Origin: an uncultured Ruminococcus sp.
GTDB lineage: Bacteria; Bacillota; Clostridia; Oscillospirales; Acutalibacteraceae
NCBI GenBank assembly: GCA_902799245.1
Contig: CADBZY010000013.1
Span: 1 to 58,910 of the forward strand
Direction of reading: 5' to 3'
Length of the DNA stretch: 58,910 bases
The number at the start of each line of letters is the position of its first letter. The first letter of the stretch is position 1. The position numbers were made by a program, and so were the translations under genes. Under the pieces are notes generated by a model. It saw only the letters and a program-made list of their open reading frames with translations, searched no databases and was not told the origin of the DNA. Below, one piece after another: positions 1 to 58,910 of the stretch.

Positions 1-90
1 CGCATCAGCAAGAAAAAGCTTATGTTTAAAGCTGCTCTTGAACCCGATCTCTTCGTGAAAATCCTCTTCAATCTTCAAAAGTAAATGCTT

Positions 91-384
91 TTACCCTGCC
101 GCCAGCATCAGATCGACATGTTTCTCACGGGCAATCTTCACGCCTTCGCGCAGCTTCTCCACCGTGGGATTTGGCATAACACCGCCGTCCTCGATGATAG
201 TCTTGCCGTTGGCCTTGAGAATCTCCACGACGGCGTCATAAATGCCGTTGCGCTTAACCGAGCCGCCGCCGTAGATGAGCTGGACGTTGCTGCCATATTT
301 CGGAAGCTCTTCGTTCAAAAAGCTGAGCGAATCCTCGCCGAAGTACAATTTGGTTGCGTTCATATAGCTGAAATTTCCAAGCAT
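91..384 (-). pseudogene. Truncated iron-containing alcohol dehydrogenase (N-terminal fragment)
   Basis: The 97 residues match the N-terminus of NAD(P)H-dependent iron-containing alcohol (butanol-type) dehydrogenases: an opening strand with NATKLYFG, the YGGGSVKRNG segment and the MPNPTVEKLREGV stretch. The family is normally about 380-390 residues with a C-terminal helical domain carrying the iron-binding His residues; here a TAA follows LMLAAG, exactly where the conserved GGGS nucleotide-binding loop should begin. The start is supported by AAAGGAGAG upstream. Codons beyond the stop stay open to the window edge in the same frame but do not look like dehydrogenase. It lies 37 bp downstream of a flavodoxin gene. 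I infer a deletion or rearrangement remnant; an assembly junction is possible. Confidence 0.7.
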
Positions 385-421
385 TTTTAATTCTCTCCTT
401 TATATCGAATGAATTCTGTTT

Positions 422-904
422 TCAGTGATTCAGCTCTCCTTCCGCCCAGCGGAAAATGTCCTCGGCCGACGCACGGACCGGAATTCTCGCACCTTCTGCG
501 ATGTCCGCACCGTGCGCCAGTTGCTGTAGATTCTTCCATGTATCGCCGATTTTGCTGCCACCGGAGGTACAGAACGGAATGATCTTCATACCGTCGAAAT
601 TATACGACTCCATAAATGTGTCAATGATAGAAGGTTCCCTGTACCACCATACCGGAAACCCCAGAAACACAGTGTCGTACTGATACATATTGTCAATAGC
701 AAATGCGATGGCGGGACGGCAGCTCCTGTCCTTCATCTCGAGAGTGGTGCGGCTCATTTTGTTGAGCCAGTTGAGGTCGGCTTTGGTATAAGGGCGTTCG
801 GGAACAATCTCAAAGATGTCCGCTCCGAGAATCGACGCTAATTTCGCTGCGACTCCCTTGGTCACGCCGCTCGCGCTGAAATATGCAACAAGTATTCTGC
901 TCAT
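422..904 (-). CDS. Flavodoxin family protein
   Basis: This 160-residue protein begins with ILVAYFSASGVTKGVA, the FMN phosphate-binding loop of flavodoxins (S/T-rich loop after the first strand). It later shows FLGFPVWWYREPS and the FCTSGGSKIG segment, which contact the isoalloxazine ring in this family (flavodoxin_4 type). It is probably a soluble FMN electron carrier or small quinone/flavin reductase; the partner is unknown. A TTGCAA-N17-TATAAT promoter lies just upstream and the gene is followed by the broken alcohol dehydrogenase, so the two probably formed one transcript. The length is normal and there is no sign of damage. Confidence 0.85.
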   Translation of the reverse strand: MSRILVAYFSASGVTKGVAAKLASILGADIFEIVPERPYTKADLNWLNKMSRTTLEMKDRSCRPAIAFAIDNMYQYDTVFLGFPVWWYREPSIIDTFMESYNFDGMKIIPFCTSGGSKIGDTWKNLQQLAHGADIAEGARIPVRASAEDIFRWAEGELNH

Positions 905-943
905 TTGTCTCTCCTCTTTCTTGTAAAATCAATATTAATATAT

Positions 944-972
944 ATTATATATAATAATTGTGTGGTTTGCAA
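944..972 (-). promoter_or_regulatory. Sigma-70-type promoter for the flavodoxin gene
   Basis: On the minus strand TTGCAA (967-972) and TATAAT (944-949) are separated by 17 bp, about 40 bp before the flavodoxin start. The match is by eye. Confidence 0.6.
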
Positions 973-1183
973 GTTTTTTTATAAATTATTCTGACTATCC
1001 GGACACACCGTTGCTCACTGTAATGGTCATCGCATCGTCCCTATACCCGCATCGCCAGATAGGCCGTGTTGTTAGCTTCAAGGCAGGTGAAATTTTGCAT
1101 GGTTTTTTCTCATTTGCTGTATCTCGCCACGGTCTGCACTTCGCTCAGAAAACGGTTGTCGAGTCCGGTCGGAAATGTCCCTC

Positions 1184-1227
1184 AAATAAATCAGGAGCTT
1201 AAGACGCTAAGGTCTCAGGCTCCTGAT
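1184..1227 (-). terminator. Intrinsic terminator after the choloylglycine-hydrolase-type gene
   Basis: The 9-bp stem ATCAGGAGC/GCTCCTGAT encloses a 20-nt loop and on the minus strand is followed by TTATTT. It lies directly downstream of the 1238-2386 gene. Between it and the flavodoxin promoter (about 975-1180) I see no gene. Confidence 0.6.
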
Positions 1228-1237
1228 TGTTACTCTG

Positions 1238-2386
1238 TTATTCTAAAAAATCGTTGGGTGAGATGTGAAACACCTTGTCGTGTTTATTGTCAAGAACAAC
1301 GTCTACGTTAAAATCGGAAAGATGATAGACGCATGACCACTGTGTCCAGCTTACACTTGCCGCTTTGAGGTTTTCCATTGCATCCTCAGGCGTGTTGATT
1401 GGCTTTTCCGCAAGGCGCTGGGCTATGGTGTCGAATCGACGACACTCGCCCGTCGTTCTTCCATTGCAAAGCAAGAAATTCGTACAAACCGGGCTTTCAG
1501 TGACATGCATTTCAAAGCCGCGATTGGCACCGGGCGTGTTGTTCAGCTGCCATTCCACCACAACCGACTTGCCTTGTGCGTCGGCTATGTATAGATGCTG
1601 CCCCATTTTGGTCATAGAATTGAAATCGTACTGTCCGAGCAGTTGCACGGCTTCATCTGCTGTCGCCGCACGGTCAAGCAGCATACGGACCGCGATCATG
1701 GTATTGATCTTGGGTTTGCCGGTGTCCTGCTTGATTCTCATAGGATCCAGATCAAGAACTGCCACCATCAGTCCCTTTTCGTTGATACCGTCTACGCACA
1801 TGTATGGTGAGACAAGCATCAATGTCTTGCCAATGTTACTCATTGCGTCTATTCCATCCGTGACTCCGATATTCAATGAAGCAAGCGGCGCCATTCCAAT
1901 GGAAGCATAACCGTCTTTGGGATGCGTATAGATCGTGAGAAGGTCGGTCTTGGAATAGTCAAAATTGCGTCCCGCAATATACTGTCCTTCCTCGTTCTGA
2001 GTCAGAAATGTGCTGCAAGCCACATACTCCTGATTTGCGTCAAATGGAATGCCGAAAAAAAAGGTATCTGAGACAAATTCCAGGAGCTCGTCCTCGGTAG
2101 AGATATTGGAAGCGAGCGCCTTGTCCAGCTTGTAGTCCTTTTCATAGCAGATTTTATAGATTCCTTCGTCAACCTGTTCTACTGTCATTATTGTCTTTAC
2201 CGAACTGTAGAGCATGACCGACAGTGTAACAATCAGCACAAGCAGAATGATTCCGACGGAGCAGAATATTCTTTTGACAATCCTGCCCTTCCTCTTTTTG
2301 GGCTTTTCCTCAGACGCGGCAAGGGCCGTGTTTTCGTTTTCCTCAACTGTTTCAGCAGAAGCGGTTATTTCTTTAATGTTATCCAC
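1238..2386 (-). CDS. Membrane-anchored choloylglycine hydrolase family (linear amide C-N hydrolase)
   Basis: This 382-residue Ntn-hydrolase-type protein has a charged cytoplasmic N-terminus (about 1-40), one hydrophobic anchor (about 41-65) and an extracytoplasmic domain. The VACSTFL segment supplies the candidate nucleophilic Cys. About 17 residues later AGRNFDY carries the Arg and Asp used by bile salt hydrolases and penicillin V acylases. Family members cleave amide bonds of bile salts, penicillin V or N-acyl homoserine lactones; the substrate here cannot be read from sequence. True bile salt hydrolases lack such a membrane anchor and begin at the Cys, so this is a divergent branch. It starts 11 bp after the MutS-like gene and probably shares its transcript. 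A degenerate paralogue lies at 4179-5372. Confidence 0.8.
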   Translation of the reverse strand: MDNIKEITASAETVEENENTALAASEEKPKKRKGRIVKRIFCSVGIILLVLIVTLSVMLYSSVKTIMTVEQVDEGIYKICYEKDYKLDKALASNISTEDELLEFVSDTFFFGIPFDANQEYVACSTFLTQNEEGQYIAGRNFDYSKTDLLTIYTHPKDGYASIGMAPLASLNIGVTDGIDAMSNIGKTLMLVSPYMCVDGINEKGLMVAVLDLDPMRIKQDTGKPKINTMIAVRMLLDRAATADEAVQLLGQYDFNSMTKMGQHLYIADAQGKSVVVEWQLNNTPGANRGFEMHVTESPVCTNFLLCNGRTTGECRRFDTIAQRLAEKPINTPEDAMENLKAASVSWTQWSCVYHLSDFNVDVVLDNKHDKVFHISPNDFLE

Positions 2387-2397
2387 AGTGAATCCTC

Positions 2398-4107
2398 CTA
2401 TTTTTTATTCATGCGTTCCTTTAACTGGATATATGTCACACCGTATTTCTTGGCAATATCTCTGGCATAGCTCTGACCGCAGGGCGGTGAAAGGGACACC
2501 TTGTAGGAGCGCTCTCCGTGATCGATCCCAGTGATCAGACTGGCGACGTTGCTGTCGTTGGGTTCTGCGCCGTTCAGTTCGTCCAGATTCATGGCCAGCT
2601 CGTGCATGTGGGTATTGTAAATGGCCCTCGCGCCAAGATAATGCAGTGCTTTCACAACATCCTTTGCAATGTACAGTCCCTCTTCAAAGTTGGTCGTAGC
2701 AAGCGATTCATTGAACAGCAAAAGACTGCGATCTGTCGCCTCGGCAAATATCTCGCTGAGACGCTTGGATTCCTCACCCAGTCTGCCGAGATCGACCGTT
2801 CGGTTCTCGTCAGCCGGAAAGTGCGTGTAGATGCAGTCAGCCGGAGAAAGGATGCAGCGGCTTGCTGGTACATACAATCCATGCTGCGCCAAAAGGAAGA
2901 TAAGCCCTATCGCCTGGGTAAAGGTAGTCTTGCCTCCCCTGTTCGGTCCCGTCATGATGTAAATTCTGCGCTCGGAGCGGAAGTCTACGAAGTTGGTGAC
3001 AATGTTGATATCTTCACCGTCCGTCTTTTTCAGACCCAGCTTAAAATTGTAAAGTCCCTCGGCGTAGAACTCACGTCTGCCCTCGGCAATGATCTCCGGC
3101 TTGCAAAGCTTTACGCCGGACGTCATCATCTGCTCTGTGAGTTCCGCCCATTTCAGATAAAAGGTTAGTTCGGGAATCAGCGATATGAGCGAATATCCGC
3201 TCACATCCACATACTTGGAAAGCACGTCGTTGAGCTTCTTGACAACGGGCTTCAGCATGTCCGTTATTACGGTATTGAGGTTGTTCATCAGGGGATTGGT
3301 CTCCGCATCGCTGACATACACCTTGGCTAGTCCGGAAAGCACTCCCAAGTTCTTTGAGGCCGATTGCTTGGAAATTGACATTACACCGTTGCCGGACTTG
3401 GACATATGAAACTTCATGGAAGAGTTGTCTGTGCCCTCGTGAAGCCCTTCTTTGGATGAGGCAAATTCATAGAAATTCGACAGCACACCGACGCGAGTAT
3501 AATATTTGTTATTTACCGAGACAACGCCCACCTCAGTCGGAGAAAGAGAACGGTTGAGATTAACACCCAGGGTAATGCTTTTGATATTTCCAGTATCGCT
3601 GACAACTCTCTTTATGTCCTCTTTGAGAGCAGGGAAGCCGCTGTCAGAATGAATATGCCTCACCAGCTTAAGAAGTTCCTTCAGACCCTCAGAGTGGATC
3701 TCGCCGTTTTCAAGAGTGTTCTTAATACCGGTCACACAGTCGATATAGGAATCCAGTTCATTAAGCCGATTGATAATCTGCCATATGCTCGCCGCCTCAC
3801 TGTCGCGGGCGTGCTTATGCAGACTTTTGAGAAATTCCAGTTCTTCGAGCAGATCGGCAACGTTCTGCCGAAGCTCCGGGTGCCGGAGAATATCGTCAAA
3901 TACTTCCACCCTATACTTCACAACACGGGAGCTTGATGGCATTTGCCGAAGCATAGTAAAGATGACGTTACGGTCATATTCCTTTTTGGAAAGACGAGCA
4001 CACAGCTGTTCGAGCGAAAGATCGTTGCAGCAGTCGTCGCTAAGTTCCTTGTATTCTCTCGGGCAATCCGAAGGCCACATAAGGCTAAAGTCCGCCATAA
4101 AAAACAC
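2398..4107 (-). CDS. MutS family ATPase (MutS-like, not canonical mismatch MutS)
   Basis: The 569-residue protein lacks the N-terminal mismatch-recognition domains of MutS and consists of a helical core (roughly 70-330) and a C-terminal ABC-type ATPase (about 370-560). The Walker A is GPNRGGKTT. The Walker B/signature region reads LLLFNESLATTNFEEG, with Asn where canonical MutS has the first Asp and with the Glu retained. A THMHELA segment follows, as in MutS switch regions. Such short MutS homologues are widespread in Clostridia with no settled function. It sits between two hydrolase paralogues, 11 bp from the downstream one, a pairing that suggests co-transcription but no obvious shared pathway. 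Confidence 0.8.
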   Translation of the reverse strand: MFFMADFSLMWPSDCPREYKELSDDCCNDLSLEQLCARLSKKEYDRNVIFTMLRQMPSSSRVVKYRVEVFDDILRHPELRQNVADLLEELEFLKSLHKHARDSEAASIWQIINRLNELDSYIDCVTGIKNTLENGEIHSEGLKELLKLVRHIHSDSGFPALKEDIKRVVSDTGNIKSITLGVNLNRSLSPTEVGVVSVNNKYYTRVGVLSNFYEFASSKEGLHEGTDNSSMKFHMSKSGNGVMSISKQSASKNLGVLSGLAKVYVSDAETNPLMNNLNTVITDMLKPVVKKLNDVLSKYVDVSGYSLISLIPELTFYLKWAELTEQMMTSGVKLCKPEIIAEGRREFYAEGLYNFKLGLKKTDGEDINIVTNFVDFRSERRIYIMTGPNRGGKTTFTQAIGLIFLLAQHGLYVPASRCILSPADCIYTHFPADENRTVDLGRLGEESKRLSEIFAEATDRSLLLFNESLATTNFEEGLYIAKDVVKALHYLGARAIYNTHMHELAMNLDELNGAEPNDSNVASLITGIDHGERSYKVSLSPPCGQSYARDIAKKYGVTYIQLKERMNKK

Positions 4108-4178
4108 CTGATTTCTGTATATATATATAACATTGTATATTGATTATCTGTAGAAGTAAATAGTTTATCTAAGAAATA

Positions 4179-5372
4179 TCAAAAATCACCAGGCTCAAGG
4201 TGATAAACCTTTTCAAAGTCCTTGTTTGTCGCAACATCCATTGTAAAGTCAGTCTGATAATAGATGACTGACCAGTCAGTGAACGTCACAGGGTTTATGT
4301 ACTGATAAACCGATTCGAGAATGTCCATCGCATATTCGTGGGTTATCTCCGACTTACCCTCAAGCGCTTCTTTCATTGTGTCAAATCTCTCGCACAGGCC
4401 GTCTGTTTTTCCTTCAGCCCGATAGAGATAGAAGTTTGTGCACAGCTTGCTTCGGGTCACGTGCATTTCGATTTTTCTCGGAGCTTCCCAGTTATTGGTT
4501 CTGGACCACTTGACAACAGCCGCATCGCCTGTCGCGTCGGTGATGAAAACATGTTGCGTCCAGCCGTGTCCGGTATGAATATCATACTGCTTCAATAGTT
4601 CAACTGCCTCATCTACAGACGCTGCCCTGTCCAGTATCAGACGGACAGCCAGTGTAACAAGCAGTTCGGGTCTTTCCGTGTCGTCATGCATCTCTCCGGT
4701 ATCCACATCCATCAGTGCGGCGAATACACCCTTCTCGTTGACTCCGTCCACACAGATATAAGGGACTGCCAACATGGTGATTCTGCCTGCGGCACTGAGT
4801 GTTTCGACACCGTTCTCTCCTCCTAATCCCAGCATGTCAAGCGACACCATCGAAAGCGAGGCGTATCCGTCCTTCGGTGTGGCATAGACCGCCATCTTGT
4901 CTGTCCCGCCCAGTCCGAAGCTGCGCCCTGTGAGATACTTGCCGCCGTCGGTCTTGGAAATGAACCCGCTGCAGGCGTATTTATCAACGTTGGCATCAAT
5001 TCCGTAGCCGAAGAACATCTCTTCATTGATGAAATTGAGGAGATCCTGTTCGGTTTTGATGCCGGATTCCAGTGCCTTATCAAGGAAATAATCCTGCTGA
5101 TAGTGTATCTTGTAGAGATTGTCTCCCACCTGCTCTGCGCTTGCTGCCGTGGCAATCCTGCCCTAGAGTATAATGAAAAGCACAATCGCCGCTGCAAGAA
5201 TAACAATCACCGGCGTGAGGAATATCCAGAGCAGCACCCTGCGCCAGATTCTCTTTTTCTTTTTCTTTTTCGGTTTTTCGGCTGCTTCCACTGCTGCCTC
5301 ATCTGCTGTCATCCGGTTTTTCTCTTCTGTGATCTCTACGGTATTTCCTATGCTGGTTTCCATTTCGAACAA
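4179..5372 (-). pseudogene. Choloylglycine-hydrolase-type paralogue interrupted by an in-frame TAG
   Basis: Two open stretches in the same frame (5163-5372, 69 codons; 4179-5129, about 316 codons) are separated by one TAG (5163-5165) and 11 open codons (GRIATAASAEQ). Together they reproduce the layout of the intact paralogue at 1238-2386: a charged, Lys-rich N-terminus, a membrane anchor ending LFIIL, then EQVGDNLYKIHYQQDY matching EQVDEGIYKICYEKDY. The stop falls at the end of the anchor. The nucleophile region (YACSGF) is retained, but the active-site GRNFD motif has become GRSFG, losing the Asp. Re-initiation at GTG 5129 has no clear ribosome binding site and would give an unanchored protein. 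I call it a decaying gene; a sequencing error at the stop is the alternative. Confidence 0.75.
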
Positions 5373-5486
5373 CCTCCGATTGTTTTTTTGTCTGCAACGA
5401 CCTTATGGATTAATGATAACACCTTCATCTGAAGATTATCTGAAGATTAGCTACTATTTTAAAAATATTTTTCAGAATAAGCAGAA

Positions 5487-5520
5487 CAAAAAAGGCTCTC
5501 GCCACTGGAGCGAAAGCCTT
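5487..5520 (-). terminator. Intrinsic terminator after the sensor kinase gene
   Basis: The stem AAGGCT-TTCGC / GCGAG-AGCCTT has a short loop and on the minus strand runs into TTTTTT. It ends the 8743-to-5556 operon. Confidence 0.7.
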
Positions 5521-5555
5521 GAGATAATTTCCGTTTTGTAAACAAAAACAGAATC

Positions 5556-7226
5556 TTATTCTTCTGAAAATTCAGCTTGAAAGACCATGCAGCCATCCTT
5601 CATAGTCATGTCGTATTTTGTTCTGTGGAGATCAAGAATAGACTTGACAATCGAAAGTCCAAGACCGTTGCCCTTCTTATGACGGCTCTTGTCCGCACGG
5701 TAATACGGCTGCCAGATTTTTTTCAGTTCTGCTTTTGAAAGCGGCTGGCTGGAATTGGAAATCCTGACGATTTTATCTGTCACATCCACCGTTATCCCGC
5801 TGCCCTTTGTCGAATACTTGACGGCGTTTTCAATAATGTTCTGAAGAGCGGTTCGGATAAGCTCCTTGTCGGCATTGATCATGCTGTCACCGGCTTGCGT
5901 CAACGTAACAGTTCTCCCGTCCGGCAGGCTTTTGTAATCCTCCAGAATCTCCTGAACAAGTCCGGAAAGATCAAATGCAGAACGGTTGAGCGTCATATTG
6001 AAGGAATTCAGTTTGCTGAGATTCAGCATTTTATGGAAAAGCGCGTTGATTTGCTCGGTCTGTAGAATGATCTTATCGAGATAACTGTCTCGATCTTCGC
6101 TGTCGATATCCTCCTTCAGACTGTAGGCATAGCCACTTATCACAAAAAGCGGCGTCTTGATGTCGTGCGCAAGGGCATTGGTAAAATCCAGCCTCTTCTG
6201 TTCCTGAATCATTTGCGTCCTGACGGTATTCCAGATCATCAGGAAAATCAATGTACCGACGGTAAAAAAGAATACAAAGATCACCGCAATGCCAAGCAAA
6301 AGCCCCCTTTGGCAGTTTTGAAAAACATTCGTTTTTTTGGCATACTGCAACAAATAAAGCTTTTGTCTGTTTTCGTAAATTCCTTTCTCTTTGCTGAAAA
6401 TATACGCGTCAAGAAAATAGTATTCCGATGTATAAAACAGATATTCTCCATGGCCCTGATAAATTACTTCAACGCTATTCCCGCGCTGCTGTTCTGTGAG
6501 CCCGCTGATATAGTCCCTGTTGTACGCGCTTTTTAACAGTAAATCCTTTGGAATAATGTTAATGCGTCTTTTGGCATTATAATAAATCGTGCTGTTTGGC
6601 GGAATTCTGACATTCAGCGGGAAAGATTCAATGATTTTATCCTCCTCAAACCAATCGTCAGCATTTTCGACCGGCATTACAGAAAGTTCCATAGGAATGA
6701 TCTGATCCACTGAGGTGTAAAACCTGGTACATACCAATTCATTTGACAGACCGTCGCTGCGTTTGGTGTTCAGCAGATCGACTATTTTTCTGTACTGTAC
6801 TTCGCTTATGGAGCTGCGGAACGTACTGTAATCTATATATCCGACATCATCGGGAAAAGAACCTACATCTGTTTTAAAGCTGAATGTCACTGTAATCTTT
6901 CCGGCAGTATCTGCAATGACACTATTGCTGTCGGGATCTAATACAATGAGCTGACTGTCAAAATCCTTCCCCACAATGTCCTTGAAGCTGATCATATTGG
7001 ACGTGGATAAATAGATATAACTCTGTGTATTTACACCCTGTTCACTAATAGATATAATCTGCTTGGCACGCGACATGTCTGACAGCACTCGGTTTTGCGT
7101 TTCCGTTTTTTCACTGTGCAGACGAATGACACAATAGGTCGTGGAAACAGCAAGCCACACGGTCAACAGTATCAGTGTGACCCGCAGGAACAGCTTGTTT
7201 CTCTGTTTTTTGAGACGTTTTTCCAT
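5556..7226 (-). CDS. Sensor histidine kinase (two TM segments, extracytoplasmic sensor)
   Basis: This 556-residue kinase has TM1 at about 13-33, a long extracytoplasmic region (about 34-295) with no domain I recognise, TM2 at about 300-330 and no clear HAMP. It then has a HisKA helix with the phospho-accepting His in ALAHDIKTPLFV, an N box NIIENAVKY and a G-rich ATP lid KGNGLGLSIV. It autophosphorylates and passes phosphate to the partner regulator encoded immediately upstream: the regulator's TAA directly abuts this ATG with no spacer, so the two are translationally coupled. The signal sensed is unknown. The TVP38-type membrane protein in the same operon is either a partner or simply co-regulated. 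Confidence 0.92.
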   Translation of the reverse strand: MEKRLKKQRNKLFLRVTLILLTVWLAVSTTYCVIRLHSEKTETQNRVLSDMSRAKQIISISEQGVNTQSYIYLSTSNMISFKDIVGKDFDSQLIVLDPDSNSVIADTAGKITVTFSFKTDVGSFPDDVGYIDYSTFRSSISEVQYRKIVDLLNTKRSDGLSNELVCTRFYTSVDQIIPMELSVMPVENADDWFEEDKIIESFPLNVRIPPNSTIYYNAKRRINIIPKDLLLKSAYNRDYISGLTEQQRGNSVEVIYQGHGEYLFYTSEYYFLDAYIFSKEKGIYENRQKLYLLQYAKKTNVFQNCQRGLLLGIAVIFVFFFTVGTLIFLMIWNTVRTQMIQEQKRLDFTNALAHDIKTPLFVISGYAYSLKEDIDSEDRDSYLDKIILQTEQINALFHKMLNLSKLNSFNMTLNRSAFDLSGLVQEILEDYKSLPDGRTVTLTQAGDSMINADKELIRTALQNIIENAVKYSTKGSGITVDVTDKIVRISNSSQPLSKAELKKIWQPYYRADKSRHKKGNGLGLSIVKSILDLHRTKYDMTMKDGCMVFQAEFSEE

Positions 7227-7913
7227 TTACTGATCCTCAATCTTATATCCCCGTCGGATAACTGTCTTGATCTGCTTGCCTCCCTCGCCGAGAGCCTTTC
7301 GCAGATTGCGCATATGCGTGTCAAGCACACGCTCATCTGTGTCGTTGTTGTAGCCCCAGACCATATCGAGCAGCTGATCGCGGCTGATAACGGAGCCTTT
7401 ATTCTCGAGCAGCACCTTTAGAATGGCATACTCCCTGGCGGTGAGCTTTATCTCCTCGTCGCCGCTGACTACCATACCGTTATTCGGGTTGAGCGAAATA
7501 CCGCCCGCGCTGTGTACCTTTGAGCGCACAAGTCCCTTGGAGCGCTTGATCAACGCACATACTTTTTCATAAAGAACAGGCAGCGGGAAGGGCTTGACAA
7601 CGTAGTCATCACAGCCGAGGGCATACGCGTTCAGCATGTCGGATTCATCGGCGCGCGCTGTGATGAACATGATCGGCACATCGCTCTCACGGCGTATTTC
7701 CCGACAGATGGCAAAGCCGTCCAGCTCGGGAAGCATCACGTCCAGCAGCAGCATGTCGTAGTGGTTTTCATATGCCTTTTCCAATCCGGTCTGACCGTCG
7801 GCGGCAATGTCCACTTCAAATAATCCCTTTTCTTTCTTGGTAAAGTAGTTGACGATCAGCTCACGTATATTCCTGTCGTCCTCAACAAGCAAAAAACGGT
7901 ACATTTTCGTCAC
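7227..7913 (-). CDS. OmpR/PhoB-type response regulator
   Basis: The 228 residues contain an N-terminal receiver domain (about 5-118) with the phospho-acceptor Asp in LLLDVMLPELDG, the acidic pair in LVEDDRN and the conserved Lys in VVKPFP. A C-terminal winged helix (about 130-226) carries the TAREYAILKVL and DTHMRNLRKALG segments typical of OmpR/PhoB DNA-binding domains. It is the cognate partner of the kinase that follows without any gap. It starts 26 bp after the TVP38-type gene, so membrane protein, regulator and kinase form one operon. Targets are unknown; autoregulation is plausible but not shown by the sequence. Confidence 0.93.
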   Translation of the reverse strand: MTKMYRFLLVEDDRNIRELIVNYFTKKEKGLFEVDIAADGQTGLEKAYENHYDMLLLDVMLPELDGFAICREIRRESDVPIMFITARADESDMLNAYALGCDDYVVKPFPLPVLYEKVCALIKRSKGLVRSKVHSAGGISLNPNNGMVVSGDEEIKLTAREYAILKVLLENKGSVISRDQLLDMVWGYNNDTDERVLDTHMRNLRKALGEGGKQIKTVIRRGYKIEDQ

Positions 7914-7939
7914 CCTTCCATCAATTTAGAAAACAGACG

Positions 7940-8743
7940 TTATTTTTTCAACGCAGCGATAAGCTCGGAGAGAGAATCAATGCCCAGCAGATAAAGCACG
8001 CTGTAAAGTGCGATCGACGCAGGCTTTGCGGTAAGAATAATCAGGGTGTACAGCTTCCACGTCATCTGCGTTGTTCCGGCAAGATAGCAAATCACTCCGT
8101 CGGGTGCGCCGGGGAGGAAGATCGCAATGGCAAACAGCTTGGCAAAGCGCCCGTGATTGCTGGTCCAGTTCTCGTACTTTTCGATCGACTCCGGTTTGAA
8201 GAGCCTGTACATCAACGGCTTGCCGTATACCCGTGAAATGCCGAACACGGCGAAGGAACCGGCTATGATGCCGATGTAGTTATACACAAAGCCCCACCAC
8301 GGGCCGAATAATATCACGCCGCCCAGCAGCGTCACGCCGCCGGGAATGATAGGTATGACAACCTGTACAGCCTGCAGGATGATGAAGATCAGCGGTGCCC
8401 AGATGCCATAGCTGTCCATCCACGCCTGTAGCGCTTCCACAGACGAAAAAGCGCCCCTGCGATAACCGATAATGCCGAGCGCGATACACCCCAGAATCAA
8501 CAGCACGGTAAATATCCGGCTGATAATCGTAACGGCGTGGTTGCCGGCGGATTTGTATTCCTCCGGAATATCTCCCTTTTTTGTATTTTCTGCCGCTGTG
8601 TCACATTGGGTGATGGTTTCCGCTTTCCCGGTTGTCGGCTCTGTAACCGTTTCTTCCGCGGACGGTGCGGTTTCCTCAGCCGTTGCCGCAGAAACGTTTT
8701 TTTCTGATTCCGGAATCGTCATTTCTTCGTTTTTATCTGCCAT
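7940..8743 (-). CDS. TVP38/TMEM64 (VTT/DedA-like) membrane protein
   Basis: The 267-residue protein has a soluble Thr/Glu-rich N-terminal extension (about 1-65), then several hydrophobic segments. The conserved VTT-domain features are the GGVTLLGGVILFGPWWG re-entrant segment, the GSFAVFGISRVYGKPL stretch and the LPGAPDGVICYLAGTTQM region. VTT proteins (DedA, TMEM41B, VMP1) include lipid scramblases; bacterial TVP38 members are implicated in envelope lipid homeostasis, with no assigned substrate here. It is the first gene of an operon with a two-component system, preceded by a TTGACA-N17-TATACT promoter. The long acidic extension is unusual for the family. Confidence 0.85.
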   Translation of the reverse strand: MADKNEEMTIPESEKNVSAATAEETAPSAEETVTEPTTGKAETITQCDTAAENTKKGDIPEEYKSAGNHAVTIISRIFTVLLILGCIALGIIGYRRGAFSSVEALQAWMDSYGIWAPLIFIILQAVQVVIPIIPGGVTLLGGVILFGPWWGFVYNYIGIIAGSFAVFGISRVYGKPLMYRLFKPESIEKYENWTSNHGRFAKLFAIAIFLPGAPDGVICYLAGTTQMTWKLYTLIILTAKPASIALYSVLYLLGIDSLSELIAALKK

Positions 8744-8800
8744 TTTGCATTCATTCCTTTTTGATTTGTGTATGGTTTATGGGTATTTCTTTATGTATAG

Positions 8801-8829
8801 AGTATAATAGCTTTCTCGTTTTTTGTCAA
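8801..8829 (-). promoter_or_regulatory. Sigma-70-type promoter for the TVP38-regulator-kinase operon
   Basis: On the minus strand TTGACA (8824-8829) and TATACT (8801-8806) are separated by 17 bp, about 60 bp before the ATG. Confidence 0.7.
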
Positions 8830-8965
8830 ATGCTTTATGACACAGGCAAGGCATCAAGAGCTCATTTTATTGATTATTACATGTAAATATTTATCTTGAC
8901 AATTTGTTGATAATGCCGATGAACAGAATTCATCCTTCCGCTTGCATCTTGTCTCTTTGAGATAA

Positions 8966-8994
8966 TTGACTATTTCCTCTATTGATGATATAAT
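8966..8994 (+). promoter_or_regulatory. Sigma-70-type promoter for the glycosyltransferase gene
   Basis: TTGACT (8966-8971) and TATAAT (8989-8994) have a 17-bp spacer. Transcription would begin near 9001, which leaves no room for a ribosome binding site before ATG 9011 and favours ATG 9047. Confidence 0.7.
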
Positions 8995-9046
8995 ACAATG
9001 GTGATATGAAATGCGAACCGATTTATTTGCTGTAAGGGTGAATTGT

Positions 9047-10012
9047 ATGATTGCCGATTTCCTTCTCGTCGCCAATGACAACTATGTAAAGTACCTCGGA
9101 ATATGTACCTATTCCATCATGCACAATATGTGTCCCGCTGTGGAGAAGGTCAGAATCTTTGTTATGGATTGCGGAATTACCAAAGAAAACAAAGAGAAAC
9201 TCATCCGACAGGCGGCAAGATTTGACAACGCCGAATTCCGTTTTTTCAATATTGAGCAAAAACTCAATAATATTGTTCCGAAAGTTCCCAACAACTGGAA
9301 CCGCGCCATTTACGGCAGGCTGTTTCTCACCGAAGTCCTTAAGGAGTACGACATCAAAAGGCTGATTTACCTCGACTGCGATCTGCTGATGGAGCGTCCG
9401 GTTACGGAGCTTTTTACGCTTTCCCTCGACGGCAAATGCATCGCCGGTGTACCCGACACCGACGGCATTCACCGCCGGACAGCCCTTGGAATAAGCCCCG
9501 ACTGCACCTATATCAATTCCGGTGTGTTGGTCATCGACACGGAAAGATGGATGAAGCTTGACGTTTCCGCAAAAGTAATCGATTGCATCAACAGCTTTCC
9601 GGAAAAACTGGTTTATCCAGACCAGGACGCTATCAATCTGATTCTGAGTGATGAAATCAAGTTATTGGATCTTCCCTACAATATGCTGTGGATGATCTGC
9701 GAACGCGATATTGCAAAAATCCGGAATTATAGCGAAGATTTTTTTTATACCGACGAACAGTCCCATCGTGCGCTTTATCACGCAAATATTTATCATTTTG
9801 CCGGAAGGGACATGTGGGCTTATTACGGTTTAACCCCTGTACATGAAATCATATTCAAAAAATATCATAAACTCTGCGACTGGCGCAATGAAAAAAGATA
9901 TTTCGGCAGCCTTAAGAATTTCATGCTGTGGTTGATGGTCTCATGCAAGCGATTGCTTATCGGAGAATTCAGACTCACCCGCCAATATTTGAAGGAAGAT
10001 ATTGGCGGATAA
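9047..10012 (+). CDS. Family 8 glycosyltransferase
   Basis: The protein (321 residues from ATG 9047) opens with IADFLLVANDNYVKYLGICT, the nucleotide-sugar binding start of GT8 enzymes. It carries the DxD metal motif in LIYLDCDLLME and the YINSGVLVIDTERW and YPDQDAINLI segments of the retaining GT-A fold. GT8 members transfer glucose or galactose onto LPS, glycogenin-like or wall glycan acceptors; the acceptor is not evident. I prefer ATG 9047 over ATG 9011 because TAAGGGTG lies before it and the predicted transcription start is at about 9001; 9011 would add 12 residues unlike the family. It stands alone and ends at a strong terminator. Confidence 0.88.
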   Translation: MIADFLLVANDNYVKYLGICTYSIMHNMCPAVEKVRIFVMDCGITKENKEKLIRQAARFDNAEFRFFNIEQKLNNIVPKVPNNWNRAIYGRLFLTEVLKEYDIKRLIYLDCDLLMERPVTELFTLSLDGKCIAGVPDTDGIHRRTALGISPDCTYINSGVLVIDTERWMKLDVSAKVIDCINSFPEKLVYPDQDAINLILSDEIKLLDLPYNMLWMICERDIAKIRNYSEDFFYTDEQSHRALYHANIYHFAGRDMWAYYGLTPVHEIIFKKYHKLCDWRNEKRYFGSLKNFMLWLMVSCKRLLIGEFRLTRQYLKEDIGG

Positions 10013-10020
10013 TACAAAAA

Positions 10021-10064
10021 AACCGTTCCGTCGTATCGAAGCAGATACGAGGAACGGTTTTTTT
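10021..10064 (+). terminator. Intrinsic terminator after the glycosyltransferase
   Basis: The near-perfect stem AACCGTTCC-TCGTATC / GATACGA-GGAACGGTT is followed by TTTTTTT. It starts 8 bp after the stop codon. Flanking A-tracts could let it act in both directions and so also end the convergent DUF1508 gene. Confidence 0.85.
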
Positions 10065-10091
10065 ATGTGCTTATGCCGGATTGAAAAAAAA

Positions 10092-10460
10092 TCAGTCTTT
10101 CTTGACGACCTCTGCGTCAGGGGCGTTCTTCTTGACGCTCTCGATGCCGTTGAGACAGCCGCTCTTGGCCTTGTAGCCCTCGGAAACTGCGATAATCTCG
10201 CCGTTTCTTGCCTTCAGGCGGAAACGGTACTCGCCGGCTTTGTCTATATACATCTCAAATTTCGGGTGCTTCAGCTTGACAACTTCCTCAACGGTCTGAT
10301 CCTCAATCTCGCCGACGCAGTTGTTGCGAACGCTCTCGATACCCTTCATGCAGGCCGCTTCCGTTGTATAGACTTCGGAGGTCGCGATAACTTCGCCGTT
10401 TCCTGCTTTGAGATCGAACTTAATGCCTGTATTGGTGCGCTTTACTACGAATTTTCCCAT
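10092..10460 (-). CDS. DUF1508/YegP-type protein with two tandem repeats
   Basis: The 122-residue small protein contains two copies of the DUF1508 unit (about 1-55 and 62-115). Each has a FxxKxxNGExIAxSExYxxxxxCxxGIESV-like pattern: NGEVIATSEVYTTEAACMKG and NGEIIAVSEGYKAKSGCLNG. The family is small, often stress-associated and of unknown biochemical role; E. coli YegP is the best-known member. ATG 10460 is chosen because GAAAGGATG precedes it at proper spacing and the protein then begins at the domain; a longer reading from 10553 would start within the promoter. It is a single gene with a TTGACA-N17-TAAAAT promoter. Confidence 0.85.
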   Translation of the reverse strand: MGKFVVKRTNTGIKFDLKAGNGEVIATSEVYTTEAACMKGIESVRNNCVGEIEDQTVEEVVKLKHPKFEMYIDKAGEYRFRLKARNGEIIAVSEGYKAKSGCLNGIESVKKNAPDAEVVKKD

Positions 10461-10521
10461 GATGTAAACATCCTTTCGATTTATTTCTTTTAGTTGCATT
10501 GTTAAACAACTCCGCATATTC

Positions 10522-10550
10522 ATTTTAGCACGATTTTGCTTTATTGTCAA
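10522..10550 (-). promoter_or_regulatory. Sigma-70-type promoter for the DUF1508 gene
   Basis: On the minus strand TTGACA (10545-10550) and TAAAAT (10522-10527) are separated by 17 bp, about 60 bp upstream of the ATG. Confidence 0.7.
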
Positions 10551-10627
10551 CAAAAATAATAAATATTCATACGGTTAAATGGCGAATATTCATAATTTAT
10601 TTAATTTTCTGATAGCTTAATTAATCC

Positions 10628-13600
10628 CTATCCCACAATAAGGGTCACTTCCGCAGAATAGGTATTCAGCCGGCTGCCGCTGTCATCCGTGACAATGCAC
10701 ATCACGCGCATTCCGTTCCAGCTCTCATTAGTGGTGGCGGAGGTGGTGGCGGTTGTGTGTCCTTCCCACCTGACCCAGTTGAGGGAACCGACCTTTCTGT
10801 AATACCACTGGTAGCGCAGTCCGCTGCCGCTTGCCTTCACGGTGAATGTCACCGTGTCGCCTACCCCTGAAATTACCGACTGCGGCTGCTGCGTGATCGC
10901 AAAAACGCTTTCGATGGTCACAGTCGCGGCTTCACTGTTTCTTGAATTACCGCTGCTGTCGGTGACGGTACATCTGACCTGCATTCCGTTCCAGCTCTCG
11001 TTGGCGGTCGCCGACGTGGCGGCGGTTGTGTGACCCGCCCACTTCGTCCAGTCGGCTGCGCCTGACTTGCGGAAATACCACTGGTAGCGCAGTCCGCTGC
11101 CGCTTGCCTTTACGTTGAATGTCACCGTATCACCGGAATTTGCTTTGACAGACTGCGGATGCTGCGTTATGGCAAGGGGAATATCCATTGTCACCGTCGC
11201 GGCTTTGGAATCAGCCGTGCTGCCGCTGCTGTCCGTGACGGTACATCTGACCTGCATTCCGTTCCAGCTATCGTTGGCGGTCGCCGATGTGGTCGCCGTC
11301 GTGTGTCCTGTCCATTTCGTCCAGTCGGCTGCGCCCGACTTGCGGAAATACCACTGGTAACGCAGACCGACGCCGCTCGCCTTCACGGTGAATGTCACCG
11401 TGTCGCCTGCCTTTGCCTTGACAGACTGCGGCTGCTGCGTTATGGCAAGGGGAATATCCATTGTCACCGTCGCGGCTTTAGAATCAGCCGTGCTGCCGCT
11501 GCTGTCCGTGACGGTACATCTGACCTGCATTCCGTTCCAGCTATCGTTGGCGGTCGCCGATGTGGTTGCTGTCGTGTGTCCTGTCCATTTCGTCCAGTCG
11601 GCTGCGCCCGACTTGCGGAAATACCACTGGTAACGCAGACCGACGCCGGTCGCCTTCACGGTGAATGTCACCGTGTCGCCAGCCTTTGCCTTGACAGACT
11701 GCGGATGCTGCGTTATTGCGAGGGGAATATGAATTGTCACTGTCGCGGAACCGGAATTGAGCTTGCTTCCGTTGACGTCGGTAACGGCACACATGACCTT
11801 CATTCCGTTCCAGCTTGCGTCCGCTGTCCCTGACGTGGTCGCGGTGGTGTGGCCTGCCCACTTCGTCCAGCTGGAGTCTCCGCTCTTCCTGTAATACCAC
11901 TGGTAGTTCAGTCCGTTACCCTTGGCCTTGACGGTGAAGTTCACCGTATCGCCGACCGACGCAGAAACAGACTGCGGATTCCGCGTTATTTCAAGAGGAA
12001 TGTCGATTGTCACCGTCGCGGCTTTTGATTCCGCTGTGCTTCCATTGCTGTCGGTAACTGTGCATCTGACCTGCATTCCGTTCCAGCTCTCGTTGGCCAT
12101 TGCGGAGGTAGTCGAAGTCGTATGTCCTTCCCACTTCGTCCATTCCGAAGCGCCCGTCTTCCGGAAATACCACTGGTAGCGCAGGTCTTTTCCTGTGGCT
12201 GTAACGCTGAATGCAGCAATCTCGCCCGCTGAAACGGTGACAGACTGCGGGTGCTGCGTTATATCGAGGGGAACATCAATTGTCACCGTCGCTGTCTCAG
12301 AATTGACGATTTTTCCGCTGCTGTCGGACACAAGGCACATGACCTGCATTCCGTCCCATGTGGCGTTGGCTATCGCCTCGGTAGCGGCGGTTGTGTGACC
12401 CGTCCATTTTGTCCAGCTTGCACCGACTTTCTTATAATACCACTGGTAGCTCAGTTCGCTGCCGGTTGCCACGACGCTGAATTCGACAATTTCTCCATCT
12501 TCCGCCGTAACCGACCCCGGCTGCTGCGTTATGGCAAGGGGAATATTGATTGTCACGGTTGCATTCGCGGAAGTCTCCATATTGCCGCTGCTGTCAGATA
12601 CAATGCACATGACCTGCATTCCGTTCCAGCCCAGATCTGCTTTTCCGGAGATGGATGCCGATGTCTTGCCTTCCCACTTTGTCCAGCTTGAACCGGCCTT
12701 CCTGAAATACCACTGGTAGCTCAGTTCGCTGCCGCTTGATTGAACGGTGAAATTCACCGTGTCGCCGACATTGGCCGTAACGGACTGCGGCTGCTGCGTG
12801 ATTTCAAAAGGAATGCTCAATGTCACGGTTGCAGGTTCGGAATCCCTCTTGTTGCCTTTGCTGTCTGTGACAGTGCACCTGACCTGCATTCCGTTCCAGG
12901 TGGAATTGGCAAGTGCTGTCATCGAGGCTTCGGTATGATCCGACCACAGTTTCCATTCTGATGTACCTGCCTTCATAAAATACCACTGGTAGCTCAGTTC
13001 GTTGCCCTTCGCTTCCACTGTGAAGGTGACAATTTCACCCGCCGCAGTTGACACAGACTGCGGGTGCTTCGTAATTTCAATGGGAATATTGATGGTAACG
13101 GTCACGGCTTTGGAATTCACTGTGTTGCCGCTGCTGTCAGTGACGGTACACCTGACCTGCATTCCGTTCCAGCTCTCATTTGACTTGACCAGTATGGAGG
13201 CGGCTGTCTGACCTTCCCACAGGGTCCAGCCGTCAGCGCCCACCTTCTTGTGGTACCACTGGTAGCGCGGCTCGAAACCGGCAGCCCTGACGCTGAAATT
13301 CACTTTTTCGCCGATCTCTGCCGTAACAGACTGCGGCTGACGCGTTATTCTCAGATTACCTTCGTAAAGCTCCTTCTCGATAGCGTTCCATGTCTGTTTG
13401 CCGCATATGCCGTCGGCGGTAAGTCCGTGCTCGCTCTGGAATCGCTTGACCACGCCGGACGTCATGGGGCCGTAGCAGCCGTCTGCTTCGAGATTGTAAC
13501 CCAGGCAGTAAAGACAAAGCTGCATATAAAGCACATCGGAACCGATGATGTAGTCATCCTCCACCTTCATTGCGCGGCTGTATGAAACCCTGTAGTCGGC

Positions 13601-14170
13601 AGGCTCCATGTCGTATTCTTCCTTTACGGTCTTGCCGCCGAATATCTCATACTTTTTCCAATAGACGCTTCTGGCCGTTTCTCCTCTTCTGTCAGCCTTT
13701 ACCTCCCTGTTGGCGGGTATCTCATAATAATAGCACCAGTGATAACCCGCCTGATACGCGCCGTCGGCGGTGTTCTCCACATTTTTTATGTAATCATAGA
13801 CACTGCTGTAGCTTTTTTTCAGCTCATACTCTAAATATTTCATCTGACCATCGATGGTCATGTAATCCAAGCCGTTGCTCTCGCAGTAGCTGATCAGATT
13901 TGCCTTGCGCCCTGCGTGCCACTGGAAAAGACCGAAGCTCGTCCCGGCGTCGCCGTCGCCCAGGGGGTTGAAGTTGGATTCCGCCTTAACATTGGCAAGC
14001 AGACCGCACGCTGCCGCGGTATTCAGCCCCATCTTGTCGACAAGATAATTATAAACCCGAATCTCATTCGAGAGCGAGCTGGCGGCATTTACCATGTACC
14101 CTGGAATCATTGTAAATATGATCATCAATGCCGTCAGAGTTGCAAGCGCTCTTTTGAATTGTTTCTTCAT
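10628..14170 (-). CDS. Secreted lysozyme-type protein: phage-tail lysozyme domain, PG-binding domain, ten Ig-like repeats
   Basis: The 1180-residue exported protein has a signal peptide (about 1-29, cleavage after VNA). A phage-tail-type lysozyme domain (about 33-175) carries a candidate catalytic Glu in ANVKAESNFNP and the FGLFQWHAGRK segment. A peptidoglycan-binding domain (about 210-270, ADGCYGPMTSGVVKRFQ) is followed by ten Ig-like repeats of about 91 residues (about 275-1178). Each repeat opens ITQxPQSV, has YQWYxRK in the middle and WNGMQVRCTVTD near the end. It probably cleaves or binds peptidoglycan at the surface, with the repeats forming a stalk or adhesive arm. Repeats 7-9 are nearly identical in DNA and protein. 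There is no sortase motif or S-layer domain. A TTGATA-N18-TATAAT promoter precedes it. The 484-codon paralogue lies directly upstream. Confidence 0.88.
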   Translation of the reverse strand: MKKQFKRALATLTALMIIFTMIPGYMVNAASSLSNEIRVYNYLVDKMGLNTAAACGLLANVKAESNFNPLGDGDAGTSFGLFQWHAGRKANLISYCESNGLDYMTIDGQMKYLEYELKKSYSSVYDYIKNVENTADGAYQAGYHWCYYYEIPANREVKADRRGETARSVYWKKYEIFGGKTVKEEYDMEPADYRVSYSRAMKVEDDYIIGSDVLYMQLCLYCLGYNLEADGCYGPMTSGVVKRFQSEHGLTADGICGKQTWNAIEKELYEGNLRITRQPQSVTAEIGEKVNFSVRAAGFEPRYQWYHKKVGADGWTLWEGQTAASILVKSNESWNGMQVRCTVTDSSGNTVNSKAVTVTINIPIEITKHPQSVSTAAGEIVTFTVEAKGNELSYQWYFMKAGTSEWKLWSDHTEASMTALANSTWNGMQVRCTVTDSKGNKRDSEPATVTLSIPFEITQQPQSVTANVGDTVNFTVQSSGSELSYQWYFRKAGSSWTKWEGKTSASISGKADLGWNGMQVMCIVSDSSGNMETSANATVTINIPLAITQQPGSVTAEDGEIVEFSVVATGSELSYQWYYKKVGASWTKWTGHTTAATEAIANATWDGMQVMCLVSDSSGKIVNSETATVTIDVPLDITQHPQSVTVSAGEIAAFSVTATGKDLRYQWYFRKTGASEWTKWEGHTTSTTSAMANESWNGMQVRCTVTDSNGSTAESKAATVTIDIPLEITRNPQSVSASVGDTVNFTVKAKGNGLNYQWYYRKSGDSSWTKWAGHTTATTSGTADASWNGMKVMCAVTDVNGSKLNSGSATVTIHIPLAITQHPQSVKAKAGDTVTFTVKATGVGLRYQWYFRKSGAADWTKWTGHTTATTSATANDSWNGMQVRCTVTDSSGSTADSKAATVTMDIPLAITQQPQSVKAKAGDTVTFTVKASGVGLRYQWYFRKSGAADWTKWTGHTTATTSATANDSWNGMQVRCTVTDSSGSTADSKAATVTMDIPLAITQHPQSVKANSGDTVTFNVKASGSGLRYQWYFRKSGAADWTKWAGHTTAATSATANESWNGMQVRCTVTDSSGNSRNSEAATVTIESVFAITQQPQSVISGVGDTVTFTVKASGSGLRYQWYYRKVGSLNWVRWEGHTTATTSATTNESWNGMRVMCIVTDDSGSRLNTYSAEVTLIVG
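10629..13350 (-). repeat. Tandem 273-bp repeats encoding Ig-like domains (10 units)
   Basis: Ten in-frame units of about 273 bp make up the C-terminal three quarters of the lysozyme-type gene. The units around 11040-11710 are almost identical in DNA, which indicates recent unequal crossing-over or gene conversion; outer units are more diverged. Copy number is likely to vary between strains and may be collapsed in short-read assemblies. Confidence 0.9.
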
Positions 14171-14223
14171 CCCGATACCTCCGTCTATGTTAAAGAAAGA
14201 AAACGCAAAAATGCCATAGCTGC

Positions 14224-14253
14224 ATTATACCATATTCGGGAGTGTTTTATCAA
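14224..14253 (-). promoter_or_regulatory. Promoter for the ten-repeat lysozyme-type gene
   Basis: On the minus strand TTGATA (14248-14253) and TATAAT (14224-14229) are separated by 18 bp, about 55 bp before the ATG. Confidence 0.65.
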
Positions 14254-14335
14254 TACCGTTTAAAATTTTACCGTTTATTTACAATAAAATGGATAATATG
14301 AATATTTATTCAGGTTATTTTTTGAAAAAACAGCC

Positions 14336-14377
14336 AAAAAAGAGCCGAAGTCCGGAATTTCTCCGCGCTTCGGCTCT
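14336..14377 (-). terminator. Intrinsic terminator after the two-repeat lysozyme-type gene
   Basis: The 10-bp stem AGAGCCGAAG/CTTCGGCTCT has a 17-nt loop and is followed on the minus strand by TTTTTT. Confidence 0.85.
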
Positions 14378-14406
14378 GTATTGTGATGATGTATTTGTGT
14401 AAATAA

Positions 14407-15807
14407 TTATCCGACTGCGACCTGATCGCCGACAAGCGTGATCTTGGCAGCCTTTGAAGTGACTTTGCTGCCGCTGCCGTCTGTGACGACGCATCTCACC
14501 TGCATTCCGTCCCAGCTGGTGTTGGAGATGGCAGAAGTGGAAGCGGTGTCGTGGCCCGGCCACTTTGCCCATGAGTCAGTGCCTGCCTTCTTGACATACC
14601 ACTGGTAGCTCAGATTCTTTCCTGTTGCCTTTACAGAGAACTTGACAGTATCAGCGCAGCTGATTGTCACTGACTTGGGCTGCTGTGTAATTTCGAGAGG
14701 ATCGCTGATCGTCACCTTGACCGCTTTGGAATTGACTGTTTTGCCGCTGCTGTCCTTGACAGTGCATCTGACCTGCATGCCGTTCCATGAATCATTGGCA
14801 GTTCCCTTTGCGGTAGCCGCATCATGACCCGGCCACTTGGTCCAGCTGGAAGCACCGGTCTTCTTGGTGTACCACTGATAGCTCAGACCCTTGCCGCTTG
14901 CCTTGACTGTGAATGTCACAGACTTGCCCGCTGCGGTTGTCACTGCCTGGGGCTGCTGTGTGATTTTAAGCTCTGCTGCCGATGCTGCGCTGACAGCAGA
15001 AACCTTCTTCTCGATCGCCTTCCATGTGGCTTCGCTGATCTTGCCGTCTACTTTCAGACCGTTTGCCTTCTGGAACTGCTTGACAACGGATGCTGTGCCT
15101 TTGCCATAATAGCCGTCTGTATCAATCTTGTAGCCCAGCTTCTTGAGGCACTGCTGCATATACTTGACGTCTGCGCCGTTCATGCAGTTTGACTTGACTT
15201 CCAGCTTACGCTTGTAAGCTACCTTTGATGAAGAGGTGGATGTGGTTACCTTCTCTGTTGTGGAGATCTGCTTGCCGTTATACTTGCTGTACTTCTTCCA
15301 GTATGTGTCACGGGCAAGATTGCCTCTGTTGACCGACTTGACAGCTCTGTTTGCGGGAATCTCGTAATTGTAGCAGAAATAATAACCAGCCTTGTACGCG
15401 CCGCTTGCGGAATTGTCAACTGACTTGAGATAATCGTAAACCTTCTTGTAGGATTTTTTCAGCTCATACTGGAAGTAGCTGAGCTGACCCTCGACGGTTT
15501 TGTAATTCAGCTTCTTTTCTTTGCAGTAATTGATAAGCCTTGTCTTGCGGCCTGCGTGCCACTGGAAGAGACCGTAACTTGTATTGCTGTCGCCGGTCTC
15601 CGAAATATTGAATCCGGATTCATGCTTTATATTAGCCATAAGACCGCATGTCGCTGCCGTATTGAAGCCGAGCTTGCCAACCAGGTAATTGTAAACCTGA
15701 ATCTCGGTTGTCTGAGCGCTCGCAGCGTTTACCTGCATCTGCGGAACCAGTGCTGCTGCGAAAAGCACAACTAAAAGCGCTGCTGTTAAACGTTTTATAC
15801 TGACCAT
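14407..15807 (-). CDS. Secreted lysozyme-type protein: phage-tail lysozyme domain, PG-binding domain, two Ig-like repeats
   Basis: The 466-residue paralogue of the neighbouring 1180-residue protein has the same order: signal peptide (about 1-29, VNA|AS), lysozyme domain with candidate Glu in ANIKHESGFN and FGLFQWHAGRK, PG-binding domain (DTDGYYGKGTASVVKQFQ) and two Ig-like repeats with YQWYTKK/YQWYVKK and WNGMQVRC-type motifs. The linker after the lysozyme domain is Thr/Ser-rich. ATG 15807 is chosen because GGAGG lies 9 nt before it; a longer reading from 15858 lacks a ribosome binding site and delays the signal peptide. It has its own promoter and terminator. It probably remodels peptidoglycan, and the pair arose by duplication followed by repeat expansion in the other copy. 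Confidence 0.88.
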   Translation of the reverse strand: MVSIKRLTAALLVVLFAAALVPQMQVNAASAQTTEIQVYNYLVGKLGFNTAATCGLMANIKHESGFNISETGDSNTSYGLFQWHAGRKTRLINYCKEKKLNYKTVEGQLSYFQYELKKSYKKVYDYLKSVDNSASGAYKAGYYFCYNYEIPANRAVKSVNRGNLARDTYWKKYSKYNGKQISTTEKVTTSTSSSKVAYKRKLEVKSNCMNGADVKYMQQCLKKLGYKIDTDGYYGKGTASVVKQFQKANGLKVDGKISEATWKAIEKKVSAVSAASAAELKITQQPQAVTTAAGKSVTFTVKASGKGLSYQWYTKKTGASSWTKWPGHDAATAKGTANDSWNGMQVRCTVKDSSGKTVNSKAVKVTISDPLEITQQPKSVTISCADTVKFSVKATGKNLSYQWYVKKAGTDSWAKWPGHDTASTSAISNTSWDGMQVRCVVTDGSGSKVTSKAAKITLVGDQVAVG

Positions 15808-15862
15808 TCGAATCATTCCTCCGTGTTGTATTTTGTCTGATTCCTTTTCAAACGACACGTGG

Positions 15863-15892
15863 ATTATAACATAGTTGAAACCTATTTGTCAA
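15863..15892 (-). promoter_or_regulatory. Promoter for the two-repeat lysozyme-type gene
   Basis: On the minus strand TTGACA (15887-15892) and TATAAT (15863-15868) are separated by 18 bp, about 55 bp upstream of the chosen start. Confidence 0.7.
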
Positions 15893-16009
15893 TATTTGTA
15901 ACTAATTATAATACTTTATTTACCGTTAATTAATATATCATTCACAATTGATTGTATTATCGTTAATTTGTTCAATCTATCTTTGGCTTTATTGTTTATT
16001 TTAACGTAC

Positions 16010-16045
16010 AAAAAACGGGTAAGCATTGTAATCCAATGCTTACCC
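16010..16045 (-). terminator. Intrinsic terminator after the pyridoxamine kinase gene
   Basis: The 12-bp perfect stem GGGTAAGCATTG/CAATGCTTACCC is followed on the minus strand by GTTTTTTG. Confidence 0.9.
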
Positions 16046-16064
16046 AGTGTCATTTTTGTAACAT

Positions 16065-16886
16065 TTACTTGGTAAGAATATGAAGAACTTTCTCAAAATT
16101 CACGCCTGTTCTGCGGTCTTCTGAGTCGCTGACCGTCATTTTTATGCTCTCGCAGGTAAAGCAGATGGCACATTCCACCGCCTCGGAAAGCGACTTTCCG
16201 CAGGCAAGCGCACCGACGCAGACCGAAGCGAATATATCGCCCGTTCCGTGGAAGCTGCCTTCCACTTTTTCTCCCATGCACAGAAAGTATTCGCCGCTGC
16301 CGCTGTCGTAGGCTGCCGAGCCGAGTCTGCCCGGCTCCATGCTCACGCCTGTCAGAATGGCTTTGGAAGCTCCCAGTCCGGTCAGTTCTCTGAGAATCGC
16401 CTTTAGATCGTCCTTGGTGTAGGTGTCCCCTATGTATTCCCTGCCCAGCAGAAGACAGGCCTCCGTGAGATTGGGCACGATAATGTCGCCCTTGCCGCAG
16501 AAACGCGCCATCCGGCTGACATATCCCGGGGTAAAGCCCGAATACAGCTTCCCGTGGTCGCCCATGACCGGGTCGATAAATACAAACCCGTCCCCCCGGA
16601 ACTCGTCGATGAAGTCGGAAATAATGTCAAGCTGCCGCAGAGAGCCTAAATACCCCGTGTAGATACCGTCAAACCCCGCGCCGATTTTCCTCCAGTGATC
16701 CGCAATGCCGGACAGACTGTCCGTAAGGTCGCGGATATACGGCTCCGGGTAGAGCGTATGCGACGACAGCAGCGCTGTCGGCAAAGGACACGCTTCTACA
16801 CCCATGGCGGAAATGATAGGCAGCGCAACGGTCAGCGAACACCTGCCGATACAGGAAATATCCTGAACTGTAACGATCTTCTTCAC
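16065..16886 (-). CDS. pdxY: Pyridoxamine/pyridoxal kinase (PdxY type)
   Basis: This 273-residue ribokinase-fold kinase phosphorylates pyridoxal, pyridoxamine or pyridoxine in vitamin B6 salvage. The N-terminus VQDISCIGRCSLTVALPIIS matches the B6-kinase substrate region. DPVMGDHGKLYSG is the family signature around the metal and phosphate site, and the HGTGDIFASV motif near the C-terminus holds the catalytic Asp of the GTGD anion hole. It starts 11 bp after the ECF S-component gene, so the pair is an operon coding for uptake and trapping of the vitamin. It is divergent from a MocR/PdxR regulator, which strengthens the B6 assignment. Confidence 0.9.
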   Translation of the reverse strand: MKKIVTVQDISCIGRCSLTVALPIISAMGVEACPLPTALLSSHTLYPEPYIRDLTDSLSGIADHWRKIGAGFDGIYTGYLGSLRQLDIISDFIDEFRGDGFVFIDPVMGDHGKLYSGFTPGYVSRMARFCGKGDIIVPNLTEACLLLGREYIGDTYTKDDLKAILRELTGLGASKAILTGVSMEPGRLGSAAYDSGSGEYFLCMGEKVEGSFHGTGDIFASVCVGALACGKSLSEAVECAICFTCESIKMTVSDSEDRRTGVNFEKVLHILTK

Positions 16887-16897
16887 AAAATCATTCC

Positions 16898-17551
16898 TTA
16901 CTGCTTTTTGCTCTTTGCTTTGAATCCTATATTATAGTCGAAAAGTCCGGTTCTGATCATGGCCGGCCGGAGCGCCGCGTACAGCGCAACGGCAATGATC
17001 ACGGACAGAATCGCATTGACAAAGGTGGTAAGGCTCTGGAGCTTTGCCAGAATCGCAGAGGCCTCCGCGTCAACCCCTAAGATGTACCTCTTGTAAAAAT
17101 AGGAAACCACCGGCTCGGCAATCACATTGAACATCATTCCCGCGGAGGAGCCGAGCACCGTCCACAGAAAGACATGTTTCGGCTGCTGCAAGCGTCCTTC
17201 GGGCGTGCGAAGTGAAATCTTGCCTATTTTGTGTGCCACCAGACCCGTAAACACACCGATCAGCAGCTTGAGCACAAAGGTCTTGGGTGCGGATGTAATG
17301 TAGACCGGGTCTAAAAGATCGCCGATCGTCATTCCTATCGCACCCGCGATGCCTCCCGGAAGCCCTCCGAAGAGCAGCGCCGCCAGCACGCAGAAGGTAT
17401 TTCCTAAATGGAAGGATGTATAATCTCCTCCTGCGGGTATCTTGAACTGGATAAACGTAAAGGCAAGATAGCTCAAAGCCGCCATGATGCCAACCTTGGC
17501 TATCATCAGAGCCGGATTCTTTTTGTCATTTGGATTAATCATAAAATTCAT
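16898..17551 (-). CDS. ECF transporter S component, probably for vitamin B6 (PdxU-like)
   Basis: The 217-residue membrane protein has about six hydrophobic segments and the ECF S-component pattern: N-terminal KVGIMAALSYLAF helix, FHLGNTFCVLAALLFGGLPG loop and helix, GMTIGDLLDP. S components bind a vitamin and dock to a shared energy module (EcfT-EcfA-EcfA'), which is not in this window. The substrate is inferred from context: co-transcribed with a B6 kinase and divergent from a PdxR-type regulator. The start may be ATG 17551 or, better spaced from AAAGGAG, ATG 17542 three codons later. Other vitamins cannot be excluded from sequence alone. Confidence 0.82.
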   Translation of the reverse strand: MNFMINPNDKKNPALMIAKVGIMAALSYLAFTFIQFKIPAGGDYTSFHLGNTFCVLAALLFGGLPGGIAGAIGMTIGDLLDPVYITSAPKTFVLKLLIGVFTGLVAHKIGKISLRTPEGRLQQPKHVFLWTVLGSSAGMMFNVIAEPVVSYFYKRYILGVDAEASAILAKLQSLTTFVNAILSVIIAVALYAALRPAMIRTGLFDYNIGFKAKSKKQ

Positions 17552-17607
17552 TCTCCTTTATTGCGTTAAAATATAGCTTATTGGTAGGCTTTGCTTTTAT
17601 AAATATA

Positions 17608-17635
17608 TTGACTTTCAACGTTGAACTGCTATAAT
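17608..17635 (+). promoter_or_regulatory. Promoter for the MocR/PdxR gene with a palindrome in its spacer
   Basis: TTGACT (17608-17613) and TATAAT (17630-17635) have a 16-bp spacer. The spacer contains the perfect 12-bp palindrome TTCAACGTTGAA (17614-17625). A repressor bound there would block RNA polymerase, so it is a candidate operator for the regulator encoded downstream. Confidence 0.6.
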
Positions 17636-17655
17636 AATACATCATAACTGTGCAT

Positions 17656-17685
17656 TTGAAAATATACAATTTTAACTATTTTCAA
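17656..17685. promoter_or_regulatory. Inverted repeat in the divergent B6 intergenic region (candidate operator)
   Basis: The 9-bp perfect arms TTGAAAATA (17656-17664) and TATTTTCAA (17677-17685) are separated by 12 bp, between the predicted promoter and the regulator gene. It could be a second regulator-binding site or a leader hairpin. Confidence 0.4.
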
Positions 17686-17739
17686 TATGACAGTTTTTTC
17701 AATCTTATCTTGCAATATTCATGTAGGAGATGACTATCC

Positions 17740-19122
17740 ATGATATATGAGCCGATTTTTCTTGACGTGAATTCCGAGGTTCCGATGTACCGGCAGCTTT
17801 ACGGCAGCATAAAGGAGCGAATATGCAGCGGATGCCCGGCAGTCGGAGAAAAAATGCCTTCCATTCGCCGCATTTCGGAGGAATTGGGAGTGAGCCGCAC
17901 CACCGTGGAGCAGGCTTACGGTCAGCTGTGCGTGGAAGGGTACCTTGTCAGCCGACCGCAGAGCGGATACTTTGTAGAGGCGGCTGTCATTGAAAAAACA
18001 ACCTTGCCAACGGACGATATGACCGACGACGAACCGGAGCCAACTGTCCAATACGACTTCGGCAGCCGATACGTCGACAGCCGGGGGTCCGACCTCGATC
18101 TCTGGCGCAAATACCTGCGCGCTGTGCTCAGCCGCGAGGATATTGTCACTTCATACGGGCATTATCAGGGGGAACCGGAACTTCGGCGGCAGCTTGCCCA
18201 TTTCGGCAGTCTGCTTCGCGGGGTCAACGCCACACCCGAACGAATTGTCATAGGAGCAGGTGTACAGCCGCTTCTCTCGCTGATCTGCGGGCTGCTTGGC
18301 GAACGCGCCGGACGCGTCGGGATAGAATACCCCTGCTTTCCTCACGCGGAGAGGGTGTTCCGCGACTTCCGGCTGGACATCACGGCGCTTGGCCATGACA
18401 AATACGGGGTAAAACCGGAGGAACTGTACGCTTCGAAAGCCGATGTGCTCTATCTCAATCCTTCCAACACCGAGAGCATGGGACGTCCCATGCCGGTCAG
18501 CCGACGTGCGGAGCTGCTTGAATGGGCGGAACGCACAGACGGACTCATCATCGAGGACGACTACAACGGCGCGTTGCGATTCAGATCGCTTCCCGTACCG
18601 GCGATGCAGGGCATGAGCGACGGAAACAGGGTGATATACCTCGGCTCCTTCTCAAAGCTGCTCATGCCGTCAGTCCGCTTAAGCTATATGGCGCTGACGC
18701 CCGAACTTGCCGGACTTTACCGCAGCCGCTGCGCTTCGTACAACCAGACTTCCTCAAAAACAGAGCAGCTTGCGCTTGCCGAATACATACGTGACGGACA
18801 CATAGAAAAACGGCTGCGCAGGCTGCGAAAGATTTATTCGGAAAAAAGCGACCGTCTGATAGCGCTGCTCAATGAATACTTCGGCTCCATTGCAAAAATA
18901 CGCCTTGCAGAAACCGCGCTCTGTGCGGAGCTGATTCTCCAAAGCTCCCAAACGCCGGAGGAACTGACGGCAATCGCCCTTGCCGGCGGCGTGCGTGTCA
19001 TTCCCGCGGACACGGAGCACGGCGCCCCAAAGCTGCGGCTCAGTTTCGCGGGCATTCAATCGGAGGACATGCCGGAGGGCGTACGGCTGCTTCACAAAAT
19101 CATCAGTCCATATTGCCAGTAG
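17740..19122 (+). CDS. MocR/PdxR family regulator (GntR HTH fused to aminotransferase-like domain)
   Basis: The 460 residues carry an N-terminal GntR winged helix (about 10-78, ISEELGVSRTTVEQAYGQL) joined to a fold-type I aminotransferase domain (about 110-455). The latter has the PLP-binding Lys in LGSFSKLLMPSVRLSYM and IIEDDYNGALRF with the Asp for the pyridine nitrogen. PdxR-type members sense PLP and control B6 synthesis or uptake genes. This one is divergent from an ECF S component and a B6 kinase and has palindromes in the shared region, so I infer that it controls both directions. Its last 20 bp overlap the convergent rsmE gene. Confidence 0.9.
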   Translation: MIYEPIFLDVNSEVPMYRQLYGSIKERICSGCPAVGEKMPSIRRISEELGVSRTTVEQAYGQLCVEGYLVSRPQSGYFVEAAVIEKTTLPTDDMTDDEPEPTVQYDFGSRYVDSRGSDLDLWRKYLRAVLSREDIVTSYGHYQGEPELRRQLAHFGSLLRGVNATPERIVIGAGVQPLLSLICGLLGERAGRVGIEYPCFPHAERVFRDFRLDITALGHDKYGVKPEELYASKADVLYLNPSNTESMGRPMPVSRRAELLEWAERTDGLIIEDDYNGALRFRSLPVPAMQGMSDGNRVIYLGSFSKLLMPSVRLSYMALTPELAGLYRSRCASYNQTSSKTEQLALAEYIRDGHIEKRLRRLRKIYSEKSDRLIALLNEYFGSIAKIRLAETALCAELILQSSQTPEELTAIALAGGVRVIPADTEHGAPKLRLSFAGIQSEDMPEGVRLLHKIISPYCQ

Positions 19123-19849
19123 CGTACATGATTGCTGCCATGGCGGCAATCGGCGCCGTTTCGGTGCGAAGAATACGCTTGCCGAGCGTAGCGGTGAAGG
19201 CACCCGCGCCCTGCAGCGATGCTGCCTCCGAAGGGTCAAAACCTCCCTCGGGTCCAATGACGATAGCAATGTCGGTCGCGCCGCTGTCCTTTATTTTCTC
19301 CACCACCGCGGACAGCGGTTCGCCGCCGCATTCGTAGAAAAAAATCACCGTCTGATGCTTTTTCAAGCCGAAAAGCATTTCGGAAAAGGTTATCATCGGG
19401 CTTACGACGGGAATAATACCTCTGCCGCACTGTTTGGCAGCGGAAACTGCCTGTTTCTGATAGCGCTCATGCTTTTTGGCGGCCGATTTCGCATCGGGAC
19501 GGGATACGGAACGCTGCATAAGCACAGGAACGATTTCACACACGCCGAGTTCAATGGTCTTTTCTATTATAAGCTCTAACTTGTCGCCCTTCGGGAGTCC
19601 CTGGTACAGCGTGATCTTCACGCTCGGCTCGCTCTCTGTGGCTTGGATTTCCGTCACCTTCAGCTCCACGGTATTGTCATAAATGCCGGTTATCTCGCAA
19701 AGCATATCGCAGCCTAAACCGCCGCAGACGGTAAGGCTCTCCCCTGCCTTCATTCTCAGGGATTTTGAAATATGCACGGCGTCCTGTCCGGTAACGGTGA
19801 TGCATTCCCCGGGCTGCTTCTCAATGTTTTCTATAAAAAATCTCGGCAT
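19103..19849 (-). CDS. rsmE: 16S rRNA (uracil(1498)-N(3))-methyltransferase RsmE
   Basis: This 248-residue SPOUT-class enzyme methylates N3 of U1498 in 16S rRNA near the decoding site, using SAM. The sequence shows the N-terminal PUA-like domain (FFIENIEKQPGECITVTGQD), KLELIIEKTIELGVCEIVPV, and the C-terminal trefoil-knot SAM site IVIGPEGGFDPSEA and LGKRILRTETAPIAAM, all diagnostic. Normal length. It overlaps the end of the convergent PdxR-type gene by 20 bp. A terminator separates it from the upstream Clp ATPase, so it must have its own promoter, which I could not locate. Confidence 0.95.
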   Translation of the reverse strand: MPRFFIENIEKQPGECITVTGQDAVHISKSLRMKAGESLTVCGGLGCDMLCEITGIYDNTVELKVTEIQATESEPSVKITLYQGLPKGDKLELIIEKTIELGVCEIVPVLMQRSVSRPDAKSAAKKHERYQKQAVSAAKQCGRGIIPVVSPMITFSEMLFGLKKHQTVIFFYECGGEPLSAVVEKIKDSGATDIAIVIGPEGGFDPSEAASLQGAGAFTATLGKRILRTETAPIAAMAAIMYATGNMD

Positions 19850-19872
19850 GGAAACCGACCTCCTGTGCTTTT

Positions 19873-19922
19873 AAAAAGGGATTGACCGCACGGCTTACGT
19901 GTCGTGTGTCAATCCCTTTTTT
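19873..19922 (-). terminator. Intrinsic terminator after the Clp ATPase gene
   Basis: The 14-bp stem AAAAAGGGATTGAC/GTCAATCCCTTTTT has a 22-nt loop and U-rich flanks in both directions. It lies between clp (19948) and rsmE (19849) on the minus strand. Confidence 0.85.
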
Positions 19923-19947
19923 CTAATATATAATATATTACAATCAA

Positions 19948-22476
19948 TTACTCTGTCAGCGCGGGTACGTTGGACTTGACGATGACACTTTTTACGCCGT
20001 CCGTTTTCTCAGTAGTGACAATCAGCTCGCCGGGAAGATCACCCGCTGTCTCGATAACCAGATTGGCCAGCTTATCCTCCACTTCCTTGCGGATAATGTT
20101 GCGCAGGTCGCGTGCGGAAGCCTCGCCGCCTATCGCGCTGGCTGCAAGGAATTCCACGGCGCTGTCGTCGATGATGAGCTTGACGTTGCGCTCCGCCATG
20201 GATTCCACATATTCCTTCATCAGCAGACGGCAGATCTTGCGGTAGTCGTTCTCGTCCAGCTGACGGAACACGACGATCTCGTCCACGCGCGCCAGAAATT
20301 CCGGTCGCAGGAATTCCTTAAGACCTGACATCGCCTTTTCGCGGGAAATATCGTCGGATGTCTTGTTGAAACCGAGGGAACCGCCCTGATGGTTGCTTCC
20401 GGCGTTGGATGTCATGATGATGACAGTGTTCTCAAAGCTGACCGCGCGTCCCTGGGAATCGTTGATTCTGCCCTCGTCGAGTATCTGGAGCAGAATGTTC
20501 ATTACGTCCGGGTGAGCCTTTTCTATCTCGTCAAACAGCAGCACGGAATAAGGCTTTCGGCGCACCTTTTCGGTGAGCTGTCCCGCCTCGTCGTAGCCGA
20601 CGTATCCGGGAGGCGAACCGATGATCTTGCTGACGGAATGTTTCTCCATGAATTCGCTCATATCCAGCCGGATCAGCGTTTCCGGCGAATCGAACAGCTC
20701 GTTTGCCAGCACCTTGACAAGCTCGGTCTTTCCGACGCCTGTCGGTCCCACAAAGATGAAGGATGCAGGACGGCGGCGGGGGGAAATCTGCGCACGGCTG
20801 CGGCGGATGGCTGCCGCCACCAGTCCGGTCGCTTCCTCCTGGCCTATGACCTTTTCGTTCAGCTTTTCCTGCAGCGTGGTGAGCTTTCTGAATTCGTTCT
20901 CCTCCACGCGGGACGCCTGAATGCCGGTCCAAAGCTCTATGACCTTGGCAAGGTCTGCTTCCGTCACCTGACCGCCCATCGCTTCCGGCTCGATCTCAGA
21001 GAGTCGGTTCTTTATCTTAAGCTCCTCCGTGCGAAGCTCGGCAATGCGTTCATAGTGCTTTTCTGATGTATCTTCCGTATCCGCCTGCAGCTTGTCGCTC
21101 TCTTCCAGCACCTTGCGCAGCTTTATGTTCAGCTCGTCGAATTCCGCCATCGCCTTGTTGCCGAGAGACGCACACGCGCAGGCTTCATCCAGCAGGTCAA
21201 TCGCCTTGTCGGGCAGAAAACGGTCATTGATGTAACGCTCCGAGAGAATCACGGCGCGCTTGACGATCCAGTCGCTGACCTTGACGCGGTGATGTACTTC
21301 GTAATAGCCTTTAATGCCTTTGAGAATCTCCACGGTATCGTCCACATTCGGCTCGTTGACACTCACAGGCTGGAATCTGCGTTCGAGCGCGGAGTCCTTC
21401 TCGATATACTTCCGGTATTCATTGAAGGTTGTCGCGCCGATTACCTGCAGCTCACCCCTTGAAAGAGCGGGTTTCAGAATGTTCGCGGCGTTCATGGAGC
21501 CTTCCGCGTCGCCGGCTCCGACGATGCTGTGCACCTCATCGATGAAGAGTATCACGTTTCCGGCGTTCTTGATGTCGTCGATCAATCCCTTCATGCGGCT
21601 CTCGAACTGTCCCCTGAACTGCGTTCCGGCGACTAGAGCCGTCAGGTCGAGACGGTGTACTTCCTTATTGGCCAGTCGCAGCGGCACCTCGCCCGCCGCT
21701 ATTCGCAGCGCAAGACCCTCGGCAATGGCGGTCTTGCCGACGCCGGGCTCACCTATCAGGCAAGGATTGTTCTTGCTCCTTCGGCAGAGTATCTGAATGA
21801 CGCGGTTGATCTCCTTATCCCTGCCGATAATGGCGTCTATCCCGCCCTCGCGAGCCTTTTTGGTGAGGTTCTCGCAGTAGCCGTCAAGAAACCTGTGTTT
21901 ACTCTCATGCTTGCCGCGCTTGCGCTTCTTGGGCTTACCGTCGGCAAACTGCGCGCCGCCCATCTCAAAGCTGCTGCCGAAAAGATTCCGGAAGGGGTTG
22001 AATAATCCGCCGTTTTGCTCATCGTCAGACGAATCGTCGTCGCCGGGTTCTTCCAGTTCTTCCTTTTTTTCAGCGATTTTTTCAGGAACATCCGTTGTAT
22101 GCTGATCGGTCAGTTGTATCGGTTCGAGAGCTGTCTCCTCCGTTACCTCTTCCTCGTCGTCGCTATCTTCTTCGTCATCTTCTTCGTATTCTTCATCGTC
22201 GTAATATTCTTCGTCGCCTTCTTCCAGACCAGGCATCACCTCATTGAACATGCCGGCAAACGGCAGCTCGCCGTTTTCGGCTGCCTGGGCCATCTGTTCC
22301 TCCATATCCTCTATCATGTCGGCATTCAGACCGAATTGTTTTATCATATCTTCGATATTCGGCAGACCGATCTTTCTGGCGCATGTAAAGCAGTAGCCCG
22401 CAGTCCTCCCGGGATGGGCTGAATCTGTGGCAAACACCACGGCCTGTCTTTTTTTGCATATTGAACAAAGAGGCAT
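19948..22476 (-). CDS. Clp ATPase (ClpC/ClpE-like) with N-terminal zinc finger and long acidic linker
   Basis: About 842 residues. The first 40 carry a CxxC...CxxC zinc finger (CSIC, CFTC), as in ClpE, in place of the double Clp_N repeats of ClpC. Then comes a very acidic linker (about 85-150, runs of Asp/Glu) and a basic patch (KPKKRKRGKHESKHR). Two AAA+ domains follow: Walker A GEPGVGKTAIAEG and GPTGVGKTELVKV, Walker B LFIDEVHS and LLFDEIEKA, with a coiled middle domain between them. It unfolds substrates for ClpP, which is not in the window. ATG 22476 follows GAGGA; GTG 22488 is the alternative. It has its own terminator and lies downstream of pgsA's terminator; no CtsR-like operator was found. 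Confidence 0.88.
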   Translation of the reverse strand: MPLCSICKKRQAVVFATDSAHPGRTAGYCFTCARKIGLPNIEDMIKQFGLNADMIEDMEEQMAQAAENGELPFAGMFNEVMPGLEEGDEEYYDDEEYEEDDEEDSDDEEEVTEETALEPIQLTDQHTTDVPEKIAEKKEELEEPGDDDSSDDEQNGGLFNPFRNLFGSSFEMGGAQFADGKPKKRKRGKHESKHRFLDGYCENLTKKAREGGIDAIIGRDKEINRVIQILCRRSKNNPCLIGEPGVGKTAIAEGLALRIAAGEVPLRLANKEVHRLDLTALVAGTQFRGQFESRMKGLIDDIKNAGNVILFIDEVHSIVGAGDAEGSMNAANILKPALSRGELQVIGATTFNEYRKYIEKDSALERRFQPVSVNEPNVDDTVEILKGIKGYYEVHHRVKVSDWIVKRAVILSERYINDRFLPDKAIDLLDEACACASLGNKAMAEFDELNIKLRKVLEESDKLQADTEDTSEKHYERIAELRTEELKIKNRLSEIEPEAMGGQVTEADLAKVIELWTGIQASRVEENEFRKLTTLQEKLNEKVIGQEEATGLVAAAIRRSRAQISPRRRPASFIFVGPTGVGKTELVKVLANELFDSPETLIRLDMSEFMEKHSVSKIIGSPPGYVGYDEAGQLTEKVRRKPYSVLLFDEIEKAHPDVMNILLQILDEGRINDSQGRAVSFENTVIIMTSNAGSNHQGGSLGFNKTSDDISREKAMSGLKEFLRPEFLARVDEIVVFRQLDENDYRKICRLLMKEYVESMAERNVKLIIDDSAVEFLAASAIGGEASARDLRNIIRKEVEDKLANLVIETAGDLPGELIVTTEKTDGVKSVIVKSNVPALTE

Positions 22477-22525
22477 TAATCCTCGCACTTCCTTTCATCC
22501 ACTGACACGCTGCCAAGCTGCGTGT

Positions 22526-22554
22526 AAAAAACACTCTGCTCCGTCGGAGCAGAG
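22526..22554 (-). terminator. Intrinsic terminator after pgsA
   Basis: The 10-bp stem CTCTGCTCCG/CGGAGCAGAG is followed on the minus strand by TGTTTTTT. It separates pgsA from the Clp ATPase gene. Confidence 0.8.
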
Positions 22555-22609
22555 GATTTAGATAAATAATGTGAAATATTAATAATGATGATTGTTTTTT
22601 CAGAAGCGA

Positions 22610-23233
22610 TCAGGCGCTTCTCTTAGGAGATTTTGCATTTTTGAGCTTTTCCTTCTCAAAATCAATCACTCCGGAAACATATTCTCCACGCAGGATCTTG
22701 AGTCCCATGCGGAAATACATGGCAAAGGCAATCAGCATAACGGCTGCCGCAAAGAGCGCTATGGAGGGGACAAGAATATCAAGCTGCGCGTCACGCGCAA
22801 AGATATTCAGCGCGACAATAGCTATCATGCAGGCATAAAAAACGACTGTGGCAACCTTTCCCCACCATTTTGCCTTGACCAGTTTTCTTCCCTTCTTGAC
22901 TATCACAAGACCGCCTATCGCCATAAGCAGCTCTTTCAGAAACATGATGCTGAGAGCCAGCGTAATCCACGGATAATTCTTGTGATACACAAACCACATA
23001 CTAATGACAACGGCGCCAAGGGTGAGCTTGTCGGCAATCGGGTCGAGTATCTTGCCAAGCTCCGTCTCCTGGTGCAGCTTGCGGGCTAAAAAGCCGTCCA
23101 GCATATCAGAAAGTCCTGACAGCACAAGCACAATGCCCGCATAAGGATAATACGGCGTTCCCATAATAAAGAGGACACAGAAAACAGGTATAAGAACAAT
23201 ACGGAATGCCGTAAGCGTATTCGGAATATTCAT
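22610..23233 (-). CDS. pgsA: CDP-diacylglycerol-glycerol-3-phosphate 3-phosphatidyltransferase PgsA
   Basis: The 207-residue integral membrane enzyme makes phosphatidylglycerophosphate, the committed step to phosphatidylglycerol and cardiolipin. The CDP-alcohol phosphotransferase motif is visible as LDGFLARKLHQETELGKI followed by LDPIADK, giving DGxxAR...G...DxxxD with all metal-binding Asp residues. The N-terminus MNIPNTLTAFRIVLIPVF is typical of PgsA. About five or six hydrophobic segments are present. It is preceded by a CvpA-like gene (38 bp away) and followed by a terminator. Confidence 0.93.
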   Translation of the reverse strand: MNIPNTLTAFRIVLIPVFCVLFIMGTPYYPYAGIVLVLSGLSDMLDGFLARKLHQETELGKILDPIADKLTLGAVVISMWFVYHKNYPWITLALSIMFLKELLMAIGGLVIVKKGRKLVKAKWWGKVATVVFYACMIAIVALNIFARDAQLDILVPSIALFAAAVMLIAFAMYFRMGLKILRGEYVSGVIDFEKEKLKNAKSPKRSA

Positions 23234-23271
23234 GATTGCTTACACTCCATTTACCAATTTGAAAATACCTA

Positions 23272-24000
23272 CTAAATGATGCCTTCACCAAGGAACAGCA
23301 TGATCAGATTATTTTCACTGAACAGCTTAAAAATAAACGACTGAGAATACAGTTCCGTATGGAAAAGCACAAAATCCGGCAGCACGGGTCCCACCAGCCG
23401 AACCATCGACAGTGTGATAAGCAGAATAACTACCACTCTGCCCGCTCCCAGCACCATGCCGTTAGTGGGAGAAACCGCGGCGCGGTCGGGATTGTAGAAA
23501 TACGCCTCGATGGTGGGATAGAATGCCCGCAGCAGACGGTAAAGCCCCGCAAAAGCAATGGCGAAAAACAATGCTCTCACCACACCGTCAATGACGGGTC
23601 TGGCGATAATATCCACAATCTCACCCGTGGCGGATGAAAGATCACCGGCCAGCAGCTTGTTGATCTGATTCAGGTTATCGCCGGTGGTGGTCTGATAGAC
23701 TCTGGCGCCATTGTTGACCATCGTCGGCATTCCAGACATGATTCTCTCGACGGAGTTCATGCTCGTATCCACATCTCCCGATGTGGTGACAAGCGCTTCC
23801 ACACGGTCAACAATGACCGGCCGGAAAAAGCTCGAATAGCAGAAGTCTCCTAAAAAAACGCCAATTGGCACCGCCACAATCGCCGAGACAATAAAAATGA
23901 TTGACTCCACCGCGTTTTTCAGCTGCGATTTGACGGCACATTTTTTAAACATGTAGATGAAGAATGCTATCGTGGCCGCGTCAAGTACTAATCCCAACAA
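23272..24000 (-). CDS. CvpA-like integral membrane protein
   Basis: The 242-residue protein has an N-terminal AATIAFFIYMFKKCAVKSQL segment, followed by VSAIVAVPIGVFLGDFCYS. It has a central polar region (about 70-125) and two or more further membrane segments. The early helix, the spacing and the C-terminal hydrophobic block resemble the CvpA (colicin V production) family, which in Firmicutes has an undefined envelope role. The match is by pattern only and the family call is tentative. It sits between a DUF5711 gene and pgsA in the same direction, consistent with an envelope-related operon. Confidence 0.6.
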   Translation of the reverse strand: MLGLVLDAATIAFFIYMFKKCAVKSQLKNAVESIIFIVSAIVAVPIGVFLGDFCYSSFFRPVIVDRVEALVTTSGDVDTSMNSVERIMSGMPTMVNNGARVYQTTTGDNLNQINKLLAGDLSSATGEIVDIIARPVIDGVVRALFFAIAFAGLYRLLRAFYPTIEAYFYNPDRAAVSPTNGMVLGAGRVVVILLITLSMVRLVGPVLPDFVLFHTELYSQSFIFKLFSENNLIMLFLGEGII

Positions 24001-24127
24001 TGTTTCTGACTCCCTTCAACTCTTTATGAACATTTTTTTTAACAAGCTTTCATGTTATGATAACACAAAAACGCTTCAATAACAATAATAACTACCTCGT
24101 TCAAGAAAATTTAACATTTTCCACAGG

Positions 24128-25423
24128 TCAGCAGATCTCATCCAGATACATAATGCCTCTCGCCAGCAGCTTGCCGGACGATGTGAATATCGTCTGACAG
24201 TCGGCCTCAACATCTGAATGGGAAAGCAGATTTCCCTTAAAGTCATAACGGCTTACTTCCGACTGATAAAGAAGATGAATGCGGCCGTCCGCAAGGTCAA
24301 CTTTAGGCGCGGTCATGGCTGTCTCAATTCTCGCCTTTTCACGGCATTTATCGTCGATCACTACGACCGATGCATTTCTCCCGTCGGAATGATCCGAAAA
24401 TACCAGCGCAAGCTCGCCGTCCTCGCTGATGTCGTAGCAATTGAGCACCTTGTCGTTATAGCCGTAAATGAATTTTTGGTCGTTCTTTACCGAAAGAAAG
24501 GTCACCAGCTCATCACCGACAGCGACAACGCTCGCATTGCCGTTAAATTGAATATCAACAATCAGTGTACCTTCCACTGCCATTTCCTTCAGATTCTCGC
24601 GTCCTCCCACCTGCTGAACAATGACAGTGGAAACAAGAACGCCGTTCTGTGTCGAATAGCCGCATAGAGCGACGTATTTGCCAGAAGGACTCAGGGCGAC
24701 ATCCGCAATTTTGTAGTTGACGGATTTCCATTTGTGAATCACTTTGCCTTCAGGAGAACACACAACAAGCCTTGCGTTGTTGGTTTCACTCGTTGTGACA
24801 AAAGCAAATTCACCCGATTCGGAAACGTCCGCGCAGACGATGGAATCCGTCATCTCGCCCTTGCAGCTGACTGCCGAAAGCGTTCTCAGCATATAATCCT
24901 TGCCAAGGCTGCCATAAAGCAGAATATACCCTCCGGCGCTCTTCATGGCCGGAGATGGGAGCATATGATTGGCCGTTGACACCTCTCTGCCCTTTGCATC
25001 ATAAACCGTGCATCTGGTGGAGGTAAGCACCGCCGTTCCCTTTGTCACTTCCGACACTTCGATGATCTTTCCGCTGGGAATCTCCACAGGGAATCCAACT
25101 CCCGAAGCATGGCTGAAGGCGTATTTATTCTTTGCGCCCTGCATGATGGCCGTCGGTCTGAGATCCGCCCTCACAAAAACCAGCATGAGAAGAGAGAACA
25201 TGGCAGCCATCACAACGGTTCCCTTCACAGCAAGCATAACGATATTGCTGCTGACAGAAATGCGCGGCAGCTTTGCCGACAGCGGATGCTTTTGCGGCTT
25301 AGCGGGCGCCTTTTTGGCCGGAGTTTTTTCGGCAGGAGCTTTTTCAGCGGGCGCTTTTTTTGCCGGAGCTTTTTCGACGCGCGTTTTGGAGTCCGGTTTG
25401 GACTTCCTGTTCTTTTCAGCCAT
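24128..25423 (-). CDS. DUF5711-type membrane-anchored beta-propeller-like protein
   Basis: The 431-residue protein has a cytoplasmic Lys/Ala/Pro-rich tail (about 1-45) made of repeated KAPAEK/KTPAKK units, one membrane segment (about 62-85) and an extracytoplasmic domain of repeating strands (about 100-430). The strands recur in the manner of WD/YVTN-like propellers: short units such as SPSGKYVALCGYS, SEDGELALVFS and SESGEFAFVTT. It resembles the DUF5711 family found in Clostridia. No catalytic motif is seen; a scaffold or sensor role is a guess. It lies between truA and the CvpA-like gene. Confidence 0.7.
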   Translation of the reverse strand: MAEKNRKSKPDSKTRVEKAPAKKAPAEKAPAEKTPAKKAPAKPQKHPLSAKLPRISVSSNIVMLAVKGTVVMAAMFSLLMLVFVRADLRPTAIMQGAKNKYAFSHASGVGFPVEIPSGKIIEVSEVTKGTAVLTSTRCTVYDAKGREVSTANHMLPSPAMKSAGGYILLYGSLGKDYMLRTLSAVSCKGEMTDSIVCADVSESGEFAFVTTSETNNARLVVCSPEGKVIHKWKSVNYKIADVALSPSGKYVALCGYSTQNGVLVSTVIVQQVGGRENLKEMAVEGTLIVDIQFNGNASVVAVGDELVTFLSVKNDQKFIYGYNDKVLNCYDISEDGELALVFSDHSDGRNASVVVIDDKCREKARIETAMTAPKVDLADGRIHLLYQSEVSRYDFKGNLLSHSDVEADCQTIFTSSGKLLARGIMYLDEIC

Positions 25424-25528
25424 GTATTCCTTTCCCTTCCAAATAATATAGCAGAATCAAATAAATTGAATATTAACTCCAATGAATCAATCATCAGAGG
25501 TAAAATATATTATAGCATATAATTCCGG

Positions 25529-26272
25529 CTAATACAATACCTTATTGAGATATAATCCGCAGGCGTCGGCTGTGAAACCGGCTTTTTCCCTGTTTCCTGT
25601 TGCGATCACTGATGGAATGGAGCCTGCTTCCAGCCTTCCCGCTGACATCTGGAGCAGCGTTCCCACCATAATCCGCACCATATTGTATAAAAATCCGTCA
25701 GCTGTCACGGTGAATTCCAATATCCGCCCGTCGTCCGGCAGCCTTCTTACGCCGCACTGCGTCACCGTTCGCACCTTGTCCACAACGTCGGTATTGGCAG
25801 CACAGAAAGCGGAAAAATTGTGCGTTCCAAGGTAATCCTGCGCCTGAGCGTTCATGAATCCAGCGTCAAGCGGATATTTGTACCACAGCGCCCTCGCATA
25901 CAGGAACGGATCACGCAGGGGAGTATTCAGGATCAGATAGCGGTACTGCTTTCCCTTGCAGCTGTAACGGGCGTGAAAGTCCTCCGGCACCTGAACGCAC
26001 TCAAATGCGGCAATGTCCGGAGGGAGCTTTGCGTTGAGGGCGAGCGGCAGTTTCTCGCAGGGAATCATGTTTTCCGTGCGGAAGCTCACACAGAAATCAT
26101 TGGCGTGAACGCCGCTGTCCGTCCGGCTGCATCCGATGACGGGAACATTCTCTTTCAAAACATCCCTGAGCACCGTCTGAAACACAGACTGCACGGTGCG
26201 CAGCCCGTTCTGCACCTGCCACCCGCAAAAGCCGCTGCCGTCATATTGGATTCTCACCATTAAATTCCGCAT
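25529..26272 (-). CDS. truA: tRNA pseudouridine(38-40) synthase TruA
   Basis: This 247-residue enzyme isomerises U38, U39 and U40 in the anticodon stem-loop of tRNAs. The catalytic Asp lies in GCSRTDSGVHANDF. Other family blocks are VRIQYDGSGFCGWQVQ at the N-terminus, RYSCKGKQYRYLIL and FLYNMVRIMVGTLL at the C-terminus. Length is normal. A TTGACT-N17-TAAAAT promoter lies about 40 bp upstream. It is the first gene before the DUF5711-CvpA-pgsA group, with a 105-bp gap that may hold another promoter. Confidence 0.96.
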   Translation of the reverse strand: MRNLMVRIQYDGSGFCGWQVQNGLRTVQSVFQTVLRDVLKENVPVIGCSRTDSGVHANDFCVSFRTENMIPCEKLPLALNAKLPPDIAAFECVQVPEDFHARYSCKGKQYRYLILNTPLRDPFLYARALWYKYPLDAGFMNAQAQDYLGTHNFSAFCAANTDVVDKVRTVTQCGVRRLPDDGRILEFTVTADGFLYNMVRIMVGTLLQMSAGRLEAGSIPSVIATGNREKAGFTADACGLYLNKVLY

Positions 26273-26307
26273 TTTATCACTTCCACATCAGACATAGATT
26301 ATTATAG

Positions 26308-26336
26308 ATTTTATTATTCCATTACAAAAAAGTCAA
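26308..26336 (-). promoter_or_regulatory. Sigma-70-type promoter for truA
   Basis: On the minus strand TTGACT (26331-26336) and TAAAAT (26308-26313) are separated by 17 bp. Confidence 0.65.
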
Positions 26337-26378
26337 GTACTGCTACAACCTCGGACGCGGAGGTACGATAAAAACAGT

Positions 26379-26424
26379 CGTTCTCTGAGAAAGCAGCGGC
26401 TTTTGTCTGCCATCTCAGAGAACG
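26379..26424 (-). terminator. Intrinsic terminator after the L,D-transpeptidase pair
   Basis: The 12-bp perfect stem CGTTCTCTGAGA/TCTCAGAGAACG has a 22-nt loop and is followed on the minus strand by ACTGTTTTTAT. Confidence 0.8.
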
Positions 26425-26430
26425 CGTTTA

Positions 26431-27246
26431 TTATTTGCGAAAATAAGGGTTGCCCCTCGCCCATTCATCCGTTGGATCCCAGCCGTTGAAGGCGCTGTCG
26501 GTCTTTCGGCTCACCGGCTCCTTACCGGCCGGCCCTTCCTCATCGACAATAGACACAGGCGTTCCCATGGGCGTGTTATCGTAGATCCACTTGCAATCGC
26601 TGACGCACATTCTGACACAGCCGTGCGAAACGGCGGAACCCAGCTTGTCATATTCCTCATTGTCAAGAGTGGACGGATTCTCCTTAAGATAAGGCGTTGA
26701 GTGGAACAGGATATGTCCATGTATTCTGGAGCAGTATTGTCCTAAAACGTCACCTTCCAGACTCCTCCATCGGTACTTTCCTATTAGTGTGAAGTCGCCT
26801 GTCGGAGTCGGTGAAGAAGGATCACCGCTGGAGCAGGTAAAGCATTTTACCTGTTTCACGGTCTTTCCGTCGCTTTTTTTGGTGTAGACCGCTACCGACT
26901 GGCTCTTCAGATACACCACAATACTGTACTTGAAGCCCTTCAAAAACCGGATTTTTTTAGGTTTTGTCGTCGAAGCCGTCGTGGTAACAGTGGTAGTGTC
27001 GGTTGACGATACTGTCGCCGCTTCGGTTTCTGTTGTCGACTCGGTCGTCACGGCGGTAGTGGCGGACGTATCAGACGTTTTATCACTTTCGCTGCCATAT
27101 CGGACAGTTGGGGCTTCCGATACGAAATTCTTTTCGGAAGGATGACTGAACAGTCCGACGGTAAAATAATTGCAGATTAACAGCGCTAAAATGGCAATTC
27201 CAAGGCATATGGCCTGTTGATACCCCTTCAGCGACATTCTTATCAT
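26431..27246 (-). CDS. Membrane-anchored L,D-transpeptidase (YkuD domain)
   Basis: The 271-residue protein has one N-terminal membrane anchor (about 10-30), a Thr/Ser-rich stalk (about 50-98) and a YkuD catalytic domain (about 105-235). The active-site block is complete: ILFHSTPY supplies the general-base His with its Ser, and AVSHGCVRMCVSDCKW holds the nucleophilic Cys in the SHGC motif. Such enzymes make 3-3 cross-links in peptidoglycan or attach proteins to it and are not inhibited by most penicillins. It lies 26 bp after a larger paralogue with the same catalytic domain and a changed motif, and ends at a terminator. Confidence 0.92.
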   Translation of the reverse strand: MIRMSLKGYQQAICLGIAILALLICNYFTVGLFSHPSEKNFVSEAPTVRYGSESDKTSDTSATTAVTTESTTETEAATVSSTDTTTVTTTASTTKPKKIRFLKGFKYSIVVYLKSQSVAVYTKKSDGKTVKQVKCFTCSSGDPSSPTPTGDFTLIGKYRWRSLEGDVLGQYCSRIHGHILFHSTPYLKENPSTLDNEEYDKLGSAVSHGCVRMCVSDCKWIYDNTPMGTPVSIVDEEGPAGKEPVSRKTDSAFNGWDPTDEWARGNPYFRK

Positions 27247-27272
27247 CCTAACTAATGCGTTTTATCAGATTC

Positions 27273-29240
27273 TTATCTTGAAAAATAGGGATTGTCGTCG
27301 GCCCACTTGTCGGAAGGATCCCATCCGCTGTATCGCTGAGCGGACTTGCGTTTCGGCACGCCGGGACCTGCGGGGCCACTGTCGTCAATAATTCTTACAT
27401 CCGTGCCAATTGCGCAGTTGTCGTATATCCACTTGCAGTCCCGGACACACATTCTTATACATCCCTTGGAGGCGGGAGAGCCGAGCTTGTCATACTCAGC
27501 GTTCTCAAGCGTGGAAGCATCCTGCTGCTCATACGGCACCGAATGGAAAAGGTAATCGCTGCTGATGGAGCTGTTGTACTGTCCGTAGACGTTTCCGACC
27601 AGCCAGCGCCAGCGGTATTTAGCGCGAATGCGGTATTTGCCTATGCGTGTCGGCGAGGATTTCTTGCCGGTGGAGCAGGTGAATACCTTTACCTGCTTGG
27701 TGTAATTGTCATTCTTATCCTTTCCGTATACAACCACAGACTGGCTGCCTTTATACACAACGACGAAATACTTCGCGGAATGAGAGGTGGGCTGAAGCGA
27801 CATGATCAGCGAGTCCTTGGCTTTCGTGGTGGTTGTGGTAGCGACAGTGGAGGCAGTCGTTGAAGTCACTGTGGAAACAGTCGCCTTGGTCTTGGACGTC
27901 GTTGTGCTTCCTGTTGTCGTTACTTCCGAACCGTTGCCGTTTCTTATCTTGCAGCAGGAACGCAGTATCCAGCCCTTTTTGCCTCCGTCCAGCGCTATCT
28001 CGCACCATTCCTTGCCGTCGCTGTTCTTCTTGATTGAGAGCAGCCTGTAAACCTTTCCGCGCGATGTTCTCTCAATGACTTTGTGTCCCATGCTGGGTCC
28101 TGATCGAATATTGACCGGAGAGGCGCTTATCTCAACAGTGTCACCTGATGCAACCGTGTTGTTTTTGGAGGAAGTCGTACTTTTTGTGGTGGTACTCTTG
28201 GTTGTTGTAGTCTTGGCCGTAGTAGTCTTGGTCGTGGTGCTCTTGGTCGTGGTGCTCTTGGCCGTAGTAGTCTTGGTCGTGGTGCTCTTGGTCGTAGTAC
28301 TCTTAGTGGTTTTAGTGGTACTTGCCGTAGTACTCTGTGACACGACAGTCGTATCGGCTCCGTTTTTCAGCCGACAGAAGGAAGCTTTTATCCAGCCATT
28401 CTTGCCGCCTTCCAATGCCACCTGATACCAGATTTTGCCGTCGGTGCCCTTTTTCTGAGAGAGCAGACGATACGATTCGCCCTTTTTTGCGCGGGCAATG
28501 GCCTTGTATTTTCCGCCTGCACCCGAACGGATATTGACAGGAGACACCTTGATTTCCACTGTTTCACCCTCCGCAGAAGTGGTGGTGCTTTCAGAGGAGG
28601 TCGTTGTGGTTTTGTTCTCCTTTGTCGTCATTGAGGCAAGCTCGGATTGATCGGTAATACGGCAGCAGGAGCTCAATATCCAGCCCTTTTTCTTGCCGGA
28701 ATATGCTATCTGGTGCCATTCCTTGCCGTCGGCGGATTCTGCGGTTGAAAGCAGTCGGTAGGTCTTGTCCCTCCCGGTTCTTGCCACGGTCTTGTATCCC
28801 GCGCCTGCTCCTGCGCGGATGTTGACAGGTGAAGCGGTGATGATAACCATCGCGGTGCTTTTGTATACTTTGGTCGTTTTTTCCGTGTTATTTTCTGTTG
28901 TTTCGGTATCGGACGAACCCTCGGAGGCGTTTGTGCTTTGCGTATCATCGGAGCTGACTGTCGTGGTAACATCAAACACACTTCGTCCGTCGCGGCTTTC
29001 TGTGCTGTCAGAGGAAATCACGTCCCCGCCATCTCCGCTCTGAGAATACTTGTCCCCGGAAATGACTGACGACGAACCATCTCCGGAACCATACAAGGCC
29101 CTGCGTGCCTGTACAAATCCGAATATTGCGGCAGTCGCAACTATCACAAAGCATACGATCTGCGTCATGCTGCGGGAGCTTAACATCTGCTTCCCGGAAC
29201 CTGCTTTTCCTTTGCTCTTTTTTACGCTTTTTTCGCTCAT
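27273..29240 (-). CDS. L,D-transpeptidase with three SH3b domains and Thr-rich linkers
   Basis: The 655-residue protein has a membrane anchor (about 27-46), a Ser/Asp/Thr-rich stalk, then SH3b domains at about 130-200, 222-290 and 365-435. Each SH3b contains SPVNIRxGxG and GWI segments. Long TTK/TTA linkers separate them, with a C-terminal YkuD domain at about 490-620. The Cys nucleophile (KGCIRMCVRDCKW) and the upstream His-Ser (LFHSVPY) are present. However, the residue before GC is Lys, not the His conserved in SHGC motifs and kept in the smaller paralogue, so activity may be altered. SH3b domains bind peptidoglycan. It forms an operon with the smaller transpeptidase, 26 bp away. Confidence 0.9.
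   Translation of the reverse strand: MSEKSVKKSKGKAGSGKQMLSSRSMTQIVCFVIVATAAIFGFVQARRALYGSGDGSSSVISGDKYSQSGDGGDVISSDSTESRDGRSVFDVTTTVSSDDTQSTNASEGSSDTETTENNTEKTTKVYKSTAMVIITASPVNIRAGAGAGYKTVARTGRDKTYRLLSTAESADGKEWHQIAYSGKKKGWILSSCCRITDQSELASMTTKENKTTTTSSESTTTSAEGETVEIKVSPVNIRSGAGGKYKAIARAKKGESYRLLSQKKGTDGKIWYQVALEGGKNGWIKASFCRLKNGADTTVVSQSTTASTTKTTKSTTTKSTTTKTTTAKSTTTKSTTTKTTTAKTTTTKSTTTKSTTSSKNNTVASGDTVEISASPVNIRSGPSMGHKVIERTSRGKVYRLLSIKKNSDGKEWCEIALDGGKKGWILRSCCKIRNGNGSEVTTTGSTTTSKTKATVSTVTSTTASTVATTTTTKAKDSLIMSLQPTSHSAKYFVVVYKGSQSVVVYGKDKNDNYTKQVKVFTCSTGKKSSPTRIGKYRIRAKYRWRWLVGNVYGQYNSSISSDYLFHSVPYEQQDASTLENAEYDKLGSPASKGCIRMCVRDCKWIYDNCAIGTDVRIIDDSGPAGPGVPKRKSAQRYSGWDPSDKWADDNPYFSR
28150..28340 (-). 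repeat. Short tandem repeats encoding the Thr/Lys linker
   Basis: Direct repeats built on ACCACGACCAAGA-type units (encoding TTK/STTTK/TTTAK) run for about 190 bp between the second and third SH3b domains. Such repeats are prone to length change, so linker length probably varies between strains. Confidence 0.75.
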
Positions 29241-29372
29241 ACCATTACTCCCATAAATCGAAAAAACACATGAAATTTGACGTCCGAAACGGTTTATTAT
29301 CTTTAATAAATAAACCTATACTTATGTATTATAATATGCCGATTTGTGGAAAATATTAATTAGTTGTAAATA

Positions 29373-29681
29373 TCACAGCTTTTCTATGAAAAAGTCATCG
29401 CTTCCTTTAAGATATTCGGAAAAATCGACCCTGACCATCCCATCTGCATTTGCGCCGAATGCCACCATTCCCATAGCGCCCACATAATTGATCGTGCCGT
29501 CAGCGTGAACCGCCATTACACGGGAATAGTGTCTGTCGGTCGGTTTCACACCGTCCCCGAACGTGAATCCCTCGGCTTCGGTGGCTTTGAGAAATGATTC
29601 TCCCGTGCAATCGTCTTTGAGATAGACATAGACCCTGCCTCCAAGCCTGCTTAATTCTGTCACTGTTCTTTTTTCTGACAT
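29373..29681 (-). CDS. Small hypothetical protein (102 aa) behind a structured RNA
   Basis: I do not recognise this protein. From ATG 29681, which follows AAGGAGG at ideal spacing, it is 102 residues, soluble, with no signal peptide or membrane segment. Visible segments are RLGGRVYVYLKDDCTG, SRVMAVHADGTINYVGAMG and a C-terminal VRVDFSEYLKG. The upstream 180 bp hold a candidate structured RNA and an intrinsic terminator, so expression may be controlled by transcription attenuation. A longer reading from 29765 would begin inside the terminator and is unlikely. Function unknown. Confidence 0.7.
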   Translation of the reverse strand: MSEKRTVTELSRLGGRVYVYLKDDCTGESFLKATEAEGFTFGDGVKPTDRHYSRVMAVHADGTINYVGAMGMVAFGANADGMVRVDFSEYLKGSDDFFIEKL

Positions 29682-29726
29682 AAAAATGCCTCCTTGAATG
29701 AATAAAAAAATCCACAAAGAGGCAGC

Positions 29727-29753
29727 AAAAAACGCCCATCGACAGACGGGCGT
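29727..29753 (-). terminator. Intrinsic terminator in the leader of the 102-aa gene
   Basis: The stem ACGCCC/GGGCGT (29732-29753) with a 10-nt loop is followed on the minus strand by TTTTTT. It lies between the candidate aptamer and the ribosome binding site, so it is placed as an expression-platform terminator. Confidence 0.75.
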
Positions 29754-29774
29754 CACATCAAGCATATCAAAAAA

Positions 29775-29862
29775 ACACCCATCATTCAGCCTTTGCCACC
29801 TTGCCGCCCGGCAGGTTGGCGTGCAGTCATCGGGGCTGTCCCTCGTGCACTCTCTATGGTGT
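29775..29862 (-). ncRNA. Candidate riboswitch-like RNA resembling the SAM-I/SAM-IV core
   Basis: Read on the minus strand, outer arms ACACCAT and ATGGGTGT could form a P1 with one bulge. Inside lie AGAGAG, a helix GTGCA/TGCAC enclosing GAGGGAC...GATGA (like the kink-turn region of SAM-I), and a hairpin GCCAACCTGCC...GGCAAGGTGGC like SAM-I P3. The loop CAGCC (29834-29838) is perfectly complementary to GGCTG (29787-29791), giving a potential pseudoknot. No P4 hairpin sits between P3 and P1, as in SAM-IV. A T-run follows P1 and a second terminator comes after it. The similarity is by eye; ligand and family are inference. Confidence 0.5.
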
Positions 29863-29970
29863 TTTTATGATAGCAGATGTTTTGTGATTTGTCAAGGGGA
29901 TAATGAAATTTCTGTTCATAATACGGTTGTTCTGTCACAAAACGGTTGGTACAAAAGAGAAGAACAGAAT

Positions 29971-30537
29971 TTATCGGACGTATTTCGATAATACCCATCC
30001 ATATTTTCCAGAGGCAGGATCAAAAATATATGTATAATCGTTTTTACTGGCGGATAATTTTACCACTTCTTTACCGTTTTTTACCTGACCCACCTTAGCA
30101 TATGAATCATTGGGACCACTTCTCATATTAAGGATATTGCCGTCGCTCTTTACATAAATGTCTATCTCGGAAAGAGTATAGTTTACTTCATCAGGATATA
30201 CCTCTATATACGACAGACGCATTGCTCTATCCAGAATTTTCTCTTTTTCATCATCGGTATCGGAGGAGGAAGCAGAAGAAGAAGGGGCGCCAGATGATAC
30301 GTCATCTGATGATATGGCATAAGACGAGACATAATCTGGTTCTTCCCTGCCGCTGTTTCCTCCCCCATTTAAAATGAGCCCGACGCCGACAGCAATCACA
30401 ACAAGACCCACAACAAGACCCAACACGATCAGCGCTTTGGTGCTCTTTTTCCATTTTTCTCCGTCGAACACAAAAGCAATGACGCCGATAATATCCGCCA
30501 CAACGCCGATGACAGTCGTCACAATTCCGTAATCCAT
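29971..30537 (-). CDS. Membrane protein with C-terminal SH3-type domain
   Basis: The 188-residue protein has two N-terminal membrane segments (about 5-25 and 36-57) and a Ser/Asp-rich spacer (about 60-100) with repeated Ser runs. Its C-terminal bacterial SH3 domain (about 125-188) contains GNILNMRSGPNDSYAKVGQV and KYGWVLSKYVR. It may bind wall peptides from the membrane. It is divergent from folE, with which it shares a 168-bp intergenic region, and nothing links the two functionally. No enzyme motif is visible. Confidence 0.75.
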   Translation of the reverse strand: MDYGIVTTVIGVVADIIGVIAFVFDGEKWKKSTKALIVLGLVVGLVVIAVGVGLILNGGGNSGREEPDYVSSYAISSDDVSSGAPSSSASSSDTDDEKEKILDRAMRLSYIEVYPDEVNYTLSEIDIYVKSDGNILNMRSGPNDSYAKVGQVKNGKEVVKLSASKNDYTYIFDPASGKYGWVLSKYVR

Positions 30538-30635
30538 ACAACCACTTCCTGTTATTTTTTGTCATTATAACATATTATTCACCGTTATTCAAGCTATTTT
30601 TCATCTTGAATGGTATAATAATTCATTTTGAACGA

Positions 30636-30664
30636 TTGAAAATACCGGACTTATATGATAGTAT
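30636..30664 (+). promoter_or_regulatory. Candidate promoter for folE-folP
   Basis: TTGAAA (30636-30641) and TAGTAT (30659-30664) are separated by 17 bp, about 40 bp before the folE start. The -10 match is weak. Confidence 0.4.
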
Positions 30665-30705
30665 AGTATATGACTCATTAAAGAATTAAAAGGAGCTGCA
30701 TAAAA

Positions 30706-31281
30706 ATGGTCGATCATGAAAAAATCGTAAAAGCGGTCACAGAAATACTCGAAGCGGTCGGAGAGGACACCTCCCGCGAAGGCCTGATCGAAACGCCGGA
30801 GCGCGTCGCCAGAATGTACGAGGAGGTATTCAGCGGGTTGCATGACGACCCGACGCGGCATTTGAAAATATTCAATGAGGACGACAAGGACGGCGAAGTG
30901 GTTATCGTGCGGGACATTCCGCTCTACTCCATGTGTGAGCACCACCTTCTCCCCTTTATCGGCAAGTGTCATATCGCCTACATTCCCAAGAACGGCAAAA
31001 TCATAGGGCTTTCCAAATTTGCCCGCATCGTGGACTGCTTTGCCCGCAGACCGCAGGTGCAGGAACGTCTCACCGCGCAGATCGCGGATTTTCTCTATAA
31101 GAATCTCGACCCTATGGGAGTGGCGGTAGTGATTGAAGCGGAACACCTCTGCATGACCATGCGCGGCGCGAGAGCGGCCGGAAGCTGCACACAGACCAGC
31201 GCCCTCCGTGGCATCATGCGCAGCGACGCACGCACGCGCAACGAAGTAATGACCCTTCTGGCAGGAGGCAAGACGCTTTGA
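30706..31281 (+). CDS. folE: GTP cyclohydrolase I FolE
   Basis: The 191-residue enzyme converts GTP to 7,8-dihydroneopterin triphosphate, the first step of folate synthesis. Zinc ligands are visible in [11 protein letters not shown] (Cys and His) and the second Cys in CTQTSALRG. The [10 protein letters not shown] and [10 protein letters not shown] blocks shape the decameric active site. Its stop overlaps the start of folP by 4 nt (TTGA), so the two are translationally coupled. Other pathway genes (folB, folK) are not nearby. Confidence 0.96.
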
Positions 31282-32117
31282 TACAGCTAAAAAGATGGAA
31301 AATCGGCGGGAACAAGGAATTGATTCTCGACCGCACGTATATCATGGGAATACTCAACGTGACACCCGATTCCTTTTCGGACGGAGGAATATATTCAAAC
31401 ACGCAGGCTGCTGTTTCCCGTGCTTATGAAATGGCGGAACAGGGCGCGGACATTATTGACGTCGGCGGACAGTCCACACGTCCCGGACACACGCCGATTT
31501 CTCCGGAAGAGGAATGGAGCAGGATTCAGCCCGTACTGCAAAGACTCTGCGATGAGAAACAACTCATTATTTCGGTTGACACCTACTACCCCGAAGTCGC
31601 ACTGAAAGCCATGCAGCTCGGCGCGCACATCATCAACGATGTCACAGGATTTCGCGATCCGCTCATGAGGCAATACGCTGCCCTTCATAAGGTCGGCTGC
31701 ATTATCATGCACGACCTTTCGCTGGACGAGAACGCAGACGTGTGCAGCGAACTGTGTCAATTTTTCAGGACGCGAACAGCAGAGTGTATTTCTGACGGGA
31801 TAGCACGGGAAAACATCTGCCTTGACCCTGGAGTCGGCTTTGGAAAGAGCTATGAGCAAAATCTGCAGATCGCTGCCAGTTTCAACAGAATCTGCTTTGA
31901 AAAATACACGATGCTCGCAGCCGCTTCTCGCAAGCGAGTCATCGGCATGTCCTGCGGCAATCCTCCGGCAGACCGGCGGATGCCGGGAACGATCGCCTAT
32001 CACACCGCCTGCATTCTCGGCGGAGCAAATCTCATTCGTGTCCACGACGTATCCGAGGCGGTACAGGCGGCAAGAGTAACGGATGAGCTTTTATCCGTTC
32101 AATCAACGAATAGATAA
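31278..32117 (+). CDS. folP: Dihydropteroate synthase FolP
   Basis: The 279-residue TIM-barrel enzyme joins p-aminobenzoate to 7,8-dihydropterin pyrophosphate and is the sulfonamide target. The two family signatures are clear: [15 protein letters not shown] (pyrophosphate loop) and [14 protein letters not shown]. The pterin site INDVTGF, the DPGVGFGK strand and the C-terminal IRVHDV block follow. The start is TTG 31278, overlapping the folE stop and preceded by GGAGG 10 nt upstream. It is the last gene of the pair; a terminator lies at 32263-32316. Confidence 0.95.
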
Positions 32118-32172
32118 TTATGCTGACTGACGCCACTCTAAAAAGATTTTCAAGCCGTGTATGCGCCTTCCT

Positions 32173-32232
32173 TCAATATTCATCATTCAATATTCATCAT
32201 TCATTATTCATTATTCATTATTCATTTTTCAG
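32173..32232. repeat. AT-rich short tandem repeat after folP
   Basis: Units of ATTCATC/ATTCATT/CAATATTCATC recur for about 60 bp between folP and its terminator. The stretch is non-coding and probably formed by replication slippage. Confidence 0.75.
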
Positions 32233-32262
32233 TCTTAAGTTAGCAAACGTATGTGAGCGCAC

Positions 32263-32316
32263 AACGCCCTCTGGGAACTTCCGGCAATGTGAAGCGGAAA
32301 TACCTCAGAGGGCGTT
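32263..32316 (+). terminator. Intrinsic terminator after folE-folP
   Basis: The 11-bp stem AACGCCCTCTG/CAGAGGGCGTT has a 32-nt loop and is followed by ATATATTTTA. It is assigned to folE-folP by position. Confidence 0.65.
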
Positions 32317-32376
32317 ATATATTTTATTAACAAAACACTAAGCCAGAATCGCTGACAGCTAACGGCAACAGCTAAA

Positions 32377-32754
32377 TCACTGAACGCTCTGTGCCACCTG
32401 CGCCACCATCTTGATGGTATTCATGCAGGATTTTTTCGGAACAGCGCCGACGATACCCTTCAAAGGCATTTCATTGACGGTTACGGAACCGACACCAGCG
32501 CATGTCCAGCCGGAAATTACCAGCATATTGGGCTGGTACAGCAGCTTGATGAACTTCATAGCGGTTGCCATACCGGTTCCCTTTTTCCAGACAGTTTCGT
32601 TCAACCCGGTTTCATTGTACTGGGTAAGCGCATAGCCCTCCTGCTGCAGCAGCTGAGCGACAGCACTGTCGATGGCGTTGGGATCACCTGTGATCGGTAC
32701 CTGCACGAAGGTACGGTTCTTGCTGTGGTTGATGGTATAAGTCGTATTTGCCAT
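32377..32754 (-). CDS. Hypothetical protein (125 aa)
   Basis: I do not recognise this protein. From ATG 32754 (AGGAGG 9 nt upstream) it has 125 residues. An N-terminal part looks like a small alpha/beta fold (YTINHSKNRTFVQVPITG, then DSAVAQLLQQEGYAL). The second half is more hydrophobic with small residues (PNMLVISGWTCAGVGSVTV). There is no signal peptide, and no clear membrane helix except possibly around residues 75-95. It stands alone, convergent with folP and divergent from nothing. A longer reading from 32793 would start ahead of the ribosome binding site. Confidence 0.65.
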   Translation of the reverse strand: MANTTYTINHSKNRTFVQVPITGDPNAIDSAVAQLLQQEGYALTQYNETGLNETVWKKGTGMATAMKFIKLLYQPNMLVISGWTCAGVGSVTVNEMPLKGIVGAVPKKSCMNTIKMVAQVAQSVQ

Positions 32755-32836
32755 AAGTTTTACCTCCTGAAATGAATATTTGGGTTTCTCCAAGAATAAT
32801 TGTACAGTAAACTTTCCAAAATGTCAACGCAAAGCA

Positions 32837-32882
32837 GAAAAAAACCGGAACAGTGCACGTTTTTTGTACATTGTTCCGGTTT
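32837..32882 (-). terminator. Intrinsic terminator of the ribosomal super-operon
   Basis: The stem AAACCGGAACA/TGTTCCGGTTT encloses a partly paired loop and is followed on the minus strand by TTTTTTT. It lies about 100 bp after rplQ. Confidence 0.9.
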
Positions 32883-32985
32883 ATTGATTGTGTTTATCTC
32901 ATGTTATCAGGAACCGCTTCGGATGCTTACCTCGGCTTGACCATGATAAGAGAAGCAATTGTAAAGCAAATCAGAAAACGGAGAA

Positions 32986-33372
32986 TTACTTCTTATCCTT
33001 CTTGGACTTCTCTTCCGTCTTCTCCTCTTTGTTGACAAGCTCAATAATGCACATCTCGGCAGCGTCGCCTCTGCGGGGACCTTTCTTGATGATGCGTGTA
33101 TATCCGCCGTTTACGCCCTCGTATTTGGGTGCGATTTCGTCAAAGAGTTTCTTTGCAACGTCTTCTTTTGTGATGAATGCCATGACATTTCTCTTGTTGG
33201 CAAGATTGTTTGTCTTGGCGATGGTGATCATCTTTTCAGCCAGAGGCTGTACTTCCTTTGCGCGTGTAACGGTTGTCTCGATTTTGCCGTTTTCAAAAAG
33301 GAAAGTTACCATTGCTCTGAGCATAGCCAGTCTATGGTCGGAAGTTCTTCCGAGCTTTCTTGTACCGGGCAT
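32986..33372 (-). CDS. rplQ: 50S ribosomal protein L17
   Basis: L17 binds 23S rRNA near the peptide exit tunnel. The 128 residues open with [19 protein letters not shown], the family signature. A short charged tail (about 110-128) rich in Glu and Lys extends past the usual end. ATG 33372 follows AAAGGAG at good spacing and gives the normal N-terminus; a GTG three codons upstream overlaps the ribosome binding site. It is the last gene of the alpha part of the operon, 132 bp after rpoA. Confidence 0.96.
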
Positions 33373-33504
33373 GGAATTCACTCCTTTACTGTGTAACTGT
33401 GTGTATCATTATCTGCTGCGGCATACAATGCAAGATACGGCACTATATGCTGCGGTGAACGGTAGGTCTGGCCGACTGCGTATGCAGTGCATAAGCACAA
33501 ATCC

Positions 33505-34473
33505 TTATTCGTCCTCCTTGCGCAGTCTATAGCCAAGGGATTCGAGCTTTTCAACTACTTCCTCAAGGCTCTTTCTGCCGAGGTTACGCACTCTCATCAT
33601 GTCCTCTTCGGTCTTGCTGATGAGATCCTCGACTGTATTTATTCCCGCACGCTTGAGACAGTTGAAGGAACGGACACTGAGATCCAGCTCCTCGATCGTC
33701 ATCTGCAGCACCTTTTCGCTGCCGGTGTTGCTTGTCTCAACCATGATTTCCTGTGAAGAAACGCTTTCGGAAAGATTTACAAACAGATTGAGATGCTCGG
33801 TGAGCACCTTTGCGCCGAGTGAAACAGCCTCCTGCGCATTGATTACTCCGTTTGTCCAGACTTCCAGCGTGAGTTTGTCGTAGTTGGTGACATTACCGAC
33901 GCGGAAGTCCTCCACTTTGTAATTCACCTTCACTACAGGCGTATATATTGAATCGACCGCGAGAACACCGATGACGTTTTGCTGCATATTGGCCTTGTTT
34001 TTCTGGGCCGATACATAACCGCGTCCGCTGTCAAGCACTATCTCCATGTGCAGAGATGCGCCCTCGGCAAGCGTGGCTATATGCATGTCGGTGTTGAGAA
34101 TTTCGACCTCGCTGTCGCATCTTATTGAACCGGCGGTGACTTTCAGTTCCCCTTCGCCCTCGGCGCAGGTAGCGTCTATCTGCACTGTCTTGGGACCTTC
34201 GCCTTTCAGTCTGGCGGTAAGACCCTTCAGGTTGAGTATGATCTCAGCCACATCCTCCTTTACTCCGGGGATGGTTGAAAACTCGTGCAGGACACCGTCA
34301 ATCTTGACTGAATTCACGGCAACGCCGGGAAGCGACGACAGAAGGACACGTCTGAGCGAATTGCCCAAGGTGGTTCCGTAACCGTTTTCGAGCGGTACTA
34401 CGACAAATCTGCCGTAGGTACCGTCTTCGAATAATTCTTCTGTCTCGATTCTGGGCTTCTCAATCTCCATCAT
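33505..34473 (-). CDS. rpoA: DNA-directed RNA polymerase subunit alpha
   Basis: The 322-residue alpha subunit nucleates polymerase assembly. The N-terminal domain (about 1-230) has the dimer block [21 protein letters not shown] flexible linker leads to the C-terminal domain (about 250-315) with [19 protein letters not shown] and [15 protein letters not shown], the helix-hairpin-helix that contacts promoter UP elements and activators. Its place between rpsD and rplQ is the standard bacterial order. There are no anomalies. Confidence 0.98.
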
Positions 34474-34571
34474 TCAAAACCCCTCCTTATCAAGCATACA
34501 ACAGATGCACCGTTGTATAGTTGTGTATATAACGTAAGCAACGTAGCACGACACATTGTCGAATAAACAGA

Positions 34572-35165
34572 TTACTTGGAGTAGAACTCAACGATGAGGA
34601 TCTCGTTGACCGGTACGTCGATGTCTTCTCTCTCGGGTACTGCAACGACCTTTGCCTTGCTTGTTTCCTTGTTCAGCTCGAGCCACTTGGGAACAACGCG
34701 GCCTGCTGTGGTTTCAAGGACGTCAGCAAACATCTTGGATTCCTTGGTCTTCTCGTTTACTTCGATAACGTCGCCCACTTTAACCTGATAAGAAGGAATG
34801 TTGACTCTTCTGCCGTTGACAAGCACGTGGCCGTGGCCGACAAACTGTCTGGATTCTCTTCTGGTTCTGGCGAAGCCGAGACGGAAAACAACATTGTCAA
34901 GTCTGGACTCGAGCAGCACCATGAGGTTGGTACCGGTCATGCCCTGCTTTCTGTCGGCTTTCTCGTAGTATGCGCGGAACTGCTTCTCGAGCACACCGTA
35001 GATGAACTTAGCCTTCTGCTTCTCACGGAGCTGAACGCCGTATTCGCTCTTTTTGCGGCTCATGCGCTTCGGCTCTCTGTGAGAGGACTTGTAAATTCCA
35101 AGGTAGGAAGGATCAAGTTCGAGCGCTCTGCACTTCTTAAGAATAGGGTCTCTGTTAACTGCCAT
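34572..35165 (-). CDS. rpsD: 30S ribosomal protein S4
   Basis: The 197-residue primary 16S rRNA-binding protein has the S4 RNA-binding domain at about 90-155 ([34 protein letters not shown]). The N-terminal zinc cysteines of some S4 proteins are absent; only one Cys is seen there, so this is the zinc-free type. S4 acts as a translational repressor of its operon in some bacteria; no leader was identified here. The 98-bp gap to rpoA shows nothing clear. Confidence 0.97.
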
Positions 35166-35184
35166 GTGAAATAACCTCCTTTAA

Positions 35185-35589
35185 TTAGACTCTCCTGCGT
35201 TTGGGCGGACGGCATCCGTTGTGCGGAATGGGCGTCACGTCCTTGATCATGGTGACCTGAAGGTCTGCTGCCTGCAATGCTCTGATTGCAGCCTCACGTC
35301 CTTGGCCCGGACCCTTTACATAAACTTCGACTCTCTTGAGACCGTGCTCCTTGGCAGCGTTGGCTGCTGTCTCAGCAGCGGACTGAGCTGCGAAGGGAGT
35401 GGACTTCTTGGAACCGCGGAAGCCGAGTTCGCCGGCGCTTGCCCAAGAAATAACGTTGCCCTGCGTGTCGGTGATCGTGACGATAGTGTTGTTGAAAGTA
35501 GACTGGATATGCACTGCTCCGCTTTCGATGTTCTTACGCTCACGACGTCTGCGTGTTGCTGCGCCCTTTTTGGGTGTGACTTTTGCCAT
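35185..35589 (-). CDS. rpsK: 30S ribosomal protein S11
   Basis: The 134-residue platform protein of the small subunit contacts 16S rRNA near the E site. Diagnostic segments are [20 protein letters not shown] and the C-terminal [14 protein letters not shown]. It lies 19 bp from rpsM and rpsD, in standard order. Confidence 0.97.
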
Positions 35590-35608
35590 AATTAGCTTAC
35601 CCTCCTAC

Positions 35609-35977
35609 TTACTTCTTCTTGTTGGCAATGGTCTTCTTGGGACCCTTGCGTGTACGTGCGTTTGTCTTTGTTCTCTGACCTCTTACGGGAAGACCCTTGC
35701 GATGACGCACACCGCGATAGCACTGAATGTCGATAAGTCTCTTGATGTTGAGCGAGACATTGCGGCGAAGGTCGCCTTCCACAATCAGGTTGTGGTCGAT
35801 ATAATCACGGAGCTTCTTTTCATCTTCCTCCGAGAGATCGCGAACTCTGGTGTCAGGATTAACACCTGTTGCAGCGAGAATTTCGCTTGCCTTTTTGCGG
35901 CCGATACCGTAAACATAGGTAAGACCGATTTCTACCCTTTTATCTCTGGGCAGATCCACACCGGCTATACGAGCCAT
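35609..35977 (-). CDS. rpsM: 30S ribosomal protein S13
   Basis: The 122-residue small-subunit head protein forms bridges to the 50S subunit and contacts P-site tRNA through its basic tail. [20 protein letters not shown] at the start and [20 protein letters not shown] near the end are diagnostic. It is followed by rpsK and preceded by rpmJ. Confidence 0.97.
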
Positions 35978-36009
35978 TCGTTAGACACCTCCAAATATTG
36001 CGTCCGGGA

Positions 36010-36123
36010 TTAGCCCTGGCGCTGCTTGTGCTTGGGATTTTCGCAAATAACCATAACGCGACCCTTGCGCTTTATGATTTTGCACTTCTCGCAAATTTTC
36101 TTTACAGAAGGTCTGACTTTCAT
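36010..36123 (-). CDS. rpmJ: 50S ribosomal protein L36 (zinc-binding type)
   Basis: This 37-residue protein begins [20 protein letters not shown] and keeps the Cys-x2-Cys...Cys...His zinc ligands (CEKC, IC, KHK). It stabilises the 23S rRNA core near the peptidyl-transferase centre. It is too short for many gene callers but is placed exactly between infA and rpsM, as usual. The zinc form suggests there may be a second zinc-free paralogue elsewhere. Confidence 0.96.
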
Positions 36124-36160
36124 TTGTATTTGCCTCCCTTGTTCTCTTGCTCCTTGTGAA

Positions 36161-36379
36161 TTACTTGGAGCGCCATGTGATTCTTGCCTTTGACAGATCA
36201 TAGGGAGACATCTCCATCTTGACGCTGTCGCCGGGAAGTATTTTAATGTAATTCATTCTCAGCTTGCCTGAGATGTGTGCCAAAACCTCGTGGCCGTTTG
36301 GCAGTTCTACCCTGAAGGTAGCGTTGGGAAGCGCTTCCTTGACGATACCGTCTATTTCAATTACGTCTTCCTTAGCCAT
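36161..36379 (-). CDS. infA: Translation initiation factor IF-1
   Basis: The 72-residue OB-fold factor binds the ribosomal A site during initiation. From ATG 36379 it reads [20 protein letters not shown], and the [19 protein letters not shown] stretch is diagnostic. An upstream ATG at 36400 would add seven atypical residues. It sits between map and rpmJ, the usual Firmicute order. Confidence 0.97.
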
Positions 36380-36448
36380 AAGAAAAACCTCCTCGAACAT
36401 TCATTGGGTACAGGTTTGTATGCTTCAATTTTTTACACCGCCCGAAGC

Positions 36449-37207
36449 TCAGTCGGGATCGGGCATAGTGAGAATCACGGGGCCGTCGGCGGTGATCGCC
36501 ACGGTGTGCTCAAAGTGGGCCGAAAGCTTGCCGTCTGTCGTAACGACCGTCCAGCCGTCGCTGAGCTGCCGCACGCCGGGTCTGCCCTCGTTGATCATCG
36601 GCTCAATGGCGATGACCATGCCCTCTTCGAGACGTATTCCCCTGTGAGGAGTTCCGTAATTCGGTACGCCGGGATCTTCGTGAACACTTGCGCCTACTCC
36701 GTGGCCGGTGTATTCCCTCACCACCGAGTAACCGCGAGCCTCGACATACTTCTGTACGGCGTGACCTATATCCCCTGTCCTGTTGCCTTTGACCGCCTGT
36801 TTGATGCCCATGTAAAGGCTCTCGCGGGTGGTGTCAAGCAACCGCTGCGCCTCGGGGGTAATCTCCCCGCAGGCGAAGGTATAAGCCGAATCGCCGTGAT
36901 AACCGCCTATATACGCGCCGACGTCAACGCTGACGATGTCGCCGTTGTGTATAATCACGTCCTTGCTGGGTATGCCGTGGATGACCTGATGATTTATTGA
37001 GATACAAGCGCTTCCTTTGAAACCGTACAAGCCGAGGAAGGAGGGTTTTGCTCCCTCTCCCTCGATATAACGGCGAATAACAAGGTCAAGCTCCTTGGTG
37101 GACATGCCGGGCTGTATTGCCCTTCCGGCCACTTTGAGAGCGTTGCCCGTTATTCTTCCTGCTTCTCGCATGAGCATGATTTCTCTGCTCGTTTTCTGAA
37201 TGATCAT
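36449..37207 (-). CDS. map: Type I methionine aminopeptidase
   Basis: The 252-residue metalloenzyme removes N-terminal Met from nascent proteins. Metal ligands can be seen in VSVDVGAYIGGYHGDSAYTF (two Asp), in the TGHGVGASVHEDP block (His), and in IAIEPMINEG and the final HFEHT region (Glu). Length is typical of the short bacterial type without a zinc-finger extension. It starts 11 bp after adk and precedes infA. Confidence 0.97.
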   Translation of the reverse strand: MIIQKTSREIMLMREAGRITGNALKVAGRAIQPGMSTKELDLVIRRYIEGEGAKPSFLGLYGFKGSACISINHQVIHGIPSKDVIIHNGDIVSVDVGAYIGGYHGDSAYTFACGEITPEAQRLLDTTRESLYMGIKQAVKGNRTGDIGHAVQKYVEARGYSVVREYTGHGVGASVHEDPGVPNYGTPHRGIRLEEGMVIAIEPMINEGRPGVRQLSDGWTVVTTDGKLSAHFEHTVAITADGPVILTMPDPD

Positions 37208-37218
37208 ATGCTGATAAA

Positions 37219-37851
37219 TCAGTCCTCGAGAGCGCAGAATGTACGATAAGTTGTATCGGCGACAGTGTCCTGACCGTCGACTACGCGGAGAAGACCCTTC
37301 TTCTCGTAGTATGCCTTAAGAGGCTCTGTCTGCTCGTGATAGACCTTGAGTCTGTCTGCAACTGTATCGGGGTGGTCATCCTTGCGCTGGATCAGGGTGC
37401 CGCCGCACTTGTCGCAAACGCCTTCCACAGCCGGCTTCTTGGAAACCAGGTGATAGGAGCTGCCGCAAGCTTCGCAGACACGGCGACCGGACAGTCTGGA
37501 GGCGATGACGTCGTCTGCGACATTGATGTCGAGAACTCTGTCGATCGAAACGCCCATGCTGTCGAGTGCCTCGGCCTGAGCGATGGTTCTCGGGAAGCCG
37601 TCAAGGATAAAGCCGTCCTTGCAGTCGTCCTTGGCGATGCGCTCCTTGATGATGTCGATGACGACTTCATCGGGAACCAGCTTGCCGCTTTCGATGAACG
37701 ACTTGGCTTTGAGACCGACCTCAGAGCCGCTGTTCAGCGCTTCTCTGATAATATTGCCCGTAGAAATCTGCGGGATGTGAAGAGCTTCGGAGATTTTCTC
37801 TGCCTGAGTGCCCTTGCCGGCGCCGGGAGCGCCCAAAAGTATAATCTTCAT
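37219..37851 (-). CDS. adk: Adenylate kinase (zinc-containing LID)
   Basis: The 210-residue enzyme interconverts ATP + AMP and 2 ADP. The P-loop GAPGAGKGTQAEK is at the start, FILDGFPRTIAQAE is the AMP-site signature, and the LID domain has four Cys (CEAC, CDKC) that bind zinc, as in many Gram-positives. ATG 37851 begins directly at the P-loop strand; an ATG four codons earlier has no room for a ribosome binding site. It sits between secY and map. Confidence 0.97.
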   Translation of the reverse strand: MKIILLGAPGAGKGTQAEKISEALHIPQISTGNIIREALNSGSEVGLKAKSFIESGKLVPDEVVIDIIKERIAKDDCKDGFILDGFPRTIAQAEALDSMGVSIDRVLDINVADDVIASRLSGRRVCEACGSSYHLVSKKPAVEGVCDKCGGTLIQRKDDHPDTVADRLKVYHEQTEPLKAYYEKKGLLRVVDGQDTVADTTYRTFCALED

Positions 37852-37934
37852 ATTTTGTATCATCCCTGTCTTTAAGATAATAGGTCATGCACCGCAAACC
37901 TGCGGTTAATCAAATGAACGCTTACGTTATTTTA

Positions 37935-39260
37935 TTAGTCAAGAAAGCCCTTGTAGTGGCGCATGAGCATCTGACTCTCGATCTGTGAAACGGTCTCGAG
38001 CGCAACGCCCACCAGAATCAGTATCGACGTACCGCCGAAGCTGATGTTGATGTTGGTAAAGCTGCTGATCACGATCGGAAGAACAGCTACCACGCTCAGG
38101 AAGAGCGCGCCGATCAGGGTAATGCGGTTAATGATCTTGCTGAGATAGGCGATGGTGTTCTTGCCGGGACGAATACCGGGAATCGCACCGTTATTTTTGT
38201 GAAGATTATTAGCTATTTCAATCGGATTGTACTGAATGGTTACATAGAAGTAAGCAAACGCGATGATCAGAAGGAAATAGATAAATGCGTAAAGCAGGGA
38301 ATTGCTGTCAAATATGCTCCAAACCTTGTACCAGAACGTGGGAGCAGTCTTGCCTCTGTAAACCAGCATCTTGACGGTTGCGGGAACCGAGATGATGGTG
38401 GAGGCGAAAATGATGGGCATAACGCCGGACATATTGACCTTGACGGGAATGAAGGTCTTCTGACCGCCGACCATCTTTCTGCCCTTAATCTGCTTGGCAT
38501 ACTGCACGGGAACCTTGCGCTCTGAGTTCTGCATGAACACGATGAACCAGATGATCAGAAGGAAACCGATTACCATACCGGGAATGGCGAAGTAATAACT
38601 AGTGCTACCTTCTCTGGCAAGCAGCCACCATACTCTCAGCTGGTTGAACACCTTGGGACCGCTTGCGACGATACCCGTAAAGAGCAGAATGGAGATGCCG
38701 TTGCCGATGCCCTTCTTATTGATCTGTTCGCCGAGCCACATGACCAGCGCCGTACCTGCACAGAAGCAGGTGATAATGAACACGGTCACAAATGTATTGA
38801 CCCACTTGTTATCGTAGGTAAACACAACGCCCTCATTGCTCTTGAGCATAAGGTAATACATAGCGCCCTGGAACACACCGAGACCGATCGTGGTGGCACG
38901 GATGATGTTGTTGAGCTTCTTACGGCCCTCAGAGCCTTCCTTCGCCAGCTTCTCGAGAGGAGGAATGGCAACGGTGAGCAGCTGGATGATAATCTGCGCC
39001 GTAATGTAGGGGCCGATACCCATTGCAAAAATGGTTGCGTTCTCAAAAGCACGGCCGGAGAGCATATTGAGATAGCTGATGATGTTGCCTGTATCGCCTT
39101 CGTTGGTAACGGTCTCCATCATATCCTTCAAGGCCTGTGCGTCGATGAACGGAACAGGGATGGCGGTGCCGATACGGAAGATAAATACGATCAGGATAGT
39201 GTAAAGGATTTTCTTGCGGAGATCAGGGATTGTAAAAGCATTTCTGATGGTCTGAATCAC
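37935..39260 (-). CDS. secY: Preprotein translocase subunit SecY
   Basis: The 441-residue ten-helix channel protein is the central pore of Sec secretion with SecE and SecG. Visible blocks are KKILYTILIVFIFRIGTAIP (helix 1), the FAMGIGPYITAQIIIQLLTV plug/gate segment, the cytosolic KIKGRK-type loop (AKQIKGRKMVGGQ) and IPGIRPGKNTIAYLSKIINR. It starts 2 bp after rplO, so the two are tightly coupled. Normal in all respects. Confidence 0.98.
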   Translation of the reverse strand: MIQTIRNAFTIPDLRKKILYTILIVFIFRIGTAIPVPFIDAQALKDMMETVTNEGDTGNIISYLNMLSGRAFENATIFAMGIGPYITAQIIIQLLTVAIPPLEKLAKEGSEGRKKLNNIIRATTIGLGVFQGAMYYLMLKSNEGVVFTYDNKWVNTFVTVFIITCFCAGTALVMWLGEQINKKGIGNGISILLFTGIVASGPKVFNQLRVWWLLAREGSTSYYFAIPGMVIGFLLIIWFIVFMQNSERKVPVQYAKQIKGRKMVGGQKTFIPVKVNMSGVMPIIFASTIISVPATVKMLVYRGKTAPTFWYKVWSIFDSNSLLYAFIYFLLIIAFAYFYVTIQYNPIEIANNLHKNNGAIPGIRPGKNTIAYLSKIINRITLIGALFLSVVAVLPIVISSFTNINISFGGTSILILVGVALETVSQIESQMLMRHYKGFLD

Positions 39261-39262
39261 TT

Positions 39263-39703
39263 TTACATCACCTCTGCCTTTCCTCCTGCAGCCTCGATCT
39301 TCTTGGCTGCGCCGGCGGTGAAGGCGGCTGCCTTCACGGTGAGGTTCTTGGTGAGCTCGCCGTTGCCGAGGATCCTGACGCCGTCAAGCTCCTTCTTGAT
39401 GATGCCCTTCTCAATGAGAGCGACAACGTCAACCGTTGTGCCGTCCTCAAAGACGTTGAGCTTGTCAACATTGACCTCTGCATACTGCTTTGCAAAGATG
39501 TTGTTGAAGCCTCTCTTAGGAATTCTTCTCTGGAGAGTCATCTGACCGCCTTCAAAGCCGGGACGCATTCCGCGGCCTGCTCTTGCCTTCTGACCCTTGT
39601 GGCCCTTGCCTGCGGTCTTGCCGTTGCCTGAGCCGTGACCTCTGCCGATACGCTTGACGTCGCGGTTAGAGCCCTCAGCGGGAGAAAGATTGCTTAATTT
39701 CAT
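39263..39703 (-). CDS. rplO: 50S ribosomal protein L15
   Basis: The 146-residue late-assembly protein of the large subunit has a Gly/Arg/Lys-rich N-terminal extension ([20 protein letters not shown]) that threads into 23S rRNA and a compact C-terminal domain with a typical [12 protein letters not shown] stretch. It precedes secY by 2 bp and follows rpmD. Confidence 0.97.
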
Positions 39704-39723
39704 TGTCTTCGCACCTCCTTGCG

Positions 39724-39900
39724 TTATGCTTCGGTTACCTCGATGAGGTGGATTATTTTGTTGATCTTGCCCTGTGTCTGGGCGTTGTCGGGCTGAACGG
39801 TAACGTCGCCCGGCTTCTTGAGACCGAGGGAATGGGCTGTTGCGATCTGGTCCTTCTTGGAGCCGATGAGGCTCTTAGCAAGTGTAATTTTCTTTGCCAT
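39724..39900 (-). CDS. rpmD: 50S ribosomal protein L30
   Basis: The 58-residue protein reads [20 protein letters not shown] at the start and [17 protein letters not shown] at the end, the standard L30 pattern of one ferredoxin-like domain. It lies between rpsE and rplO with 15-20 bp gaps. The short length makes it easy to miss. Confidence 0.96.
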
Positions 39901-39915
39901 GATGCGTACCTCCCG

Positions 39916-40416
39916 TTAACCTACGATTTCTTTGACGGTCTTGCCTCTTACGAGAGCGACCTCATCCGCTGTGCGGAGACTGGAAAGACCCTGAACGGTG
40001 GCTCTGACAACATTGTAGGGGTTGTTGGAGCGCAGCGCCTTGGTTCTGATGTCCTTAACGCCGGCTGCTTCGAGAACGGCACGGACGGGACCGCCGGCGA
40101 TAACACCGGTACCGGGTGCGGCGGGCTTGAGCAGGACTTCGCCTGCGCCAAACTTGCCGATAACTTCATGCGGGATGGTCGAACCCTTGAGAGAAACCTT
40201 GATGAGGTTCTTCTTGGCGTTCTCGATGCCCTTGCGGATAGCGTCCGGAACTTCGCCTGCCTTACCGATGCCGAAGCCGATAATGCCAGCACCGTCGCCG
40301 ACGACGACGAGAGCTGCGAACTTCATGATGCGGCCGCCCTTAACTGTCTTGGAAACGCGGTTGATTGCGACAACCGTTTCGTTGAGCTCCATTTTGGATG
40401 CGTCAATTCTTGCCAA
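39916..40416 (-). CDS. rpsE: 30S ribosomal protein S5
   Basis: The 166-residue protein of the decoding region affects accuracy and is a site of spectinomycin resistance mutations. Its N-terminal double-stranded-RNA-binding domain has [20 protein letters not shown] (the loop affected by spectinomycin), and the C-terminal domain has [20 protein letters not shown]. Order rplR-rpsE-rpmD is standard. Confidence 0.97.
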
Positions 40417-40431
40417 AGTAGCTCCTCCTCC

Positions 40432-40791
40432 TTAGAACTTGAGTCCACCCTCGCGGGCGCCTTCGGCCAGTTCCTGTACACGGCCGTGATAAATGTATCC
40501 GCCTCTGTCGAAAACGACTTCCTCGATGCCCTTCTGGAGAGCTATCTCGGCGATCTTCTTGCCGACCTTGCGGGCTGCTTCCTTGTTGCCGCCGTTGCCC
40601 TCGAAGTCCTTGTCGAGAGTGGAAGCGGAGCAGAGCGTTACGCCCTTTGTATCATCGATGATCTGAGCATAGATGTTAGCAGAGGAGCGAAATACATTGA
40701 GACGGGGGCATTCAGCTGTACCCGAAACTTTGCCGCGGACTCTCTTGTGGCGGCGGATTCTTGCCTTGTTGGTATCAACCTTTTTAACCAT
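40432..40791 (-). CDS. rplR: 50S ribosomal protein L18
   Basis: The 119-residue 5S rRNA-binding protein is part of the central protuberance with L5. [20 protein letters not shown] at the N-terminus and [20 protein letters not shown] at the C-terminus are diagnostic. It lies between rplF and rpsE. Confidence 0.97.
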
Positions 40792-40810
40792 TTCAGATTC
40801 ACTCCTTTAC

Positions 40811-41359
40811 TTACTTCTTCTTGCCCTTACCGGTCTTGCCTTCCTTCTTGCGGACGTACTCACCGGTGTATCTTATACCCTTGCCCTTGTACGGCTCAGG
40901 CGGACGCTTTTCTCTTACTTCGGCGGCAAACTGGCCAACCTGCTGCTTGTCGGGACCGGAAATGACGATCTTGTTTGCTGTGGGGCAATCGATCGAGATG
41001 CCGGGAACTTCAGGCATGATGACCTTATGCGAAAAACCGAGGTTCATGACGAGCTCCTTGCCCTGCTTCTGAACCCTGTAACCGACGCCGATAACGTCGA
41101 GCTCCTTGGAATAGCCCTTGCTGACACCCTCTACCATGTTGGCAACCAGTGTACGGGTGAGTCCGTGGAGCGAACGGTTGAGCTGTTCGTCGTTGGGACG
41201 CTCTACCTTGATCTCAGCGCCCTCTACCTTGATCTCCATGTTGGGATGGAAGCTCTTGGTAAGTGTGCCCTTGGGACCCTTGACTGTGACAGTCTGACCG
41301 TCGACTTTAACTTCTACGCCGGCCGGAATTACGATAGGCTTTCTGCCAATACGTGACAT
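40811..41359 (-). CDS. rplF: 50S ribosomal protein L6
   Basis: The 182-residue two-domain protein lies near the GTPase-associated centre. [20 protein letters not shown] opens it, and the C-terminal [20 protein letters not shown] is the family signature. Order rpsH-rplF-rplR is standard. Confidence 0.97.
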
Positions 41360-41374
41360 CTGTTCGCCACCTCC

Positions 41375-41779
41375 TTACCAAATGTATGCGAGGACCTCGC
41401 CGCCGACGTTCTCGACTCTGGCCTTCTTGTCTGTCATGACACCCTTAGAGGTGGACAGAATTGCGATGCCGAGACCCTTGAGAACCTTGGGCATATCCTC
41501 AACGTTTGTGTATACTCTGAGACCGGGCTTGGAAACTCTCTTGAGTCCGGTGATCGCGGGCTGCTTGCCTGCGCCGTACTTAAGGACGATTCTGATGGTG
41601 CCCTGAGAATTGCTCTTGTCGTCGATGACAGTGTAGCTCTTGACATAACCTTCGTCAACGAGAATCTGGACAATCGCCTTCTTCATGTTGGAAGCGGGAA
41701 CGTCCACTGTCTCATGCTTCGCCGTGCTGGCGTTGCGAATTCTTGTGAGCAGGTCTGCAATTGTATCAGTAATCTGCAT
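41375..41779 (-). CDS. rpsH: 30S ribosomal protein S8
   Basis: The 134-residue primary 16S rRNA-binding protein ([20 protein letters not shown]) has the C-terminal signature [18 protein letters not shown]. In E. coli S8 represses the spc operon by binding near rplE; whether a site exists here was not determined. Confidence 0.97.
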
Positions 41780-41802
41780 TAAAATTTACCTCCAATCCGG
41801 CA

Positions 41803-41988
41803 TTACCAGCTTGCCTTTTTAACGCCGGGGATCTGACCCTGGTGAGCAAGCTCTCTGAAGCAGATACGGCAAACGCCGTACTTGCGGAGATAAGCATGCG
41901 GCCTTCCGCAAATCTTGCAGCGATTGTATGCTCTGGTGGAGAACTTTGCAGGTCTCTGCTGCTTGACCTTCATTGACGTCTTTGCCAC
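41803..41988 (-). CDS. rpsN: 30S ribosomal protein S14, zinc type (S14Z)
   Basis: The 61-residue short S14 has four zinc-binding Cys (CKIC...CRIC) flanking [12 protein letters not shown]. The zinc type is usual in Gram-positives; a longer zinc-free paralogue may exist elsewhere under Zur control. Twelve bp separate it from rplE. Confidence 0.97.
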
Positions 41989-42000
41989 AATAATACCTCC

Positions 42001-42540
42001 TTATTTCGCGAAGGGAGCGCCCATCAGTCTGAGGAGCTCTCTGCCTTCTTCGTCTGTTGTCGCTGTGGTTACAAAGCAGATGTCCATACCTCTGACCTTG
42101 TCGATCTTGTCGAACTCGATTTCGGGGAAGATGAGCTGCTCTTTGAGACCCATGTTGTAGTTGCCTCTGCCGTCAAATGCGTTGGGGTTGATACCTCTGA
42201 AGTCTCTGACGCGGGGAAGCGCTACATTGAAGAGTCTGTCGAGGAATTCGTACATTCTCTCGCCTCTGAGAGTGACCTTGACGCCGATGGTAACGCCTTC
42301 TCTGAGCTTGAAGTTAGCGACCGACTTTCTGGCGCGGCAGATGGTCGGATGCTGACCGGTGATGGTGGAGATGTCCTTGACGATCGCATCGACAACCTTG
42401 CTGTTGTCCTTTGCCTCGCCGCAGCCGACGTTGACGACGATCTTGTCGAGCTTCGGAATCTGCATTGTGCTCTTGTAACCGAATTTTTCCATGAGAGCGG
42501 GAGCGACCTCGCTCTTGTAGTAATCCTTCATTCTGGCCAT
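42001..42540 (-). CDS. rplE: 50S ribosomal protein L5
   Basis: The 179-residue 5S rRNA-binding protein contacts P-site t[23 protein letters not shown] and the [20 protein letters not shown] block are diagnostic. It lies between rplX and rpsN. Confidence 0.97.
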
Positions 42541-42561
42541 GATTTACTTACCTCCCTGCTA

Positions 42562-42879
42562 TTAAAGCGTTTTGCCGCATTTGGAGCAAACGCGCACCTT
42601 GCCGTCGTCTGTGACCTTGTGGGCAACGCGCACAGGCTTTTTGCAGCTGGAGCAGTAAACCTGAACCTTGCAGGCATACATCGGAGCTTCGGCTTCGACA
42701 ATGCCGCCTCTTTCGCCTGCCTTGCGGGGCTTTACATGCTTTTTGACCTTATTGAGGCCTTCAACGATGATTTTGCCTTCCTTGGGGCTGACTACCAGCA
42801 CCTTGCCGGTCTGGCCCTTGTCGTCACCGCTGATAACCATAACGGTGTCGCCTGCTTTAACGTGAAGCTTTTTTGCCAT
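42562..42879 (-). CDS. rplX: 50S ribosomal protein L24
   Basis: The 105-residue assembly-initiating protein has a KOW motif near the start (KAGDTVMVISGDDKGQTGKV). C-terminal CxxC pairs (CSSC, CSKC) form a small zinc knuckle seen in some Firmicute L24s. Standard position after rplN. Confidence 0.97.
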   Translation of the reverse strand: MAKKLHVKAGDTVMVISGDDKGQTGKVLVVSPKEGKIIVEGLNKVKKHVKPRKAGERGGIVEAEAPMYACKVQVYCSSCKKPVRVAHKVTDDGKVRVCSKCGKTL

Positions 42880-42893
42880 GATGTCAACCCTCC

Positions 42894-43262
42894 TTACAGT
42901 ACTTCGGGAGCGAGGCTGAGAATCTTGAGGTACTCGTGGTCACGGAGCTCTCTTGCGATGGGCCCGAAGATACGTGTGCCTCTGGGATTCTTGTCGTCCC
43001 TGATGATAACTGCTGCGTTCTCGTCGAAGCGGATGTAGGTGCCGTCTGCACGGCGAACTCCGCTGCGTGAACGGACGATAACCGCCTTTACGACGTCGCC
43101 CTTCTTTACCACGCCGCCGGGTGCTGCTTTTTTGACAGAGCACACGATGACGTCGCCTATATTACCGAATTTTCTGCCGGTACCGCCAAGCACGCGGATG
43201 CACATAAGTTCCTTTGCACCCGTATTGTCGGCTACCTTCAGAAGAGTCTGCTGCTGAATCAC
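42894..43262 (-). CDS. rplN: 50S ribosomal protein L14
   Basis: The 122-residue protein at the subunit interface is the target of the silencing factor Rsf[21 protein letters not shown] and [20 protein letters not shown] are signatures at each end. Order rpsQ-rplN-rplX is standard. Confidence 0.97.
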
Positions 43263-43292
43263 AGTGCTTTTCCTCCTTTGGATAAGACGAAA

Positions 43293-43550
43293 TTACTTCG
43301 CCTTTTCGATGATTTCAACCAGTCTCCATCTCTTGTCCTTAGAGAGAGGACGGGTCTCCATAATGCGAACACGGTCGCCGACACCGCACTCATTCTTTTC
43401 ATCATGAGCCTTGAACTTAACGGTGCGCTTGACTATCTTCTTGTAAAGCGGATGGGCAATGGAGTCCTCAACCGCGACAACGATGGTCTTATCCATCTTA
43501 TCGCTTACGACTCGGCCCACTCTTGTTTTTCTAAGATTTCTCTCGCTCAC
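43293..43550 (-). CDS. rpsQ: 30S ribosomal protein S17
   Basis: The 85-residue OB-fold primary 16S rRNA-binding protein starts at GTG 43550, preceded by GGGAGG at ideal spacing, and reads [21 protein letters not shown] longer ATG reading from 43706 would overlap rpmC and is unlike S17. Confidence 0.96.
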
Positions 43551-43569
43551 AGTCGTTTCCTCCCTTTCC

Positions 43570-43773
43570 TTATGCGTTCTCACCGCTGAGTTCGATCTCG
43601 CGGAGCACGGTCTTGATTCTTGCAATGTCCTTCTTGACGACCTTAAGGCGCATAGGATCTTCGAGCTGGTTGACTGCGTGCTGGAAACGCAGGTTGAAAA
43701 GCTCATCCTTGAGTTCGGCGAGCTTTTTATTCAGATCGGTAACTGACATATCTCTTACTTCAGAAATCTTCAT
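43570..43773 (-). CDS. rpmC: 50S ribosomal protein L29
   Basis: The 67-residue two-helix protein near the tunnel exit is one docking site for trigger factor and [23 protein letters not shown] is diagnostic. Its ATG overlaps the rplP stop by 1 nt (TAATG), which implies translational coupling. Confidence 0.97.
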
Positions 43774-44195
43774 TATTGCTCACCGCCTTCTTCCTTCTTG
43801 ACAAACTTGCAGCGAACAGGGAGCTTGTTGGCTGCGAGACGAAGTGCCTCGCGAGCGATCTCCTCGCTGACGCCTGCTATTTCAAACATAACTCTGCCCG
43901 GCTTGACAACCGCTACCCAGTATTCGGGCGAACCTTTACCGGAACCCATTCGGGTTTCAGCCGGCTTCTCGGTGATGGGCTTGTCGGGGAAAATCTTGAT
44001 CCAGACCTGACCGCCTCTCTTGATGTATCTGGTCATAGCGATACGGGCAGCCTCTATCTGGTTGGAGGTGATCCACGCGGGTTCCTGTGCCTGGAGGCCG
44101 AACTCACCGTGGGAAACAAAATTGCCTCTCAGAGCCTTACCGGTCAGACGACCTCTCTGGACTCTGCGATATTTAACTCTCTTAGGAAGCAGCAT
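43773..44195 (-). CDS. rplP: 50S ribosomal protein L16
   Basis: The 140-residue protein helps shape the A-site finger region and binds 23S r[23 protein letters not shown] and [20 protein letters not shown] are diagnostic. It overlaps rpsC and rpmC by 1 nt each. Confidence 0.97.
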
Positions 44196-44965
44196 TATTT
44201 ATTTCCTCCTTCCCTGCGCTGGGGTCTTCTGTCGCCGTCGGCTCTTCTCTCGCCGTCATTTCTTCTTCTGGGTCTTCTGTCGCGGTCGTTTCTCTTGGGC
44301 TGCGGAAGCTCGGGGCGCTTGAAAGTGCCGTCCTTGTCCTTGAGAACTTCGCCGTTGTAGATCCAGACCTTGACGCCTACGATACCGTAGGTGGTATGAG
44401 CCTCGGCAAATCCGTAGTCGATGTCGGCACGGATTGTCTGGAGAGGCGTAGTGCCTTCCTTGTACATTTCGCTTCTTGCGATTTCAGCGCCGCCTACACG
44501 GCCGGAGAGCATGATCTTGATGCCCTTGACGCCTGCATTCATGGCTCTGCCGATGCTCATCTTCATGGCGCGGCGGAAGCTGACGCGCTTCTCAAGCTGG
44601 AGAGCAATGCTCTCGGCAACCAGAGTTGCGTCCGCGTCGGGGATCTTGACCTCGACGATGTTGATGGAAACGGGCTTGCCGATCTTCTTCTCACACTGAA
44701 CGCGGAGCTTTTCGATTTCTGCGCCCTTCTGACCGATGACGATGCCCGGCTTTGCGCAGAAGATGTGAATGCGGACCCTGCCGGATACGCGCTCTATTTC
44801 AATTTTGGGAACGCCGGCTGCCTTAAGCTGCTCCTTGAGCATCTTACGGAGGTTGTAGTCCTCGACGAGAGTATCGGCGAAGTCCTTCTTGCCTACATAC
44901 CAGCGAGAATCCCAATCCTTAATCACGCCTACTCTGAGGCCGTGAGGATGAATTTTCTGACCCAT
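44195..44965 (-). CDS. rpsC: 30S ribosomal protein S3 with basic C-terminal extension
   Basis: The 256-residue protein of the mRNA entry site has ribosomal helicase activity with S4 and S5. [20 protein letters not shown] starts it; a KH domain (about 40-110, [19 protein letters not shown]) and the C-terminal S3 domain follow. After about residue 218 a tail of roughly 38 residues, rich in Arg, Asp and Gly, extends beyond the compact fold. Such tails vary among Firmicutes and may contact mRNA or 16S rRNA. Confidence 0.97.
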
Positions 44966-44981
44966 GTGCTTACCTCCTCAA

Positions 44982-45320
44982 TCAGTCTTCCTGTTCCTTT
45001 ACCACAAGGGTAACGTGTGCTGTCTTCTTGTCTATGCGGTATGCTCTGCCCTGTGCTCTGGGACGCATACGCTTGAGGATCGGTCCGGAGGTTGCGAAGC
45101 ACTCCGACACATAGAGCTTATCCTCATCCATGTTGAAATTGTTGGTTGCGTTTGCCACGGCTGACTTGAGGAGCTTCTCAAGATACTCGCAAGCAGCCTT
45201 GGGCGTATTCTTCAGTATAGCCTCAGCTTCCTTAACAGGCTTGTTTCTGATAAGGTCAAGCACTATCTGAACCTTTGTGGGAGAAATGCGAGCGTATTTA
45301 AGCTCTGCTCTTGCTTCCAT
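44982..45320 (-). CDS. rplV: 50S ribosomal protein L22
   Basis: The 112-residue protein lines the exit tunnel with a long beta hairpin; changes in the loop give macrolide resistance. YARISPTKVQIVLDLIRNKP and PRAQGRAYRIDKKTAHVTLV, the hairpin tip, are diagnostic. No deviation was noted at the loop. Confidence 0.97.
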   Translation of the reverse strand: MEARAELKYARISPTKVQIVLDLIRNKPVKEAEAILKNTPKAACEYLEKLLKSAVANATNNFNMDEDKLYVSECFATSGPILKRMRPRAQGRAYRIDKKTAHVTLVVKEQED

Positions 45321-45343
45321 TTCAGTACACTCCTTTCAGCTGC

Positions 45344-45619
45344 TTACTTCTTGCTGGTCTTGCTTCCGGCGTGGCCCTTGAAGGTTCTGGTGGGAACAAA
45401 CTCGCCGAGCTTGTGACCGACCATTTCCTCAGTGACGAATACCGGAACGTGGTTCTTGCCGTTGTGAACGGCAATTGTGTGGCCTACGAAATCAGGGAAT
45501 ATTGTGGAAGAACGGCTCCATGTCTTGAGCACGACCTTCTCGTTCTTTTCGTTCATTTCCTGGATTCTTTTGAGCAGCACCGGCTGCACGAAAGGACCCT
45601 TTTTAACGCTTCTACCCAT
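45344..45619 (-). CDS. rpsS: 30S ribosomal protein S19
   Basis: The 91-residue small-subunit head protein pairs with S13. [20 protein letters not shown] and [18 protein letters not shown] are diagnostic. It follows rplB. Confidence 0.97.
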
Positions 45620-45645
45620 GGTTAATCAAAGTCTCCTTTCTCAGA

Positions 45646-46482
45646 TTACTTGCCGTTTCTGCGTCTTACGATCATCTTGTCGGAAGCCTTCTTGGTGGGT
45701 CTTGTCTTATAACCCAGAGCAGGCTTGCCCCAAGGTGTGCAAGGACCGGGACGTCCGACAGGGCTCTTGCCTTCACCACCACCGTGCGGGTGATCGTTCG
45801 GGTTCATGACGGAACCTCTGACTGTCGGTCTCCAACCCATCAGGCGCTTGCGGCCTGCCTTACCGATCTTGACGTTCTCATGGTCGATGTTGGAAACCTG
45901 ACCGATGGTTGCCATGCAATCTGCGGATACATTGCGGAGTTCGCCGGAGGGCAGTCTGAGAAGTGCGTAGCCGCCTTCCTTAGCCATCAGCTGAGCCTGG
46001 ATGCCGGCTGCTCTGGCGAGCTGTGCGCCTCTGCCGGGATAAAGCTCGATGTTGTGGATAAATGTACCGGTGGGAATTGACGAAAGCGGAAGTGCGTTGC
46101 CGGGTTTGATGTCGGCGGAAGCGCCGCTTACGACTGTATCGCCCTTCTTAAGGCCGTGAGGTGCTGTGATGTATGCCTTGGTGCCGTCCTCGTACTGAAT
46201 GAGTGCGATGAATGCCGAACGGTTGGGATCGTATTCAATGGACTGCACGGTTGCGGGCATATCAGCCTTCTGGCGCTTGAAGTCGATGATTCTGTACTTT
46301 CTGCGAAGTCCGCCGCCTCTGTGACGGACGGTGATTCTGCCGTAGCTGTTGCGGCCGGAATTCTTCTTGAGCGGTGCGAGAAGGCTTCTCTCGGGAGATA
46401 CCTTGTCGAGCTGCGCGGAATAATCGGTCACAGACATGTTGCGGCGGCCGTTGGTAGTCGGCTTATATGTCTTGATAGCCAA
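45646..46482 (-). CDS. rplB: 50S ribosomal protein L2
   Basis: The 278-residue protein is needed for subunit joining and peptidyl transfer. The active-loop block [19 protein letters not shown] appears as [20 protein letters not shown], with the essential His. The C-terminus [20 protein letters not shown] is standard. Confidence 0.98.
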
Positions 46483-46566
46483 TTTGGTTCACTCTCCTCG
46501 TTATTCTACGGGCTTAGCGGAGCTGCCATCATGCTCCATACATTGCCTGCGTTTGGTTTAGTTCAA

Positions 46567-46875
46567 TCAGATGAGACCCTCGAAGAATTCGATGGGCTTA
46601 GAATCGGGTGAAAGTGTTACGATGGCCTTTTTCCAGGCAGGGGTGTAACCCTCATATCTGCCCTGGCGGCGATGACGTCCTCTGACGTGCATTGTGTTGA
46701 CCTTTATAACCTTTACGCCGGGGAAGCAGGCTTCCACAGCCTTTGCGATTTCAATCTTGTTGGCCTTCTTGTCAACTTCGAAGGTGTACTTAATGCTTTC
46801 GCCTTCAGCGACCTGCATACCTGCCATCGACTTCTCAGTGATGACCGGACGAATGATAATGTCCTTCGGATTCAT
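46567..46875 (-). CDS. rplW: 50S ribosomal protein L23
   Basis: The 102-residue tunnel-exit protein is the main docking site for trigger factor and [23 protein letters not shown] opens it. Its ATG overlaps the rplD stop by 1 nt. An 84-bp gap before rplB has no visible feature. Confidence 0.97.
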
Positions 46876-47498
46876 TAGCAGTATACCTCCTCAATCTGTG
46901 CTACGGCGTCCTTGACAACGACGAACTTGTCAGCGTTTACGATGTCGTAGACATTGAGTGTGTTGACGAGAGCTGTCTTTACGCCGGGAATGTTTCTTGC
47001 GCTGGCGACAACCATGTCGTTCTTCTCCGGCATAACCAGGAGAACCTTGCGGTCTGCGCCGATCGCGTCAAGGAGCTTTACGACTTCCTTGGTCTTGTAC
47101 TCGCTCATGGTGAAGGCGTCGAGAACGATCATGTCGTTGTCTGCCACCTTAGCGGAGAGAGCTGACTTCATGGCAAGTCTGCGGAGCTTCTTGTTGAGTG
47201 TGTAGCGATAGGTTCTGGGCTTGGGGCCGAGAGCGATACCGCCGTGTCTCCACTGGGGTGAACGAGTGGAGCCCTGTCTTGCGTGGCCTGTGCCCTTCTG
47301 ACGCCAGGGCTTCTTGCCGCCGCCGGAGACCTCGCCGCGTGTCAGTGTGCTCTGTGTGCCCTGACGCTGGTTGGCGAGATAGTTAACGACTACAGCGTGA
47401 ACTGCTGCTTCGTTGGGTTCAATGCCGAATACTGCGTCGGAAAGATCGATGGTGCCGACCTTTTCGTTAGCTGCATTTACTACTGCGATGCTGGCCAT
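46875..47498 (-). CDS. rplD: 50S ribosomal protein L4
   Basis: The 207-residue protein has an internal extension into the exit tunnel ([20 protein letters not shown], the macrolide-linked loop) and the C-terminal [20 protein letters not shown]. In E. coli L4 binds the S10 leader and causes attenuation. The long leader and terminator ahead of rpsJ here make an analogous role worth testing. Confidence 0.97.
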
Positions 47499-47515
47499 AT
47501 TCTATTCCTCCTCCC

Positions 47516-48202
47516 TTATGCTTTGACGCTGTCGCTGATGAGCACAACGCCGCCCTTAGGACCGGGAACTGCGCCCTTGATGGCGATAAGGTTGTTTTCA
47601 ACATCGATCTTGACGACTGTGAGATTCTGCACGGTAACTCTCTCGTTGCCGAGGTGACCGGACATCTTCTTTCCCTTGAAAACTCTCGAAGGATCGGAGC
47701 AGGCGCCGATGGAACCGCCGTGACGGTGAACAGGACCTGTACCGTGGCTCTCCTTGAGTCTGCCGAAGTTCCAGCGCTTGATAACGCCGGCCCAGCCCTT
47801 ACCTTTGCTTGTGCCGACAACGTCAACCTTGTCGCCTGCCGCGAAGGTGTCTGCCTTGACGAGATCACCGACGTTCAGACCGTCGATGGACTCAAAGCGG
47901 AACTCTCTGAGATACTTCTTGGGAGCAACACCGTTCTTCTCGAAGTGACCTGCGAGTGCCATGGTGATGTTGCTGGGCTTGCCCTGGAACTTTTCTGTTC
48001 TGGAGCTCTTTGCGCCCTTCTTGAACTTGAGCTTGATTTCACCGAAACCAAGCTGCACGGCGTTGTAGCCGTCTGTCTCGACTGTCTTCTTCTGTGTGAC
48101 AACACAGGGACCAGCTTCGATGACAGTGACGGGAACTACGTTGCCCTTCTCGTCAAAGATCTGGGTCATGCCGAGCTTTTTGCCGATAATACCTTTTTGC
48201 AT
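47516..48202 (-). CDS. rplC: 50S ribosomal protein L3
   Basis: The 228-residue early assembly protein reaches close to the peptidyl-transferase centre. [20 protein letters not shown] and the [20 protein letters not shown] loop (site of pleuromutilin and linezolid resistance changes) are diagnostic. AGGAGG lies 8 nt before the ATG. The 98-bp gap to rpsJ has no clear feature. Confidence 0.98.
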
Positions 48203-48300
48203 TTTTTCTGCCTCCTATGATAGGTTATTGGTTGAAACGCGGGTATCAACACGCTTCAACTTGACCTCGACTGCCGTTGGTTGGAATGGCGATTAAGCAA

Positions 48301-48612
48301 TTACAGCTTGATCTCGATTTCAACGCCTGCAGGGAGCTCTAATCCTTTAAGAGCCTCCACAACCTTGTTGGAAGGTCTCAGGATGTCAATGAGACGCTTG
48401 TGGGTTCTGTACTCGAACTGCTCTCTGCTGTCCTTGTACTTGTGAACCGCACGCAGGATCGTTACGATTTCCTTGTCGGTGGGGAGCGGAACGGGTCCGG
48501 AGATCTGTGCGCCCTCGCGCTTGGCTGCGTCTACGATCTTCTGTGCTGCCTGATCGGCAAGAGAATGATCATAGCTCTTGATCCTGATTCTGATTTTTTC
48601 CTTGACTGCCAT
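48301..48612 (-). CDS. rpsJ: 30S ribosomal protein S10
   Basis: The 103-residue protein is also NusE, a partner of NusB and NusG in transcription antitermination. [20 protein letters not shown] and the [16 protein letters not shown] block are diagnostic. It is the first gene of the super-operon, with AGGAGG before the ATG and a leader of about 445 nt upstream that contains an intrinsic terminator. Confidence 0.98.
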
Positions 48613-49058
48613 AATAGCCGCCTCCTAAAAGTATTTTTGCGGCGAGGTGCTGCTACATGATTTTCGCTGCGCACCCGATGTCTTTCAACAACGCGTCCGG
48701 GTGTTTCATACACGGGCACTAAAAAACCGGAAGCCATTCTTCTCTTGAGGGTGTTCTTGGCTTTCCGGGTCAGTGAAAACGAATAGCAAGCGTATTTTGC
48801 TTGGCACAGTCCAATCCTGAGACGGCAGCTCATTGGGTTAGCTTCCGCCGGGAAAACGACATATGGCGAGCCTTAGCAACTCAAAAGGCTCTGATATATC
48901 TCGCTTGGAACTGCGCACACTTTTCGCCCGGTTTAAAATCGGACATACTCCATGGAAAAACCGTTCGCTTTATCGCTAAAGGAACGCAACCTCCCACTTC
49001 AACGCATATCTCATGTGCAGTCGCTGCAATTTTTCGCACGCACTCATTAGTCGCGTAC
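48613..49058 (-). promoter_or_regulatory. rpsJ leader: S10 operon leader (about 445 nt) with internal attenuator
   Basis: Between the promoter (TATAAT at 49065-49070) and rpsJ lie about 445 nt without a plausible gene. Several self-complementary stretches occur, and an intrinsic terminator at 48721-48768 lies about 110 nt before the rpsJ start. This layout (long leader, terminator, then a ribosomal operon) is that of an attenuated ribosomal-protein leader. The binding protein (L4, S10 or other) is not known from sequence. Confidence 0.6.
48721..48768 (-). terminator. Intrinsic terminator inside the S10 leader (attenuator)
   Basis: The stem CCGGAAAGCCA/TGGCTTCCGG (one bulged base) has a loop of about 21 nt and is followed on the minus strand by TTTTTT. 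It lies upstream of rpsJ in the same transcript, so it must be conditionally read through. Confidence 0.8.
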
Positions 49059-49064
49059 TTGTCT

Positions 49065-49093
49065 ATTATATCAGAGCCTTCCGCTGATTGCAA
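49065..49093 (-). promoter_or_regulatory. Sigma-70-type promoter of the ribosomal super-operon
   Basis: On the minus strand TTGCAA (49088-49093) and a perfect TATAAT (49065-49070) are separated by 17 bp. AT-rich sequence upstream could act as an UP element. Confidence 0.75.
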
Positions 49094-49184
49094 GTAAAAA
49101 TTTACAATTGATTAGATTTTCATGTATAGAATTTTACGCTTGCTTTTATTTAATTTTTATGTATTATGTCTAATAAATGAAATA

Positions 49185-49622
49185 TCAACCGTGGTTTTCG
49201 TAATCGTCATAATCCATCACGCTCATGACCTCGATATAATTATAATACCGAGTCTTGCGCGGCATTGCCAGCCAGTCGTAAAACATCAGCAAGCCGAAGC
49301 AGCCGAACGTACAGAGTTTGAGCAAGCCTATGCCGATTTCGCCGAGAAGCATTCTGTCTACGCCGGACCAGCCCAGCATGAACGAGATGAACTGCATATT
49401 CTCTACCCTGCGGCAGGTAAGGCTCTGAATGTCGCCCAGCTTGTTGAGCGAGCAATGAAGCATGTTCTGCCGGAGCATGGGAATCTTGTCGTCCGGCAGG
49501 TCGTTCTGGTTGAGCACCAGAAAACGATCCACCAGCGCGACCTTCTGTCTGCGGATCTGTTCTTTTGCCAGACGCTCCTCGTCGGTCTCATAGGAATTCC
49601 TGACATTGAAGTTATTCACCAT
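49185..49622 (-). CDS. TM2-domain membrane protein
   Basis: The 145-residue protein has a polar N-terminal half and a C-terminal TM2 domain: GWSGVDRMLLGEIGIGLLKL followed by TFGCFGLLMFYDWLAM. This is the two-helix hairpin with the GxxGxDR...LG...G..K motif. TM2 proteins have no defined biochemical role. It lies 84 bp downstream of a DUF2752 protein gene in the same direction, a pairing that recurs in bacteria to my knowledge and suggests joint function. It ends close to the S10 operon promoter. Confidence 0.82.
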   Translation of the reverse strand: MVNNFNVRNSYETDEERLAKEQIRRQKVALVDRFLVLNQNDLPDDKIPMLRQNMLHCSLNKLGDIQSLTCRRVENMQFISFMLGWSGVDRMLLGEIGIGLLKLCTFGCFGLLMFYDWLAMPRKTRYYNYIEVMSVMDYDDYENHG

Positions 49623-49706
49623 AACTTATCCTCTCCTTTTCCAAGAAATACTCCTAATCCCGTGTTCTATTACGGTGATCAATTCCTTATGGAATTGCAC
49701 AATCCC

Positions 49707-50111
49707 TTACGGAATTGTAAAAAAAGCCATTCTCACTATATAGACGACAATTGTAAAGCCGAAGCCGATTCCTATCAGAATATCCTTGACTCTCATGCTG
49801 ACCCGTTCCAGCAGACATGTATCGCGGTTGATAAGCAGAATGATCGTCATCATGCACGGCAGCAAGGCTGGATTGCTGCGCAGCGAGCCGGACAGATCCA
49901 ACCGGAGCAGACATCCCAAAGCGCGGGACATGCCGCAGCCCGGACAGGGTATGCCGGTGATATACCTGATAGGGCAGTAGATCTTCAGCTTCACCATGAC
50001 AGCCATGTAAAGCAGCGCCGCAGCAAGCAGTATGACATGCATGAACAGAAGATTCATCCATTCCCGACGGCGGGATTTCTTTGGCTCCATAGTAAAATTG
50101 CCCTCCATCAA
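49707..50111 (-). CDS. DUF2752-family membrane protein
   Basis: The 134-residue protein has three or so hydrophobic segments. The DUF2752 signature CPIRYITGIPCPGCGMSR, a CxGCGxxR-type motif after a short loop, is followed by a GCLLRLDLSGSLRSNPALL stretch. The role of the family is unknown; the paired Cys residues might bind a metal or form a disulfide. It is followed by the TM2 gene, probably in one operon. It is divergent from the DegV gene. Confidence 0.85.
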   Translation of the reverse strand: MMEGNFTMEPKKSRRREWMNLLFMHVILLAAALLYMAVMVKLKIYCPIRYITGIPCPGCGMSRALGCLLRLDLSGSLRSNPALLPCMMTIILLINRDTCLLERVSMRVKDILIGIGFGFTIVVYIVRMAFFTIP

Positions 50112-50193
50112 AACTGACTTTTAGATGATTATAACACATTTTTTAAATAACTTCAATATTCAAAGAAATATTTTAACTTTTTTTAACAAGGTC

Positions 50194-50222
50194 TTGCAGT
50201 CAGCCCGACAATCTGTTAAAAT
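50194..50222 (+). promoter_or_regulatory. Candidate promoter for the DegV gene
   Basis: TTGCAG (50194-50199) and TAAAAT (50217-50222) are separated by 17 bp, about 60 bp before the ATG. Confidence 0.6.
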
Positions 50223-50282
50223 AATAACATAAATTCTTTTTAATCGGCACCATATATATAATGAAAAGAAGGTTTAAGTCAA

Positions 50283-51158
50283 ATGTCAAACAAAGTCGTC
50301 ATCACCACCGACACGGGCAGCGATCTTCGCCCGGAAAATCTTAAGAAATACCACATCGACGGAATGATTCCTTTCCACATCAATCTCGGCGACAAAAGCT
50401 ACAAGGATTTTTACGAGTGTCAGCCGAACGACCTGTTTAAATTCTTCGAGGAAAGCAATCAGGTGCCAAAAACCGCCGCCTGCTCTCCGAACGATTTTCT
50501 GGAGTTTTTTGAGCCCTTCGCGCAGCAGGGCTGCGACATTGTTCACATCGCAATGAATTCCGTTTTTTCCTCGTCCTATTCCAATTCTCTGATCGCAGCG
50601 AAGGAGATCAGCGAAAAATATGGCGTGGAGGTTCATTCGGTCGACACCTACACCCTCACAGGAGCGCAGGCAATTATGGCGCTGCGTGCCGCGGAACTGC
50701 GTGATGAAGGAAAGTGCGCGAAGGAAATAGCCGATTATATCAGGGACATGATTCCCCACGTGCGCACCAACTTCCTGCTCGGCGGAATGAATTACGCGGC
50801 CAAAGGCGGACGCTGCTCCATGCTGGTGGCATTCGGCGCAAATCTCCTCAAGCTCTATCCCATGATGCACATTGACGAGAAGGGAATTATCACCTCCCCG
50901 AAGAAATTCCGCGGTTCAGTGAAAAGTGTGCAGGATCAGTACATGGATTATGTTCTCGATTTAGCAGCCAAATACGCAGACCACCGCAGGGTCATGATCG
51001 GCTACACCAGCGACAACAAGGAAATGATCGCCAACATGCACCGCCGACTGAAGGAATACGGCAAGTTTGAAGAGATTGTCGAGAGCGTTTCCAACTGCAC
51101 CACTGCGACACACGGCGGTCCCAACACAATCTACATGATTTTTGCAGACAAATATTGA
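50283..51158 (+). CDS. DegV family fatty-acid-binding protein
   Basis: The 291-residue two-domain protein starts VVITTDTGSDLRPENLKKYH, with the DegV TDTGSDL-type loop. IAMNSVFSSSYSNSLIA and HSVDTYTLTGAQAIMALRAA hold the fatty-acid carboxylate site, and FLLGGMNYAAKGGRCS is also conserved. DegV/FakB proteins bind a fatty acid for phosphorylation by the kinase FakA, feeding phospholipid synthesis. FakA is not in the window. A shared terminator separates it from the convergent gatB. Confidence 0.92.
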   Translation: MSNKVVITTDTGSDLRPENLKKYHIDGMIPFHINLGDKSYKDFYECQPNDLFKFFEESNQVPKTAACSPNDFLEFFEPFAQQGCDIVHIAMNSVFSSSYSNSLIAAKEISEKYGVEVHSVDTYTLTGAQAIMALRAAELRDEGKCAKEIADYIRDMIPHVRTNFLLGGMNYAAKGGRCSMLVAFGANLLKLYPMMHIDEKGIITSPKKFRGSVKSVQDQYMDYVLDLAAKYADHRRVMIGYTSDNKEMIANMHRRLKEYGKFEEIVESVSNCTTATHGGPNTIYMIFADKY

Positions 51159-51171
51159 TTTTAAAAAAATT

Positions 51172-51215
51172 AGCCCGTGCAATGCGTGATTTCAACGAAT
51201 TGCACGGGCTTTATT
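51172..51215. terminator. Bidirectional terminator between degV and gatB
   Basis: The 12-bp perfect stem AGCCCGTGCAAT/ATTGCACGGGCT has a T-rich tail on the plus strand and TTTTTTT on the minus strand. It can end both convergent transcripts. Confidence 0.85.
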
Positions 51216-51263
51216 CTACCTGTCAGATTGACGAAAGAAAATGATGTGCGTATATATAAAAAA

Positions 51264-52697
51264 CTATCGCAGCTTTTCTACTTCCTTTTCCAGCAGTTCC
51301 CTGATGACCGCGGGATCGCCCTTGCCTTTGAGCTGCTTCATGCAGCATCCGAAGAGGGACTGCAGCGCCTTGGTCTTGCCGCCGAGGTAGTCGCCCACCG
51401 CCTTGTTGTTTTCGGCGATGACGTTTTTGACAATATCTAAAATTGCGGATTCATCCACCTTAGCATCGAGTGCCTGTTCCTTGATGTACTGCTCGGGAGA
51501 AACGCCCTTCTCGATAACAGCGCTGAGCACCTTCTTGCCAACGCCGCGGTTGATCTTGCCTTCGTCCACCATTCCGATGATATAGGAAAGCGCTTCCGGC
51601 GCGATGTCCAGCTCCCCGATCACCTTGCCGTTCCTGCGGAGAATACCTGCGCAGTCGGTAAGAATCCAAGCCGCCGTGTCAGCGGGCTTGCGTCCCGACG
51701 CGACAACCGCGTCGAAGATGTCGCAGAGCGTCCTCTCGGACACCAGTGAAGCTATATCCTGTTCCGAAAGTCCCATTCCGGTGTACTCGGCGGTTTTCTG
51801 CCCGATGGTGGCGTGCATGTTCTTTCTGATCTCCGCAAGCCACTGGTCGTCCACAACGATCGGCATGAGGTTGGGATCAGGGAAATATCTGTAATCGGCA
51901 GCGGTTTCCTTGTTGCGCATGGCAAAGGTTCTGTTCTTCATGTCGTCCCAGCGACGGGTCTCCTGCACAAGAACTTCCGTGTGTCTTTCGAGCGCGTCGA
52001 TGTGACGGGCCACCTCGTATTTGATCGCCCTTTCGATGGCGGTGAGCGAGCTCATGTTCTTGATCTCGCTGCGGACGCCGAGTTCCTCGGTGCCTTCGGG
52101 ACGGATGGAGATGTTCACGTCGCAGCGCATGGCGCCCTCTTCACACTCCGAAATACTGCCGAAGCGGAACATGGATTTCAGTTTGTCAAGGTAATTCAGC
52201 ACTTCTTCCGCACTGCGGAAATCCGGCTTGCTGACGATCTCGATCAGCGGAACGCTGGTACGGTTGAAGTCAACATAAGTCACGTCCGCCCAGTCGTCAT
52301 GTACCAGCTTGCCGGCGTCCTCCTCCATGTGAATCTGTTTGATACCGATGCGGCTCGTACCATGCTTGGTGGGAACGTCCACATAGCCTTCGGTGCAGAT
52401 GGGGTGGAACCACTGTGTGATCTGATAGGCACAGGGAAGGTCGGGGTAGTAATAGCTCTTCTTATCAAAGGTTGCGTACTGGTTGATCTTGCAGTTAAGC
52501 ATGATGCCGGCTTGCACAGCCAGCTCGACAGCGTGCCTGTTGGTGACGGGAAGCATACCCGGCATACCGCAGCAGGCGGGACATACGCAGTCGTTAGGCT
52601 GATCGGCTTCGGAATGACCGCCGCATGAACAGAATATTTTGGACTTGGTGGAAAGCTCCACATGGGTTTCCAGTCCTATCACGACTTCATATTTCAT
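51264..52697 (-). CDS. gatB: Asp-tRNA(Asn)/Glu-tRNA(Gln) amidotransferase subunit B
   Basis: The 477-residue kinase/amidase subunit phosphorylates the Asp or Glu on mischarged tRNA and adds ammonia. YEVVIGLETHVELSTKSKIF begins it. The FDKKSYYYPDLPCAYQITQ and IHMEEDAGKLVHD blocks form the kinase/transamidase site, the zinc Cys appear in CSCGG and CPACCG, and the C-terminal helical and YqeY-like domains (about 300-477) recognise the tRNA elbow. All motifs look intact, in contrast to the neighbouring GatA. Its start overlaps the end of gatA (52697). Confidence 0.96.
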   Translation of the reverse strand: MKYEVVIGLETHVELSTKSKIFCSCGGHSEADQPNDCVCPACCGMPGMLPVTNRHAVELAVQAGIMLNCKINQYATFDKKSYYYPDLPCAYQITQWFHPICTEGYVDVPTKHGTSRIGIKQIHMEEDAGKLVHDDWADVTYVDFNRTSVPLIEIVSKPDFRSAEEVLNYLDKLKSMFRFGSISECEEGAMRCDVNISIRPEGTEELGVRSEIKNMSSLTAIERAIKYEVARHIDALERHTEVLVQETRRWDDMKNRTFAMRNKETAADYRYFPDPNLMPIVVDDQWLAEIRKNMHATIGQKTAEYTGMGLSEQDIASLVSERTLCDIFDAVVASGRKPADTAAWILTDCAGILRRNGKVIGELDIAPEALSYIIGMVDEGKINRGVGKKVLSAVIEKGVSPEQYIKEQALDAKVDESAILDIVKNVIAENNKAVGDYLGGKTKALQSLFGCCMKQLKGKGDPAVIRELLEKEVEKLR

Positions 52698-53899
52698 CAG
52701 TCAGCCATCCTTTCTACCGCTCCGGCAATGCTCAGAAGGGTGCTTTCGGCAAAAGCCGCGCCCCAGAGCTGAACGCCGCCCGTTACCATTGCGGGAATAC
52801 CGATCAGGTTCGGAACGGTGGTGAAGAGCAGTTCTTTCTTGGTTCTCTCAAAGGTCTGAGCAAGGTCGTATTCCTCGACTGACGCGCTGCTCATAGCGGG
52901 AGCGATCACCGCGTCAAACGAAGCAAAGATTTCCTTCATCTTCTCGGAGGCAACTCTGCGCAGGCGGAGAGATTTGTCGTAGCAGCTCAGATATTGGTTC
53001 TTGGAAAGCACATCCGAGCCGTAGAGAACATTCATTTTGGCGGTGAAACCCATGCCCTCGGTACGGGAATTCACATACAGCTCGTCTATGTCCTTATAGG
53101 TGGGCGTTCTGTAGCCGAACTTCACTCCGTCGTATCTGGAAATGTTATTGCAGGTCTCCGCCGACAGCATAATCTGCCACGCCGTCGCGTAGGCCTTCAC
53201 GTCGGGAACGGAAACGGTTTCTATCTTTGCTCCGGAACTTTCTATCTTATTAAGATAGTTATCAAGAACGGACTTGACTTCATCCTTTGCCGCGTCATAA
53301 AGCTCTTTGACAACGGCAATTTTCATGCCCGAAATGTCCTTGTCGGAGGAATACCCGTACTTCTCCGCCGGAAGACTGGTGCCGTCCTTGCCATCGTGAC
53401 CGGCAATCACCGAGAGAAGCTCTTTGACATCTTCGGCGTTTCCGGCGCAGACGCCGACCTGTTCGCCCGAACAGGCAGTGGGGATGATGCCGTATCTGGA
53501 CACCGTGCCGTAGGTGGGCTTGATAAAATCAACGCCCGAAAGCGCCGCGCCGCGACGGGGTGCGCCGTTAACGTCCACACAGAGCGCAACCTTCACCGTT
53601 CCGGAAGCTACAGCTTCGGCAGCGGCGGTGGAAAGGCTTCCGTCAGCCTTTTTGCATACCCCGTGATAGGAGGTTTCTCCGGCGATGTCAAGCCCAAATT
53701 CGCCTGTGTGGGTCTTACCCTTAACGGCATATCCTGCCTTTAGCAGACGGTCTACCGCGTCGGCGCTGAACAGCGGCACAAAGCCGTCCAGAATGTGGGA
53801 GCCTGCCTTTGTTTCAAAGCCCTTTACAAGAAGGGTATCGTCAACCGCCACGGTTCCTGCGCGGTCGATTTCCGTTACAAAATAATCCACTTCCGTCAC
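52697..53899 (-). CDS. gatA: GatA-like amidase-family protein lacking the catalytic triad
   Basis: The 400-residue homologue of GatA (usually about 480-490) sits in the gatA position of the operon. The N-terminal ~75 residues are absent. Alignment by eye gives the family core: KAGSHILDGFVPLF, AGYAVKGKTHTGEF, IKPTYGTVSRYGIIP and VIAGHDGKDGTS. The Ser-cisSer-Lys triad is lost: IAIKDN becomes VAVDDT (Lys to Asp), GGSSGGS becomes DGSLSTA (cis-Ser to Leu) and GSDTGGSIRQPA becomes CVDVNGAPRRGA (nucleophile Ser to Ala). It is probably a structural subunit of GatCAB that cannot hydrolyse glutamine. The start is GTG 53899 (or GTG 53890); gatC ends 1 bp before. The frame is open throughout, so this is not a simple pseudogene. 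Confidence 0.85.
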   Translation of the reverse strand: MTEVDYFVTEIDRAGTVAVDDTLLVKGFETKAGSHILDGFVPLFSADAVDRLLKAGYAVKGKTHTGEFGLDIAGETSYHGVCKKADGSLSTAAAEAVASGTVKVALCVDVNGAPRRGAALSGVDFIKPTYGTVSRYGIIPTACSGEQVGVCAGNAEDVKELLSVIAGHDGKDGTSLPAEKYGYSSDKDISGMKIAVVKELYDAAKDEVKSVLDNYLNKIESSGAKIETVSVPDVKAYATAWQIMLSAETCNNISRYDGVKFGYRTPTYKDIDELYVNSRTEGMGFTAKMNVLYGSDVLSKNQYLSCYDKSLRLRRVASEKMKEIFASFDAVIAPAMSSASVEEYDLAQTFERTKKELLFTTVPNLIGIPAMVTGGVQLWGAAFAESTLLSIAGAVERMAD

Positions 53900-53900
53900 C

Positions 53901-54182
53901 TCACTTCACCAGTCTGGGAACAATCCAGCTGTCTTCGCTGTGTTCCGGCGCGCCTTCAAGCAGCTGCTCTCTTGTGAAGGGCTGCTCGCGCACGTCTTCC
54001 CGGAACACATTGGTCATGGGCATACAATGCACCATGACGTCAACGTTCTCTGTGTCAATGCTGCGAAGCTCCTCCGCTTCATTTTCCATGAAGCCGAATA
54101 CCTCCATTGCCTTCTGTTCCTCAGAATCGGTAAGTCTGAATTCGTTCAGGCTCTCGAGAGCCTTGAGTATTTCAACAGTCAT
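53901..54182 (-). CDS. gatC: Asp-tRNA(Asn)/Glu-tRNA(Gln) amidotransferase subunit C
   Basis: The 93-residue small subunit wraps around GatA and GatB and stabilises the complex. It shows the normal GatC pattern: N-terminal helices with FRLTDSEEQKAMEVF, then IDTENVDVMVHCMPMTNVFR and the C-terminal WIVPRLVK tail. It is intact, which argues that the complex is still assembled although GatA appears catalytically dead. It lies 1 bp before gatA and 337 bp after aspS. Confidence 0.92.
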   Translation of the reverse strand: MTVEILKALESLNEFRLTDSEEQKAMEVFGFMENEAEELRSIDTENVDVMVHCMPMTNVFREDVREQPFTREQLLEGAPEHSEDSWIVPRLVK

Positions 54183-54299
54183 TGTGTAATCCCCTTTATC
54201 AAGCCACTAATCATGGCGTTATTCAGCTAATGGTAAACACCCCGAAAACGCCGGAATATTGAGAGCTTTGTTTATTTGAAAACGCAGGCATTTGCATGG

Positions 54300-54519
54300 G
54301 TCGGGGGTAAGGAAAAATATAATTATTTACTTTTTCTGTATTCGCCTGACCCTTATTGTCGTCCGGGCTGATCTTGCTCGCTCAGCCAAAGGCTTCGCTC
54401 GTGAGGCTCTGCCTCACACTCCGCTGGTGGCGCTGCCCCCAGACCCCTGGCAGGGATCCAGACCCCTGCACCCCGCGCTCGCATTCGCTCGCTTAATTAG
54501 CGCTGCGCTATGCTTTTTG
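54300..54519. repeat. GC-rich, self-complementary element between aspS and gatC
   Basis: About 220 bp much richer in G+C than the surroundings. It contains CAGGGATCCAGACCCCTG-like and CTCGTGAGGCTCTGCCTCAC-like inverted repeats, direct GACCCCTG copies and several GCTCGC-type motifs. It encodes no plausible protein. It looks like a repeat element of the kind scattered in some Clostridia genomes, or a decayed insertion. The two genes otherwise form one operon, so it probably affects read-through from aspS to gatC. Confidence 0.5.
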
Positions 54520-56250
54520 TCATTCTCTGATGCTGATATTCGCTTCCAGAAGCTGCTGCTCTGTAACCTCGCTCGGTGCGCCGAGGAGCAGATCCTGCGC
54601 GTTACCGTTGAGCGGGAAGGCGATGACGTCACGGATAGATTCCTCGTCGGCAAGGAGCATGACGATTCTGTCCACACCGGGAGCCATGCCTGCGTGAGGC
54701 GGAGCGCCGTACTGGAAAGCGGTATAAAGCGCTGTGAAGCGGGATTCCAACTCTTCCTCGGAATAACCGGCGATTTCAAATGCCTTGCGCATGACGTCAA
54801 CATCGTGGTTTCTCACCGCGCCGGAGGCAAGCTCGATGCCGTTGCCCACAAGGTCATACTGATAGGCGAGCACCTCGGTGGGTTCCTTGGTTTCGAGTGC
54901 TTCCAGACCGCCCTGCGGCATGGAGAAAGGATTGTGTGTGAAGATGGTGTTGCCGGTGCTCTCGTCGATCTCGTACATGGGGAAGTCCACCACAAAGCAG
55001 AATTCAAAGGAATCCTGATCGATAATGCCGAGGTTTTCGCCGAGCCATGTTCTGATCTGACCTGCCTCGCGGTTGACGATGGACTTGGCGTCGCAGATGA
55101 AGAAAAGCGTCTCGTTTTCCTTGATGCCGGAAAGGGTGGTGATCTCTTCCTTCTTTTCAGGGGTGAGGAATTTGGCGATCGGGCCTTTGAATTCGCCGTC
55201 GGTGAGAGTGAGGTAGCCCAGACCCTTCATACCGATGGAGGTGGCGAACTTCAGGGAGTCCTCAAAGAACTTTCTGCTCTGGCCGTAGCAGTTGGCGACG
55301 ATACCTCTGACCGGCTTGCCCTTGAAGAGCGGGAAATCCACGCCGGCGAAGAAATCTGTCAGGTCGATGATGCGCAGGGGGTTGCGAAGGTCGGGCTTAT
55401 CGGTGCCGAACTGCATCATCGCGTCCTTGTAGGTAATTCTCTTAAAAGGCTTGGGGCTGATCTTTTTATCGGAATAGGTCTTGAAAACGTCGTAGATCAC
55501 GTCCTCGCAGACTTCGAGAACGTCCTCCTGCGTGGCAAAAGCCATTTCAAAGTCGAGCTGATAGAATTCTCCGGGGCTTCTGTCCTGACGTGCGTCCTCG
55601 TCGCGGAAGCAGGGAGCGATCTGGAAATACTTGTCAAATCCCGACACCATAAGCAGCTGCTTGAACTGCTGGGGTGCCTGCGGCAGGGCGTAGAACTTGC
55701 CCTTGTGCTTTCTGCTGGGGACGAGGAAGTCTCTCGCGCCTTCGGGAGACGACGCGGTGAGAATGGGAGTTTGAATCTCCAGAAATGCCTTTTCCTCCAT
55801 GCACTTTCTCATGGTGCGGATGATATTGGAGCGGAGCACAATGTTGTTGTGCAGACGATCGCTTCTGAGGTCAAGGTATCTGTATTTGAGGCGAACGTCC
55901 TCGCGTGTGCTTCTGGAATCGCTGATGTCAAAGGGAAGCATGTTTTTGCACTTGCCGAGCAGTGTCAGGGACTCCACCACCAGCTCCACCTTACCGGTGT
56001 CGAGCTTCTCGTTGACCGTCTCGGGGTCTCTTTCGGAGACCGTGCCGGAAACAGTGATGACGCATTCCTTGTTGACACCCGTCAGCAATGTTTCGTCGTG
56101 CACGACGGTCTGCGTGATGCCTGTCTGGTCTCTCAGATCGACAAAGATAACGCCGCCGTGGTCTCGGATGGTGTCCACCCAGCCGCAAAGCTGCACCTTT
56201 GTGCCGATGTCCTTTTCCCGAATGTCGTTGCAGTAATGTGTTCTGTACAT
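54520..56250 (-). CDS. aspS: Aspartate-tRNA ligase (bacterial type)
   Basis: The 576-residue class II synthetase has an N-terminal OB-fold anticodon domain (about 1-105, LCGWVDTIRDHGGVIFVDLR), motif 2 in FRDEDARQDRSPGEFYQLD, a GAD insertion domain (about 290-410) and motif 3 GMAPGVDRIVML. In bacteria that lack AsnRS, AspRS is non-discriminating and charges tRNA(Asn) with Asp for GatCAB to amidate. The shared operon with gatCAB points to that use here, but the anticodon residues were not analysed. A T-box leader and a TTGACA-N17-TATAAT promoter precede it. Confidence 0.96.
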   Translation of the reverse strand: MYRTHYCNDIREKDIGTKVQLCGWVDTIRDHGGVIFVDLRDQTGITQTVVHDETLLTGVNKECVITVSGTVSERDPETVNEKLDTGKVELVVESLTLLGKCKNMLPFDISDSRSTREDVRLKYRYLDLRSDRLHNNIVLRSNIIRTMRKCMEEKAFLEIQTPILTASSPEGARDFLVPSRKHKGKFYALPQAPQQFKQLLMVSGFDKYFQIAPCFRDEDARQDRSPGEFYQLDFEMAFATQEDVLEVCEDVIYDVFKTYSDKKISPKPFKRITYKDAMMQFGTDKPDLRNPLRIIDLTDFFAGVDFPLFKGKPVRGIVANCYGQSRKFFEDSLKFATSIGMKGLGYLTLTDGEFKGPIAKFLTPEKKEEITTLSGIKENETLFFICDAKSIVNREAGQIRTWLGENLGIIDQDSFEFCFVVDFPMYEIDESTGNTIFTHNPFSMPQGGLEALETKEPTEVLAYQYDLVGNGIELASGAVRNHDVDVMRKAFEIAGYSEEELESRFTALYTAFQYGAPPHAGMAPGVDRIVMLLADEESIRDVIAFPLNGNAQDLLLGAPSEVTEQQLLEANISIRE

Positions 56251-56299
56251 TCCAATTCCTCCATAAATAGCAAATTGTCATTTAGCTTTCTGAATAATA

Positions 56300-56572
56300 A
56301 AGAAAAAGCCCGTCTCAAGAATCCATAACGGCTCTTGGGACGAGCATTTTTTCAAATTACCCGCGGTGCCACCCAAATTGGTATGTTTTTTTCAAATCAT
56401 ACCCGCTTTGAATTATTCAATCTTGAAAAAACGAAAAAGTGTTCCCACGCTTACTACTCCCCCGAATGCACTTTCAGTCCATGATGCATACTCCCTGTCG
56501 GGCTTTCCAAAAAAGCGGAGTCTTTTCCGGCCACTTCACAATTTAAATCCGTGAAGTGATACTTTGACGTTC
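56300..56572 (-). promoter_or_regulatory. T-box leader of aspS-gatCAB
   Basis: The T-box core GGGTGGCACCGCGG (minus strand, 56361-56374) matches the consensus that pairs with the uncharged tRNA acceptor end. It is followed by a strong terminator. Upstream of it lie about 200 nt with several helices consistent with stem I. A GAC (Asp) triplet in GGACTGAAA, within a loop of the upstream part, is a candidate specifier. The operon would be induced when tRNA(Asp) is uncharged. That also places gatC, gatA and gatB under Asp-tRNA control. Confidence 0.85.
56301..56345 (-). terminator. T-box intrinsic terminator of aspS
   Basis: The stem GCTCGTCCCAAGA/TCTTGAGACGGGC (one mismatch pair) is followed on the minus strand by TTTTTCTTT. 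It forms when the tRNA is charged. Confidence 0.9.
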
Positions 56573-56601
56573 ATTATATCACCGCTTTATTTAATTGTCA
56601 A
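56573..56601 (-). promoter_or_regulatory. Consensus promoter of the aspS operon
   Basis: On the minus strand TTGACA (56596-56601) and TATAAT (56573-56578) are separated by 17 bp, a perfect consensus match on both boxes. Confidence 0.85.
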
Positions 56602-56653
56602 TACCGTTTTTTAAATTTTGTCATGCGAAAATCGGTAAATAATTGCTCTATAC

Positions 56654-56696
56654 AAAGCCAAAATCCCATCAACCGTCGTTGACAGGATTTCGCGTT
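56654..56696. repeat. Hairpin repeat, copy 1 (AAATCCCATC...GACAGGATTT family)
   Basis: A hairpin with AAATCC/GGATTT-type arms around CATCAACCGTCGTTGACAG. It is related to copy 2 at 57096-57141 and to the loop of the hairpin at 57023-57069. Confidence 0.6.
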
Positions 56697-57022
56697 GAAA
56701 AGGTTAAACAAAAAAGATGCCAGTCAGTTACTGTTTTGCTTGGCTGTGTTGATAGACGTGATCAAAATACGCTTGATTTCCAGACAGTCGCTCAACATAG
56801 AAGCTGCCATGCTGTCGTCTAAATATTCTGATTTCTGCAAGATGTGAAGCCAATACTCTGTTTCGCAATAATGGATTCATGCTTTGTTTCAGAAAGATAA
56901 CGGTGAAGTTTCACGATTCTTGACCCGAAATCAATTGATTTATCTATCAGAATGTTTTCCTTAATTATTTCTGCCCTATTTTTGAGATGGAAGTACAGTT
57001 TACAATGAAAAAATATTAACTC

Positions 57023-57069
57023 TTCAGTCTTCAGTTAGAAAATCCTGTCGTGTTGAACTGAAGACTGAA
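57023..57069. repeat. Large inverted repeat enclosing a repeat fragment
   Basis: The 14-bp perfect arms TTCAGTCTTCAGTT/AACTGAAGACTGAA enclose a 19-nt loop that contains AAAATCCTGTCG, the reverse complement of the core seen in copies 1 and 2. Confidence 0.65.
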
Positions 57070-57095
57070 AACTTAATACTTAAAAATGAATAATA

Positions 57096-57141
57096 CAAAG
57101 CGAAAATCCCATCGACTTTCGTCGACAGGATTTTCGCTTTG
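57096..57141. repeat. Hairpin repeat, copy 2
   Basis: The perfect arms CAAAGCGAAAATCC/GGATTTTCGCTTTG enclose CATCGACTTTCGTCGACA, another short palindrome. It is closely related to copy 1. No transcript assignment is possible. Confidence 0.65.
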
Positions 57142-57440
57142 GTCGAGATGACAGGATTTGAAAATTAGAAGATAATATTCACAATCATGTTCGACACACC
57201 ATTAAAAGCCCATTTAATGCCGTTTTTCCAGCTTTTATGCCTTCCATATATATGTGTGTGAAATACAAGGCAACGCACACAATAACGTACAAGACATATA
57301 TTTAGTTTATCCTATTATACTGGAGCTAACCAACTATTATCAATTTGAATAAAGAACAGAATAGTAATAAAGTACAGATCAAGGAGTCAACTCTCAGATA
57401 CGGGCTACCTTGTTTTTTTATATTCAGCCATAGTATCCAT
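57142..57440. other. AT-rich intergenic stretch with no recognised feature
   Basis: About 300 bp between the hairpin repeats and the next promoter. No open frame, RNA signature or insertion end is recognisable. A third GACAGGATTT copy lies near 57150. Confidence 0.5.
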
Positions 57441-57446
57441 ATACCA

Positions 57447-57475
57447 TTGACATCTGTAAAACACCACTTTATATT
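57447..57475 (+). promoter_or_regulatory. Promoter for the 60-residue ORF
   Basis: TTGACA (57447-57452) and TATATT (57470-57475) are separated by 17 bp, about 65 bp before the start codon. Confidence 0.6.
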
Positions 57476-57542
57476 ATAACCTGTTGAACTTATTAAGTCA
57501 ACAAAAATTTATATTTTCCATTATATATAGGAGGACTGCCCT

Positions 57543-57725
57543 ATGTTTGAAAAGAAAACCCGCGTCAACCTGACGAATGAAGAAAAACGCCTGCTGTTAC
57601 ATAGCCTTGTCGAATTGAAAAATGACTTGATCCGGCAAGGCAGATACACCGACTGCGCGGATGAGTTGATCTATAAAATCGCCAGCGCGAAGGTGAAAAA
57701 GGTCAGGAGTGTTCCTGCGAGATAA
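57543..57725 (+). CDS. Small conserved-looking hypothetical protein (60 aa)
   Basis: The 60-residue protein starts at ATG 57543, preceded by TAGGAGGA. It is charged and mostly helical, with VNLTNEEKRLLLHSLVELKN and QGRYTDCADELIYKIASAKV. This pattern resembles small proteins I associate with Clostridia phages and integrative elements, by memory only. No function can be given. It lies upstream of transposase-related genes. Confidence 0.65.
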   Translation: MFEKKTRVNLTNEEKRLLLHSLVELKNDLIRQGRYTDCADELIYKIASAKVKKVRSVPAR

Positions 57726-57902
57726 GGCACCAATCCCGTGAGCCGTTTGTTTATGTATTTTTGTTTTAGCGCGGAAGAAATGACGGCAACCTGCTCAGGT
57801 TGCGTTGCATAAAAATGCTTGCTATAATGACAAAAACAGGGAAAGGAAAAGAGACCCTGCCAAGTCCACGACCGGAAAATCGTCTCAGCAAGGTCTCCCC
57901 AG

Positions 57903-58481
57903 ATGGCTATTGCCATGGTCATTATAGCACAGTATCATATGGAAGTCAATCTGTTTGGAGAAACAATCTGCAAAAGTGAAGAAGAGCCGGTGTGCCCGAT
58001 CTGCCAGACCAAGCTGAAATTCCGCGATTGGAGACGGAGAATATCCATTAAGGAAGGTCGCGATGTAACATGGATCATGATCCGCAGGCTGTATTGCAAG
58101 AAGTGCCGGAGACTGCACAATGAGCTGCCGGACATTCTTTCGCCATATAAGCATTACGAGGCGGAAACCATAGAAGGGGTTGTTGACGGCATTGTACTGC
58201 CGGATGACGCGGACAGCGAGATGTACCCCTGCGCGGCAACCATGAATCGCTGGAAGCAATGGATCGCGCACAATACACCGTTCATTGAGGGATTCCTGCG
58301 CATGATAGGCTACAGCATCATGGAGCTTGGCAAGGAGTACCTGATGACAGGGGAAAAGATCTTTGACAGCCTGCGAAAACGGTTGCCGCCGGAACGGAAA
58401 TCATGGCTGGGATATATCAACAGAATCATATACAATTCGGGGGCGTCGCTGGAACCATTTCCAAAAGTCGAAGCCCCTTAA
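57903..58481 (+). CDS. DUF6431-type zinc-finger protein of a transposable element
   Basis: The 192-residue protein has two CxxC pairs (CPIC at about 29-32 and CKKC at about 60-63) around a segment rich in Arg, forming a probable zinc ribbon. Next come LYCKKCRRLHNELPDILSPY, the DUF6431 pattern, and a helical C-terminal half. Such proteins are found next to transposase genes with HTH and integrase cores in Clostridia. ATG 57903 is the first of several possible starts; ATG 57939, at MEVNLFGE, may be the true one. It is probably an accessory gene of the element whose HTH gene follows at 58555. Confidence 0.65.
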   Translation: MAIAMVIIAQYHMEVNLFGETICKSEEEPVCPICQTKLKFRDWRRRISIKEGRDVTWIMIRRLYCKKCRRLHNELPDILSPYKHYEAETIEGVVDGIVLPDDADSEMYPCAATMNRWKQWIAHNTPFIEGFLRMIGYSIMELGKEYLMTGEKIFDSLRKRLPPERKSWLGYINRIIYNSGASLEPFPKVEAP

Positions 58482-58501
58482 GGGGCTGCACCTACTTTGT
58501 T

Positions 58502-58530
58502 TTGGTGACAACGGGATTCTGTGATATGAT
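58502..58530 (+). promoter_or_regulatory. Candidate promoter of the transposase HTH gene
   Basis: TTGGTG (58502-58507) and TATGAT (58525-58530) are separated by 17 bp. The palindrome AGCCCCTTAAGGGGCT sits just upstream. Confidence 0.4.
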
Positions 58531-58554
58531 GGTCTCGAAGGGAGGCTATCAGCC

Positions 58555-58788
58555 ATGAATCAAAATCATAACACCCCAAATTGGCAGGACGAGCAAGCAC
58601 TCGACCGCTACAGAATCATCTCCCCGCTTACCGACACGGAAATCGACATCGCTAAGCGTAATAAACTGCGCCTTGAAATAGCGGAGAACAACGGAATTTC
58701 AGTCCGCACACTGTATCGCTGGGAAAAAAGCTTCGCGGAAAACGGATATGCGGGACTGAAGCCCATGAACCGCGAATACCGCCGTTGA
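58555..58788 (+). pseudogene. Truncated transposase N-terminus (helix-turn-helix)
   Basis: The 77 residues contain a helix-turn-helix, NGISVRTLYRWEKSFAENGY, preceded by RYRIISPLTD. This matches the N-terminus of Mu/IS481-like DDE transposases, which continue for about 300 more residues. Here translation stops at TGA 58786-58788, where the sequence changes into a different transposase family. GGGAGG lies before the ATG. It is probably broken by insertion or recombination at about 58785. Confidence 0.65.
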
Positions 58789-58910
58789 ACAAACAATCTT
58801 CGTTTGGTACGCTGGTTCTCGAAAGTGATTTGGACATGACACCAGAGGCAGCTTACAAAACTTATAGCTGCCGTTGGGAAATAGAATTGGTCATGCGCTT
58901 CTACAAATCA
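58785..58910 (+). pseudogene. IS4/IS1634-like transposase fragment, cut by window end
   Basis: The open frame from about 58785 to the end reads FGTLVLESDLDMTPEAAYKT and then YSCRWEIELVMRFYKS. The second block is the conserved Tyr...Arg-Trp-Glu-Ile-Glu element containing the catalytic Glu of IS4-superfamily DDE transposases. The N-terminal two thirds are absent; the frame is joined directly to the truncated HTH gene. It may continue beyond the window. Confidence 0.7.

Follow-up and report, generated by a model that had tools for sequence, protein, structure and literature searches.

A natural GatA lacking its glutaminase triad in a T-box-led aspS-gatCAB operon of an uncultured Ruminococcus and its relatives

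We found that the genome of an uncultured Ruminococcus sp. encodes, within an otherwise intact aspS-gatC-gatA-gatB operon, a GatA (here called GatA2) whose glutaminase site is gone, judged by the residues that it carries at the site. We propose that the operon probably specifies a transamidosome that is induced by asparagine starvation, in which GatA2 would be a scaffold and the ammonia would come not from its own glutaminase but, most likely, from free ammonium. Gene content, lost residues, their conservation, selection on the gene, its distribution and the T-box with a conserved AAC are direct observations, described below. GatCAB is the standard example of an enzyme complex that produces ammonia and channels it internally. 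In the known enzyme, as stated in the accessible parts of one study, GatA frees ammonia that travels through a tunnel to GatB, and NH4Cl can stand in for glutamine in vitro (PMC4027206).

The window (the whole stretch of DNA analysed, 58,910 nucleotides) carries on its minus strand, in this order, a promoter, a T-box leader, aspS, gatC, gatA and gatB. The gatA2 frame (52697..53899, minus strand) is uninterrupted over 400 codons from GTG 53899; translation probably begins three codons later, at GTG 53890, which follows a Shine-Dalgarno-like run, GAGGTG, and is matched by ATG at the corresponding codon in 6 of 8 genus members (window included). The product matches the amidase-signature fold (Pfam PF01425, 168.9 bits) and reaches 254.1 bits with the GatA equivalog model TIGR00132, below the curated cut-off of 481.1. 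Its predicted structure has the GatA fold (pLDDT 94.8), and a Foldseek search with this model returned A. aeolicus GatA (3h0l_A, TM 0.92) as the best match in the PDB. A sequence-only reading of the window had described an open 400-codon gatA with Asp, Leu and Ala in place of the Lys, cis-Ser and nucleophile Ser, and alignment with S. aureus GatA (2df4_A) bore this out: Lys79 falls opposite Asp20, cis-Ser154 opposite Leu89 and Ser178 opposite Ala113. The same reading had allowed that the triad might lie at shifted positions, and the alignments ruled this out. The position of Tyr309 is occupied by Trp241. Homology begins at residue 17-18, opposite S. aureus residue 77, and about 60-75 N-terminal residues are missing, in agreement with the loss of some 75 noticed earlier.

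We take Arg358 and Asp425 to be the S. aureus numbers of the glutamine-binding residues of GatA. Their binding role is assigned by analogy with R334 and D418 of the yeast enzyme, as given in the accessible parts of the yeast study (PMC4027206). Residues were compared between 107 GatA2 rows, covering all 45 GatA2-bearing genomes of the family, and 84 ordinary rows, which came down to 66 and 78 once identical cores were removed; ordinary frames shorter than 440 aa were excluded. Each of the six site residues (Lys79, Ser154, Ser178, Tyr309, Arg358 and Asp425) is found in 77-78 of the 78 ordinary GatAs. Arg358 and Asp425 are kept in none of the 66 GatA2 rows, whereas all 78 ordinary GatAs have them, and cis-Ser154 is likewise kept in 0 of 66. 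The Lys79 column holds Asp in 65 rows and a gap in one, and the Tyr309 column holds Trp in 65 of 66. The nucleophile column 178 is more mixed (Ala in 47, Ser in 13, Tyr in 3, Thr in 3), and all 13 rows with Ser there are without the Lys or the cis-Ser. The Lys79 column reads 13 Asp, 2 Glu and 1 gap in 16 further members from the order, and 11 Asp and 1 Glu in 12 members from the class; cis-Ser, Arg358 and Asp425 are each absent from all 16 and all 12, and none of the 94 GatA2 members examined in all carries any of the three. One row, L220:2573-3727, is a GatA2 of 384 aa with a gap in the cis-Ser region; its genome, G072, has AsnRS.

Among 108 columns that are near-invariant in ordinary GatA, 46 are kept in GatA2, 16 switched, 35 lost and 11 intermediate. 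Of the 16 switched columns, 15 carry a different residue that is again near-invariant and one carries a gap; the set includes Lys79Asp, Gly130Asp, Gly176Asn, Gln181Arg, Asp211Glu and Tyr309Trp (S. aureus numbering). By these alignments the glutaminase site of GatA2 is gone, and its pocket seems to be under selection for something else.

The partners of GatA2 are complete by Pfam and NCBIfam, aspS as well as gatC and gatB, the last two having been called normal before. The gatC2 gene (53901..54182, minus strand; 93 aa) scores 53.3 bits with TIGR00135 against a cut-off of 47.1, gatB2 (51264..52697, minus strand; 477 aa) scores 513 bits with TIGR00133, and aspS2 (54520..56250, minus strand; 576 aa) encodes a second bacterial-type AspRS with the motif RDHGG. 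The His of this motif, which we take to be the mark of a non-discriminating AspRS, is present in 27 of the 27 AspRS2 rows where the pattern was found, and three other AspRSs have Leu or Lys there. The accessible parts of the relevant papers give no residue rule for non-discriminating AspRS; AspRS2 would probably be of this type. Of 78 operon loci, 53 have AspRS2 fused to GatC and 21 have the two as separate proteins; in 4, AspRS is out of view (these loci overlap between collections, so they are not 78 genomes). GatB2 retains Glu10, His12, Glu125 and Glu153, which, going by the motif, appear equivalent to yeast residues that are described, in the accessible parts of the yeast study, as binding ATP and Mg2+ (PMC4027206). 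Across 65 GatB2 rows, 70 of 96 near-invariant GatB columns are kept and 26 changed, so the activity of GatB2 is not certain.

A tRNA(Asn) gene lies upstream of the operon in 2 of 49 loci scanned (L046 and L065), in both cases with U1-A72, which the accessible parts of one paper give as the base pair for amidation of tRNA(Asn) (PMC9976931). At L046:1049-9491 an ordinary-length gatC-gatA-gatB, tRNA-Asn (4466-4540) and T-box-aspS2-gatC2-gatA2-gatB2 follow one another in a row, so that the operon with the ordinary-length gatA is directly upstream of the triad-less one and the two GatA types adjoin. On the other side, 3' of gatB2 and on the same strand, 11 of 50 operon loci (some genomes counted twice) have an alanyl-tRNA-editing-like gene, for example L053:10653-11816, where the copy matches tRNA_SAD and DHHA1.

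The operon is preceded by a T-box leader (56290..56560, minus strand) and by a TTGACA-17-TATAAT promoter (56573..56601, minus strand; TTGACA at 56601-56596, TATAAT at 56578-56573) that agrees with the consensus in 12 of 12 positions; both had been recognized in the sequence-only reading and stood up to analysis. The leader has a stem I with specifier, a T-box core and a terminator. Rfam model RF00230 matches 56333-56591 (minus strand) with 38.8 bits (E 9.2e-7), which is less than the gathering score of 93, and the match is absent from the listing at that threshold; the leader of another locus, L057, scores 32.0 bits (E 1.4e-5). The core motif (56362-56373, minus strand), inside the leader, is found a single time in the window, and none of 100 shuffles contains it. 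It is exact in 25 of 26 leaders in view, and 25 of 30 GatA2 database loci have the exact core where aspS begins; in the other five, the leader is off the contig in four and L059 shows none. The specifier loop of the covarying stem I reads AAC (Asn) and then A or G in all 26 aligned leaders, window included, and the base before AAC varies among them, so the T-box points to tRNA(Asn) alone. In an alignment of 21 of the 25 leaders plus the window, 24 of 46 pairs of the consensus structure are changed on both sides, a value reached in 0 of 500 shuffles, the structure having been derived from the same alignment on which it was scored; in the number of pair types the leaders do not stand out from shuffles (224 of 500). 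Taken on its sequence features, the leader is real, though it falls below the Rfam gathering score.

Elsewhere in the window, an imperfect palindromic repeat occurs twice upstream of the operon (56650-56690 and 57093-57133), in copies that are 88% alike, and is suspected to be a small mobile or REP-like element. A DUF6431 protein followed by a helix-turn-helix ORF (57903-58788), near the contig end, is probably an insertion sequence. An S10-Clostridia ribosomal protein leader (RF03136, 45.8 bits) is found at 48921-49010 on the minus strand, and the genes after it look like ribosomal protein genes. PADLOC gave no match.

The short GatA is present in 8 of 18 genomes of the genus and absent in 10, and an ordinary-length GatA is present in all 18. 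The eight genus orthologs are all open, all triad-less and 78-92% identical. Triad loss and short length, which the sequence-only reading had proposed to look for in relatives, are shared among them and across the 45 genomes of the family that carry the gene. In 28 genus pairs dN/dS is 0.07-0.15, with synonymous distances of up to 1.5 that make the largest ratios rough; by this measure GatA2 is under purifying selection. Sampling more widely, we found GatA2 in 45 of 398 genomes of the GTDB family of the window (26 of 135 genera), in 17 of 394 genomes of the order (own included; nine family labels) and in 13 of 391 of the class (own included; seven further family labels). In the order sample, the lowest-scoring short form has 417 bits and the highest-scoring ordinary GatA 306 bits. 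Similarly, among the best 80 of 291 loci from a database scan, whose patterns favour close relatives, 30 GatA2 loci match at 52-92% identity and the next best at 34%. Many of these 30 carry ruminant-gut titles. In a phylogenetic tree, 49 GatA2 rows (33 of the 66, plus the 16 further members, with the partial L251 left out) are split from 39 others (30 ordinary rows from Clostridia and 9 thinned rows of the Alphaproteobacteria type) by a branch with support 100/100. By tree, distribution and selection, GatA2 is one old clade across many families and no decaying duplicate.

The window belongs to genome G000 (3.03 Mb, 98.8% complete). The supposition that GatA2 is its only GatA was overturned by a second, intact gatC-gatA-gatB on contig C6, whose GatA has 489 aa and scores 609.2 bits with TIGR00132. 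The genome also encodes AsnRS, GlnRS, GluRS and a second AspRS; the first two together had been named in the sequence-only reading as making GatCAB dispensable. Given the intact GatCAB, AsnRS and GlnRS, the triad-less GatCAB need not be essential in this genome.

Many relatives have a different gene set. All 30 GatA2 database loci are titled MAG or uncultured and the sampled genomes of relatives are drafts, so gene absences have to be read statistically. The triad-less protein is the only match to the GatA model (E 0.001) in 33 of the 45 family genomes, and no other amidase-family protein was found in these 33 with that model; in G072 and G138 the only match, triad-less, comes as two pieces. 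Both GatA types occur in the remaining 12. AsnRS was found over the cut-off in 13 of 45 and is absent by this search in 32; among control genomes the same search succeeded in 7 of 14. Of five full-length AsnRS-model matches of about 250 bits, four were rejected as AsnRS: in G297, G304, G233 and G348 the protein is an extra archaeal-type aspartate--tRNA(Asn) ligase. G240, the genome with the fifth of these weaker matches, has an AsnRS over the cut-off in any case. A gatB-like frame was seen by eye beside the archaeal-type ligase in L191 and L193. GlnRS passes the cut-off in 43 of 45 genomes; of the other two, one has it split between two contigs and one, which is 71% complete, lacks it. Altogether 24 of the 45 genomes have neither an intact GatA nor AsnRS, and 11 of them reach a completeness of 90% or more at a contamination of 3% or less. 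For these 24, therefore, the only way to Asn-tRNA(Asn) that can be seen leads through an AspRS and the triad-less GatCAB. Asparagine synthetase B is present in many of the 45 genomes, with no clear pattern; no match better than E 1e-5 was found in four of the 11 (G142, G239, G265 and G305), where asparagine itself may therefore come from the triad-less route. The earlier idea, in which GatA is a scaffold and its GatCAB has no own glutaminase, is thus favoured by the 33 genomes where GatA2 is alone and the 24 that also lack AsnRS, and fails for the window's genome in so far as GatA2 is not the sole GatA there.

These features can be assembled into a scheme. Uncharged tRNA(Asn) would induce the operon through the T-box with its AAC specifier; AspRS2 would load Asp onto tRNA(Asn), and GatB2, if catalytically active, would activate and amidate the Asp-tRNA(Asn). 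GatA2 would serve as a scaffold of GatA fold that has lost glutamine binding and hydrolysis, and may hold the tunnel and the assembly with GatB and GatC together. Without glutamine binding or hydrolysis by GatA2, ammonia would have to reach GatB2 in another way, most likely as free ammonium from the medium, which might enter where the glutaminase pocket used to be, now remodelled. Beside the AsnRS and intact GatCAB of the window's genome, this would be a second, regulated route; in many relatives it would be the only visible one. We give even chances to a bolder version, a glutamine-independent tRNA amidotransferase in which GatA2 is a putative ammonium-capture funnel, with Asp for Lys79 and Gly130 and Trp for Tyr309 in its pocket, tied or fused via GatC to AspRS. 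Such an enzyme would be induced when asparagine runs short, and many gut Clostridia would have no other supply of Asn-tRNA(Asn).

Other readings of GatA2 were weighed against this scheme. Glutamine could still be the donor if a separate glutaminase, from another family, docked on GatA2 and supplied GatB2 with ammonia in trans; the conserved, remodelled pocket (Asp79, Asp130, Asn176, Arg181, Glu211, Trp309) would suit a binding surface. However, the clusters that recur in at least 4 of 50 loci consist of the core genes, the alanyl-tRNA-editing-like gene (11), a secreted protein without a Pfam match (6) and opposite-strand frames over core genes, with no glutaminase recognized among them, and the GatA model found no second amidase-family protein in the 33 GatA2-only genomes. 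This count takes in loci that overlap between collections rather than 50 genomes, and the picking of ORFs dropped some genes, so that rare neighbours may have escaped notice; as only the longest frame was retained, the GatA cluster itself was recovered in 46 of 50 loci. We regard a glutaminase acting in trans as unlikely. New chemistry on another nitrogen donor, to which the fifteen columns switched to another near-invariant residue and the one switched to a gap might be owed, seems less probable still: GatA2 has no recognizable set of nucleophile and base, position 178 is variable (A, S, Y, T) and L220 is gapped at the cis-Ser.

The 12 genomes with both GatAs, and the adjoining operons of L046, would also fit a GatA2 that acts as an inhibitory or regulatory decoy while GatA1 serves GatB2, but no other GatA was found in 33 of 45, which leaves this reading very improbable. 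Hardest of all to credit is a decaying duplicate or an assembly error, for which the redundancy of function in the window's genome could be quoted: the gene is open in 8 of 8 genus orthologs, its dN/dS is low and its clade is old and spread over many families. A pseudogene or a chance loss is ruled out by the same losses in the eight open orthologs together with dN/dS, as is, by the intact GatCAB on contig C6, a GatA2 that is the only GatA of the window's genome. The scaffold supplied with free ammonium remains our preferred reading.

The system shares much with bacterial GatCAB (S. aureus 2f2a/2df4, A. aeolicus 3h0l, and the P. aeruginosa asparagine transamidosome 4wj3), namely the GatA fold, the GatB active-site residues, GatC and an AspRS partner; it differs in a GatA2 without the triad, without Arg358 and Asp425, and without the N-terminal segment. 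In Clostridium acetobutylicum, work by Saad of 2012 and 2013 reportedly found a T-box with a tRNA(Asn) specifier over a tRNA-dependent amidation operon, and this T-box is said to read Asn and Glu codons; its GatA presumably keeps the triad. In the operon described here, in contrast, the conserved specifier is AAC only, and GatA lacks the triad. A weakened glutaminase site with raised NH4Cl-driven transamidation is described, in the accessible parts of the yeast study, for mitochondrial GatFAB upon truncation of GatF near that site (PMC4027206), but that is an engineered truncation, whereas GatA2 is a natural loss of the triad. Bdellovibrio, Deinococcus and Thermus combine a non-discriminating AspRS and GatCAB with GlnRS and AsnRS, a gene set resembling that of the window's genome, and the accessible parts of the account mention no triad loss in their GatA (PMC4206432). 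Searches of open-access literature, outside which most subscription journals fall, listed no paper on a natural triad-less GatA. Of the parts, GatCAB, the non-discriminating AspRS and an Asn transamidation operon under T-box control are known; the fixed loss of the glutaminase is new.

If the scheme is true, the label 'glutamine-hydrolysing GatA' would be misleading for GatA2 proteins, and these would serve as a natural scaffold on which the entry of free ammonia into the GatB tunnel could be studied. Channelled glutamine would then be dispensable where ammonium is plentiful, and translation in these bacteria would be tied to ambient ammonium.
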